Shown here: piece after piece, positions 1 to 64,000 of the stretch
Layout of the letters: every line of letters starts with the position of its first letter
Numbering within the stretch: the stretch's first letter is position 1
Assembly (NCBI RefSeq): GCF_032854445.1
Contig: NC_088303.1
Span: 17,679,501 to 17,743,500, forward strand
Source: Liolophura sinensis
Lineage: Eukaryota > Mollusca > Polyplacophora > Chitonida > Chitonidae
Direction: 5' to 3'
Length of the DNA stretch: 64,000 bases
Translations under genes and position numbers: made by a program
Notes under the pieces: generated by a model
The model's input: the letters and a program-made list of their open reading frames with translations, nothing else
What the model was told of the DNA's origin: nothing
Database searches by the model: none

Positions 1-1419
1 CGAATGTGAAGTGTATGCGCACCGCTGTCGCGATGTGGATTCACTAACCTCACCCGTGCATAAGGCTTTCACATGCGGATATTCAAAAACAAGCATTTTT
101 TTTTTGCACTTTTAGTAACTGCTTTGAGCTCTAGCACGACTCATTCCTTGATGAGAATCTATTTTAAGCCTACTAAACCCATGAGGAATCTTTTTCGTGG
201 CTCTCGCCTTATGAGCAGAACCGTTTAGTCAAAGCACCGGCCCGTGTAGGCCCGTGAATCGCTTCCCTCTCAGCCTACATGTTAAACCCCCGGCATAGGT
301 CATGGCCATATAACATTACTATATAATCAATGCCGTCTGGATTATATTACACAGCCCCGCGAAACTGTTTCACACTGAACAGTATACTGTTTAACCCACA
401 ACCTAGATTGTAAGCCAACACGTGAAAGCCAAAACTTGTAAGTGTGATATTAAACATAAGTACATGTATATATGAAGATACTCGGAAGAAGCTTTATAAT
501 TATATCTTAATGCAGGCCTAATGTACAAAAGAAATTTATATCCACTGCCAAATCAACAGAGGCTGAATTTCTCTCGTGATGGCATTTCACTGGAACGTCA
601 AAGCAATTCTCCGTTGGTCTTTAAATTAGTGAATAGACACAAACGGTCCATATTTGTAGGCAGTATGACCCATCAGCATTCAGCTGGAAAAATGCCCCAT
701 TCAGAAATATGTGGAAATTTCTCTGTGAGGGTGACCTTAACGTCTTGGTGACGTAGAAAACAGAGAAAAATCGCCTTAATCGCTCAACTGGGTTCTCTAA
801 GGGCACAAATGGCTTAGCTAAGGGTGCATCTACCGCATTCCATTGTTACACATAATCAGTTCTTTGACGTGTGCTTTTTTGAATCGATCCTTGGGCAGAA
901 TCATTGACAGTACACAGACAAAGCATTCTGGAATTGAAGTGATCGAAGTTTTTGTCTTAAGACTGGCTTTTCATGAATAACAACTCTCAGGTATATTCGC
1001 ACAAGGGTTCCCTGTAGTAACATGTTGACTCATGTTGTGAACATGTTTTACTAACGTATAAAAGCTGCTAAAAGACGCCATGTCCATTGCCTGGGCCTCA
1101 AAATATCCAGCACCAGTGACTTAATATATCGGATAATTAAATATTTTCTACTAGCCTTACATCAATATACCCAGTGCCACATTATATCCATTTCTGCAAT
1201 ATATCTAGTTCCCATACCTATAATCACATCTAGGAGCTCAATAAATCTCGTAAAAATTCCATAAAATACGTCCAGAAATATATCAAGCACTGTGTCTCAG
1301 CCTGAGAGCTAAAACACCTAAGGGTGCGTGATACATTTACGTTGTACAGCATTGTCGGAGGGTGAGGTAGTGAGGACCTGTGGGTAAAAAGGGTTCGTGA
1401 TGCGGTGGTGACGACTTAC

Positions 1420-1561
1420 CTCCCTCTCGTTATCCCCAAACGGTATATTGAGAGTACCCATGGCCCGGATAATCGCCACTAGTGATTGTATAGTATTGCT
1501 GTAAACCACAGGTTTAAACTGCTTGTTGTCCTCACTGGTGAAACCACCCTCGTGGATGATT
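1420..1561 (-). CDS. GNAO1 (ortholog): G protein alpha-o subunit, coding exon 3
   Basis: The 142-nt exon is bounded by acceptor TTTCCAG and donor GTAAGTC. It completes the split lysine codon and encodes 47 residues starting IIHEGGFTSEDNKQFKPV, then VYSNTIQSLVAIIRAMGTL, and ending FGDNERE. This is the start of the alpha-helical domain of G-alpha. Length and phases equal those of the third exon of vertebrate GNAO/GNAI genes. The helical-domain residues favour alpha-o, although NIPFGDNERE differs from the vertebrate version, as expected for a distant invertebrate. The next exon, which should begin the ADAK/VDAK segment, was not found in 1-1419, so it lies outside the window. Confidence 0.95.
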
Positions 1562-1721
1562 CTGGAAAGCGAGAAAACGTTTCATTAGAATGAAATAAAA
1601 CAGAACTCAGAATACTAAACGTCATCAAGCCACTCAAACATAGTAAACAGTTGCAACTGTCCTTATTTTTATTCTGAACTGAGAATAAGTTATTAGTTCT
1701 ACCCTTTTAATAAGTTATAAA

Positions 1722-1940
1722 TTATTCAGAAGAAATCTGGAAACAATTCGCCCTTGCGCGTGCTTGTGTAGATAATAGAATCTCACCATTGTGAAATCAA
1801 ATGTTACAAATTACTCAAAAGAAATCAAGAAACAGTTCGCTTTTGTGCATGACGGCGTAGATACATAGAACTCACCACTGTGAGATCAAATGTTAGACAT
1901 TAGGAAACAATTCGACCTTGTGCGTGCTTGTGTAGTTCTA
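1722..1940. repeat. Short tandem repeat, about 80-90 bp unit, 2.4 copies
   Basis: Copies contain AGAAATCtGGAAACAaTTCG, then TTGTGTAGATA, then CTCACCAcTGTGA and ATCAAATGTTA. They start near 1731, 1821 and 1899. The array lies in G-alpha-o intron 2, about 170 bp from exon 3. Confidence 0.6.
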
Positions 1941-2109
1941 AAAAACACAGTTGATTCCATAATGGTGAGTTCCATTGACTGGGTCATGAATTGGTTTGTC
2001 TGGCGTAAAATTTGTACAATACAAGCAGCTGGCCTGATGTGTCTGGAAAGAACAGCCTGCTGATCGAGGATACACTGACTACCTTGTAGATAGAGCATTT
2101 CACCTAACA

Positions 2110-2500
2110 CGGATAGTCAGTCTGCTGAGAACATTTAGTCCAATAAGGACTGTCCTTCTAGGAAGGCATTTGTCGAAAGAGGACAGTGTATCTAGTTCCA
2201 GGTTTGGTGAACGAGGAAAGCTTGTCTTATTAATCCGTCTGAGGAGAACAAGTTGTCGAATGTTGACAGTTTATCCACGGTAAAACAGCTTGTCCAATGC
2301 AGGTAGTTTGAGGAGTGAGGACTATTTGTCTAAGTAGTTGACTTGGTCCATTGCGGTTGGTCTATCTGGTGAGAACCACTTGTGGAATGTGGACTGTTTA
2401 TCTTGGCGGAAGAGTTTGTCTGATGTGGATGGTCGGCTCGTTGAGAACAGTTTGTGGAATGAAGGCTGTTTGGTCTACCTGCTGAGAAAAGTACGACATT
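2110..2500. repeat. Degenerate minisatellite, about 35 bp unit
   Basis: Recurrent but diverged words such as CTGCTGAGAACA, GTTTGTGGAATG and GAGGACAGTTTATC recur about every 30-40 bp. The short ORFs across it are products of the repeat. Confidence 0.45.
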
Positions 2501-4237
2501 CTGTTTGGTGTGTCATTTTGTCCTTGTGCAGCAGTTTGTTCCTTGGCTTCTCCTTGGGAACATTGAGAAGACGAGTTTCTCAGGTAGGAAACTTGCTTGC
2601 TTCTGAGGACACTGTCTGTTGAGGATTGGAGTCTGCTAACTGTCTGCATGCATGGAACATATATAGTGGAAAACGTTATTAACTTTTGCCCTGCTCAGAT
2701 TTCTACGTTTTCATCAGCTTCTCCCCTGTCATAATCGATCTGCCTGAGGGAGTTGAATAACGTATTAATTTCGCGCTTTTGACTCCAAACACTGTTTTGC
2801 AACTCTCAACCTAAGTTGTTCTAAGACAGTTAAGTTCAATCTTCCATCAAACTCGTAATCATGTAATCAACTGGTGTATAGGTTGCAACTCGGACCTCTG
2901 ATTTAACCTTTACTATATCTATTAGTTTATCTTCGCTACACAAAGGTAAATAAGATAACCCCACAGTATGTAAACAATGAATTACTGTTTTCCGACCCAA
3001 CAGGTAAAACCGACGTCTGTCATGTATATTTGCATACCATCGTTTGATACACGTTTGAGCAGTTATCGGACATATGCTGATCTGTCATCTGTCGATATAA
3101 TGGAAAATCGGAAGATTTCAAGCAATGCAATGCTACTTAAAGGACACATGAAATGGAACCATAAAACAAAGATTATGTTTCCATGCCAAATGAAAAATTT
3201 ATGCCCCGAAATTTTCGTTTACAAAATTTCATTTTGGGGGGAGTTTTATACCTGTTAATTACCCCAATTTACCCCAATTTTTCCGTCAACGGTCAGATTT
3301 TTTCAGAAATTACGTCATCGTTGATCTTCCTCGGACTGGGTGAACACCCCACGAAGTGCCCCGAGCCCGGTGAACCGTGTCGCTACAGTGTGCGCAAGGT
3401 GACATGTACACAGTCACTGCATGGCTTTCTTCGGGCCAGCTTAGCACCCACTCATACTGCATCTAAGTTTCGTTGTTGTCCTTCTTGTATGATTCAGAGG
3501 TAAGCAAGGAAGGATCAAGTCCATATGCTCAACGGGAAAAATCACAGGAAATCAACTAGACTAAAGATCTTCAAGACCAAAGACAGGTATCACATTTACC
3601 CCATCGGGGACTGATACATTCTTAGATTTATAATTACTCGATTGTGATTGCCTTCAAACGTCATCATATTGCGTGCAGTCATTCCCATACCTGCATGCTT
3701 ATTGCAGTGTAAGGTAAGCCGTAATGCTACAGGCCGAAGTCAAATCACATGTGGTCTCCAGCTTCCGCTACCTTGTTTTGTCCTCCATTTGAAGAGAACA
3801 GCGGTTTGTTTTTAGGCGCTGGACGAATGCCAGATCCACAACAGGTGGACGATTCCCTTGTGTTAATATTTGCTTAATGAGAAGTTATAAGTGGGTGAGT
3901 GTACAGCGCCCTGTACTGAGAAGTCTGACATGCGGTTTTCTCATGCGCGGGAATTGTGACCCAGCTTCCGACAAGAGGGCAGCTGTACTTCTAACATCTT
4001 CAACATCTCTTTTCAATACCATATCAACATTATCAAGTGTTCACTGCTCATTAAGTATTTCACTTCTATGAATCAACTTCACCTATTGGTTAACAGCGCT
4101 GTAGCAGCCTAGCCACAGTGCCAACTACAATAAGGTCTGAGTGATTGGGAAGAATGGAATGCAACTGGTTTCTCCCTCCATACTTGAAACTTTATCACTT
4201 ACAAAGTAATCTAATCTATTATAAAAGTGTGTGTGGT

Positions 4238-4253
4238 GGGGGGGGGGGGGGGG
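4238..4253. repeat. Poly-G tract
   Basis: An uninterrupted run of G follows a GTGTGTGGT stretch. Similar G tracts occur at about 9637-9655, 28616-28626 and 31829-31841. Confidence 0.8.
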
Positions 4254-7200
4254 TGCACGTGTACACACAAAGGCATCTACATGTACCACGTTTAATTATT
4301 ATACAGGGTTGTAAAAAAGTTTAGTGTATAGCCTTGTCATGGTAACGGACACGTCATATATTTCGATATGTGAGTTTTAAGGAAAATATCCCCAATAGTG
4401 TGAGGTGTTCTATGAGGTATAAATCTCATATGAAGGGTGGCTTGTATGTGTATCCTTCCTCCGAAAACTTCACCAATGTGCTGAAATTTTCACCAAAACC
4501 ATCAGTTCTATAATCAAAAGTTGCATTTCTAAAATTAATTAATTCAAGAGGTTTGCAGCTATTTGCGGCAGAACCAATCACTCTGCCAAAGAAATTCCAT
4601 GTACAAAAAAATGACTTGAATGAAAACGACTCTGGTGATGTTGAAAAATCCGCCAATGTAACGATACCTGATATCAAAACTTAATAATGTTGGTATTTTT
4701 AAACTTCTGGCGATTATACAAAACGAAATCAGAAAATAAAAACATGTTTCTCACAGAGCAAAAATTATTCATCTTGTCTGCTTTTAAACACATTTTCATA
4801 AAATCATCCACTGCTGTATTTGCAGATCGATTACGCCATTAGGTAACGCAATGCTCCACTGCTCGAAATTTCTGCATTATCCCACTCTGGTAAACAGATC
4901 AATGCAAAACTGTCTTTCATAGAAACATCGATGTGTCTTCAGCGACAGACAAATCTTAATCAATGTATCAACTCTCATTGACAACTCCTAACCCGTGACG
5001 TGTCTAAATTGGCTAATGACGTCAGCACAAAAAGATGGTGACGCTCGTCGTTAATGCCATGGCCACAAACAATCGTCCTGAACACTCCGATAGCAATTCA
5101 TACTTACAACAGGTAAGGCGTTAAATCAAACGCCTGTCTCATCTCTTGATTTCACGAAACATATGTATATCAATGCTTGTCTGAAAGTGTGCTAGGTACA
5201 AGAAATGCCTTATATTTCTACAGGTGACGAAAATTGGCACAAGCTAACAGCACAATCCTGTGAGTGGTTCCATTCGAAAAATTTCGTATATCAACATATG
5301 CCTCCGTTTGACAAATGGTCCTGATGCTGTGCCTAGTATGTTGAAAGTAAAGCCTTTTTCGACGTGAAGGGTATTGGTTTGTTCTCTGGTGTATTTAATA
5401 TTTGAACATTATCTCATATGAACCAGAGCACATACTTATCACATGTGCATCTGTCAGGTTTTGACTGGCAATAGCTAATCAGGCTGTATTGTCAATTACG
5501 CAATGATTACATGTGGCATGACAGTCCTGAAGCAGTGTTAGGGTATAGTGCAACTCTAACCTTGTCCTATCACGTCTCAGGCTTTATGACGTCTTCCACA
5601 CTTGTATTCAACCTATAAAGCCCGATTAAATACATGGTGTTCACTGACCAGCACTGGAACCGATATTAACACAGCTGGCTGTTCAATAAACCTTCTACCT
5701 GCACAGACATACCACTACCTTTAAAACTTTCACTGCACACATTAAGCACTCCAAGGGCCACGTCTTAAGCGGGTTTTACGCAAACCATGCTAACGGAGCT
5801 GAACGGGGATGTCGGTCGACGCTCACGTCAGTAGCCAGTGAAGACAGCACGGATTGCTGGCTTCAGCACCTCGGCCGTGCGTCACAAAGCGAGGACTGAT
5901 GTCCATACATTGTCAGCAGCAGTCGCCTCTGTACTGAGGCCCAGGACACAGACGGCTTTAATGATGTCTTGGATCCATAAGAAGAATTGATTCTGATGCT
6001 AGATGCTCTAAACAGAAAAGCACTGCATGCTGTATGGTTTTGGACTCATATAGTGGAATCTTGATCATAAACTAAAGCCATTCCGTATTGGACAATAGCG
6101 AACACTACAGGTCGCCTTGGTCAGATTATATACATGATGACCGGAAGAGAAAGGGAGAGACAAATAATGAGTAATATGGTGCATGGCTGCCTTAGAAGAC
6201 CAGGCCGAGAACACCAGCACTGAGAGACAAGTGTCCACCAAGCTTACATTCATTTGCTATCTTCGGCTGTTGCATGAATGAGTGAGAGGGAGGTTTGCTC
6301 GGTGCTGTCTAGGCTCTGATGACTTGCTGATCGAACGTCAATGCTATTGGGTACATAGGCGACTGCGGATAAAGGCTTGGTGAAGGTGGCTCGCCCCTGC
6401 TCAGGCTTGCATAAATTTGCAGCATAAATTATGGATTTTCCTCTTGCACGCATGCAGACAGAGTAGTAGAGCGAGGCCAAACGGCTATACCTGCTTGGGG
6501 GAGGGGTGGGGGGGATATAAAATGTCAGTTGAGTGAGGCGGCGAGCAGCAAAGTTATCAATCCCGACTAGCTATCAGTGTTGTTAAATGCAAGCCTTTCA
6601 TTGATCCCTTCAGGCTAATTCAAGATTTTACCCAGAGTTACCTGCATCTCGTTTGGGCGAGCGAGTGAGTGAGTAGTTGTTATTAAACCATGTTAATGAA
6701 TTCACATTTTTTCGAGCAATATTTTACATCTGCGCTCATGTGAATATTATTGGACAATTTTAGTAATGTAACGTACAATGACTTGGCAACAGCCTCGTTA
6801 ATACCTTGTGTCGTCGTAACATGTTTCAGTCCGTCGGTCGGTGTATTAAATGGATACAAGATGTAAGATCTTACAAATAACAGTTTCAGTCTGAAATAGG
6901 AGCACGGGTTCCTTGTAGTCAGCATTTGTACTCAATGAATTCTTTCACAAAAGACAAAGCGTTTTGACTTCAGAAAGCACCATTACTTATAGTTCATCTT
7001 CTAAAAAGCACCTTGTGCATGCCATGGTGAACAATGAAACCCTTGTTACAGTACAGTTTTAAGTTAAGGACTGACATAGTGCAATTGTGCCAAAACATAC
7101 TGAAACCTTCCAAACCACCAAAATCTTGAATGTATTCTCACCATGAATCTGTCTTAATCAGCTATTTGACACACGAACGGTTGCAAAAGCAATAAAATTT

Positions 7201-8425
7201 GCACGGCGCGTTCTCTTTCTCTAATTATCTCCAGAGACGACATCTCACGCTAAATTATTTTCAGACAAACGCTCTACCCCAAGACCTACAATTTCTTTCT
7301 CACTAGCGATTTAATCACTTAAAATGCATGCTGACATAGGACTAAGCCAAACCAAAGATGTAACAGTTCAAAAGACCGTTTAATTCAGGTTGCCATCTTA
7401 TACATTAAAAACATGAGTAATATAAAAGACTGTAGCATAGGGAGAGGAAAAAAAACAAGAGCGATGACTGTGGTAGTTGGCAAATGGTCATACGTAACCA
7501 GTGAAATACGGCCTCATGTGAATTTATCTCAGAGTTTTATTCTAAATGTTCATCCAGATTACATGCCTATCAAGTAAGCGAGCGTTTGCAAGCAACAAGA
7601 GTATAGCGACATCAAAAGGTGGATCTATCATCCTGGATATCAACCAGTTGGTACATGGAACATCCACATGCCGTCTGCCTGCATCCATACCAGCTTTGTT
7701 TACGACACGGCAGATGAACGGTTTTAGTAGAGCGTTTTGAAATAATGAATTCTACCAGACAGGTGAAGGAGTAGCGCCAACTGAAGCGGTTACATATGGC
7801 ATTTTGATAATGTGTAGGGGGGAGAGGTTGGTGAAGAGCGGGATCCTGACAAGCACACAGTGCTGAAACAGCCAGCAAAGTTCAACGTCTGCTATATGAA
7901 CCGCTTTACAAGCATTGCTCCAGCATACACGCCGAGCAAGAGGCTGGACTCGCCAGGGATATTTTTGGAAGAGTATCGATTTAGTATGCAGCTGAACTAG
8001 AAGAGAGGTTATCGTTAAAGGAGGAAGCAGGCCTCGCCACGGTAAGCCCACTGCAGCCTGTGTAGTGCGGGTCTAACACGGCACTGTTAGTACAACGAAT
8101 TGGGAAGAGCTGGCTGGTTGGTTGGTTGGTTGGCTACCCGAATTATGGCGGTATACCATTTGGACACCGTCATTCCGGCAAACGTGCGATGGTGATGGTT
8201 GACGCTGATGAAGATTAGGGCACACTGTGACCGTGGGACCATCACTGAGAACGATCAAACCATATTCAAATCCTGTCGGAATTAATACAAACGCATTCCC
8301 CTTTTTTGAACAACGTTCTCCAAAATCTTCAGATTGTGGCTTCAAGCCATATATCCATTTTTCATGAATATATGCGCAACGATAACACTACATAATGTAG
8401 ACACGCTTTTAACCTCATTTTGCAC

Positions 8426-8721
8426 AAGCATATACTTTGTAGTCGGCTATGGCATGGGCGGGTGAGGCTGTTATTTAAATGTTACATTGATTACGTTCAA
8501 GGTTCCACTTTTATCGAGGCCACCGAAACCTCCGTGGCCGAGTGGAGCGTGCTAGTGCGGAATAATGACTCAGAAGCATATACTTTGTAGTCGGCTATGT
8601 CATGGGTGGGTGAGGCTGTTATTTAAATGTTACACTGATTACGTTTCAGGTTCAAATTTTATCGAGGCCACCGAAACTTCCGTGTCCGAGTGGCTAGCGT
8701 GCTAGTGCGAAATAATGACTC
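8426..8721. repeat. Direct tandem duplication of about 148 bp that includes a SINE head
   Basis: The segment starting AAGCATATACTTTGTAGTCG at 8426 is repeated from 8574 with a few substitutions. Each copy ends with CCGTGgCCGAGTGG and ATAATGACTCAGAAGC, the tRNA-like 5' head of the SINE that continues intact after the second copy. Confidence 0.8.
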
Positions 8722-8905
8722 AGAAGCGTCTCACTACAGCGGTCGGTGCGAGTTTGTCCAGCTCATGCTGGCTTCGTCTTCGGTCGTACACTAGTCAATA
8801 CGTCTATCAGCAACCTGCCCCGATATCCTCCAATTATATACTGCTGCCGCCCTCGTATGAGTCAAATATTCTTGAGTACGGCGTAAAACAACAATCAAAT
8901 AAATA
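8680..8905 (+). mobile_element. tRNA-derived SINE, family A, plus orientation, diverged
   Basis: The order is a tRNA-like head (A-box-like GGCCGAGTGGCTAGCG-type sequence), CCAGCTCATGCTGGCTTC, a degraded central part near CAGCAACCTG, TATTCTTGAGTACGGCGTAA, and a tail of CAATCAAATAAATAA. The order matches the better copy at 63217. Confidence 0.75.
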
Positions 8906-9844
8906 ATTAAAATCAAATTTTACTCGACGGTTGTCTATGATAGATTCAAACCATTCACCTTGGCAGTAAGAAAGCATATGTATTATTCCACAGGCTTCAC
9001 GACGCAATTCAAACTGCAATTGTATGTATTTTACCCATTATGTACATTTGGACTGCAAAGTGACCAATCGACAAAACATGGTCAGTTGGTGAATTTATTA
9101 CCCTAATGTACAATACAAACGATTCACCAAGATTCACTCAGATACTGCTGTGTCTGTTTAGAAGCTCAAAGGACTTAAGAGCCAGCAAAGTAACAGTTAG
9201 CACTGAAAGAGCGGAATATCGACAATAAAACAATGATACAGCAGAACCACTGCAACATATAATGAGTTTTCCTGCATCCAAGACCTGACTGTACCATCGG
9301 CGAAGTGGCGCTATGCCATAATCATACATTCAATTCAGACAGACCAGTCGCATACAACTTGAAAATCTGGGAAAATGCGGCGTACTAGTTAAGACAAGAA
9401 TCGAAAAGTAACACTGACTTTCGTGTTATCGCACGAGTAATAATAATTCGCTACGATGACTGGATGACTAAGAAATCTAAACTTTATACGCGAGATAGTT
9501 GCGAGATGATCTGTCTGAGAAGGTATCAACAGCTGCAGAAAATGAAATGCCAAGGAGACCCAGTTTCGGTCCAAACTAAGCCGCTAAAAGTAAATCAAAA
9601 AGTTAGCCTTCCATCCAGTGTGTAAGTGTTGGGAGTGGGGGGGGGGGGGGGGGGGCATAACTCCAGTGGATCGTCTAGGGCCATGTCCGTGTAAAGATGT
9701 TTTTATCACAGGTTGACATCACGCAGTATTTGTACCAAACTTTCGATGACAACACTTGTCAACACTTACCAACACTCCATTTGAACAAAAGATTCAAGGT
9801 ACACTGATATCAGGCTAGAAAGTTTCGAGGTACGCTGACATCAG

Positions 9845-9926
9845 ATTTTTTTTTTTTTTTTGATTGGTGTTTTACGCCGTACTCAAGAATATTTCCGGGG
9901 GAAACCCACGACCATCCGCAGGTTGT
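9845..9926 (-). mobile_element. 5'-truncated SINE, family A, with target-site duplication
   Basis: A poly-T tract (the tail on the other strand) is followed by TTACGCCGTACTCAAGAATA, then CCCACGACCATCCGCAGGTT. Flanks CGCTGACATCAG (9833-9844) and CGCTGACATAAG (9927-9938) form a 12-bp duplication with one mismatch. Confidence 0.8.
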
Positions 9927-10306
9927 CGCTGACATAAGAGTGAAAAAAGCTGTTTCACCACAGGGGACGGAATGCGGTTGTCTATAACAATTCCTCGCCA
10001 CAATTAACAATGACTCCAGGAGATATGGTTCCTCTTAAGCGATTCACCCAATATACTAGTTTGCCATCAGCAATAAATTATTTATCCCACGTATTACTGT
10101 TCAGGGATCGCGCATCACAGAATCTACTGCAGCTAACACAACACAGCCACTAGATGAACTCTAAACGCGATGCGACGTTGTGTGACGTGCACATTGAACA
10201 TCACTTCCTATTTAAATCACACTTACCCTTTGATAAAGCTGGTGTGTGATCCTGTGGTTGCGCTACGTCCTTTGTGGGGTTTGGTCACTATATGTATATA
10301 TATCTA

Positions 10307-10308
<2 letters not shown>

Positions 10309-10345
<37 letters not shown>
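10309..10345. repeat. (TA)n microsatellite
   Basis: An uninterrupted alternating TA run lies between TCTAGACA and TGTACATG. Confidence 0.9.
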
Positions 10346-10350
<5 letters not shown>

Positions 10351-11334
10351 TGTTATTCAGACGTTATAAACTATTTTCCACTGGAAACCGTCCCTTGGTC
10401 CACAGGACTCATTTTATTTCTTTTTGCCATAGAGTGTGTTTCACGTTGTTCTAATATACTCGGTGTTACTGCTGAATAGAATATTAATGTCTCTTGAATG
10501 CTTCAAGAGACTTGTGGCAGACCACATGGACTTTATTCTGATGGGGCCCAAAAGCCCCCGAAAGTATACAGCAATTTGTCCATAACATTTGGTAAATCGG
10601 CCAACGGAGGGTTGTTAAAACAACCTTTGCCTTGGACATTACAAACATCCGTGCTGCTGTGTACCAGTTTCCAAACTACTTTCTAAACAACTGCCGGCGA
10701 CGATCCACATTCCAGTTCATTACTCTCGCTCAGAAATTCAACGTAACATAGCTGAAGGTCACTGCAAAACGATGATAATTCTTCCGTGTGACAATCTAAG
10801 CATGGCCAAGGCACCCGAACTACCAATGTAGAACAACATCGTTCCATGCATATAAGGTTCAAGGCCACAATGCTGAACGGTACATTGTGAATCAGTCGGT
10901 TATACAACATTTTAACGGCATGAAATTCATGTCAAGACGGTTAAGTAGACGAACGAAATTATCAATACTTAACGATAATGCAATAATTCGCTTTGTATAC
11001 ATTTGGTCTGTTGCAAAAACTTAATGTCAGTTGGAGCTGTGGGCAACATCCAAAGTATCTTCATTTAGACAATCGCTTCATTAATTTACAAAGGTGTACA
11101 CTTATATCCAGATGTCATTACCGAGAGATTGATTCACTGACTGATTTACTGTTGAACCCTTCACTCACGACCTTTTCACTTACACTACAAAACCTGGGTG
11201 TCTGGGCTGAACCAGCCGCCTTTGGAAAGTTGCTGACAAAATTTTCCGCCTATCTGGAGCGAATTAGGTATGAGTAAATTTGTTTTATTTTTGTCAATTT
11301 AGGACATGCGCGCGGTCCATAGGTGATTACAGTA

Positions 11335-11622
11335 ACATTTGTTAGGCATTTCACCACTTGGTCTACCAGGCTGCCATCAGCAATGTGTCGAATTCCCAAT
11401 GTCACATTATAGTCAGGGATTTCACTGCTAGGTCTACCAGACAGTCATCAACAATGAGTCGAATTTACAATGTCACATTATAGTCAGGCATTTCACCGCA
11501 AGGTCTGTCAGACTGCCATCAACAATGTTTCGAATTTGAAATGTCACACTATAGTCAGGCATTTCACAGCAAGGTCTACAAAAATGCAATCAGTACTGTG
11601 TCGAATTTACAATGTCTTAGGT
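11335..11622. repeat. Tandem repeat, about 71 bp unit, 4 copies
   Basis: Each unit has GGCATTTCACC, AAGGTCTACCAGACTGCCAT, CAACAATGTGTCGAATTTAC and AATGTCACATTATAGTCA. Copies start near 11344, 11416, 11486 and 11556. Confidence 0.85.
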
Positions 11623-13526
11623 CATATGGCCTCCACCGTCCGAGAATGTCAACGTTGTGTAAAAGCAACAGTTTTCAAGTCCGAGCGAAAATAAAATGAA
11701 TTCAAAAACTTTATTTTGAAACTGTAATACTCTAATACAAGTTAACTGTCCTTTGCCTTTATGTTTTCAATACAGTGGTGTTATACCTTTACCGTATAAT
11801 CTCTAAAATCAGACAACAACTGAACAAGTGAAGGGGATATATGCTGATTTGTTTGTAAACGTATAAAACGTATTTTGTCCCCGAACATTCTTATCATAAA
11901 CTTTTATAAATACATACTTATTCTATACGAATACAAACCAGCTTAAGTGAGCCAGTTACGAGATGTGGAGAACTGCCCACAGTCATATGCTGGCAAAGAC
12001 CACGTCTGACGCCCACAAACCACACTATTACCTAAACCACAACTCCCACACGAGTTGATCTGGGGCTTCACATCCAAACACATCTGACCCTAGAACATTC
12101 AACGAGTTCGTGGGAGAGGACACGTTTTCATCTTTCCTATAAACATGCGTCCTGTCTCCAGGATATGGTTAGAGACAAAAAGCATAAAACATGGACGGCA
12201 CACGAACAAAACAAACAATGCAAAAACAGAAAAACAGTGCCTTTAGACATATGTAAAATCCCTTGGACAATGGTAAATCTTTCAGTTTTTTAATGGGCCT
12301 TCATCTGTCCATTTCTAAACATAACATACCGTATCCATGGGATGAAATTTACTCGTCTTCTGTTGAGCGTTTTAAGCTGACCGATTGATCTTTAAAGTAC
12401 ATTTAAATTTCCTGACTGTTCCTAAAATCTCACAACGACTTTTCCGCAAAAAATACCAAGTATTCTTAAGCTAATGACAAACACAAAAAGTACAGAAACG
12501 GATAGGTGAATGCAGTCAAGAATGCCCCTGCATGACGACTCTGCGAAACAACGTTTTTAAAGTAAGACCAACAATATCAAACCATAAGAACAAATTCTGT
12601 CCTACCAGTTGTTCCCCTATTTGAATAAACAGATAACGTAGATATTACAATGTCTGGATTCCACAGTCGAGATCTTCAGTTGATTATCAAATTCTTTTCT
12701 CTTCATATGGTAAAGATTGTGCCTTACTTCACCAGAATATTTTAAATGATTCACAATATACTGTAACCAATAGATTACTATAATATTATTGCTATTAGTA
12801 TGTAAAAAGGTAATGGTCATATTAAAGCGTCAATGTTAATAAGGGGAAAAGATGCCACCGTATGGCAAGTATTATTTAATCATACCTACAGTACAATTTC
12901 TTTCTACATTGGCGAAAAAATCCTTTATTCAGTCACTAAAAGTAAGAGCAATGGTTACCATGACGGGCAATTACTAGACCATGTATCCTAAGTCCTGAAA
13001 TAACGAGAAAGGTAAATTCTAAGCATCTCTCAACGTTCTGAAATTCAGCTAGGCGCCACCATTTACTGATATAAAACTGTTATCTGCCGGTAACTGAATG
13101 TCATAATGAAATATGAATGGGTTTCCGACACGAACATTTAATGTGTGCACAATGAAGGTATTACTAGAAAAGGTTGTATAATTGTAGTATAATGTTTCAG
13201 TCCTAAAACGCAGTACCTAACGCACGGCGCTATTTCTGTGCGTCTTAATTGACAAAGTAGGAATAATAGCTAATGCAAAAAACAGCATATAAATTCATGG
13301 TCACTGTCACTATAACACGGCTTTTTAAACTACCTAAAATATAAGCATGATATATCCACACTAGCAATTGCCGCAAAGGTTACAGCGGAGGATAAGGGAT
13401 ATCCGCATAAACAACGTAGAGGACAAGTACTCGCCTACTTTATGTATGCAAATTATATGTAAATTCATGGATGTAAAATAGAGCGTACATATGGTAATAA
13501 GGCCGTAAGGTTTAAGGGTTTAGGAA

Positions 13527-13632
13527 ATTGGAAAAAGCCCGGAGGAAAGTGGACAGGGCCCGGGGGAAACTGAACAGGGCTTGGAAGAAACTGGACAGGG
13601 CTTGGGAGAAACTGGACAGGGCCCGGAGAAAG
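13527..13632. repeat. Minisatellite, about 21 bp unit, 5 copies
   Basis: The repeat unit is GAAACTGGACAGGGCTTGGG with variants. It explains the K/R-rich ORF on the plus strand and the proline-rich ORF on the minus strand, neither of which is a gene. Confidence 0.8.
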
Positions 13633-13879
13633 CCACGGTATGTCGCAACCGTAGCTGTATCGGCAGAAGCTCATTTCACCACGCATCCCCATTGGTTAAG
13701 GGCAACCCGACTTTCGGGAGAACACATCAAAAGTCTCGGCAAACACACGATACTAAACAACATGGATCCAAAATTACGTGGAGAAATGTCAAATGACCCC
13801 CAACCAACCCCCTCCGCATGCCAAGTCTCATTATGGACTATAATTAACCGTTCCGATGATACATGATGCATCCATGGCG

Positions 13880-14140
13880 GCTTGAACATTATCCATGGAC
13901 TACGAATTTGAAATTTGATTTGGATGTCATGCCTAGAATATCTGCTGTCTTCCCTGCACAACTGAAAACTTGTGACTGATTCTCTCTTACATGTTGTCAG
14001 CTTTATATTTCTTAGATATACCTTGGGAAATGGTGTTTCTAGCTTGTTGTGGAAATCGTTACTACATTTATCGACTTGTAACGCCACTTCATGGCCTATG
14101 AATGGTGTACAAATGTCGGAAGTGACTCTCAAGATTAGAA
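13880..14140 (+). repeat. Degenerate terminal repeat of the reverse-transcriptase element
   Basis: CATGGACTACGAATTTGAA, ATGCCTaGAATAT, TGACTGaTTCTCTCTTACATG, TTGTGGAAAT, TATCGACTTG and TGAATGGTGTACaAATGTCG appear in the same order as in the copy at 52383-52765. Confidence 0.65.
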
Positions 14141-15298
14141 AACTTCTCAAAGTAAACTATGCAACTAGACAATGGTCTACTTAATTTCAATATTGGTTAA
14201 GACTATTTACTCTGCGTCTACCTCTTCCGGAGACTGGGATATACAGAAAATGCCTTTTTACTGGAAAGATTAAAAACAAAGTTTGGTAAAGCCACCATGG
14301 AATATTCACGGGGTGTTCAGGTTAAGCCTTAATAATGAGAACATTAGGACTGGTTCACTGGAAGAAGCCGACAAGGCCTGCTTAAAACACTAGGCAATGG
14401 GCTTCCCTCTCCGAGTCAATACTGTGGATTTAAAGCCGTCTAAAGCGATATCGTAAAAATTTCCTAAAATTAGACGTTTTATAGGAATTCAACTCCGTTG
14501 CAACATCACTATGCCTTGGTATTTACGTCAGTAAATTCAAACGACCAATGCTATCAGATTCGTCCCGTTAAGATATTGAAGATCGCAAGATACGGCGTTC
14601 GCTTTGACGTCAGAGTCGTTCGACCATTTTTTTTTTTTTTTTTAAAAGCTGGTCGCCCGAGCTTGGTAAATGCAAACTACTTGCCTTTTATCGAAATTTA
14701 ACGAAACCTTGGAAATAACTGGGTATATTACAAAACCTACTGCTCAACGACTCCCAATCATATTTTTGCTAATGCCGTATTTGGTACTATAACTACCTTA
14801 TAACACACATTGTACTTTATGAGCACACACACAAAAAAAATTCCTTTAGAATCGGAATTACGGACCAATGGCCGTAACACCCAATTGTCTGGTATACTTT
14901 GGACTGAAAACAGGGCCGATATTGAACATACTGAGGGTACAGCCAGTGTACATATAAATTGTAACAGCATGGAGATATTAGCATGCCTTCTGTATAGGCC
15001 AGTAGATTTCAATGTAACACATGTGGCTTATCGATTCCACATCTCCCTCTCTCCGCTCTATATATATGCATATACACTGGTACATATTTGCACGCTCCAT
15101 GGAAGAACATGCATAAATTATGACAATGAGTTAATACAGATTTCTATTACAAATTAATTCGTCAACACACCGGGATTCAGTCCATCGTGTGCTTTCTGGC
15201 TAGTCGATAAATGTAAACTTTAAGCCAGGTTACTATCTCCCTGTGAATCGAAAGCCGTATTTGGGTAACAGTTTGCCTATGAATGGATACTAGTAGGT

Positions 15299-15362
15299 AA
15301 CTGAATTCTTGAGTATGACGCTTAACAACATTCAAATAAATAAATAAATAAATAAATAAATA
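15299..15362 (+). mobile_element. SINE family A, 3' end only
   Basis: TTCTTGAGTATGACGC is followed by an ATTCAAATAAATAAAT tail of about 10 AAAT units. A family A copy in the opposite orientation begins about 20 bp further on. Confidence 0.7.
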
Positions 15363-15382
15363 ACTCGTGACAACTTGATCCG

Positions 15383-15585
15383 GTGGTTTACGCCGTTTTC
15401 AAGAATATTTCCTTTAAAGGCCACCATTATGGTAGGAGGAAACCGGATAGAGCCCGGAGTAAACCACGACCATCCGCAGGTTGCTGTCAGACCTTTTCAT
15501 ATATGACCACAGAGGAAGCCAGCATGAGGTGGACGATCACAGCGACCGCGTTGGTGACAGGCTCATGGGTCATTGAGTTGGGTAA
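15383..15585 (-). mobile_element. SINE family A, minus orientation, lacks the distal head
   Basis: In order: TTTACGCCGTTTTCAAGAAT, GGAGGAAACCGGAtAGAGCC, CCACGACCATCCGCAGGTTG, GAGGAAGCCAGCATGAG and GCGACCGCGTTGGTGA. The 113-codon ORF through it is a product of the SINE. Confidence 0.85.
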
Positions 15586-16277
15586 CTATTTGAAGTCGCG
15601 ACCTTGCCAAATCAGCGGGGACTTAAGGAAAACTGAGTATATAGCAAGAGGCTATATGTTTATGAAACAATACTTAATAAATTTTGGGCTGTCTGCTGGT
15701 AATAGCTGCAGTGACAGTATATGAAAACATCACCTGTAACTGGATCAACAATTCAACAGTACAAAACATTTTTGACAAATTATAGTCAACGGTCGAATGG
15801 TTTTCCTCAGATCTCCACCGTAGCTTTTCGCGCAAATCTATCTTCCATATTTTCCTCATATGCCCCATTTACGGGACTAATCATTCCGGTTTGAGTGATG
15901 AATTAAGTTTAGAATGACTGGTCAAGTCTTGAATAAACCCTGTTTTACTGTATTGGGCAAAATGCGATGAATCCACCATCCATTAACATTATGAGGGGAA
16001 GGGGAAGGGGGAGGAGGGGATTAGAGCTACACAGAAGAGAGAAAAACAATAGGTCGACGACCTAATCAGAATCTGCAGCTGTGGGATTATTTATATCCAA
16101 ATTTACCTGTTAGATCCGCTGGAAAAACGGTAATGTCTTCAAACAAGGTACAAAGCTTAGAGGTGGTTTGAAAACAGTGACAAAAGCGTGTGTAATGAGT
16201 GTCAGGCATTATGTATAGAGCAGGATCTTCCAAGAAAATATCAGAAAAATCAGGAAGTTGAACGCTTAATTTATCTA

Positions 16278-16378
16278 TTGACTTGATTGCTGTTTTACGC
16301 GGTACTCAAGAATATTTCACTTGTACCACGGCAGCCAGCATTATGGTGGGTGGAAACCGAGCAGAGCCCGGAGGAATT
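16278..16378 (-). mobile_element. SINE family A fragment, minus orientation
   Basis: GATTGCTGTTTTACGCGGTA is followed by CTCAAGAATATTTCACTTGT, CAGCCAGCATTATGGTGGGT and GGAAACCGAGCAGAGCCCGG. It stops before the central CCATCCGCAGG domain. Confidence 0.85.
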
Positions 16379-18846
16379 AATAGGTGTCTTAATATATCAT
16401 TGATGAAGCACATGTTGTCCAAATTTTAATTCATAGGGATAAAAAATAAGCTCTACATTCCATTTCACATTGTGACTTAAACTTTGCTTTGTGGAATCGG
16501 CCCAAGGGCCTGGGATGATGAAGGTGTCTTAGATTTATGTTAGACAGCCTCAAAACAGTTCACTGCGTTAAAATTGCGACTTATATTAAGTATTTTTATT
16601 TAATTCTCCTAGTTGTCATAGACCTTCATTGAAATGAAAGGTCTAATTCTAAGACAGCTTCGTGACCCTGATCTTCGGCGGAGAGGATGGTAGTCAGCGC
16701 ATACACCGATGGAAACGTTAAACTATGGACCTGTGTATTTAAGTAATGTGCGACAAAATGATGCAATTTTGGTTCAGTGTGAATTTGGATACACCACCGA
16801 CTATACTGCTGTTGCTACAAAGGCAGGATTCAGGAATGTTAGAAATTCTGAAATCTTAAACATGAACTCATCCCTATCTAAACGAGAATTTGGGTCCAAG
16901 CTGTGCTATTTACTGACGTGACAATGTGTTTTTCATTACGTCCTACAGACAAAGTGATTACATAGTACACATGTATTACAACAGACCAAAAAAAAAAAAA
17001 AAAAAAAACCCACTAGAACTTGGATCAAAATAACTATATATTTTGAACGGGTCGAGAATATATCATTAGGTACCAGAGTACAATAAGGGCAAAGTATGTA
17101 CAAAAATATATCATCGACCAAGCTATAGTCGTTATAGAGGTCTGTCCAAAAAGAATGGGCATCAACGGACAGGTTTTATTTCATAACATATTGTAATTTC
17201 AAGTGAGGAGATGAGCAGAAATCGTGCTTGGACATACAGATTTCTGTGTATTATTGACCGCTTGATATGCACTGCTAGTCAATAGTAAGCGAGTCGGCAC
17301 AATTGGACAGTTTTGTTACAGAAATGTGTTGCCCGCACATGCTTTACGGTCGATACGTAAAATGAGTTATATATCCAGACAGGTAAGAGATCGGGTCAGA
17401 GGCTTGATTTCAGGTGAACAGAAACACCGTAATCGATATCTGCTGTTTGCTGATCTAACACAAGACCATAGGATTTACGATCTCCGAACATTCACTACTT
17501 TTCGTTGCACATGAACCGTCTCTCTACACAAAGAGACTATACACTGTGTGCAATAATTATTTCCTTAACAAAAACAAATACTTTCGATGGAAATTACTTA
17601 TCTTTTGTTAGCATTCATATTTTGAGCTAGCACAAATCTAGTGTGGTTGTAAAAGAAGCAAATTAGTTTAACCCTCACACTGGCAGTGCTTTAGCCATAT
17701 CCTGGTGGACATTTCTATGAAGTATCAGTGTAAACACTCTCGTAAGATAACGACTACGTCGAGAGTATCGCATACGCAGAGAACCCTAAACCTCCTGGAG
17801 ACAGAAGTTTCACAATCAACTACAAGAATGAAATATTGTATGAGAATCAAAGAGAAGGTTATCCGGACTGATTTGAAGTTTCATCTGACAACGTGTCAGC
17901 TTTCTGTTTAAAACATTCTGGCAAACTTTCGGCCATACGACTACAGCTTTAAACTTTGTATAGGAAGTCGTATGTCAGATTTAGCATGAAATGTACACTG
18001 TAATTACGCATTCTTGTTTATGGTCTGGTGCATATTGTATTACTAATGTATGTAATTAAAAGGTTGGTGCAATTATTCATAGTAAAACAATCTGGACGGA
18101 AATTGTGTTCCCGGAGTAGAATTAAGACAGTATTTGTCAGAACTGTATACTGAGTCGTGAATTTCGAGCAACTTTAGCTGCTTCTGTCCAAGTTTGTTAA
18201 TAGATATTTGTATCGGTGCTTACGGTGCAGTGTGTCTGATGACACATAGATTAGTTCTGGGTTGTAACATGTTAGTAATTTACGATTTATAATTTCTAGC
18301 TTGAGAACAGTGACAATCACTGAGGTCATCCCTTGACGTAGAAGGACTGAAAAAAGCAGGCACTGGTCTTTACAGCTCTAATAAGTGCTCACATATACAC
18401 AGTATATGTCCATCTATGATCTGTTGTCAGAAGGCATTAATACGCAATGGCGAAGCTACATCTTATGGCCGAAATGTTCACATCTCTTCAAACCAAAATA
18501 AATTTGTTAAACGTCAACCGTTATAGACATTGAAATAAGTGTAATCAGATTGGTTTCACACGTTCTCAGCTTGGATGTGCATGTCAGTATAGTAGTGACT
18601 GAATCCAATTCATTCTTTGATGAAAATTAACCACTGCTGTGGCAAAGATATGAGTTAATATAACGCAGATTGCAGACTTCATCTGCTCACGTGCTCAGTT
18701 TGGATTAGAGAAAGTTGAGCACATCAAACGAATTAGAGTCTGAGAGACAAACTGCCACTGTTAGCTGTCCAAATATTTAAATTAGTGGTACAGCACAAAA
18801 CCCTACACATGAAAGATTCAATTCAGGAGCCATCCAAATAAGAACC

Positions 18847-19060
18847 TCAAAATGGGAGTCATCCCAATACGAATCGTCGCTGTGGGAGTCGTCCAAGTAG
18901 GAACCGTCAAAGTGGAAGTCATCCAAGTAGGAACCGTCAAAGTGGAAGTCGTCCAAGTAGGAACCGTCAATGTAGAAGTCATCCAAGCAGGAGTCGTAAA
19001 ACTGGGAGTCATTCAGGTAGCAATCGTCGGTGTGGAAGTCATCCAAGAGGGAAATAATCA
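18847..19060. repeat. 30-bp minisatellite, about 7 copies
   Basis: The unit is GTCATCCAAGTAGGAACC followed by GTCAAAGTGGAA. Because 30 is a multiple of 3, ORFs stay open on both strands (a repeated DGSYLDDFHF decamer on minus). The array lies inside G-alpha-o intron 2 and no start, promoter or flanking coding sequence is seen. Confidence 0.9.
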
Positions 19061-22000
19061 AAGAGGGGGACATTTAAAAGTAAATCAACGTAGAATAATG
19101 CTGAGAATTGTTATGCTAAAATAGTTCACACAGAAAGGCCTAACCATAGGTAATAAACAAACAATGTGCTAGCTTGTGAGAGGTATGATAACTAGTTACG
19201 ATTAGGTTCTAATTAGGTCATCTGATACACTGATTCCAAGCTATGATGTCTGTCTCATATATTTTCACAGGGACAACATTATCCACAATCCATTAATCCC
19301 TAATCCAAAGAATACATTCAGGTTCAACTCCAACCATGTCACTTATTTAAGTACTATTCGCTCTCGGAGCCAGACGACACGTTATTTCAGCTGACTGCAA
19401 CCAAGGTGTATTCTTACGCAAAATGACCCAATGTTAGCACTACATCTGCATGTCCCTCAGTACCCCCAGAATCATGCAGATGTTTGCTTCGTACACACAC
19501 TTCAACACTTCAAAGTACCATTACTAGTTGCAGGAAAAAGAACAAGGAAGAGAACAGAAGACATCTTGAGTATCGGAAGGTTTTGTCGTTGCGCCAGACT
19601 GATAACATAAATATTTTCTGAACAGTGCTTTTATACACCACTGAATGCAGTACTCCTAAATCAACGCTTACAATGGCGAGTTGTCTCACTTCAAAGCTGT
19701 TAAATGTTTTCGGTCATTAGGAACTGGGTGAAGTGGGTATGCTCTGAGTTCTCACGTTTTAACACAAAAAGCATATCTAATACCAATACAGGACACACTA
19801 TACGAGCTTCCGGATTATTTATGCTTAGTTGAGATCATTCAGAGATTACAGAAGCCAGTTGGGTATGTTTCAAATTCTGTAAGGGGAATACTATGGACAA
19901 GATGGCACACCTATACTGCAAGAGACCAATAGCAGTTTTGTAATTTTGACTATATTACACTAAAACAGATATGCAGCCTTGAACAATATGTTTGAAGAAA
20001 TCCACCGACTACAACTAAGCAACATGTGAAAGTATTTTACTGCCATAAACCTCCAAGATAACAACGGCTAAAACTGCACAATACTTAACCGGAAACGCGG
20101 CCATGACAGTTCGTTCTCAGTTTGACTATTATAGGCGTTGCTGTCTATCTCATTGCGTTAAACGTGATGTAAAAAGAATGTTACAATGTATGGCCAGCTG
20201 AAGACGGTTTTCTACACTTTTCACCTAACTATATACCAAGGACACATCAACGAAATGCATATGCATGCTTTAAGTTCCTTCTCAAAACGAAACTTTCACA
20301 CAAGCAGCCATTTTGTTATCAGTACCAATGGTTATGTACTGTTCACACAAAGGGCGACCTACAGCATATGTTGTCCGCGAACCATCATTATCAGTGCACT
20401 GATTTTACACCAGCAAGATAGGAGGCAATATTATCCTGACACATCGGGAAAATTATCGTTGTCAATTATAAACACGCGAAGCCAGCGATACCATCTGAAC
20501 ATTACCCCCACGAGTTCAGTATTGCATAGGAAACAAATCAAAAGATGACGAGCACTTTTATTACGTCAGAAATATGTTAATGTGGTGTTCTACATTGCTC
20601 GGCTACGCATCTCAGATATGTATGAAGCCTGTTTATAAATACACCTCTTTATCGAGCCACGCTGAATCTGAAATAACCATTTACATATTTAGCAAACAAA
20701 ACAAATATCAGATGCAAAAGTCAAGCACCTGGAGGTGAATGGGATGCGCTGTTCCTTAAAGTTTAACCAAACTATATGTATGTGACCCTGTAACATCTGC
20801 GCGCTGTTTATTATTAACTTCATCACATCCAGCGCAATATGAGTACTTAGCACATACCAAACAGAAAACAAAAAGCAAGGATATGTGTATTTTTAAAGAC
20901 GTCAGTTAAGCACACTTAGGGAGATATACGCCAAATCTTACAGGTGAACGTATTTTGTTTATTGCACTGAAGCTCCAGTTTCTTCGCAAGGAGCAGGAGG
21001 TGATAAACAACATGGGCTAAATGGGGGAAATGCTGATTCTTGTGGGTTTCTGAACGTTTAGTGTGCTCCAGAGTACTAAATCTGAATATAATACATATTC
21101 TGGTTACTTTTCCAGAAAGAGGGTCTTATCTAAAGCTTTCTTTTTCATGTCTGATAGTAAAATCTTATCCAAGACTATCTCGCCTGGGTTAAATACTCTT
21201 TATTACACCTCCATTACTCTCCTCACCTGACCATGGCAACACTGTAAAGCTATGGATTCATATTTGAAAATGGCAAACTATTATTCTGCTTTGAACTCAT
21301 TTTATCTACAGCAACACTGCTTTTCTCCGGTATATATTCCCTCATAAAGGTTCTTTTTTGACCTGCCGACTTGCTGATTTTTTTTGTTATCATGACGGAT
21401 TATATACACAATTTAAATCAGTGACTTTTAATATGTTGCCATTAAAATCAGTCCATATATTGTCACCTAATTCTGTTTAAGCTATGCCGCTAGGGCAAGG
21501 GGCGTGCAATTTGATACTATTTAAGCATTCACAGTTAAAATTAAACCATAACAAGAGGCCGTATTCCACGGGTTATGTGTGACCATTTATTAATTATCAC
21601 ACTGTCGTCGCTGCTGTGGTTTTGCTCTCTGGCTATGCTGTAGTGTTTTATACAGTAACAGTTTTATTATAAACGTCCAAGGGTTTGTGTTGAGGTGAGA
21701 GACGTCTATCCATGACAGACGATAAACCTACGGGATAAGCTGTGACGGTCACCTGACTTAGGAAGGTGAGGTGATACCTTCCACAGATAGATACCAGTAG
21801 GTGGAGTAGGGGGCACTCTGACAACAGATTGTGTTACCCGATCAATGGGGAAGCATACTGTGATGTCAAAAAGGGTGGGACCCACAGGTGAGAATGTGCA
21901 TGGCAGAGGGTGGCAGTACAAAATGCGGGTGTTGGGTTTTTTTGGGGGTTGGGGTGGGGTAGGGCAGGGGAGGATAGAAAGAGAAATGGATATGAAACCT

Positions 22001-24720
22001 GAACTATACAGTATTACCCAAACGGTTCCTATAGTAACATAGTAACACTTAACAATTACGTCATACTGACTGATACACATATCGAAACGTGGATACGGGT
22101 GCAACGCATGTGAAGGGTTAATCTAATCTACTACAGGGGAAACACAGATCTGTATTTCAGTTCCAACCTGAACGCAAGAAATTTGCATATATTCATACAT
22201 CGCCTTTATGCCTACGGCTCATTAAACTATGCTCAGAAATAATATAAAAAATATTCATGCGGTTCGTAGCTATCTTAGAATTATTTTTGCTCTAAGTGGC
22301 TGCAAAAATGCAAAGCAGCGAGTGGTTTTCAATGACTGTATAAATACCATGGTGGACGTAGGAGATAAACTGGAATATTTATAGAATATGAATGGTTTGG
22401 TGGCGTACATTCGTGGACAGCTGTATATGGTGTTGTGGCGTGCTTAGCAAACTATCTACCAGATAAAGCTAGAGGAATCGGGTATCCTATGCTCTCCACT
22501 CCAATTGGACACATAGGTATTGCACGGACTGTTAACATAACCTGAGCCTTAGACAAAAGCATGCCCCCCCCTACCAACCCCAAACACCCACCCACCCATG
22601 ACCTCACCTCATCCTCACCCCTGTACAAATTATAGCCAGCTCACAATAAATCATCGATCAGCATAATGGCCTTTTAGCCTTTGGGTAATATACAGGTATA
22701 TTTAATGATATTCCATTCAAGTGCGCTATTGGTTTTTTTCGGCCAGACAGACCATGTGACTCGCAAATTCCCGTTTGCTGCGATTCTCCAATATTACAAA
22801 TCTCGCGTGACAATGCGTGAAAAGCAGATAGTGCACCAAACCCCGATGTTTCAGATTTTGCTTTGTAGCACCAACTACGTGGAATCCTTATCAAAATTTC
22901 ACACATTATATATATTTGCCCTTGATACCAGTGCACGTGCAATGAGATAAATGTCTGCAAATAAAACCACAATCGAGAACGCTTAGCACACTGAGAGTGT
23001 ATAGGCCTACATACTCTTAGTGGTAATACACTAGAGTGTTTAGCCCTCCTTCAAAAACGTCGCAGACAGTTATTTGGTAGATTGGACTGGGTAGAACGTG
23101 GATTTCGTGCGTCAAGTGGTCAGCACATGGTTTGCAACGAAAACACAACCATGGTGACAAATGATCAGCATGTGCAAACCATGCAGAGAAAAAGTGAGAG
23201 AGAGACTGGCTGGGTAGCCGACAAACAAAGGGTCAGGCAGACAGCCCGTCCATCAGAGTTGGTCGTGCAACGAACGGGAGGCAAAAATCGAACTGGTCGC
23301 CTTCTCTACGCGAGTAGCTCCGAGTCGGCGAACTGCTCTATACACCGTCTGGGCCCGGCACAGCAAAATTATACTCCAGATAGGTCTATAAATAGCACAA
23401 GGCTAAAATCGCTTAATACCGCATCATATTTTGGCCAGCCCGACGGCCTGAAGTATACCTTGATCAAAAAGGAATGCACATGTGTTAAATTTGAGAAACC
23501 CGTGAATTTTAGCTCGAGAACTGAGCCTCGCTGATATCGACTGAACAAGGCTCGGCCACCATCTTGAATTAGCTAATGACTGCTTTATGCGTATACTGTA
23601 TAATTTATGTAAATCTGTATGTGTGAGAGACATTCCGCTGTTGTGAAGGGTGCAACGGTAAATGAACAACTACAACAGTTGCTTTCATGAAATCAGACCC
23701 TACAGAGGCTACTAGTGGATAGTTTGGTGTTTTTTTCTCGGCTGTAAGCCGGCATATTGCCCATGGACAGACGGTAACCTGGAGTCCATTCATCCACAGC
23801 CCGCTATTCTTTGCTCGACTGCCAGCGTCAAGCTTCAAAGCGGTACAGCAGACTAGCACATACTTCATCATTCATGTAGATTACCAGACGAACTCTAAGT
23901 AAACAGAATTTATATTCTTAACACTTGTTCATTAATATTCTGATTTTATTACCGTCTTCTTGAGATAAAACCTTAATGGCGGTTGGGGTTACTACAAACA
24001 GCAGAGCAATGCACTCTCAAACACCTACACTGAATATAATACATATGTACACTGCAAGACACAGCTAAATTTCCACAGCCTCCTTACGAACGAAGTATAC
24101 TGGACACATACGATTAGACTACATGGCTTGGTCTATGTGCAATACAGAATAAGTGGAGCAGATATACTTCTATCATCGACCAAGCTATAGTCGTTATACT
24201 GGTTAATATAGAACACATACATAATCTTTCTGTATCTGACACGCAATGTCCACATATCATCACTTCTATGTATAGCATATACAGACGGTAGCAATACCCG
24301 TAATGTGTGTATGTATATAAATATACACACTCATGAGCGAATTAATGATTTTGTTCTTCCGAAAAAACGATCTGGAGATCTGGTTGAGCTATTGCTGATC
24401 AGAGCCATTGAACTGTGTGATTGAGCTGTCACAATGAATAAAAACGCCAGGTTAAGTGAAAAGAGCTATGTGTATTAGTACACTGTCAACCATCTAATAT
24501 TACATTCGGAATCCAGTCGTGGTGTTGGATGTGTGTAGAGTATATAATGCGTGTACATATACATGCGTGTGTGGTCTATGTGTGTATGCGGTATTGTCTT
24601 TCGACGGGCCTGTTGTCATAAAATCATACACAAGCACGCGCGCACAGTGGACAGGTACGAACAGGTTACATTTAATTACATTGAATTAACCATCCTGTTA
24701 TGACAATCAAAGACTCTTAC

Positions 24721-24763
24721 TTCATTTGTTTGACTATAGTGCTCTTTCCCGATTCGCCGGCAC
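24721..24763 (-). CDS. GNAO1 (ortholog): G protein alpha-o subunit, coding exon 2 (P-loop)
   Basis: This is a 43-nt exon, too short to appear as an ORF. The acceptor is ...CTAAATTAG and the donor is GTAAGAG. Joined in phase 1 to exon 1 it reads GAGESGKSTIVKQMK. It therefore carries the Walker A / P-loop GxxxxGKS/T that binds the GTP phosphates, and most of helix alpha-1. It ends after AA of a lysine codon (phase 2). A 43-nt second exon with these phases is conserved across animal Gi/o/t genes, which supports both the call and the borders. Confidence 0.96.
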
Positions 24764-25268
24764 CTAATTTAGAAAAGCAGAAAACCATATAGAAATAAAT
24801 TAGTGGGAAGAAATTGGGGGGGTAGGAATTATACGGAACAAAAGTATATACAAACATGTAGATATTATACACACACATAAATATACGCATATGTTATATA
24901 CATATAAAAGCACCTACTTTACATCGAGGTTTGAATGTTAAGCTGTGTATTTTAAAACTTCCAATGTGACATCTTATAAATTTTAACTGATTGCACTTTA
25001 CGAAAATTACAACATAGAGATTAAGACTGGGTATATATAATGATGACTGGAGAATTAACAATATTTCTGAAGGAGCACACAGTAAGGCCATGAATCATTG
25101 AACAGATCGACATAATAGAAGATGTGGAGAAGAGTACTGGGAGTAAATGCTGAGCATCCATGCTCTACGCTCCACAGTATTGCTGGCATACACAAGCCCG
25201 TGCTAATGGCTGTACCAACATGGCCGCCGCTGACGTATATGAGCTCCATCCTTAAGCTGAACAGCTCA

Positions 25269-26119
<851 letters not shown>

Positions 26120-26120
<1 letters not shown>

Positions 26121-28890
26121 TGTAATATTCTAAACATCTACTGATTCAAAAATTATGAAAATGACATAGCCGGGGAAATCAAGGCGCGGGTACCACGCCT
26201 CAGTCAGAGGAAATCGGCGAAGAGGCGAGCTTATGGCTGGATATTTCGGGGCTAGGGGCACATGGCGGACCGACAAGCTGTGTAGCCTTAAAGCTTTCAG
26301 GATTCCCTTTATTAGCTTTGTTTGATTCGTGGGCTCTTTTTCCCTGGGTCTGTACTCCCACCCCACCCCTCAGGGAGCCCGACCCTTATCACGGCTTTTG
26401 TCAATGAGCGGTGTTCGACTAGCGGTAGGCATGCCATTTCACCATGGTAACCATTTAACCTCGTGCATATCACAAAAGGCATGGTTTTAGGCCAAATTCG
26501 GGAGTATCCCCCACTTGCTAGGAAAGGTGAGACGGGCGCACGACTGAGGCGCCCAAATTTTATACACACATATATAAATGGATCAATAGTCAAGTTAAAT
26601 GTAAAACCACAAAACAAGGTACGGTGTCTTGTATCAGCGTGAACAAGCATGTATGTCTGCTTGTGATATACGTATATATACAGTGTGTATATGGCAGCAC
26701 ATTTGTATGTGCAGGAACGAAGCTTATACAATATATTTGATCGACTACAATTGATGTACAGATAGTAAGTATCTGAGACATATGTGGGTATTTACGGGTA
26801 AAACTGGCAGATAACTGACCGTAAAAAGTCGAAAGTACCTGTAATAGCTGTGACAGTGCAATGCGCACAGGTGTGTTACTAGAACAGGTGTGACGTGAGC
26901 GAGATAGAAAGCGGTGAAGATCAAGCCAGCCGGCCTCTCTGACAGCTGGACAGATATATATACCACTGTATATAAAATCGTATAATGAGACCCCCAACCA
27001 CTCAACCTGTATTAAACCTATGTTAAAGTGCATTATGTGTAATTTAAATTTCTGACAGCCGTTTCACAGTTCACCAGACACACTGTATGTGATAACTTAT
27101 ACTCGCGATTTTAATCGAAAAACTATGGTGAGTGGGTTTTAGGCATAGTCAAGTAATCAAATTCTTGACATTGTACGTTAATGGATGGAAGTATTGTTTC
27201 CGTGCAGTCAGCTTATAACTTTAAAATTTGCAGAAATAATACTGGCATCTTTTTACGCAGCTATTAAGTACACAAATTAATAGGTAAAGATTTTCAGTGT
27301 TATTAATCTTTCTTCTTCAAATGATTATTTTAGTGTATACAGTATTTTAAACGCAAAAAGTGTTGGACGAGGCAACAGAATATCATTTATGAATATCAGC
27401 TATAAATGTGTAAAAACAATCACTGTGACGTTTGCTTTGAAAAAAAAAATGTTCCAAATGGGCTTCACGTCTGCAATACTTTGCATTGATGTCCTTTCGG
27501 AAGTATCACTACGTCACCAAGACAAACCACCAAACTTCGCTTATTGAAAATCAGGGAGTTAAAAGCGTTTCTAATAGCTAACACCTGCGATTCCCTAACG
27601 AAGGGTAAAAATATACTGCATGATTCAAACAGATAAAGCCTTGAAAACTTAGCACCTTTATCTTATTAAATGCATTTGTTATGTGACGTCAACAGTTCAG
27701 CTTTACGACCAAATTTACAAGTCACGTTTTTCTCAATTAAGACAAAAACAACTTTAGTCCTTCATTCTCTTTCCGCAGCGGATTATTTTAATGTATACAT
27801 ATTTTAAACGCAAAAAGTCTTGGATAAGGTAACAAAACATCCTTTAAAAGATCTGAATGGCAAAAAACATTACTTTAGCATTTGCTAAATCATTCATTGA
27901 TAAGTCGGGAAAGCCAGAATATTTAAATCCAAGTGTCTGGTTCGACATTCGTATACCATTCGTATGCCTCAAAATCGATAATCGTAAAACAACACAAAGC
28001 AGCACTTCTCAAAGGAATACGCAAGAATAAAATATAAATAGTAAATAAAACTGGTAATATGTAGGAGTGAATCACTCTATAGTTCTCACTGACGCAGGGA
28101 AGACCGTCGATATTCTAAGCATGACAATTCAAATTCAATAGGCGGAGTCTGTGAATGATTTCCAGGTCCAATGCAAATATGTAAGTATAAAGTACGCTTA
28201 GATCACAACTGTGCATTCAAGCACTGTGCTGATGTTAAAAAAAACATGCATGCGTATATATAAAGCCTTTGGGTCAAGCAGATATTAGATACAACACTGA
28301 CACAGATCGCCTGATATCCTGACCGCTTTTCCCAGAGCTAACACATTTAATTCTTTACCGCAAGGTGAAAATACATTTAACGAATCAAAAGATATTGACA
28401 TAGAAAAATTAACACCCTGTGATAACGTTAAGAATAATAGCTCTCAAAACAAGTTTGTTGGGTGGGGAAATCCAAATTGGGAACGCTAATTAAGCTTGTC
28501 AAACCATCCCAGTATGGACATCGATGACGTCCTTTCTGTATATTTTCGACCATTGATAGAAACTATGCAAAAAATAGATGGGCTATGAAGAAATTTAAAA
28601 TATGCCTAAAAAATGGGGGGGGGGGATCTTATTTTGGGGAATATCTTTCTTTATTTTCCTTAAAATTGTACTCTTCGTTTCATAGTACCTGTTCACTTGT
28701 CCTTATCCTCAGCACATCATTATATCTTGAATAAGATTACACATGAAAGAAACGCCGAAAATGGATTTCTATAAAAGTTTGAACACCACATGTTACATGC
28801 AAATGCATGTGCATTACACCTACATGGACAAACCTGAAATAAAAATTACGTACATAGTTGATAATTCATGTCGCCTTTGTTTACAGAGTA
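26120..28890. other. Interval with no recognised gene
   Basis: ORFs of 139 and 147 codons on the minus strand near 26312-27033 overlap each other in different frames and show no family features. Weak long-range repetition is visible: 27322-27400 resembles 27779-27840, sharing TTTTAAACGCAAAAAGT. Confidence 0.6.
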
Positions 28891-28892
28891 TA

Positions 28893-29066
28893 TACTTAAT
28901 TTATTTTTTTATACAGATATGTACTCAAGAATTTGTATAGCGTCTGTAAAGTTAACAAATGTAAGAAATCGGAAAAAAATACTTAATTTATTTTTTTATA
29001 CAGATATGTACTCAAGAATTTGTATAGCGTCTGTAAAGTTAACAAATGTAAGAAATCGGAAAAACT
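28893..29066. repeat. Recent tandem duplication, 87 bp x 2
   Basis: The unit from TACTTAATTTATTTTTTTAT to AAGAAATCGGAAAAA occurs at 28893-28979 and 28980-29066 and differs only at its last few bases. The near identity suggests recent duplication. Confidence 0.95.
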
Positions 29067-29314
29067 ATCAAATTCTACATTTGTTTGCTTTCTTCTTAAA
29101 CACATATGTCGTATGAAAACGTGATTACACATAAAACTTTGTTACTCTCCATTATCATTCCTCAAAGAAAATGAATCAGCACAATTTTGTTATTAACGGT
29201 ATCGTTTTTAGTAAAAATTTGCGAGCATTCTTGTTTATCATTATGTTCACGAAACACGAGTGACTATTGACCATCTTTATGACTGTATGTGTCCCATTTG
29301 GTTTTGTCCTAGTC

Positions 29315-29480
29315 TGAAGGGGATGTATATTCATCGTGTTGAATAAAAACGCAATGATGGATATATAAACAGTTACAATCAAAGCGCTACTGAGACATTT
29401 GACAACAGCTCGTAAACAACTGCATACTGATTAAATTTACATGCTTAGAATATTCCTCGTGTCCTTCCAGGCAAAAGGCA
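29315..29480 (+). repeat. Terminal repeat of the reverse-transcriptase element, 5' half
   Basis: The copy contains GTATATTCATCGTGTTGAAT, then GGATATATAAACAGTTACAA and TCAAAGCGcTACTGAGA, in the same order as copies near 46958 and 49795. Its hairpin (29370-29392) has two mismatches. Confidence 0.75.
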
Positions 29481-29914
29481 ACAAATAATATAGCCTTGCA
29501 TTCAATCTGGAATTGTAACGGTGTCATGGGGTACGCCAGATTAGAGAAAACGTAAACACGATGTCAAGTTACACGTATCCCACAACCAAGGCCATAAAGC
29601 TAAATGGCAAAACAGGATTTCGAGTGACGTCAGTGGAAATCGTCACCGTCTCGGATTATAGAAATAACTCGCGCCTGACTGGTTAAAATTGATTACATGG
29701 CGACGCTATCAGTTTTCTTAATGGGTTCGATTTTGTATAATTTAAACTGCGATATCTCCGTTATGCAACATTCACAACACTTTCTAAAGTTTACGTGGGT
29801 ACTATATAGATACATATACATATTTAGTCTTGTGTGGCATCTTCTTAAAATGATTTCTAACTTCTTACTGTTATAATTACGCGTACAAAGATACGTTCTC
29901 ACGTTATATAGTGA

Positions 29915-30010
29915 TTTGTGTTGTTTTGGAAGCTGATCTTGCGATTGTTGTTCTGAAACGCCTACTATCATTGACCATTTTATGGAATGTGAATGTCTGT
30001 TACGCGGCCT
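29915..30010 (+). repeat. Terminal repeat of the reverse-transcriptase element, 3' half
   Basis: GTGTTGTTTTGGAA, GATCTTGCGATTGTTG, a degraded GGAACGTCC-like word, CATTGACC and GAATGTCTGTTACGC follow the order of better copies. It may belong with the 5' half at 29315, separated by an insertion. Confidence 0.55.
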
Positions 30011-30089
30011 AAATTTACACATACTGTACTAATTTTCTATATATATAAATATACTTTTATGAACACCACTTGTTGAGTCTTTGGTAAAC

Positions 30090-30200
30090 ATGAGACTCAT
30101 GCTATTGGGTCCGGGTTGACTGTAGGGTCTTGAGGTTGACTAATGGGTCTTTATCAATTATTAGACCGGGTTATTGGGGCATAGTTGACTGTTGGGTCAT
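30090..30200. repeat. TGGGTC-type short repeat cluster
   Basis: CTATTGGGTCcGGGTTGACT, TAATGGGTCT, TTATTGGGGC and GACTGTTGGGTCAT recur within 110 bp. They resemble the larger arrays at 39995 and 41960. Confidence 0.5.
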
Positions 30201-30956
30201 AAAAACCATGGGGCGCCACGTGCTTTCTTTACCCCACCGTCTAAGACTTGAGTGAAGTTGACGAAACGAGGTATTTGAGAAATTTGAAAGTGGGGATTGC
30301 TTTAGCGAGGCAAGGTGACACAAATCAGTTTCATTGAAGAACCAGCTTTTCACAATGGACATCTGAGAAGGGCCTCGACGACTGACAGAACAAGAAGTCC
30401 CGTCTTTTCAACTGCCAGGATTTGTGCCCAGGTAGGCATAAAGCTACTTTTGTTACTTGGTTAGATAACATGATAGGTTTGTTGGCAATGTTACGTATGT
30501 CCAGTAAACACTGACTCTACAGACAGTACAATAACTGATAAAAAATGTTTGCACATTATCACACCAGAACAGTCAATCTACACCGCACACGTAAAATATG
30601 AACGTCAGTTACAAACCGTAGCTTTGAACTCATGTCGCCTTGAAGCAGAGTTTTGTATTAACTTAATGTGCTTGTTATTTCCGCAATATTTCTATTTTTC
30701 AAAAAAAGTGTGAGTGTGTTTCAACGATGAAGCCTTATTAAATTACAACAGCAACAACACCGAAGCGCCACACAGACTTCAACTGACTTTCTCGACGTTT
30801 ATTGCAAGATTTAGTGTTTATTAAGTGGCTTGAACTCCGAAAGATTCCCAACTCCTTTTCGAGTCCCGGCAAGCAACGTCGGATGAAAACGTCAGCTAAC
30901 AGCCAAATTACATGATATTCGTACGGTGTTTTATACGCTTTGTTACGTATATACAA

Positions 30957-31660
30957 ACGTTCGCACCACTACAACAAGGGTTAAGTACGGCGGCCTAATG
31001 GCGCCATGCAATTTCATTTGTTTTTGTTTTGGCTGTTTCTACATACAAGTACACTTTCTAGTAAGGCGGCTTATCAGTCTGTTTATCAGTAAAGTTAATT
31101 AATCAGTTTACACAGAAAATAACTTTTTAACGCAGAACATTTTTTTCATATTCATTTTTTTCTCTCAGGAAAATCATTCCTTACTTGGAATTTTCTTCTT
31201 TACTCATTAGAAATCATTTTTATGAGGAAATTATTTTTTTAGAAGAAAAATTACTTTTTCATAACAAAATAAGTTTCCCCGACGTTGAAATATGTAGGGA
31301 GTATTATGCACTTAGTTATATGTAAGCCTTTGCCATCGTGCCACTACAACATAGGTTAAGTACCGTGACATGCAATTTCATTTCAATTTTTGGAATGTTT
31401 TCTTTTCCCGGTATACCCTTGCTAGTAAGATGGCTTATCAGGCTGTTTTTTTTTTTACAACCGTAGTCATTTTTTTCATGTTAGAAATAATTTTTTAAAG
31501 AGGAAATTATTTCATTGTTAATTTTTTACGAAGAAATTTTTGTTTAACATAGGAAATCATTTTTTACGAGGAAATTAGATTTTTAAACAGAGAATTTTTT
31601 GATAACAGTTGTATGCGCTTGGCTATATGTAAACAAACTTTCTCGATCGTGCCACTATGA
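30957..31660. repeat. Tandem duplication, about 310-380 bp units, rich in GAAATTATTTTT motifs
   Basis: CCACTACAACA, GGTTAAGTAC, ATGCAATTTCATTT, CTAGTAAG and GGCTTATCAG recur in order at about 30965 and 31338. The opening words recur a third time near 31645. Between them runs a degenerate array of AGGAAATTATTTTTTACG. Confidence 0.75.
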
Positions 31661-32389
31661 CTTCGGTTAAGGGTAACACTGATCCCTCTTGAACAAAACT
31701 TCACATTTTATAAAAACAGAAACGGAGAAAATGAGCAAAATGACAGAAGGAGCAATTTTCGTGACAAAAATTATCAGTGGTTAATTTCTATACTTAACAT
31801 GAAATAACTCACTTCGTTATTCAAAGGGTGGGGGGGGGGGGAGGGGCAGTCTTTGTTTATACCGGAAATATTATAAGCTGTATGTCTATTAATACTACAC
31901 TTACATACTTCATACTTGGTGTATATGACACTTTATGAGGTCTATCATATGTCGCCGACTGCTGTATATATGTTAACTAATATATTAATTAATACTACAC
32001 GTGTTTTAGCATTAGTCGACATCATTAAAATATGATAACAAGATGTATGGTCTTTAGCTTGAGTAGGTTTAGAAGTTGGTTTTGTAATTAATTTGGTGCT
32101 TTTTAACTTTGGCATTACACTAAAACCCTTTAAATTATTTAAATAATTTTAATTTATTAAAATATTTTACAATCCCTTCGATAAAAAGGATTTTAAAACA
32201 CCAGGGTATTATAAAACATATTCACACATTGTTCCACTTTTCTCTATAATATAAAATTCTCAGTTTAACAAAGATTTGGAGAATTAAAATTGTTATCCAC
32301 ATATAGGTAACACGACGTTGAAAATGTGAACTCCAATATAGTTTCATTTTATTGCTCTTTTCTTGTGAGTCATTTCACTCTTTTTTTAG

Positions 32390-32446
32390 ATTTGCCTGGA
32401 ATTGAAGATTTGGGATTATCAGGGTCAACATCTACATGTGATACGG
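32390..32446 (+). CDS. Candidate short exon (57 nt, phase 1-1), gene not recognised
   Basis: A pyrimidine tract and TTTTTTTAG precede it and donor GTATGT follows. The phase 1 reading is D-LPGIEDLGLSGSTSTCDT-G, with no stop. It shares LP near its start and CD two or three residues before its end with the exon-like segment at 35429. Both also share intron phase and the flanking base pattern (exon ends in G, next begins AT). The protein is acidic and Ser/Thr-rich with no domain that I recognise. Splice signals, a length divisible by three and the matching segments downstream support it. With no transcript evidence it remains a proposal. Confidence 0.45.
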
Positions 32447-32638
32447 GTATGTATATCAGTCTGACATCAATCCAGCTGTCAGTTCTGCTTTTAGTCCATT
32501 ATGGCTGTGTTTTTTTTTTCTGACTATCTTTTCAACAAGAATTCATCCAGGAACGTATAGAAAATGAGACCTCATAGATCACAGTAATTTTATTGCTCTT
32601 TTCTTGTGAGACCCTTCTCTTGGCGTCTCTGGTTTTAT

Positions 32639-32685
32639 ATTTGCCTGGAAGTGAATCAGGATTATCACAATCAACAATGACACAG
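32639..32685 (+). pseudogene. Decayed duplicate of the exon at 32390
   Basis: ATTTGCCTGGAAgTGAA, TCAGGATTATCA and CAGGTATGT repeat exon 32390. The upstream TTTTATTGCTCTTTTCTTGT also repeats the intron before it. The acceptor AG is lost (TTTTATATTTG), and the length, 47 nt, breaks the frame. It sits directly at the edge of the 43-bp minisatellite. Confidence 0.7.
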
Positions 32686-34702
32686 GTATGTGGCACAGGT
32701 GTACATATCTGTGTATTATGTCACATATACATGTGACACAGGTGTCCCTATCTGTGTATTAGGTCGCATCTACATGTGACACAAGTGTGCATATCTGTGT
32801 ATTATGTCACATATACATGTGACACAGGTGTGCATATCTGTATATTAGGTCTCATCTACATGTGACATAGGTGTGCATACCTGTATATTAGGTCACAGCT
32901 ACATGTGACACAGGTGTGCATATCTGTATATTAGGTCACAGCTACATGTGACACAGGTGTACATATCTGTATATTAGGTCACATCTACATGTGACATAGG
33001 TGTGCATATCTGTGTATTAGGTCACATCTACATGTGACACAGGTGTGCATATCTGTGTATTATGTCACATATACATGTGACACAGGCGTCCCTATCTGTG
33101 TATTAGGTCACAGCTACATGTGACACAGGTGTACATATCTGTACATTAGGTCATATCTACATGTGACATAGGTGTGCATATCTGTGTATTAGGTCACATC
33201 TACATGTGACACAGGTGTGCATATCTGTACATTAGGTCTCATCTACATGTGGCACAGGTGTGCATATCTGTATATTAGGTCGCATATACAGGTGACACAG
33301 GTGTGCATATCTGTGTATTATGTCACATCTACAGTTGAGACAGGTGTGCATATCTGTGTATTAGATCACATCTACATGTGACGCAGATGTGCATATCTGT
33401 GGATTAGGTCACATTTACATGTGACACTGGTGTGCATATCTGTATATTATGTCACATCTACAGGGTGAGACAGGTGTGCATATCTGTGTATTAGATCACA
33501 TCTACATGTGACTCAGATGTGCATATCTGTGTATTAGGTCACATTTACATGTTGCAAAGGTATGCCTATCTGTGTATTATGTCACATTTACAGGTGAGAC
33601 AGGTGTGCATATCTGTATATTAGGTCGCATATACATGTGACACAGGTGTGCATATCTGTGTATTATGTCACATCTACATGTGACACAGGTGTGCATACCT
33701 GTATATTAGGTCACATCTACATGTGACACAGTTGTGTATATCTGTGTATTAGGCCACATATACATGTAAGACAGGTGTGCATATCTGTGTATTATGTCAC
33801 ATTTACAGGTGAGACAGGTGTGCATGTCTGTGTATTAGATCACATCTACATGTGACTCAGATGTGCATATCTGTGTATTAGGTCACATTTACATGTTGCA
33901 AAGGTATGCCTATCTGTGTATTATGTCACATTTACAGGTGAGACAGGTGTGCATATCTGTATTTTAGGTCACAGCTACATGTGACACAGGTGTGCATATC
34001 TGTGTATTATGTCACATCTACATGTGACACAGGTGTGCATACCTGTATATTAGGTCACAGCTACATGTGACACAGTTGTGTATATCTGTGTATTAGGCCA
34101 CATATACATGTGAGACAGGTGTGCATATCTGTATATTAGGTGACATCTACCTGTGACACAGGTGTGCATATCTGTGTATTATGTCACATCTACATGCGAC
34201 ACAGGTGTGCATATCTGTATATTAGGTCTCATCTACATGTGACACAGGTGTGCATACCTGTATATTAGGTCACAGCTACATGTGACACAGTTGTGTATAT
34301 CTGTGTATTAGGCCACATATACATGTGACAAAGGTGTGCATATCTGTGTATTATGTCACATTTACAGGTGAGACAGGTGTGCGTGTCTGTGTATTAGATC
34401 ACATCTACATGTGACTCAGATGTGCATATCTGTGTATTAGGTCACATTTACATGTTGCAAAGGTATGCCTATCTGTGTATTATGTCACATTTACAGGTGA
34501 GACAGGTGTGCATATCTGTATATTAGGTCACAGCTACATGTGACACAGGTGTGTATATCTGTATATTAGGTCACAGCTACATGTGACACAGGTGTGTATA
34601 TCTGTATATTAGGTGACATCTACAGGTGAGACAGGTATGTATATCTGTGTATTATGTCACATCTACAGGTGAGACAGGTGTGCATATCTGTGTATTAGGT
34701 CA
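32680..34702. repeat. Minisatellite, 43-bp unit, about 47 copies
   Basis: A representative unit runs GTCACATCTACATGTGACAC, AGGTGTGCATATCTG, TGTATTAG. Many units vary by one to three bases and variants are interspersed (GTGAGACAGGTG, GACTCAGATGTG, TTGCAAAGGTATG). Each unit contains the palindrome GTCACAT-CTAC-ATGTGAC. The unit closely resembles the 3' end plus 5' splice site of the exon at 32390, including an ACAGGTGTG or ACAGGTATG donor-like word. The array begins immediately after the decayed exon copy. Confidence 0.95.
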
Positions 34703-34883
34703 ACTATAATACTTTGATCGTTTTGTCCCATATCCACATCGTAAAAATTCTGGATAAAAGCAGACGGGAAATTTTGTTATCTATGTGAATTTGTCAAGTC
34801 ATCCACCCAGGCAAAATGAAGTTTATTGATTTTATATCTAAATTACATTTGAACTTGTCTACCTGTAGCAACAACATACATAG

Positions 34884-35063
34884 AAACCCACGACCATCCA
34901 CAGGCTGCAGAAAAAGACCCTGACCTACCATCTGGACCATGCCACAGTTCAAATCCACCTCAAATCCAAATTCTTGAAAACAGCGTTAAACACAACTCGC
35001 CGCCGTTGTATAAGTGAAATTGTCTGAGTATGGCGTAAAACACCAGTCAGATTAAACATCAGT
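34884..35063 (+). mobile_element. Very diverged SINE family A remnant
   Basis: It has AAACCCACGACCATCCACAG near its start and CGCCGTTGTATAAGTGAAAT, GAGTATGGCGTAAAACACCA and a GTCAGATTAAA tail at its end. The orientation of the first block is opposite to that of the last, so this may be two fragments. Confidence 0.6.
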
Positions 35064-35428
35064 CAGTTGATCAGTTTAGAGGGTTTGCTTTCAATTGCTG
35101 GGTCACAACTAACGTAAATTCAGTCTCTCAGATTGTGTCTTTTCCAGATTCCCTTGCTATCACTGTACTAAGTGCCTTGGTGACTTGTTTGATCGACGTT
35201 GCTCTTTCAGTGACTCAGTGGAAGCCCCCCGGAGAACACATATAAGTTATGTGGGAATGTCTGCGAGTATGAACTAATGTGGAGCCTCATTTTCTGCTTG
35301 ACATTTCCGATTGGTAGCCACAATATTTGTCAACATTCACTCAAAAATATACTAAAATTGGTCAGCAATTAATATAATTTAGTATTTTGTGAAAACTGAA
35401 AAAGTGAAACTTGATTGTTTTCTTTCAG

Positions 35429-35488
35429 ATTTGCCGGTAGAAAGGCATGAATTGAGGTTATTCAGATCCAAAACTGCGTGTGATAAAG
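35429..35488 (+). CDS. Candidate short exon (60 nt, phase 1-1), gene not recognised
   Basis: The acceptor is TTTTCTTTCAG and the donor is GTACCT. The phase 1 reading is D-LPVERHELRLFRSKTACDK-G. Its start (AT TTG CC), its TGTGAT near the end and its phase match the exon at 32390, as if the two were ancient duplicates. It can be joined in frame to that exon and to 37517. Confidence 0.42.
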
Positions 35489-36049
35489 GTACCTATATTC
35501 ATATTAAAGAGTATTATAGCATCCTGTTCTAATTCCAATCCTAGCCGGGTCTTATATCTGTAGCTTGTGTCATATCAGGACGACAGGCGTAACTTATGTT
35601 ATATCCCGAACGCTGGCGTCGGCGTCTAATATCTGGGAAAGATATGCTGAACAAAATTTTATTGTATTTAGATGGTATTGTAAAAATACTCCTTTTAGAG
35701 AGCTCATGATTTGCACACATGTAGAGCACAATCCGACAATAATACGAGGAGTACCATCGTTGATTCGCTGTGTGCATATCAAATACCGTAAATTACAAAC
35801 TTCGCGACTTTAGAGTCAATGTTAACGGAAATGCTAGGGGTCCTACTCAGAAGTACTGCCTGCAGTGACCTGAGGTTTTACGTGCATATAAATCTAAATG
35901 ACGAGTGTGGGGTGGGGGTGGTGTGGAGGCTGTCCATCGCTGATGCTAAGTACTTTATTATGTATGGAGCTGAAGTTTTGCATTCATATGTTCATCTCTT
36001 ACGGATAGCCTTGCTACCAAATCTTAAGTTGTGTTACGCATGGAAATTA

Positions 36050-36265
36050 CATATGGGCTATGAGCTTTTACTTTGATTTTGATATTATGCCTATAATATC
36101 AACTGTCTTCCCTGAAGCATTTAAAGCTGGTGGCTGCTTCTCTCGTACATGTCACGGCGTTATTAACTATTTACATAATTTTTTTTTTTTACATATTCCT
36201 TTGAGAGCTGATGTTTTAGGTTGTTTTGGAAATAAGCTTGCAGTGATGGACTTGGAATGTCTTCA
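36050..36265 (+). repeat. Degenerate terminal repeat of the reverse-transcriptase element
   Basis: TTTGATATTATGCCT, ATATCAACTGTCTTCCCTG, TGGCTGCTTCTCTCGTACAT, GGTTGTTTTGGAAAT and GATGGACTTGGAA follow the order of the 52383 copy. The 73-codon ORF here is a product of this repeat. Confidence 0.65.
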
Positions 36266-36499
36266 GATGGCTCCCAAGTAGTACTCTGAACATGGCTTCG
36301 AAACACTGTAGAATGCATTGTCTATAGCGTTTTACAGGCTTAGACATTCTGCATTTTAACAGCTTTAAGTTTCATTGAGAAGTCAAGTGTAGCGGAATAC
36401 AGACATATATTTCTCATGAAAGGCAATCTCTTGGTTCAATTTTTACATGGCATCTTTTCAGTCTGCCTTCTTAGAGACGGGTCTCAGGGCGCAGACTGT

Positions 36500-36625
36500 G
36501 ACTTGTCTGTTTATTAGAAACTGTCAACCATTAGAAATGGGTCTCACTATCATTGAGCATCCCGTGATGCGTGGCTTTACAGCTTTAATCTATTTTTACT
36601 CTTTTTTTTTAAATATACCTATCTT
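36500..36625 (+). repeat. Second degenerate terminal-repeat fragment
   Basis: GAAATGGGTCTCACTATCAT and TGAGCATCCCGTG align with GAAATGGATCTTGCGATTAT and CGACTTGGAACGCCC of the 52383 copy. Confidence 0.4.
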
Positions 36626-37074
36626 CCTGATGGACTATATGGGTTATTTCATATATGTGACATATAGGCCTCTTTTCATGCATGTCACTCAAGGTCAAAT
36701 TCCCAGAAAGATCACTCATGTTAATGAAAATTTATCCAAAGGTTAAAAGGTCAGCCATGCAAACTTTCAAAGTTTTAGGGGAAAAGTGCTTTCCTCAAAT
36801 CTGTGGGATTCATTGTGGGAAATTACACATCTACGTCAAGGAATCTGATTGTATTTTGTCGCGTATCTGTCTCATGCAGGTTATATTGAGGCAGAAGTCC
36901 AAGTTTACTGAAATCTAATTAAGTCATTTGTGACGAAAATCTCACTAAGTTTTCAAATAAACCGTTATTTAAGATTTTCTGAAACTCATGAAAATGTCAT
37001 CTCTAAAGCAAAGTTCTGAACTGAGTGACATTTGAAGAAAACTGTTAGTTTAGAAAGCCAGGGCATTGATTTTT

Positions 37075-37180
37075 ATATGCCCGCCTCAGTTAGGCAGGGC
37101 GTATTATGTTATAACGATTTTGTCCGTCCTTCCGTCTGTCTGTCCGTCCATATTCGTGTCCGGGCTATAACTTTTATAAC
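37075..37180 (+). repeat. Interspersed repeat with GTCCGTCC run
   Basis: TATGCCCGCCT and AGGCAGGGCGTATTATG are followed by a CCGTCCTTCCGTCTGTCTGT run. The GCCCGCCT/AGGCAGGGC pair can form a hairpin. I recall this layout (a GC hairpin, GTATTATG, then repeated GTCCGTCC) as the end of a repeat that is common in marine invertebrate genomes; its class is unknown to me. Confidence 0.55.
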
Positions 37181-37516
37181 AATTGTTTTCAATGGGTAGT
37201 TTTACTTTTTGGTGGAATACACAGATGACTATGTGTGACGACTCACATTTGTCCGTGTTTGCGGTTGTCAAGAAACAAGAACCCGATAGCCATTTTCCCT
37301 ATAAATAATGGCTCTTCCGGTTTGAAGCCTATCATTGCTATACTCGCCTGCTATGTTTATGGAAACTCAGTGTCTAGTACAATAGTCCAAAAAGTTTCAC
37401 TTATATCATGGTGGTTGGGTTTGTGAGTTGAAACTGTAAATTAGGTTCATAAATAAATCTACTATATAAATCTGCTTTATATCGACCAAGTTCTTTCTTT
37501 TTACTTGATTTATCAG

Positions 37517-37570
37517 GAAGTGGAAACCATAACGACAGTTCAGACACTTTCAGTGATCAAGGAGAAAATG
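37517..37570 (+). CDS. Candidate short exon (54 nt, phase 1-1), gene not recognised
   Basis: The acceptor context is TTTTACTTGATTTATCAG and the donor is GTATCC. Phase 1 in and out gives GSGNHNDSSDTFSDQGEN, an acidic Ser/Asn-rich linker. It is compatible in frame with the exons at 32390 and 35429, and with a possible last piece at 38349. Confidence 0.4.
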
Positions 37571-38348
37571 GTATCCATTTGATTAGGTTGTATAATACTC
37601 ATGTAACAGAATATGATCTATATAAACTAATTCCTCAACCATTTCGCATGTGAAGAGCAATTTTATACACTTTTGTAATCTGATTTTGGCAACAAAACTA
37701 AATCGGTTAAATTGGGCAGTTTCAGGGCTTCAGAAAAAGTGTAATTTTATCAGTCAACAATGAACAATGCCTCCAGAATATGGAGGCAAACTTGCGAAAA
37801 GGTTGAAGAATAACAGTATGATCCATTTACGTAGAAACTTTCCCTGCAATACTAGCATGTATTCCTATCAATATGCCTGGTATAATTTTTTAAAAATAAT
37901 TTTAAGTAAGAAGTAAAGGGAAATGCAAAAAGTCTTCATTTTTAGAATGGCAGCAAATTTAAAAGAAGGCAAATGGAGACGTTCTGCTAAATGAAAGGAT
38001 ATGTAGGCAACGTCTTCTGCTAACAGAAACAGGCGGAACACATCACTACAGTGAGCTGGATGTGACCACTAGTTTTTCTGATCAGGATGATGGCGCATAC
38101 CCGTAGAGCACTTCACCCATTTTATTATGTTCAAAAACAGAATTTTAGTCTTATTCCATATATCCTTTATAACAATACAAAAGCACAGTAGGCCAGTATC
38201 ATTCTGATGCAAGGAGAACAAATGTGGTAATCTAGCTGACAGAAGCATTAGTGTATTGTAGGCAGTTTTCTACTTTTAACGGTACAGAAACAGTTTTAAT
38301 TGAAATAGACATTTCAACGCTCTTGATATGTTGTCCTATTTATGACAG

Positions 38349-38647
38349 ACTTTGTATGGAAGCGTGTTAAAAAAGGAAGATGATTGAAAGTGATGAGGAG
38401 GATGACATGTATGCAGTGGGAGTCATTAGTATGGACTGCAGAAGAAAAGAAACACAAAAGGCGACAAAAGACAACAGAAGATAATAAAGCGATTTCAACA
38501 TTCTTTAGAAAGCGGCTGAAAGGGATTTCAAAATGTATTACCGAATTACCGAAATGTATTAGGAATACCGATTTAAAAGGAACACAAAAGCAGTTTCCAC
38601 GTTTCCATGGCCGTACACTGGCACAGATGAGGAAAAAAAATGAATAA
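38349..38647 (+). CDS. Possible terminal exon or decayed coding segment
   Basis: After acceptor TTTATGACAG at 38348, phase 1 reading gives DFVWKRVKKGR and a stop at 38382. A second reading of the same stretch, open 38384-38647, gives an 87-residue basic segment with VWTAEEKKHKRR and STFFRKRLKG and a stop at 38645. The two frames do not join without a shift or another splice. Either the gene ends at 38384, or the segment is a pseudogene with a frameshift. The WxxEE...F(F)xxxI layout vaguely recalls C-terminal segments of uncharacterised molluscan proteins; I would not assign a family. Confidence 0.25.
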
Positions 38648-39197
38648 TATTAAATTAGGAAACGTGCTACAATTTGGTGTAACTTTCATCATAGTAGCTT
38701 GTTGTAGTTTTCAGTCTACAGGTAAAAAATCTTCAACTGTTTTACATGTGGAGTTTTAATTTTGGATGAACACAGATACGCAGATGGTGGTGTGTCACAC
38801 CTCATCACACATGATCGGAAACCATTGATACTGTGAAAATTAGTAAGCAGGTAGATCAACTACTGCTCTTCATTTTCATCCTATTTAATTATTTCGTCAC
38901 ACTGTGAATTTTTTATTCTAAATGCGTTCAAAGACTTGTTATCAAGTGCATGTATTTTCAAATTTCATCTCGTAGCTTTGTACGTGTATTTCAAACTTAT
39001 AACATTCTTTTTGCGCAAACCCCGTCTTGTTAGTGCGTTAAACATGATCCTTTTCAAATTCCCCTTGTTATGTAGATGTTGATCACCGTGAATGGAGGTG
39101 AGATGATGTATTTTCAGTCTGTACATATTGATGAACAAGTGGTGACCTGGAATTAAACTGTTGTCATGGAGCTCCTGGTTTCCGTTATTTCTTTGCG

Positions 39198-39576
39198 CTA
39201 TTTTCCCAAAGAGTATACTAAGTCTGTGAGGAATGTCTGTTTTTTTTTTTCATTTACGCTTAGCAGGACATCAACCTTCCCCTCAGGATTAGTGAGCCCA
39301 TATCCAGCTGGTGCTGTACTTGTGTTAAGCCTTAAGTGGGATGGTTTGTCAGCAACAGTAAATGTACAAGAGGTTGTCAGTTCTCTCCTGTCAGCGATTG
39401 GTGTCCCACCGACATAATTCTGACTAAATCTTCGGTATTTAACAAAGTTTATTGGATTTACTTTGAACAATATTTCGGTCGCATCATAAACAGCGCTTCC
39501 TTTAGAACGGCGGTCCCAGAACAAACATTTCAGAGTGCTTCCTGAGACACTGAAAATGGCATTCGCATTGTTTTTG
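39198..39576 (-). CDS. Unrecognised ORF or exon, about 125 codons
   Basis: The open frame runs from about 39576 to a stop at 39198, after an in-frame TAG just upstream. Its first part includes IFSVSGSTLKCLFWDRRSK, with a TTTCAG acceptor-like word at its start. No ATG is needed if it is an exon. The translation has two cysteines and a region around TSCTFTVADKPSHL that looks protein-like, but I recognise no family. It could be chance. It lies on the strand opposite the candidate short exons. Confidence 0.28.
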
Positions 39577-39994
39577 TTACTCTCAGGCTATGGAAACACT
39601 ATGGAAGTCTTAACGTGATAACAAATCGTCAACCAGCCCTGGTCAGTATATGTAAATAGAGAGAATCAGACAGAGATCGTGCATCAACTATACAGTCATT
39701 CTACATGTACATAAAGAACACCTGATTCGAGCCAGCTCCATAGAATGGTGTATCATTCTGGCTTGCGGAAGGTTGTTGCTATCTCTTCTTGACTGTATTA
39801 GGTTCCTGCTTGCATTTCTTGCCACGATATGAATGAAATAATCTTAGGAATGGTATGAATGCCTACACAGAAATAAGGAAATATTACTTGGTTGCAAAAG
39901 TAAAAACCCAAACTTTGTACATAGTATATAGCGAAACTCTAAGACAAATTTTAACAAGTTAAATACACTTACGTGAAGTAATATAAATGGGGTA

Positions 39995-40520
39995 TATATG
40001 GTAAATACTTTATTTGGTCTGACCCACTAAATGGGTGTCATATAGGAGTTACACACACACACGCACACACACGCGCACATATGTATATATACACATATGT
40101 ATCCACGTATCATATATAAGATATTGGGTTCAACACAGTCAACAGGTACTAGAGAATATCTGCATATATACAGGATAGTTTGGTCCTATATGTATAATAT
40201 AACCTATTGGGTCTGACCCAGTAAATGGGTATTGGGGAATATCTGCACATATACCGTATAGTTTGGTCCTACATGTATCAAATAAGCTATTGGGTCCGGT
40301 CCAGTAGAGGGGTATAAGTTTTAATAATTAATATCTGTGTAGAGACACGTAGTTGACAGTTGGGTCATGCATAGTATATCACACAAAAGCTATTAGGTCA
40401 AACCCAGTAAATTGATGTCAACGGTAATATGCACATATACTGACCGTTGAGTTAAACCGTACATAATTGTTCTGTATGATCCAATAAATGGGACAGTTTT
40501 GTCATTTATAACTAACTGGG
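39995..40520. repeat. Array with palindromic TGGGTC-T-GACCCA core, about 110-bp spacing
   Basis: TTTGGTCTGACCCACTAAAT, TATTGGGTCTGACCCAGTAA, TATTGGGTCCGGTCCAGTAG and TATTAGGTCAAACCCAGTAA are each followed by a GGGTAT-like word, a TATCTGCACATATAC-like word and TAGTTTGGTCCTAC-like words. About five diverged units are present. A (CA)n tract at about 40050-40082 interrupts the array. Confidence 0.75.
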
Positions 40521-41269
40521 TCAGGGCAAATAAATTGGCAATCAAACTACGATTTTTAGATCAGACCAACGGAAGGATAATGCATTATAATATGAAAAAT
40601 ATAAATAATCTCTCAAAAAAGGAAACATTATCGCTGTATGTACGTCTATAAAGCATACAAGTCTACAGCTATAATAAGTCAATATGATGAATACAGGATT
40701 GAAGTATATACCAGATAAAAGAGCATTAAATGCTGTTTTATGTTTATTTATATATTGTTTTACTTTTTTCAACCGAGTAAAATGCTTCTAAAAAAAACAG
40801 GTTTTACGGTTATCTGCTGAGACCCCATGGGTCTCAGTGACTTCATAGCTGTATTTTTGGATGGAAATAGTTTATTAGACGAATGCTTTCACAACTCTAT
40901 CAATATGCATTATAGACGCAGAAATCTAACAGCCTTTCTGTGTTAAGTGGCAAAAACCTGATATGACATTACTGGTCACAATATATGGCCAGAAAGGGCC
41001 ACTGTAGAGTCAACATGTCAATACATGTGTTACATGTATGTGCGAGAACCAACGAGCCGGTAAGTTTTGGTTTAACTGTGCTAAAGAACCACTAGCCCTT
41101 GGCCAATGACTTTGCGAGTTCAAATACTCGAGTTCTTACTACCGGTAAGCTGGGGATGCCCCACAATCCATTTCCTTCCTACATTAACTTCAGTATAAAA
41201 TATTGAGTGGAGCAGAACATACTAATGAGAAAATGAAATGAGCGTATAAGGAGCTTTACATAAGTTAAT

Positions 41270-41600
41270 GAGTGAGTGAGTGCTTGAAGTTTAACGCCGT
41301 ACTTAACAATTTTTCAGAGTGCATGTAATGTACCTCCTTGTTGCAGGATGGATTTCCACCACTCTTTTATCTAGTGACGCTTCACTGAGACGACTTACCA
41401 AAGGCAAGTAAGATGCCCCACCCGAGCCATTATACTGATAGGGGTGAACCAGTCGTTGCACTTCTGCTTAATGCTGAACGCTAAGCAAGCGACCTACAAC
41501 TTCCTCTTTTAAAGTCTTAGTTGTGACCCGACCCAGGATTGACCTTGGACCTCCCGGCCCCGAAACGTACGCTCTGTCATCTGAGCCATCGGAGCCGGTT
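41270..41600 (-). mobile_element. tRNA-headed SINE, family B
   Basis: On the minus strand it starts with ACCGGCTCCGATGGCTCAGA (A-box), then GGTCCAAGGTCAATCCTGGG (B-box-like). A body shared with 48651-49030 follows (CTCCTTGTTGCAGGATGGAT, GCCCGAGCCATTATACTGAT) and it ends at GTGAGTGAGTGCTTG. The layout matches V-SINE-type elements reported in molluscs (RUDI is my best guess for the name). Confidence 0.85.
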
Positions 41601-41959
41601 TAGTGTTTATGGTTGTTTTGGAAATGGTAATTTCTGTCATTGGGCGTCCTTTTTCTGTGTTACATGCAGTCATTCATGCAGTGCAGATGATCACCTAAAC
41701 AAACACGTGAACAGGTATTTGAGTGTATCACCTACAAGTATAACCCATTAACAATTTGATATTTTCTTGATGCTGTCAGTCTTTTATTAATATACTCATC
41801 ATATGAAAAAGTAATAAACGTAGGCTTACACTGTTTAGCAGGCCAGGCGCTTGAAGCTACCCAACCCGGCCAAAAGTACAATACAAGCTGGTTCAACACG
41901 AATGTATTGCTGGTTCAACACGAATGTGCATACATATGAGTTCTTGAGTTAGATCAAAA

Positions 41960-42130
41960 CCTTAGTGCTATCAAAACATAGACCAGTTTGACCCAAAACA
42001 ACGATATATATATATACATCCGTTGTTGGGTCTGACCCATTAAATAGGTTTAAAGTGATATGTATATACAATTACTGTTGGGTCTTACTGTATATGAATT
42101 GTCGGGTCGGGCCCAATACTTAATTGTGAA
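41960..42130. repeat. Second array of TGGGTC-T-GACCCA type
   Basis: TTGTTGGGTCTGACCCATTA, TACTGTTGGGTCTTAC and GTCGGGTCGGGCCCAATACT recur at about 55-bp spacing. Confidence 0.65.
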
Positions 42131-42148
42131 ATGATACCTTAAAATACA

Positions 42149-42152
42149 GAAA

Positions 42153-42236
<84 letters not shown>

Positions 42237-42241
42237 TTTCT
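42149..42241. repeat. Long (AT)n inside an inverted repeat
   Basis: AGAAAATGTATA at the left and TATACATTTTCT at the right flank roughly 70 bp of pure AT. The whole is nearly self-complementary and could extrude a cruciform. Confidence 0.9.
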
Positions 42242-42381
42242 ATATATATATACACATGTAAACGAAGTTCTGTGATTTACTACGCCTCTTTAATTGACCT
42301 GAGTATATGAGTATATGCTCCCAGTATGAAGCCCTTCCGGTAGAATTTTTCTAACATGAATATGGTTATATAAAAAAACAA

Positions 42382-42498
42382 CAATTTTGACACAGTTACA
42401 CGAGAGCAGCCGAAGGTCCTTGCAATGCGGACATGGGTGGCTCCCATGGATACCATACCCAGGGCCCTCTCCCGTTGTTCTAGAGGCAATCGAGGCAT
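42382..42498 (-). pseudogene. Tc1/mariner-like transposase, N-terminal stub
   Basis: ATG at 42498 begins MPRLPLEQRERALGMVSMG, followed by THVRIARTFGCSRVTVSKL. This is a helix-turn-helix of the type that starts Tc1-like transposases (binding of the terminal inverted repeat). After 39 residues the sequence turns into unrelated AT-rich DNA with FYITIF-like translation. The second DNA-binding half and the DDE catalytic domain are absent, so this is a truncated, inactive copy. No terminal inverted repeat was found by eye. Confidence 0.7.
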
Positions 42499-43632
42499 CA
42501 CTTTGGTGTTTTTTAGTCAGTGTTCAAGTCCAGCAGGCTGTGTGTAACGTTTTTGGCACTTATTACATGTGCAGTTGCGGCCATCCATGGGTCACGTGAT
42601 TTTTCAACTTTCTTCGTTGTCTCAAAACAAATTCGTGTGGGCGTATATGAGGTTTGTCGCACATGGGAATATTCTTCGTATAATGTTTTCCTACAATAAT
42701 TTGGTATTAATTTGCTGAAAAGGCTGGTTAAATTTAACTCACGGAGTCGTGAAGTTTCCTTCGGCCGTCAGTTTATTGATTTGTGTTCGATCTGGAAGTT
42801 TTTCACCGTAAACGAGTTCGATTTTGGAATATTAAATCAATGCCTGCTGTCGTCGACCAGAATGGGCGTGAATAGTCATTAATCGCAAGACCAATTCCCA
42901 AAAAGACCAAAGAACCAAGAAAGTATATACAGTACAAAATTAGGACGGAATTATGCAGAAATGGAAGCTTTCAACAGTTTTCAGTGATGATGGAAAGAGG
43001 TAAAAATTATTGTAGTGGAATAAATTAAATCAGCATCCACGAAGACCACAGCTTTGAGGGTAAATCCAGGACAGCGACAGTGTAATGTAATAGTTGGCAA
43101 ATACTTGTTTTTCTGCATGAAAAAAAATACACCTCACTGCTGCACCAAAGTGGGACGTTTTCCTATCTAGTTGTAAGAGGTCGTTTTAGACCACAGATAA
43201 ACCTGTACAATACTAGGCTTTAGTACTTTGGACGATGTACTATTATATAATCAGCAATATACTAATATATCAGAGAAATATGTTTATCTAAGCACTGTTT
43301 ATCTAAGATATCATGCGGTGTTTCGTGCACAGTGTGCCTATCTACATATTTTGTATGCCTCGATCGACAATTCACCCAGTAGATACCCAGGAGAATTGAA
43401 TATGACATAGGAACGATGCAAAAGAACTAGGGAAAGACATGACGGGAATTGCAAAAGTAAAACTTGAAAAATGCAAATGGAAACTGAGAAAGAACGCACT
43501 TATCTCCCTTCGAAACTTCGTGATTTCGCTTCGCAGGAGAAGATGACAGGGCACTTTCGTTTTGGTTGTTCTAAATGAGTCGATACAGGGATGAGGATAA
43601 AATCATATCGCTATCATATATCTTGACTGCCA

Positions 43633-45684
43633 AACCTACATACAGCAATCCTCAACCAAAACAGACATCGCCCCCTTACCTGCATACAGCAATCCTCAAC
43701 CATAACAGACATCGCCGCCCTACCTACTTACAGCAATCCTCAATCATAACAGACATCGCCGCCCTACCTACCTACAGTAATCCTCAACCATAACAGACAT
43801 AACTGGCCAACCTACTTACAGCAATCCTCAACCAAAACAGATATCGCCGGCCTACATACTTACAACATATCTCAACCATAACAGACATAGTCAGCCTACC
43901 TATAGCTATTTACAGCAATCCTCAACCACAAAAGACATCACCGCCCTACATACTTACAACAATTCTCAACCACAACAGACATCGACACCCGACATACTTT
44001 CAGCAATCCTCAACCACAAAAGACATCATCGCCCTACATACTTACAACAATCCTCAACTACAACAGACATCGACACCCGACATACTTTCAGCAATCCTCA
44101 ACCATAAAAGACATCATCGCCCTACATACTTACAACAAACCTCGATCATAACAAACAAAGCCAGCCTACTTATAGCTATTTACAGCAATCCCCAACTATA
44201 ACAGACATCACCGCCCTACATACTTACAGCAATCCTCAACTACAATAGACATCACCGCCCTACATACTTAATACAATCCTCAACCACAACAGACATCGAC
44301 ACCCGACATACTTTCAGCAATCCTCAACCACAAAAGACATCATCGCCCTACATACTTACAACATGTCTCAACCATAACAAACATAGCCAGCCTACTTATA
44401 GCTATTTACAGCAATCCTCAACCATAACAGACATCGCCGCCCTACATACTTACTACAATCCTCAACCATAACAGACATCCCCGCCCTACATACTTACAGC
44501 AATCCTCAACTACAACAGACATCACCGCCCTACATACTTACTACAATCCTCAACCACAACAGACATCGACACCCAACATACTTACTACAATCCTCAACCA
44601 TAACAGACATCGCCGCCCTACATACTTACATCAATCCTCAACCATAACATACACCGCCGCCCTACATACTTACAGCAATCCTCAACTACAACAGACATCA
44701 CCGCCCTACATACTTACTACAATCCTCAACCACAACAGACGTCGACACCCGACATACTTTCAGCAATCCTCAACCACAAAAGACATCATCGCCCTACATA
44801 CTTACAACATGTCTCAACCATAACAAACATAGCCAACCTACTTATAGCTACTTACAGCAATCCTCAACCATAACAGACATCGCCGCCCTACATACTTACA
44901 GCAATCCTCAACCATAACAGATATCGCCGCCCTACATACTTACAGCAATCCTCAACCATAACAGACATCGCCGCCCTACATACTTACTACAATCCTCAAC
45001 CACAACAGACATCGACACCCGACATACTTTCAGCAATCCTCAACCATAACAGACATCCCCGCCCTACATACTTACAGCAATCCTCAACCATAACAGACAT
45101 CCCCGCCCTACCTATCCTCAACTATCCTTTTTACAGCAATCCTCAACCATAACAGATACCGCCGGCCTATCTACTTAGAGCAATCCTCATCCTTAACAGA
45201 TATGGCGGGTCTACCTACTAACAGCATTCCTCTGTCATAACAGACATCACCCCCAGATACCTACGGCAATTCTCAACCATGACAGATATTATCGGCCTAC
45301 ATATACTTGCAGCAATTCTCAGTCATAACAGACATCGACACCCGACGTACCATCGGCAATCTTCAACCATAACAGACATCACCGCCCTACAAACTTTCAA
45401 CAATCCTCAACCATAACAGATATCGCTGGCCTACCTACTTACAGCAATCCTCAACCATAAAAGACATCAACGCCCTACATACTTACAGCAATCCTCAACC
45501 ATAACAGACATCGCTGCCCTACATACTTACAACAATCCTCAACCATAAAAGACAACATCGCCCTACATTCTTACAGCAATCCTCAACCATAACAGACATC
45601 ACCGCCCTACCTACTTATAGCAATCCTCAACCAAAACAGACATCGCCCCCTACCTACATACAGCAATCCTAACCATAACAGAGG
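43633..45684. repeat. Minisatellite, 44-bp unit, about 46 copies
   Basis: A typical unit runs CTACATACTTACAGCAATCC, TCAACCATAACAGACATCGC, CGCC. Variants recur in fixed order: GACACCCGACATACTTTCAG then ACAAAAGACATCATCGCC, and TATAGCTATTTACAGC at 43904, 44172, 44397 and 44844. This implies duplication of multi-unit blocks. Period 44 is not divisible by 3, and the array is non-coding. Confidence 0.95.
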
Positions 45685-46312
45685 CCGGCATTGGAATGTG
45701 TATTAAATGCCATGACAATACGGTCAGTGGCACCTAATAAATTGTAATCAACATCACTGAATTTGTACCTGTACATGCAATATTGCTAAAGCCATGGTTT
45801 CAGACAACAGACTTCTTGTTAAATTTAATCTGTTAACTTCAAACACTTTACAATATGGACGTCAAAACATCAAAAGCACGACTTGGTCTAACTTGGCTTC
45901 CATACTGAAATGATAACTACACATACAAGTTACAACAGCCATGACAACAACGATAATAACACAAACACTAGCGGAACAAGTATATATGTCAACATGACAG
46001 CATTGATAGACATTGAATATACACATAACTATGTACACTGTATATAGCCATAGATTACAACATTGTAACAAGTACAAGTCAATTCTCCAAAGGAGGAAGT
46101 CACAGTCGCTGTAACAAGTAAAAGAGTGTAACTTGTACAGGTTATTTCGTTCGTACTTCGGTTTGTAGTCCTCATATACATCTAGTTCTGTTACTTTCTG
46201 TTCACAGTATTATCTATAGCCATATGCACATGTGTTATTCGTGAACGGTAGAACTTAGGGCTGAAGAATTTTTATTAGTTCCTAAGTTCAAATAAATCAG
46301 TATGGAATACAT

Positions 46313-46341
46313 TCTTGAGTATGGCGTTAGACACCACACTG
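46313..46341 (+). mobile_element. SINE family A 3' end remnant
   Basis: TTCTTGAGTATGGCGTTAGA and CACCAC match the 3' part of family A; nothing else of the element remains. Confidence 0.45.
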
Positions 46342-46658
46342 CAGAATGTCAGACTGTACAGGAAAAATTCAAAGCCCACAATTGCAATGGTCATTTTCAA
46401 AGGTAATCGTTAGCACCAATAACCTAAGAAACAAAAGTAAGCCATACATACAGTTTTTTTTAAAAAGAATGCCAGCAAACATTGCCTCTATTCTATGTCT
46501 GAAATATGTCAAATCCAATGGAAATAAAATTATTACTCCTCATGTCACATGATAACGAAAATCTTCTGATTTGTATTGGATCTGTTAAATCTGACCATCG
46601 TGATATTAAAGTCTAGGGCAACAAATTCTTCTTCATTTCCACTACATAGTAGGCTACA

Positions 46659-46775
46659 GTTCATGGAATGTTTCAGTAATGTTCATCGAGTTGCTTGAAT
46701 TTCTCAGTGATAGTTTCTATCTTGACATTGTAAATTATCCTTACTCGGACAGCAATGATACCGAAGGATCCTGCA
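46659..46775 (+). pseudogene. Reverse transcriptase remnant with internal deletion
   Basis: Translation gives FIELLEFL and then, within a few residues, DIVNYPYSDSNDTEG. In the longer copy at 50548-52122 these correspond to FIELLEFLI (about residue 270 of the numbering used there) and DIVNYRYLDSNIPKG (about residue 404). About 125 codons, including the catalytic Asp-Asp, have been deleted. A reversed SINE was later inserted just after it. Confidence 0.8.
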
Positions 46776-46784
46776 AATTGCGTG

Positions 46785-46935
46785 AACAGAACCCGGGGGA
46801 AAGCCACGGCAGGTTGCTGATAGATCTTCCCACGCACGGCCGGAGAGGAAACCAGCATGAGCTGGACTTGAACTCACAGCGACCGCATTGGTGAGAGGCT
46901 CCTGGGTCATTGCGCCGCGCTGGCGTGCTAAATAT
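46785..46935 (-). mobile_element. SINE family A, lacks the tail end
   Basis: AGAACCCGGGGGAAAGCCAC, CGGCCGGAGAGGAAACCAGC, ATGAGCTGGACTTGAACTCA (B-box complement) and GCGACCGCATTGGTGAGAGG are present up to GCGCTGGCGTGCTAAA. The A-box end is slightly truncated. Confidence 0.9.
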
Positions 46936-46954
46936 ATGTGCCCAGGGCTATATA

Positions 46955-47225
46955 TGTAGGGGCTGTGTATTCATCGTGTTGAATTCGATCGCCACGTTGG
47001 ATGCATGAACAGTTGCAATCAAAGCGCAACTAAGATACATATTTTATAATCGACAACATATATACCAGCATGGTACACGATTTGAATACTGATTCACTCC
47101 TTCGTCTACAACATACTGGGCGTCTTTGCAGGTATTTACCGTGCTATTATTGGCCTGGAACGTCCATTGTGGTGTTTCCGCGCAAAGATTCGAAAAAGAT
47201 GCCAGCCGTCAACTAAACTGACGTT
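46955..47225 (+). repeat. Terminal repeat of the reverse-transcriptase element, with inverted end
   Basis: GTGTATTCATCGTGTTGAAT, hairpin 47010-47032, AGCATGGTACACGATTTGAA and GGCCTGGAACGTCCATTGTG are present. Then the complement of the same end follows (GCCAGCCGTCAAC...GACGTTCC). Confidence 0.75.
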
Positions 47226-47390
47226 CCGGCTCTAAAATCACCTTTTCATTTAACTCCTACGAGAAGCGAAACGTGGGACGCGCGCCGGGTTCAATCTCGA
47301 CCTTAAAAGGAATGTGGAACCAACATTGAATAGCTGAGACTAAAGATAGGATTTCTTGGTTAAACCCTGTTTCTTTGGTCATGCTTGAAT

Positions 47391-47700
47391 TAGATCGCCA
47401 CGTTGAATATATCAACAGTTGTCATCAAAGAGCACTTGAGGTACATATTTTATTTTATCGACAACTTATAAACTAGCATGGTGCATGATCTGTATACCGA
47501 TTTCAAACATTTATCTAGAACATTCCTTGCATCTTTCCGACATCGATGAAAACAGCTTTATTTGCATGAATCCGTCTTAGTTTCGTACTTTATATTTGTG
47601 TTGAGCTGTTGTTTTGGGAATTGGTCTTGAGATTATTGATCGGGAACGTCCATTTTGGTTGACGGCTGCTATATGAATGTCAGTTTTAGCGCTTAATATA
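47391..47700 (+). repeat. Terminal repeat of the reverse-transcriptase element
   Basis: CTTGAATTAGATCGCCACGT, a decayed hairpin (47416-47438), ACTAGCATGGTGCATGATCT, GTTGTTTTGGGAATTGGTCT, GAGATTATTGATCGGGAACG and TTGGTTGACGGCTG lie in the usual order. Confidence 0.8.
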
Positions 47701-48650
47701 GGAATAAATATGCCATAGCCAAAATTCTGCTGATCGACAGCCTATAGCTCACACCAGCCAATCGGAAACAATTCTGCATACATTTAAGTGAACGAGATAC
47801 TCTTTAGCAGATTCACCAGCTCTGATTGTACGTGACAATAAGGATCTCGCGGAACCATTTGGAATGTCTTACGTTCGTTGGTGACCACTTGTCCCAAAAT
47901 AGCGTGCAACTTTGTACGTTAAAAGGGGGGGAACTCTCGTCAGTAACTAGCCAAAATGTCGGTCACTTACACAAGGCACTCCGGATTACTATAACTGTAA
48001 AGCCAGTCATTGTGTAGGTGAACGGTTTTGAATATAACATGAAAGAACAATCAAAAAAATAAAAAAAAATAAAAAAAAACGGTCATGCCACAGGGTATTG
48101 TTCACAAAAATCACGTTCGCGATTCTTTCGCGTTTATTTTTTTTTATAAGAATGGAGATCACTTGTGGGAGTTGTTCAATTTGAAATAAATCGCAAATTA
48201 TCTCTGAGATTTGTGGAGAGGGGAAATCTGAGTAAAGCTAAATTATATGATTTCGACAAAATAACTTTTCATTAATTGTTCATTAACAGGGGGCGCGTTT
48301 CTCCAGTAATACTTGTGACCATTTGCCAGTCATCACATTGTCGTCATTGCTCTGGTTTTTACTCTCCATGCTTGTAATCTTTGCATTCGCTTTAACAATA
48401 TCCGGGGTAAACTCTGGCGTAACAAACGAAATTTAGTTAGACATTTACTGCCTTAGAAATTTACAGTTATAACAATTATGGAGAGAGAATCGTGGTACCT
48501 TAATTACGACACTCGTATCGAAATAGAGGGCGCATGTGAATCACTGCTTTTATTCATACATGGATCTAATACGAACACTTGTCATCCGCACGCTGTTGAG
48601 ATACTTTTATAAATAGGTTATAAATAAAGAAGAAAAGTTAAACATATACG

Positions 48651-49030
48651 TTAGAGTGAGTGCGTGAGTGCTTGGGGTTTAACGTCGTACTCAACAATTT
48701 TTCAGTCATATGACGACGAAGGAATCCTTAGGGTGCATGTACGTGTAATGTGCCTCCTTGTTGCAGGATGGATTTCCACCGCTCTTTTATTTAGTGCTGC
48801 TTCACTGAGACGACTTACCGAAGGCAAGTAAGCCGCCCCGCCCGAGCCATTATACTGATACGGCTTGATACGGGTCAACCAGTCGTTGTACTATCCCCTT
48901 CATGCTGAACGCCAAGCGAGGAAGTTAAAACTTCCTCTTTTAAAGTCTTAGGTGTGACTCGATCAAGGATTGATCCTGGATCTACTGGTCCCGAAGCGGA
49001 CGCTCTACCAACTGTGCTATCCGGGCCGGT
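48651..49030 (-). mobile_element. tRNA-headed SINE, family B, near full length
   Basis: On the minus strand it begins ACCGGCCCGGATAGCACAGT (A-box region), has GGATCAATCCTTGATCGAGT (B-box-like), the shared body GCCCGAGCCATTATACTGAT and CTTCCTCTTTTAAAGTCTTA, and ends at GAGTGCGTGAGTGCTTGG. It is longer and better preserved than 41270-41600. Confidence 0.9.
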
Positions 49031-49784
49031 CATATACTTTAGAAGGAATTGTTATCTTTTTTCTTCATTTCCCTTAAAACCAATATTTTTCGTTTTAAAG
49101 ATCCATTTTCTAAAGAAATTTACAGTAAAGGCATTTGATAAAATATCATAGACACACTAGTTCTCGAAGTGGATCCAACAAATGTACACACCTTATCTCG
49201 AGTAAATCTAAACGACGTTACGGTGCATGTCGACGTCTTATGGATAAAGAAGACCTGGGGTAAAGACCATTTGTCTTCTGTCAAACTCCTCTGGTTTCTT
49301 TATGCTGTAGTGTTTTACACTGAGAATTCGGGGAATCTTTGATGCCGTGTCCTGTAGGCTTGTATCTAATTCCCCTTAATATGAAAGACAAGAACATAGC
49401 GAGAAAAACTACAGAGAAACGACGACAGTGATAGTTGGCAATTGGTCACACACAACCCGATGAAATTTAGCCTCTTGTGATTTTACCTCAGTTAGGGTTT
49501 TATTCTTACTGTTCATGTAAATGCTTAGGTAGTAGCAACAACCTCATGGCTTTAGCAGAATTACGTAAACAAAGATACAGTGGGCTATAGGGGCGGTACA
49601 AAGATGACGCAGTAAATGGTGTTTTCTTACTTTGTAATGGGCAATACTGTGGACTATCGGCTCGTAACGAATTTGACGCAATCGATTACATAATTACATG
49701 AAGAGCATTGAGATCTTCGTCCCGGTGTAGATAAACTTTCGCTGTTATGAATAATATGTGTTAAGACTATAATGCAAGACCCGG

Positions 49785-50290
49785 GCTAGGGGCTGTATAT
49801 TCATCGTGTTGAATTAGGTTGCAACGTGGGATATATAAGCAGTTCCAATCAAAGCGGAACTGAAAAACTTATTAAGGTTATTGACAACTGAAATACTATC
49901 ATGGTACACGATTTGTATCTGTGTCGAAACAAACATACATTCATAATCTTGAATTAGATCACCTTGTTGGATATATGAACAGTTGCTATCAAAGCGCAAC
50001 TGAGATATTTATTTTGTTATCGACAGCTGATATACTAGCATGGTAGACGAATTCAATACTGATTTCAATTAGTCGCTTAGAACATACTTTGCGTTTTTCC
50101 AACATCGTTGAAAATTGTTGACTGCTTCTCTTTGCATGGTTCTGTCCTATTTTCCAATTTTATATGCTTTCTTGGTTCTTTGGATGTTTGTGTTATACGC
50201 CATTTTGGGAATTGGCCTTGTAATTATTGACCTGGAACGTCCTTATTGGTTGACGGCTGGCATACGAATGTCTGTTTTGATGCATAGATT
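49785..50290 (+). repeat. 5' terminal repeats of the reverse-transcriptase element (two partial units)
   Basis: The first unit, 49785-49945, starts CTAGGGGCTGTATATTCATC and carries hairpin 49840-49862. The second, 49946-50290, starts CTTGAATTAGATCACCTTGT, carries hairpin 49980-50002 and ends with GAATTGGCCTTGTAATTATT, GACCTGGAACGTCC and GGTTGACGGCTGG. Tandem or partial terminal repeats are typical of Penelope-like elements. Confidence 0.8.
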
Positions 50291-50358
50291 TGTATACCAG
50301 CCGTCAACCAGTATGGACGTTCCAGGTCAATAACAATCGCGTGGCCAATTCTCAAAAC
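50202..50358. repeat. Inverted repeat, arms about 66 bp, loop about 23 bp
   Basis: The left arm 50202-50267 is the end of the terminal repeat. The right arm 50291-50358 is its reverse complement with roughly 85 percent identity (for example GGTTGACGGCTGG against CCAGCCGTCAACC, and GACCTGGAACGTCC against GGACGTTCCAGGTC). Confidence 0.92.
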
Positions 50359-50361
50359 GAA

Positions 50362-50580
50362 TACTGATTAGACTCATTCGCCAAGAACATACATTGCGTC
50401 TTTCCAGCATTGAAAAAAGCTTCTCTTGCATGATTTCATCCTCATTTCACACATTACATACTTTCTTAGTTCTTTGGTGTTTTCTGTTAGAGGTCGTTTT
50501 GGGAATTGCCTTTGAGATCATTGACACAGAACGTCCTTTTGGGTTGATGGCTGGAAAAGAGTAATGTCAACATTCGATCA
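50362..50580 (+). repeat. Terminal-repeat segment running into the reverse transcriptase frame
   Basis: AATACTGATTaGAcTCATTC, AACATACATTGCGTCTTTCC, GTCGTTTTGGGAATTGCCTT and TTTTGGGTTGATGGCTGG match other terminal repeats. The repeat continues to about 50580, so the first codons of the open frame overlap the repeat end. Confidence 0.75.
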
Positions 50581-52122
50581 AACAAAAAAAATATCATCTC
50601 GGCACTTGAGGAGTATGTCAAAAAATGGTCAAAACTTGAGAAAGTGGATTCTTCGGTACTTAACGATTGGCTTGAGATTGTCAAAAAGAAAGTTAGTTTA
50701 ACTAGGCCTATACACCGTCTAGACATTGATGCTCTACCTAAAGTTAGACAGGTTCTGAGGGATCCCACTGTGCAGGAAACACTCGCTGGCCTTCGTGGTG
50801 AATTTGTCATCACTGTAGCAGACAAGGCTCCTAATAATGTCATCTTTATTTGCAAGAATTATTATTATCAAATTCTTGTTCAAGAGCTATGTACATCTAC
50901 AACGACATCCACGTATTCTGCTACTACATGTACTCTGGGGGAACTGTTTAACAAACACAAAACCTTTCTTAGGGAAAGGCGCATAAATATGCCTGCCCGT
51001 CACGCAGAAATACCACAACTTTGCTGGATTCCTGGAATGCATAAATCCCCATGCAAGGCTCGATTTGTTGCGGGTTCAGGGGGCTGTGCCGCCAGACTCT
51101 TGTCAACCCTACTTACGAGAGCGTTACAAGAAGTAAAGTCATTTTGGAATAAGTATTGTTGTGCCATAACAAAAAATTCAGGTGTCAACTGCATGTGGAT
51201 TCTTAACAACTCCAAACGTCTCACAGAAGAACTCGATGCTCATATGCATATACCGTACAAAGACGTATCCACATGGGATTTCTCTACTCTCTATACTACG
51301 AGTCCTTACAAAGATCTTATTGAAAGAATATCGTCGTTAATTGTCTCGGTATTTACTAAAACAGGTCACCGTTACATTAACGTCAGAAGCAATAAGCCTT
51401 TCTTTAGTTCTACTCTTTATAAAGGTTACCACTCATGGGATGTTACATTATTTATTGAATTACTTGAATTTCTCATTAATAACAACTATGTGAAATTCGG
51501 AGATACCATTTACCAACAGTGCATAGGTATTCTAATGGGTACCAATTGTGCGCCTCTTTTGGCAGACCTATACCTGTTTTCATATGAATACATATCTATG
51601 CAGAAATTACTTAAAAGTAATATCTTTAAAGCTCGATCCTTTTCATTTACCAAGCGGTATAATGATGATCTACTGGCGTTAAATAATCCCCATATTGCTG
51701 AAGCGGTGAAGAAAATCTATCCGCCTTCATTGGATTTAAAGGAGACAACAGATAGTCCTGATGGTACATCATATTTGGATCTATACCTGTACAAAGACGG
51801 ACAAGGTCTCCTTTCACGTCGCCTTTACGACATAAGGGATAATTTCAATTTTGATATTGTAAATTATCGTTATTTAGATAGCAATATACCAAAGGGTCCT
51901 GCATATGGCGTATACATATCTCGCCTTGTAGCATTTGTCAGATCTTGCGTTAATTGTGATGACTTTAATCTGCGTCGCAAGTTGCTAGTTCAAGAACTAG
52001 TTTGTCAAGGATACTCCATGAAACGCCTTCATTCTAAGTTTCTCAAATTTTACAATGAGTACAACACTCTCGTTGGCAGTTATGAACAGAGCATTCAGAA
52101 TCTCTGGCGATCTGCATTGTGA
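50548..52122 (+). CDS. Reverse transcriptase of a retroelement, tentatively Penelope-like
   Basis: The frame is open from after a TGA at 50545 to the TGA at 52120, about 524 codons. No in-frame ATG precedes the conserved part (the first near-cognate is GTG at 50644), so the 5' end is truncated or a start was lost. Counting that GTG as residue 1, motif A is WDFSTLY with Asp212. Motif B is GILMGTNCAPLLADLYL (295-311). Motif C is RYNDDLL with both catalytic Asp at 341-342. A YLDLYLY segment and SPAYGVYIS-like GPAYGVYIS follow. No GIY-YIG, AP or RNase H domain is seen. The terminal repeats around it and the RT style suggest a Penelope-like or related element without endonuclease; other endonuclease-less retroelements are possible. 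No stop or frameshift breaks the core, so it is a young copy. Confidence 0.85.
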   Translation, partial: WLEKSNVNIRSNKKNIISALEEYVKKWSKLEKVDSSVLNDWLEIVKKKVSLTRPIHRLDIDALPKVRQVLRDPTVQETLAGLRGEFVITVADKAPNNVIFICKNYYYQILVQELCTSTTTSTYSATTCTLGELFNKHKTFLRERRINMPARHAEIPQLCWIPGMHKSPCKARFVAGSGGCAARLLSTLLTRALQEVKSFWNKYCCAITKNSGVNCMWILNNSKRLTEELDAHMHIPYKDVSTWDFSTLYTTSPYKDLIERISSLIVSVFTKTGHRYINVRSNKPFFSSTLYKGYHSWDVTLFIELLEFLINNNYVKFGDTIYQQCIGILMGTNCAPLLADLYLFSYEYISMQKLLKSNIFKARSFSFTKRYNDDLLALNNPHIAEAVKKIYPPSLDLKETTDSPDGTSYLDLYLYKDGQGLLSRRLYDIRDNFNFDIVNYRYLDSNIPKGPAYGVYISRLVAFVRSCVNCDDFNLRRKLLVQELVCQGYSMKRLHSKFLKFYNEYNTLVGSYEQSIQNLWRSAL

Positions 52123-52127
52123 TCAAC

Positions 52128-52260
52128 CACATAGACGGCGCTGTTATCCCGATGTACATATCTATCACGTACATGGTATTTAACAACATAGATGGCGCTG
52201 GTTGCCCAGTGTAACCGTCTATCTTGTATGTCATGTGTAACATCATAGATGGCGCCTCTT
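52128..52260 (+). repeat. ACATAGATGGCGC short repeats after the reverse transcriptase
   Basis: ACATAGACGGCGCTG, ACATAGATGGCGCTGG and CATAGATGGCGCCTC occur at about 57-bp spacing between the RT stop and the 3' terminal repeat. They are probably the 3' untranslated part of the element. Confidence 0.7.
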
Positions 52261-52382
52261 GTAGCATGAGATCTTTACATATTAACGGGAAAGACGTAAT
52301 CGTCTGTTACTTTTGAATCATAATCTGATCGGTTAGGGTTTGTAACGCTCGTCATTTTCAAACTGTATCTAATACCGCTTAA

Positions 52383-52765
52383 CCTGGGGCTAGGGGCCGT
52401 AAAGGTAGCCATGCTAATTACATCAGCATGATGCCTTTATGAACAGTTGCAATTAAAGCGCGACTGAGATACTTGTTTAGCTGTTATTTGACATGGAACT
52501 CATTCACGGACTACGAATTTGAACTTTGATATGGAATTCATGCCTGGAATATTCATTGTCTGCCCGGCATCATTGAAAAGTGATGACCGCTTCTCTCTTG
52601 TGTGTTACCGGCTTTATTTCTTATTTGTACAATTTCTTACATATCTTTGTCTTCGGGAGTTAGTATTAAACGTTGCTGTGGAAATGGATCTTGCGATTAT
52701 CGACTTGGAACGCCCTTTACGGACTACGAATGGTATAGGAATGTCGGACTTGACGCTTATATTCA
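52383..52765 (+). repeat. 3' terminal repeat of the reverse-transcriptase element
   Basis: It begins GGGGCTAGGGGCCGTAAAG and carries hairpin 52444-52466. It then has GGAACTCATTCACGGACTAC, GTGATGACCGCTTCTCTCTT, GTGGAAATGGATCTTGCGAT, TATCGACTTGGAACGCCC and AGGAATGTCGGACTTGACGC. It is in the same orientation as the 5' repeats. The 107-codon ORF across it is a product of the repeat. Confidence 0.8.
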
Positions 52766-53039
52766 CTTATGAATTTGTAGTGTTCATTACATTAATAAAA
52801 CTGCCCATTATGTGTTCAACAGGGTTGTGGTTGCCAGTCTGAATAGTGATTTTAAGTGAAAATGTATTATTAACAAATTAGCATTTGAATTGAACACTGG
52901 GGATTTAGATCTGGATCAGTGATGTCTGACACATTGCAATTAACATCCCCGCATCGTTTGACCCAATCCTGCTATAGTATAGGGATTTGTGTCCCTGGTT
53001 TCTTTTGATTGTTAAAGCCCGTACCAATGTAGGAAATGA

Positions 53040-53312
53040 TTTCTTTATTTATTTATTTATTTATTTGATTGGTGTTTTACTCAAGAATATTTCACTTATA
53101 CGAAGGTGGTCAGCATTAAGGTGGGTGAAAACCGGGCACAGCCCGGGGGAAACCCACGACCATCCGCAGGTTGCTGACAGACTTCCAACTTACGGCCGGA
53201 GAGGAAGCCAGCATGAGCTGGACTTCAACTCACAGCAGCCGCATTGGTGAGAGACTCCTGGGCCATTACGCTGCGCTAGCGCGCTAACCAACTGAGCCAC
53301 GGATGCCCCTAT
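53040..53312 (-). mobile_element. Full-length SINE family A with 13-bp target-site duplication
   Basis: On the minus strand: tRNA-like head with GTGGCTCAGTTGGTTAGCGC (A-box), TGAGTTGAAGTCCAGCTCAT (B-box), the central domain ACCTGCGGATGGTCGTGGGT, TATAAGTGAAATATTCTTGA and a tail of about seven AAAT repeats. ATGTAGGAAATGA is found at both 53027-53039 and 53313-53325. Confidence 0.95.
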
Positions 53313-53944
53313 ATGTAGGAAATGAAGTGTTGATTTAAATATCTGCCCTTTTCCCTAATTTTCCGCACCAGACACTATTTGTCACTATACTTTGCACAGA
53401 AAATTCCGTCTAACCTGATACAGGTTTAATGCACTACGGTGCCGCATATTTTCTCTCAAATTAATGGCGATAATTTTCCTAAGGTTGGTGCCTCGTAAAT
53501 GAATAAAGCACATCGTCCGATCTAAGGGAGGAAAACCGGTGTGTAAATGAAAGAGTTATTTCCCTTCCTGGAGACGCGCATTGCCAACTGACTATCCAGG
53601 ATAAAAGTTGTTGTGTGGGCATTAGTTTTGAATCAGTGTTTTAAATCAGCATATTCAACGACCAAATGCCGTTCAAAATCATATAGAATCAACCATGTAA
53701 CATAAAACTGGTAGATTAAAATGGGCAGCCATCAGTTTTCAGTGGTCTTGAATATCTACTTCAGAAAGGAACGAAAATCAAAATCGAATTTAAAATTCAA
53801 AGGCAAAACATACCATATTTGTATCTAGATAAAATGCAAAAATGGCCTCATTATTCCTGATAGTTAAAGACAATACAATAGAAATCCAAATCAAGCAAAA
53901 TTACTTTGAAGTATAGCCATCCATTGAAGGTATAGATCAATGAT

Positions 53945-54668
53945 ACTTACAGTCATTTTTCTTTATGCTTGTACAGTCACATCTCCTGATGCTTGTACTC
54001 CTGGTGCTTATACAGTCATTTTTCTTGATGCTGATACAGCCACAACAGCAATGATGCTTGTACTCTCGGTGCATATTCACCCATTTTTCTTGATGCTTGT
54101 ACATCCATTACTCCTGAAACTTGTACTCATGGTGCTTATTCACCATTACCCCCGTTGCTTGTACTCCTGGAGCTTATTCAGCCATTTCTTGTGATGCTTG
54201 TATTCATGATTTTTAGATAGTCATTACCCTGATTTTCATGCAGCTATTACTCATTATGCTTATAGCGTCATTACTCCTGATGCTGCTGACATAGGCATTA
54301 CTCCTGATGCTTACACAGACATTACTCCTGATGCTTACACAGACATTACTCCTGATGCTTACACAGACATTACTCCTGATGCTGCTTACATAGACATTAC
54401 TCCTGATGCTTACACAGACATTACTCCTGATGCTTATACAGACATTACTTCCGATGCTTACACAGGCATTACTCTTGATGCTTACACAGACATTACTCCT
54501 GATGCTTACACAAACATTAATCCTGATGCTTACAAAGACATTAATCCTAATGCTTACACGGGCATTACTCCTGATGCTTACACGGGCATTACTCCTGATG
54601 CTTACACAGACATTACTCTTGACGCATACAGAATCATCAATCCTGACGTTTAATACAGCCATTACTCT
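53945..54668. repeat. Minisatellite, 24-bp unit plus diverged flank
   Basis: The unit ACAGACATTACTCCTGATGC + TTAC is regular from about 54290 to 54620. A looser CTTGATGCTTGTAC/CTCCTGGTGCTTAT repetition fills 53945-54230. A period divisible by 3 leaves long ORFs on both strands (VSIRSNVC octamers on minus, LTQTLLLM on plus). With no other coding sign these are not called as genes. Confidence 0.9.
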
Positions 54669-54796
54669 TGGACCACAATAGTAACAATCTTTTGTATACA
54701 TCGATTCCCCCTTCCTGAATGTTATAATAATATTATCAAAATGTGCATATTGGTTACAACCAGCATACTGATATGGAAATAAACTCCACTGTCTTC

Positions 54797-54975
54797 ACAT
54801 GTACTGTTACGTATTCATATGTACTGTTATATATTCACATGTACTGTTACGTATTCATATGTACTGTTATGTATTCATATGTACAGGATATATTCACATG
54901 TACTGTTACGTATTCATATGTACTGTTATGTATTCATATGTACAGGATATATTCATATGTACTGTTATATATTCG
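54797..54975. repeat. Minisatellite, about 20-bp unit
   Basis: TATTCATATGTACTGTTATG and TATTCACATGTACTGTTACG alternate, with TATTCATATGTACAGGATA inserted to make a block of about 59 bp that is itself repeated. Confidence 0.9.
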
Positions 54976-55479
54976 CGGATTTGGACTCACTTTCATGACA
55001 TATTCATTCTTATTCTATTCGCTTTTTAGGTCTTTATTTTAGATTTATGATGAGTTTTTTAATGAGTAATTGAACAAGAGAGTCTGATTTAATTTCCGCA
55101 GAACAGATCAAGGGACCCAGAATGGATAGAACAAGCATGCAAGTTGAATGGTTTCCTCTTCAGCATTTTTGTTCAGCCATACATTCTCTGTTATTTAAAT
55201 AATAGTATAGTGATTAAAATGAAACTATTTGAAGAAAATGCAGCTATATGCATGCGTTTCACTCACAGTGAAAAAAAAAAGAGTTTTATTTACATAAAAG
55301 CAACTTTTTCAAACATCCGGTCATAGGACTATATAAATATTTGCCCCTCAGTAACGTATCGATCGGTGAAGGCTGTTTTGGTATAATTTAAATCATCTTC
55401 TAAAATACACCTGCGGAAACGTATTCCTTTATTTTCGCCATTGGTATAGTCAGACTATACAGTGTGGTTGTTGATTCTG

Positions 55480-55986
55480 TTAGTCGCATACATAGCGTGC
55501 TTTAGAGTGACGCAGTGACGGCCTAGGGGACTTTCTATAATCTACTAAATGTTCGTATTGCACTGAACCTTCGGTGACCTTACTGATGTCACATTTGTCG
55601 ATGATGGCAATATACAGCGCGTGTATAGTTAAGCTATATGTGTCTAAGGGCATGTTGGTGTGTATATTACGGGCATAACAGATGTAATATAGCATATCAC
55701 ATTGGTCGATCACTGGGATAGACCATTTGGTTATCATGTACATGTGAACAGAATCGTGAGAGCTCGCCATAAACAACGTACATTTGATAGACGCGCAGTC
55801 AGCATTTTCAGATTTAAAAGAAAGATTTAAAGCCAATTCAGTATATAGCGGTTGCACAGGCATCGCTGTTCTATGTGTACTAACAATGGAGAACTGATGT
55901 GAGCTTTCTTCTGTAAATATTGTTAAATGATGATTACGTGATGTAAAGGGCACTTTTGTATATATCAGAAGAACACGATAGGTCAT
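55480..55986 (-). CDS. Unrecognised ORF, 168 codons
   Basis: ATG at 55986 (an in-frame TAA lies a few codons upstream) to a stop at 55480. The translation is MTYRVLLIYTKVPF... and contains six cysteines; the first residues are mildly hydrophobic but not a clear signal peptide. No motif is recognised. It does not overlap any repeat seen here. It may be a single-exon gene, an exon or a chance ORF; at this base composition an ORF of this length is uncommon but not decisive. Confidence 0.3.
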   Translation of the reverse strand: MTYRVLLIYTKVPFTSRNHHLTIFTEESSHQFSIVSTHRTAMPVQPLYTELALNLSFKSENADCASIKCTLFMASSHDSVHMYMITKWSIPVIDQCDMLYYICYARNIHTNMPLDTYSLTIHALYIAIIDKCDISKVTEGSVQYEHLVDYRKSPRPSLRHSKARYVCD

Positions 55987-56814
55987 AAAGTTTTACAGGT
56001 AAAAAACTGCACGTTTGACAGGTAAATCAGACATATAAGCTTATGTATTCGGAGCATACATTTTGCTCGAAATGTTGTAACACCAGTTGCTGTGTGGGTT
56101 GTGCATTTTCTTTCTTGAGGGTGTTGTGGGGTGTTTTAACCAAACGTTGCAACTTTTGCAGTAAACAAAAATTACGTTAACGAAAATTTACGAATGTGGC
56201 GGATGTAGCATCTCGTATAGGACACACATAATCAGCACTGCTTTGTGAGAGCGTTTCTGTGGCTTGGACCTGAGTTACTTTGGGAATGTGGTTACTTGAT
56301 ATATCCAAATCCATCATTTGACGGGTCGTATGAAAATGTTGCACGTCACCCTAAGATCATTTTACGTATTTTACTATAGGGGGATTTGACCTTATATAAG
56401 ATGATACACCTAAATAACGATATAGGGACATAATTAATTCCAAAATCGTACTTAAATTGCAATTTCTACAGAGTAATCTTTAATTGAGCTATTTGAATTT
56501 CTGGCCTACAACCTGACATTTTCACACAGAGGCTGTTATAGGTGAACGCTCCAACGCGCTTACAGTACAAGTGGCAAAGCCTGGAAGTAAATGTCATCCT
56601 GCATGATCTGCACGTAACTTAAGCAGGTATATGTAACAGGCTATATATGCTGGCCTAAATGCATGAAGCATTAAAGCAAAGTTAACCATTGAAATTCATC
56701 CGCTAAACTTTTCAAACCGTTTCCAAAAATGATTCGTAGAGGACTTAAAAGCCCCGTAATACGGCTACATGTAGTCATCTAAACTTACACAGCTAAATTT
56801 TCATCCACATTAAA

Positions 56815-56987
56815 TGTCTGCTCTCCGGCCGTAAGTGGGAAGGTCTTGCAGCAACCTGCGGATGGTCGTGGGTTTCCTTCGGGCTCTGACCGGTTTCCTC
56901 CCACCATAGTGCTGGCCGCCGTCGTATAAGTGAAATATTCTTGAGTATGGCCTAAAACACCAATCAAATAAATAAATAAATAAATAA
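56815..56987 (+). mobile_element. 5'-truncated SINE family A with 8-bp target-site duplication
   Basis: GTCTGCTCTCCGGCCGTAAG, CAACCTGCGGATGGTCGTGG, GCCGCCGTCGTATAAGTGAA, TATTCTTGAGTATGGCC and an AAATAAATAAAT tail are present. ACATTAAA flanks both ends (56807-56814 and 56988-56995). Confidence 0.92.
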
Positions 56988-57641
56988 ACATTAAAGGTCA
57001 AGACATTTTAGCTGACAAACTTGATCTCAGCAAAGTAGGTATATATTTATACGTATGCTATACGAGGGCGACCCTGTTTTAAATATAATTTAGAGATCCA
57101 ATCGATATCCCTGTGACAAAGAGGACGTGTTTAAAGCTAGGTCGATACGGTTGAGTGGTCCTTGATAGTTGTGGTCTAAGCTCACGTTACTCATGTACAT
57201 GTATAGCGCGCGTAATTCCACTGACAGCTGGCAGAGATCCACACATATCCGTAGTAAACCTTAAATAGTGACGCTGACATTGCTACATGCATAAGTTTAA
57301 TATGTATCACTTCTTACATAAAACTCTTAACGGCCTGAAATTATTCCATTTGAATGAGGAGACTTTAACGTATACGATACGCTCTATCCAGATCTAACTT
57401 TTAAGGTACAATTATAAGAATGTATATTCGTGAACTCCTTTGAATGTTTTAGATCAAAAGTTAGTTAACTATTTAAAGACGTGTGTCCAACGTAAGAATT
57501 AATATGAGAATTTAAGCGAATACAATATTTAACACATTTACTTAGAATATACTTTTCCTTCGTTCATGCTGAGCCAAGAATCAGGGGACAAAAACATCTG
57601 CTTTTCCAGTTTTTTGTGTCAACTTAATCCAAAGTATTAAC

Positions 57642-57938
57642 ATGAGTAACTTGGTCTGTAAAAGGAAAAGGTCGAATATGCGCGGACTCCTTTTCACTCT
57701 GATAGGTTCAAGAGATTTGGACACATATTATTTCAAAAACAAGCGGTTTAGGTATCTGGAGGGAATAAGAGACTTGTACTTGACTGACCTGCATCAGGCA
57801 GCGTTATATTTGCCTAAACCACAAAAATCTGCACATAACAGTTATTCTTTATTCGGTCTTCTCCTGATATGCCAGTTATCAACAATCGTCGATGTTGAAC
57901 CACTTCATGCTGGTGAAATTTCATTATATTTAGACTAG
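57642..57938 (+). CDS. Unrecognised ORF, 98 codons
   Basis: ATG to TAG, reading MSNLVCKRKRSNMRGLLF... with a mixed composition. No family is recognised, and no promoter or splice evidence supports it. Chance is likely. Confidence 0.15.
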   Translation: MSNLVCKRKRSNMRGLLFTLIGSRDLDTYYFKNKRFRYLEGIRDLYLTDLHQAALYLPKPQKSAHNSYSLFGLLLICQLSTIVDVEPLHAGEISLYLD

Positions 57939-58520
57939 TTTTATACTTTGGAATGTAAAGACTTTAATATCACTTCGGAACAAGGTTCGTTGATAGAAGC
58001 CTCCGTCGGAGTTGTTGGGGTTAAATGTGACACTTGATCCGTGGGTATTTCAGCCGTTTTTGAACATTTTTCTCAGCAACTCTGTCAGATTTCTCATTTA
58101 AGTGATTACTGCAAAGTCGCTTTGTCTCGAACACTTGCAAAAGTAGATATAAACGTTAAATTTCAACCAAATTTTATGTGAAATATTGAGAAGAACTATA
58201 TCAAGATGGCGGAAGAGCAAAATTTTGTGTTTCTTCCGTGCCTTTTCAGCGCGTTATTTCAAGTTGTAAATTTCGCTCGCGTGTGAAGTTTTTTGACGGA
58301 CACGTCGTTGGGAAACTAAATTTGTGTTTAACATATGTTCACCAGTCGTACAGATAGATTTAAAAGCACACGAAGGACTGGTAGATAATATTAGTCAAAC
58401 TGTACACTACGTTCGTGATGTTTTTCGTCCTGCCACACGAAAACAAAGGATGAACAGCACTGCTCCTTATGATAAAAATGTAACCGTATATCATAGCTAA
58501 CCGCCTATATATAATAACAA

Positions 58521-58666
58521 ATTGGTCTTTTATTCTAAATACCAGAAAACAGTGAAAGTATATAAGCAAGAAACACAGTTTTCAACGCAGGCTAAGCCAT
58601 TTCACTGGCAGTGGTCGGCCTTTGTGTATGCTCTCGACGAGGTCCGCGCTGAGGCTATATTAAATG
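58521..58666 (+). promoter_or_regulatory. Promoter elements of the histone H1 gene
   Basis: ATTGG (inverted CCAAT) is at 58521-58525 and TATATAAG at 58559-58566. AAACACA, the classic H1-specific box, is at 58571-58577, and TATATTAAA at 58656-58664. The AAACACA box upstream of the second TATA fits the usual H1 promoter order, with a start near 58690 and a leader of about 80 nt. Which TATA is used cannot be told from sequence. Confidence 0.55.
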
Positions 58667-58768
58667 TGTCAGCGGCCTGGGTTGACTTCATTCGATTCGA
58701 TAGCGCCGCACAACACGGTTCGAAGCACGGAAGCGTAGTCGCTCACCGCTCTATAACACAACTTAACC

Positions 58769-59311
58769 ATGGCTGATGTTGCTCCAAAAGTAAAGAAGGC
58801 TGCAAAGCCCAAGAAGCCCTCTAACCATCCAAAGTACAGTGAGATGATCAAAGCGGCTATTACAAGTCTGAAAGAAAGGGGAGGCTCTTCAAGACAGGCC
58901 ATCCTCCGTTATATTATGGCCCATTATAATGTGGGTAAGGACGAGAAAGTTGTGAACACCCACTTGAAGTTGTCTCTGAAATCCGGGGTTAAGAAAGGAA
59001 CCTTGAAACAATCGAAGGGTACCGGAGCGTCTGGTTCATTCCGTCTTGGTGCCGTCGAAAAAGCAAAGAAGGTGAAGAAATCCCCAAAGGTCAAGAAGCC
59101 AAAGGCAGCCAAGCCGAAGAAGGCGAAAAGCCCAGCGAAGAAAGCCGCCAAAAAGTCCCCAGCAAAGAAAGCCACCAAGAAGTCCCCAGCGAAGAAGGCG
59201 GCCAAGAAACCAGCCACAAAGAGACCAGCCACCAAGAAGCCCAAGTCGCCAAAGAAGAAGGCACCCGCCAAAAAGGTAAAGAAGTCACCGAAGAAAGCTG
59301 CGAAGAAGTAA
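58769..59311 (+). CDS. Linker histone H1
   Basis: The protein has 180 residues and is intronless. It binds linker DNA at the nucleosome dyad and compacts chromatin. The short N-terminal tail is MADVAPKVKKAAKPKKPSNH. The winged-helix globular domain spans about residues 18-94 (PKYSEMIKAAITSLKERGGS, SRQAILRYI, VNTHLKLSLKSGVKKGTLKQ, GTGASGSFRLG). The C-terminal half is almost all Lys/Ala/Pro, with repeated SPAKKAAKK/SPAKKATKK motifs whose SP pairs are Cdk sites. The length is close to that of invertebrate H1 and of the H1.0/H5-like orphon H1 genes of bivalves. No other histone gene lies in the window, so it is a solitary gene. No canonical 3' histone stem-loop was seen just after the stop, which favours a polyadenylated, replication-independent H1. 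Confidence 0.96.
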   Translation: MADVAPKVKKAAKPKKPSNHPKYSEMIKAAITSLKERGGSSRQAILRYIMAHYNVGKDEKVVNTHLKLSLKSGVKKGTLKQSKGTGASGSFRLGAVEKAKKVKKSPKVKKPKAAKPKKAKSPAKKAAKKSPAKKATKKSPAKKAAKKPATKRPATKKPKSPKKKAPAKKVKKSPKKAAKK

Positions 59312-59608
59312 AAAAAAGTACTGTCTAACCCAGAATATGGTCTCCACTCTGTGAATGTACATTGGATGGCACAAAGTGACTTTTGAGGTTATACGATGAG
59401 ATAGATGTTGTGCATTACCATCGCCGCAGTCATCGCAACATCAATTAACATTCAACTAAAGGCAGCATTCTTTCTTGAACAGTGCGTTTCAAACTCTGCA
59501 GATAGACGTGCGGATTTCGTTCAAATCTCCATGCATGGACTAGTTGCTGAATGAAGTGCTCCGTCTAGACGTAGAAGAATTCCATCGCCCATCGCCTGTG
59601 TACGTGTT

Positions 59609-59614
59609 ATTAAA
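59609..59614 (+). terminator. Possible polyadenylation signal of histone H1 (ATTAAA)
   Basis: ATTAAA lies 298 bp after the H1 stop. A canonical AATAAA is found only at 60820-60825. Either could serve; the choice is a guess. Confidence 0.25.
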
Positions 59615-60369
59615 GACAGTTACCGGGCCAACAGATAATTTCAGCTGTCGATGTATTCAGTCCAGCACTTGCACTGTTTAAATGGCACATGTAAATATGT
59701 AAAGTATATATCACATAGCGACTGTGTATTTATTTATCATCTGTCGGTCGTAAACGGACTGCTTGCAGTCATCTCGCTGGCTGAGATGTTTTAAAGTGCT
59801 CACAATGAATCAGTCTTTTGCTGATTTGAATGGCGGTATTTTTGTTAATGTACATCCGAATTTGCTTCAAGTTTGAAGTGTACATTTTATTCAGAACCCT
59901 TATTTTCTAGGGTTTTTGTTAAGAGATTAACTAAATGCAATCAAGCACGTCCGGTTTGTTTCGTCGTCTGCTTTCCTAAGCAGAGTTTCAGCAGATAGGA
60001 TTAACGTGTGAATGGTTCTTCTTATCTCAGTGTCTAGTTATAGAGTGCTATACGTATGTTTCTCAATCGATGTGGTTTTTGACTTGAAATTTCAGTTGAA
60101 TAAGATCGTATTTGTCACTAATACGTCTCATTCTCAATCTGACATTTAGGTAAAATTTTAATGAAATGTTTCGTACAGTGGTCATCTTGAACGATCATTT
60201 AATCCAACGGACTTCGGTCAGTCTATTAAAACTTGAAGGTTAAATTACTAGTGTTGCCTTATTCACTTAATTACACAGTGTTGTTGATTTATGTTCACGA
60301 AATGTTTATTCATTGGCTATAGGCCTAAGTGTTGGATATGTGCGGAACTGATCGGTTGATCGATCGATT

Positions 60370-60462
60370 GGTACCTTACGCCGTACTTCAGAATATTTCA
60401 TTTATACGACGGCTTCTAGCAATTTGGTGGGGGGGAGACCGGGCGCAGCTCTGATTGGTGGA
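60370..60462 (-). mobile_element. Diverged SINE family A fragment
   Basis: GATTGGTACCTTACGCCGTA, TTCAGAATATTTCATTTATA and GGGGAGACCGGGCGCAGCTC follow the family A order and then stop. Confidence 0.75.
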
Positions 60463-61114
60463 AGGTTTCTTGGTTACGCATATTATTCTCAATGTCCGCT
60501 TGCAAAATTGATCATATTTGACTGCATGGTAATTTAGTTCAACGCGCTCAGATTCCAAATGTGTCCTTTCAGAACTATAAAGTGCTGTGCAGGGAGTTTA
60601 GGGTGATTCGTCTCGGGTTGTATTGGGAGTGATTAGTTCATCGGACGTTAAACTTGAAAGGCGTCACATAGATGGGTTTCACTGATTGGTGATGACTCCA
60701 CCATTCCAAAGAACTTTTCACTGTTATTGAGATAGAGCTCAGCTTCATTATGGAAGAAAAATCGCGAATAAGGCGATTGGTGCTACAGGGGTTTAGCGTT
60801 ATCAGCCGAATGTTCCTCGAATAAAACCGATTGTTGCAATGGTGTCCATGTCTGTGGAATCGCTCTAGGTTAACCCGTGGAGGTAAAACACTGTACCATC
60901 ATGGTTTAGCTATAGCATCTTTCACTAAAATCTCGAAAAGCTCCGTAAGCTTTATCCATAGTATATAGCGATATCTGCATTCGAGCCTGCGACTTCATGG
61001 TACATGCAGAGGGGCTGACCCGCCAGAAGAATGCTTTAAACGTAGAAAAAAAGCGACCAGGTGTCCCGAAAGCCGTTATGATGCATAAGCTATTGTTGAG
61101 TATGGCTCGACACC

Positions 61115-61236
61115 CCATGGAAGGTCTGTCGGCAATCTGCGGATGGTCGTGGGTTTCCCCCCACCATAATGCTGGCCGCCGTCGTATAAGTGAAATATTC
61201 TTGAGTACGGCGTAAAACACCAATTAACTAAATAAA
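61115..61236 (+). mobile_element. 5'-truncated SINE family A with 8-bp target-site duplication
   Basis: GGAAGGTCTGTCGGCAATCT, GCGGATGGTCGTGGGTTTCC, GCTGGCCGCCGTCGTATAAG, TTCTTGAGTACGGCGTAAAA and an AAATAAAT tail are present. TCGACACC flanks both ends (61107-61114 and 61237-61244). Confidence 0.92.
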
Positions 61237-63216
61237 TCGACACCGCTTGCACGACTAGCTCGGCGAAATCGTAGTCTCGAAAGCAGAAAACTAAGATCAT
61301 TTAACAGAGAAAGAAGATTGAATTTATCAAATACAGCCGTTCGATCCTATCAAACATTACCACGTGTATTTGCATACGGTATTCTTACAGGAAAAAGCAA
61401 TATAAGACTATATATATAAAGTATCTTACAAAGAGGTTAAAAGGTATACCTTTATATTTTAGCGATGTTTCATAACCAATCATAATTCGAAGTGTAAGCG
61501 TAATCGCTAATAATGAGAAAATCGAAGGCGCCGCTCTGTTATCAGTTCTGTTCTATAACCGAGACTACATCTGCTTACGTTGACGTCACTCGACGTGTGC
61601 TTTGTCTTTTAGCCATATATGTTTGTGTACGTTTTTTTAAGGTTCATTTATCTTGCACGTCAGAAAAAATGGCCGTTAAAAGTGGCCGTTAAGGTCCTTT
61701 TCTACCCCACTTCTGAAATAAATATACGTGTCATGTTAGCAGAGTATCGGTAACTATAAATTTGTTGTCGGGATAAATTTATCAAAAGTCTGAACAGCGT
61801 CTGAATAGTTGCCATGCTTTTTTTTTTCATCACATATATGAGTGACATCATTCATTCTCACAATTATATATGCTATGTGTCAAGACACCATTGTATAGGC
61901 TTTGGCTTGCGGGTAAAGCATCTCAAATCCGAATGAATTAAAATTGGGCACATCTATAACTAATACTAACACCCAGGGTCACAGAGATCAAAGACAAGGT
62001 GGGAAGGGGTGGTAAGAAGACGGTGAAGCTGAGAAATAGACAGATATACATAACTGTGCACTAATTTTTCATAATCACCTAGTGCCATTTTTGTTTTTTT
62101 CGGAAAAAGTTATTATATATGAGGCTCGTTATTGATGAATTAATGATTGGTGTTGGACGCTGTAATGAAAAATATTTCCCATATTAGTATACGATATTGG
62201 TCAGTTTTATGAGTAGAGGAAACTGGAGTTAAACACTGGTCTTTTCATGGGAAAATGAAGGCTTGGTGCAATCACCGCCCAACACATGCAATATTAAAGT
62301 ACGCCGATATTATGTATTAACCGCCAAGGACCGATACCAAGTATAGACCACGTATGTCTTGGGCTATGTATTTATATCCCACAAACCGTAAATTTGCATA
62401 TGTAAAATAAAAGTACATTGTTTATCTTAAGAACTAAATCATTTTGAACTCAATATGTCAGTACTTTATTACGCCATTATCAGGAATAATAAATGGAGGT
62501 TATACTCAATGTCAGCACTTTATTACGCCATAATCACGAGTAATAAGTGGATGCTGTACTCAGTATGTCAACCCTTCATTACGCCATCGTCAGGAATAAT
62601 AAATGGACTTTGTACCAAATGTAAGCACTTTATAACGCCATAAATAGAAATTATAAATAAATGCTGTACTCAATATGTCATCACTTCATTACGTTATGGC
62701 ATCATCAAGAATAATAAATGGACGTTGATACTCAATATGTCACCACTTCATTACGCTATGCATCATCAGGAATAATAAATACACTTTGTACTCAATGTGT
62801 ACACACTTTACTACGCCTTGATTAGGAATAATAAATGGATTTTATATTCAATATCAGTACTTTAGTACGCAATAACTAGGAATAATACATAGATTTTGTA
62901 TATATGCTATGTCAGTACTTTAATTATTATATCATCATCAGCAATAATAAGTAGAATTTGAACTCAGTATATCAGCAATTTATTACGCCATCATGAGGAA
63001 TAATAAATAGGTGTTCTGCTCAGTATGTCAGCACTATATTACGTCATCGCCAGGAATAATAAACGGATTTTGAACTCAATATGTCACCACTTTATTACGT
63101 CATCGTCAGGAGTAATAAATAGATTTTGAACTCAACATGTTTGTACTTTATTACGCCATCATCAGGAATAATAAATGAATGTTGTGGTCAGCATGTCAGC
63201 ACTTTATTACGCCATC

Positions 63217-63473
63217 TGGCTCAGTTGGTTAGCTCGCTAGCGCAGCGCAATGACCCAGGAGTCTCTCACCAATGCGGTCGCTGTGATTTCAAGTCCAGCT
63301 CATGCTGGCTTCCTTTCCGACCGTACGTGGGAAGGTCTGTCAAAAACCTGCGGATGGTCGTGGGTTTCCCCCGGGTTGTGCCCGGTTTCCACCCACCAAA
63401 ATGCTGGCCGCCGTCGTATAAGTGAAATATTCTTGGGTACGACGTAAAACACCAATCAAATAAATAAATAAAT
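63217..63473 (+). mobile_element. Full-length SINE family A inside the 57-bp array
   Basis: A-box TGGCTCAGTTGGTTAGCTCG, B-box-like ATTTCAAGTCC, CCAGCTCATGCTGGCTTCCT, central domain ACCTGCGGATGGTCGTGGGT, GCCGCCGTCGTATAAGTGAA and an AAATAAATAAAT tail are present. The target-site duplication is ATTACGCCATC at 63206-63216 and 63474-63484. The array unit resumes in register only if one copy of these 11 bases is removed, so the duplication is genuine. The head is derived from a tRNA. The conserved centre is the kind used to define MetaSINE-type families (name from memory, not checked). Confidence 0.96.
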
Positions 63474-63693
63474 ATTACGCCATCATCAGTAATAATAAAT
63501 GGATGTTGTACTCAATATGGCAGCATTTTCTTCCGCCACAATCAGGAATAATAAATGGGTGTTGTACTCAATATGTCAGCACTTTATTACGTCATCTCCA
63601 GGAACTGTAAATGGATGTTGTACTCAATATGGCAGCACTTTCTTACACCACCACCAGGAATAATAAATGGGTTTTGTACTTAATATGTCAGCA

Positions 63694-63884
63694 TTTTATT
63701 TGTTTATTTATTTTATTTATTTGATTGCTGTTTTACGCCGTACTCAAGAATATTTCACTTATACGACGGTGGCCAGCATTATGGTTGGTGGAAATCGGGC
63801 AGAGCCCGGGGAGACCCACAATCATCCGCAGGTTGCTGGCAGACCTTCCCACGTACGGGCGGAGAGGAAGCCAGCATGAGCTGG
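63694..63884 (-). mobile_element. SINE family A, truncated at its head, inside the 57-bp array
   Basis: A TTTATTTGTTTATTTATTT tail complement is followed by GATTGCTGTTTTACGCCGTA, CCAGCATTATGGTTGGTGG, CATCCGCAGGTTGCTGGCAG and AAGCCAGCATGAGCTGG. GTCAGCA, part of the array unit, flanks both sides (63687-63693 and 63885-63891). Confidence 0.93.
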
Positions 63885-64000
63885 GTCAGCACTTAATTAA
63901 ATGGAATAATAAATGGATTACAATGGCACATACATAAAGTAAAAAAATACGCGGCAAAGTGTAGCACTATATCATATTACCTGCACGTGACAGTTGGAAC

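Follow-up and report, generated by a model that had tools for sequence, protein, structure and literature searches.

How does the junction between an exon and its 5′ splice site become the unit of a minisatellite? The question is raised by a 64,000-nucleotide stretch of Liolophura sinensis DNA (hereafter the window; positions 17679501–17743500 of contig C9 of the searched genome), in which TRF places a tandem repeat of period 43 at 32688–34702 on the + strand, with 46.8 copies and 86% matches. The original prediction had put about 47 units of 43 bp at this locus, in good agreement with this result, and 43 bp × 46.8 copies fits the description of a minisatellite as head-to-tail units of ~10–100 bp in many copies. 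By wraparound alignment the window array has 48 rows, 46 of which are full units with a mean pairwise identity of 0.869. The unit corresponds to the last 17 nt of an exon (ATCTACATGTGACACAG) followed by 26 nt of intron start (GTGTGCATATCTGTGTATTAGGTCAC), and its consensus, cut at the exon part, reads TCACATCTACATGTGACACAG then GTGTGCATATCTGTGTATTAGG. Since 43 is not a multiple of three and each of the three + frames contains 25–28 stops through the window array, the array is non-coding on this strand. Its length is credible, as 2 kb is less than the mean HiFi read of the assembly, which PMC11068029 gives as 8.3 kb.

Three related candidate exons accompany the array, all on the + strand. Exon A (32390–32446, 57 nt, phase 1-1) codes for LPGIEDLGLSGSTSTCDT and has both an acceptor AG and the donor GTATGT, in the layout TTTTTTTAG, exon, GTATGT. 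Exon B (32639–32685) is a decayed copy of exon A that has lost its acceptor AG, being preceded by TTTTAT, and at 47 nt it is out of frame; a second exon copy of just this kind, with the array directly after it, had been proposed from the window alone, and TTTTAT in place of AG bears this out. Exon C (35429–35488, 60 nt, phase 1-1) has AG and GT, is also present at two of the related loci described below (L002 and L006), and has diverged furthest of the three family members.

Exon A does not touch the array, lying ~240 bp upstream of it, and it can therefore be used as an independent test of the likeness between exon and unit. When exon A and its flanks are aligned with the array interior (32751–34702), 29 of 33 positions are identical (score 46) over ACATCTACATGTGATACGGGTATGTATATCAGT, and the match crosses the splice junction, as the original prediction had stated. 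A short match (33 bp) in an AT-rich region could in principle reflect nothing but chance likeness between AT-rich sequences, and an alignment at chance level would have spoken against descent of the unit from the exon. However, 500 dinucleotide shuffles of the exon A query have a mean score of 18.5 and a best of 30, so that none equals 46, and four paralogous loci show exon B passing without a gap into unit 1; we regard chance as extremely improbable. Among the controls against the array, 113 of 500 shuffles are as good as the exon C region, which alone therefore has no above-chance match to the array, and 156 of 500 are as good as an intron stretch. Over the seven arrays described below, the best local alignment to exon A spans the exon end in 212 of the 222 units of at least 38 nt.

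The L. sinensis genome (609,464,459 bases in 632 contigs) was searched with probes for exon A, the array, exon C and the flanks; each search found some of the eight places that form their union, and the counts are lower bounds. The eight loci are the window and L001 on contig C9, L002 and L006 on C8, L003, L004 and L005 on C10, and L007 on C6. The stretch of the window that is common in patches to the seven paralogous loci runs from 30136 to 39543 (+ strand), with means over 50-bp windows of 0.44 to 1.00, mostly 0.75–0.95 where aligned. Partial units included, wraparound alignment gives 52 array rows at L001, 41 at L002, 27 at L003, 37 at L004 and 27 at L005, beside the 48 of the window, and L006 has 3 rows in 90 bp, or ~2 units; array copy number thus differs between paralogous loci, from 3 to 52 rows. 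L007 has exon A and no array, and homology there ends a few bases short of the donor of this exon; with the break just before the exon end, this locus is uninformative on the origin of the array. A 3-unit probe found at least 96 matches in the genome, all at the seven array loci. Matches of the flank probes were largely short dispersed repeats: 32 of the 43 for the first probe (at least 43 in all), all in probe bases 126–403, and 23 of the 27 for the second (at least 27 in all), none longer than 84 bp.

These loci also indicate which exon copy gave rise to the array. In L001, L004, L005 and L006 there is no break between exon B and unit 1, the first half-unit being the exon's own end, and a unit made of an exon end plus the adjacent intron start can be read there directly. 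Because the array is contiguous with copy B and not with copy A, exon B is its direct parent. The paralogs thus support the earlier proposal that an exon was duplicated and that only its junction was then amplified, with the correction that the parent is B and not A. We put the probability at roughly 0.86 that the array is an intronic minisatellite seeded, after exon duplication, by the splice-donor junction of exon B.

The exon copies themselves allow the order of events to be examined. Exon A is also found in L003 (52 of 57 positions identical to the window), L004 (54 of 57), L006 (54 of 57) and L007 (51 of the 52 kept), and exon B has an AG and is in frame in L004 (48 nt), L005 (54 nt) and L006 (48 nt). 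An alignment of 12 A, B and C copies from the window and the seven loci, from which the window copy of B (47 nt, no AG) was left out as visibly decayed, has internal gaps of only 3 or 6 nt, and the open frame begins and ends in phase 1. A sequence-only exon model, applied to 194 kb, matches 13 exons in full or nearly so, namely these 12 copies and window copy B, and otherwise matches only array units, a result that is partly built in, since the first bases of unit 1 are part of the B rows. Copies of A are on average 0.915 identical to one another, those of B 0.858 and those of C 0.900; between slots the mean is 0.809 for A and B, and ~0.63 to C (A–C 0.628). In two exon trees the copies group by exon slot and not by locus, with C set apart at supports of 1.00 and 100, and with the A and B groups at only ~0.75 and 71–76. 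The pairing of A with B as the closer two of the three copies is demonstrated, or nearly so, and it is likely that C split first, followed by A and B. Gaps of only 3 or 6 nt, together with the grouping by slot rather than by locus, indicate that the exon duplications are older than the dispersal of the loci.

The units carry a similar record. Window units are 0.868 identical to those of L001 and 0.873 to those of L002, compared with 0.869 to one another; they are less like the units of L003 (0.843), L004 (0.840) and L005 (0.818), and the units within L005 are 0.799 identical. The nearest neighbour of a unit comes from its own locus in 63% of cases, against a mean of 17% with shuffled labels (30 shuffles). 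Because identity between loci is about the same as identity within the window while 63% of the neighbours are local, the array appears to be older than the dispersal and to have undergone later local amplification, and the simplest reading would be that a long array predates dispersal and was followed by local turnover. The array would then have grown after the A/B exon duplication and probably before the loci dispersed, and we infer an ancestor free of the array.

A candidate for the first step lies at the edges of the array. The motif TCAAC occurs inside exon B near the upstream edge of the ancestral unit (32671–32675, + strand; also in exon A at 32425–32429), and again at the downstream edge of the array, at the start of the surviving native intron (34700–34704, + strand; TCAACTATAATACT), where it is common to L001, L002 and L006. 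After the last unit the window, L001, L002 and L006 read TTAGGTCAAC[C/T]ATAATACT, the same native intron flank in four of the seven arrays; the arrays of L003, L004 and L005 are truncated at this end and lack the native flank. The exon B motif is present in the window, L001 and L004, reads TCAAA in L005, and is deleted in L006. Slippage or unequal exchange between an exonic and an intronic copy of TCAAC, ~44 bp from each other, could have produced the first duplication of the junction. A search among the units for the 44-bp form with TCAACA at the unit joint (TTAGGTCAACA), which an exact slip between the motifs would be expected to produce, found none kept; the units read TCACAT, one A short, and therefore either one base was lost or the break lay elsewhere. 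Loss of one A after the first duplication would give the 43-bp unit. Later slippage may have been eased by self-complementarity of the unit: as single-stranded DNA an 86-base stretch (two units) has a fold of −18.3 kcal/mol compared with a shuffle mean of −11.7 (z −3.16; 0 of 200 shuffles as good), and such folding of a two-unit stretch would, on this model, favour slippage. By the time the locus spread to several chromosomes, the array would already have comprised tens of units; each array would thereafter have grown, shrunk and recombined separately, and it may now evolve about neutrally, adding donor-like sites to an intron.

Several loci correspond to steps on such a path. L003, which lacks exon B, has exon A joined straight to the array, the product that would be expected from recombination between the exon A junction and a unit. 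At L002 exons A and B are gone, while homologous intron extends from upstream as far as the array, with exon C beyond it; an array without its exon, which the original prediction had named as counterevidence if seen in related genomes, is therefore found only superficially, since upstream intron and exon C remain as a deletion would leave them. L006, with ~2 units, may preserve the founder state or may be a contraction: its CAG/TT variant is shared with other loci, being present in three window units and in a single unit at both L003 and L005. Minisatellites can seldom be traced to their origin, and here eight loci in one genome trace what appears to be the path step by step, through parent exon, junction unit, near-minimal array, long arrays and exon–array fusion.

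The opposite order of events, in which the array came first (borne by a mobile element, for example) and an exon later acquired one of its units as a 3′ end, must also be weighed. The locus family is spread over C6, C8, C9 and C10 in eight known copies with introns alike, and a low-copy mobile element could give the same picture; as to a mobile element, the unit was found at seven loci and the family is dispersed but low-copy. Against this order, however, the kinship of exons A, B and C extends over their full length, taking in ~40 upstream nt that have no counterpart in the array, and C branches off deepest; moreover, the unit was found only at these loci (the at least 96 matches above), and native intron continues at the array end in four of the seven arrays. 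We thus consider it highly unlikely that the array preceded the exon, and retain its origin from the exon B junction.

The array is best regarded as a new and unusually legible case of a known kind, and it is closest to the human CBS 31-bp repeat. The latter, as described in PMC2630376, is a VNTR designated c.1444_1467+7(16_21), which by its notation comprises 24 exon and 7 intron bases in 16–21 repeats. Like the chiton array it is a minisatellite across an exon/5′ splice junction; CBS, in contrast, is another gene in another phylum, and its repeat has a shorter unit and is polymorphic in people, whereas here there are seven dispersed paralogous loci and a duplicated, decaying exon beside the array. 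In human segmental-duplication paralogs, according to passages of PMC2812944, internal minisatellites of variable copy number change gene structure, and activated cryptic splice sites and new introns are reported for some of them. Copy number differs between paralogs there as it does here, although those repeats average four 30-bp units and the passages describe no array on a single donor junction. PMC4974935 describes introns gained when AGGT segments, or a boundary, were duplicated in tandem (potato RdRp); duplication of an exon/intron boundary multiplies splice signals in both systems (the window array has 71 AGGT), but those cases made a working new intron, whereas the duplication here lies at the start of an existing intron. 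Among the titles and abstracts listed by keyword searches of open-access literature none describes this array, which is weak evidence.

The units bring with them many donor-like sites. GT is retained at the old junction in 38 of the 46 full window units and in 185 of the 224 full units of the seven arrays, 39 of the 224 having lost it; the original claim of a donor in every unit thus applies to most units and not to all, and the dozens of decoy donors that it foresaw in the intron are present as sequence. U1 duplex energy serves here as a simple measure of pairing, which is not the same as a trained splice model. Of 47 gap-free window junctions, the 39 that have GT average −6.3 kcal/mol; the donor of exon A itself is at −7.1, and 612 background GTs average −1.7. 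The 2015-bp array contains 39 GTs at or below −6.65 kcal/mol, whereas 29 other stretches of this length in the window contain 3.0 on average and at most 11. This abundance, and the persistence of arrays at seven loci, would be expected if the array were kept for a function, with decoy donors or U1 binding regulating splicing of the host, or with 22-nt micro-exons lying between TTAG and CAG/GTGTGC; dozens of near-identical donors or such micro-exons would then cause splice variation, and array length would tune the isoform mix. The conservation of the unit does not agree with this: the +1 G (0.866) ranks 36 of 43 positions, the GT is missing from the 39 full units just mentioned, the exon- and intron-derived parts are about equally conserved (0.925 and 0.916), and the host exons are broken or missing in most copies. 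The donor-like sites are not specially conserved, and retention for function is very improbable in our view. The array also offers a natural test of whether many donor-like sites disturb splicing or are tolerated as an exon decays.

Among the fetched stretches, none retains all three exons with every splice site in place. In the window A and C are intact but B is broken. A is kept at L003 and, together with B, at L004; B is kept at L005, and C at L002. At L006 the AG of A and the GTs of B and C have been lost; B has no AG at L001, and A no donor at L007. Window exon A differs from four other copies by 3 synonymous and 7 nonsynonymous codon changes, and it is hardly better conserved than the 60 bp that precede it (52/57 versus 50/57 between the window and L003; 54/57 versus 51/56 between the window and L004). 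There is thus little sign of present constraint, and the exons may no longer be coding; the locus family may be a gene family, the relics of one, or a low-copy element. A screen of 30001–39700 for further conserved AG...GT exons with support in two or more paralogs gave two rows, both of them exon A, though it demands a pyrimidine tract and a good donor and so can miss others.

Two further stretches were considered as host exons. A 34-codon open stretch at 30330–30431 was rejected as a first exon: counting itself, it has at least 41 matches in the genome (the DNA search scored 40 of 111 candidates), stops in 2 of the 5 other protein matches, and no Pfam family. It is taken as a short interspersed repeat of ~90 bp (30330–30417), some relatives of which contain stops. 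Read by eye, and as speculation, 38659–38721 could be a phase 1-1 exon with a hydrophobic stretch (NVLQFGVTFIIVACCSFQST); its frame is open in L002, L004 and L005, and the acceptor there is G-rich and poor.

The remainder of the window contains several other features. A Pfam scan of the three + frames of 1–58892 (E ≤ 0.1) found no family except linker histone H1 and one bacterial match below its curated cut-off; the H1 gene occupies 58757–59311 as one open frame with a lysine-rich repeated tail. A 524-aa open frame at 50548–52122 has no Pfam match at E ≤ 0.1, and it resembles the reverse transcriptase of a Penelope-like element. A second large minisatellite lies at 43637–45682, with a 44-bp unit in 33 plus 12.6 copies and a 132-bp higher-order period; on its minus strand CTGTAAGTATG is donor-like at +1 to +6, not at −1, with a U1 energy of −4.9. 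A 56-bp minisatellite at 62444–63697 is interrupted by a ~250-bp dispersed repeat, further copies of which occur at several places in the window and within or next to the paralogous loci. An exact tandem duplication of 87 bp (100% matches) at 28892–29064 is so either very recent or an assembly effect. Elsewhere in the assembly, contig C99 contains seven COX1 copies ~15.5 kb apart; mitochondrial genome has apparently remained here as a concatemer.
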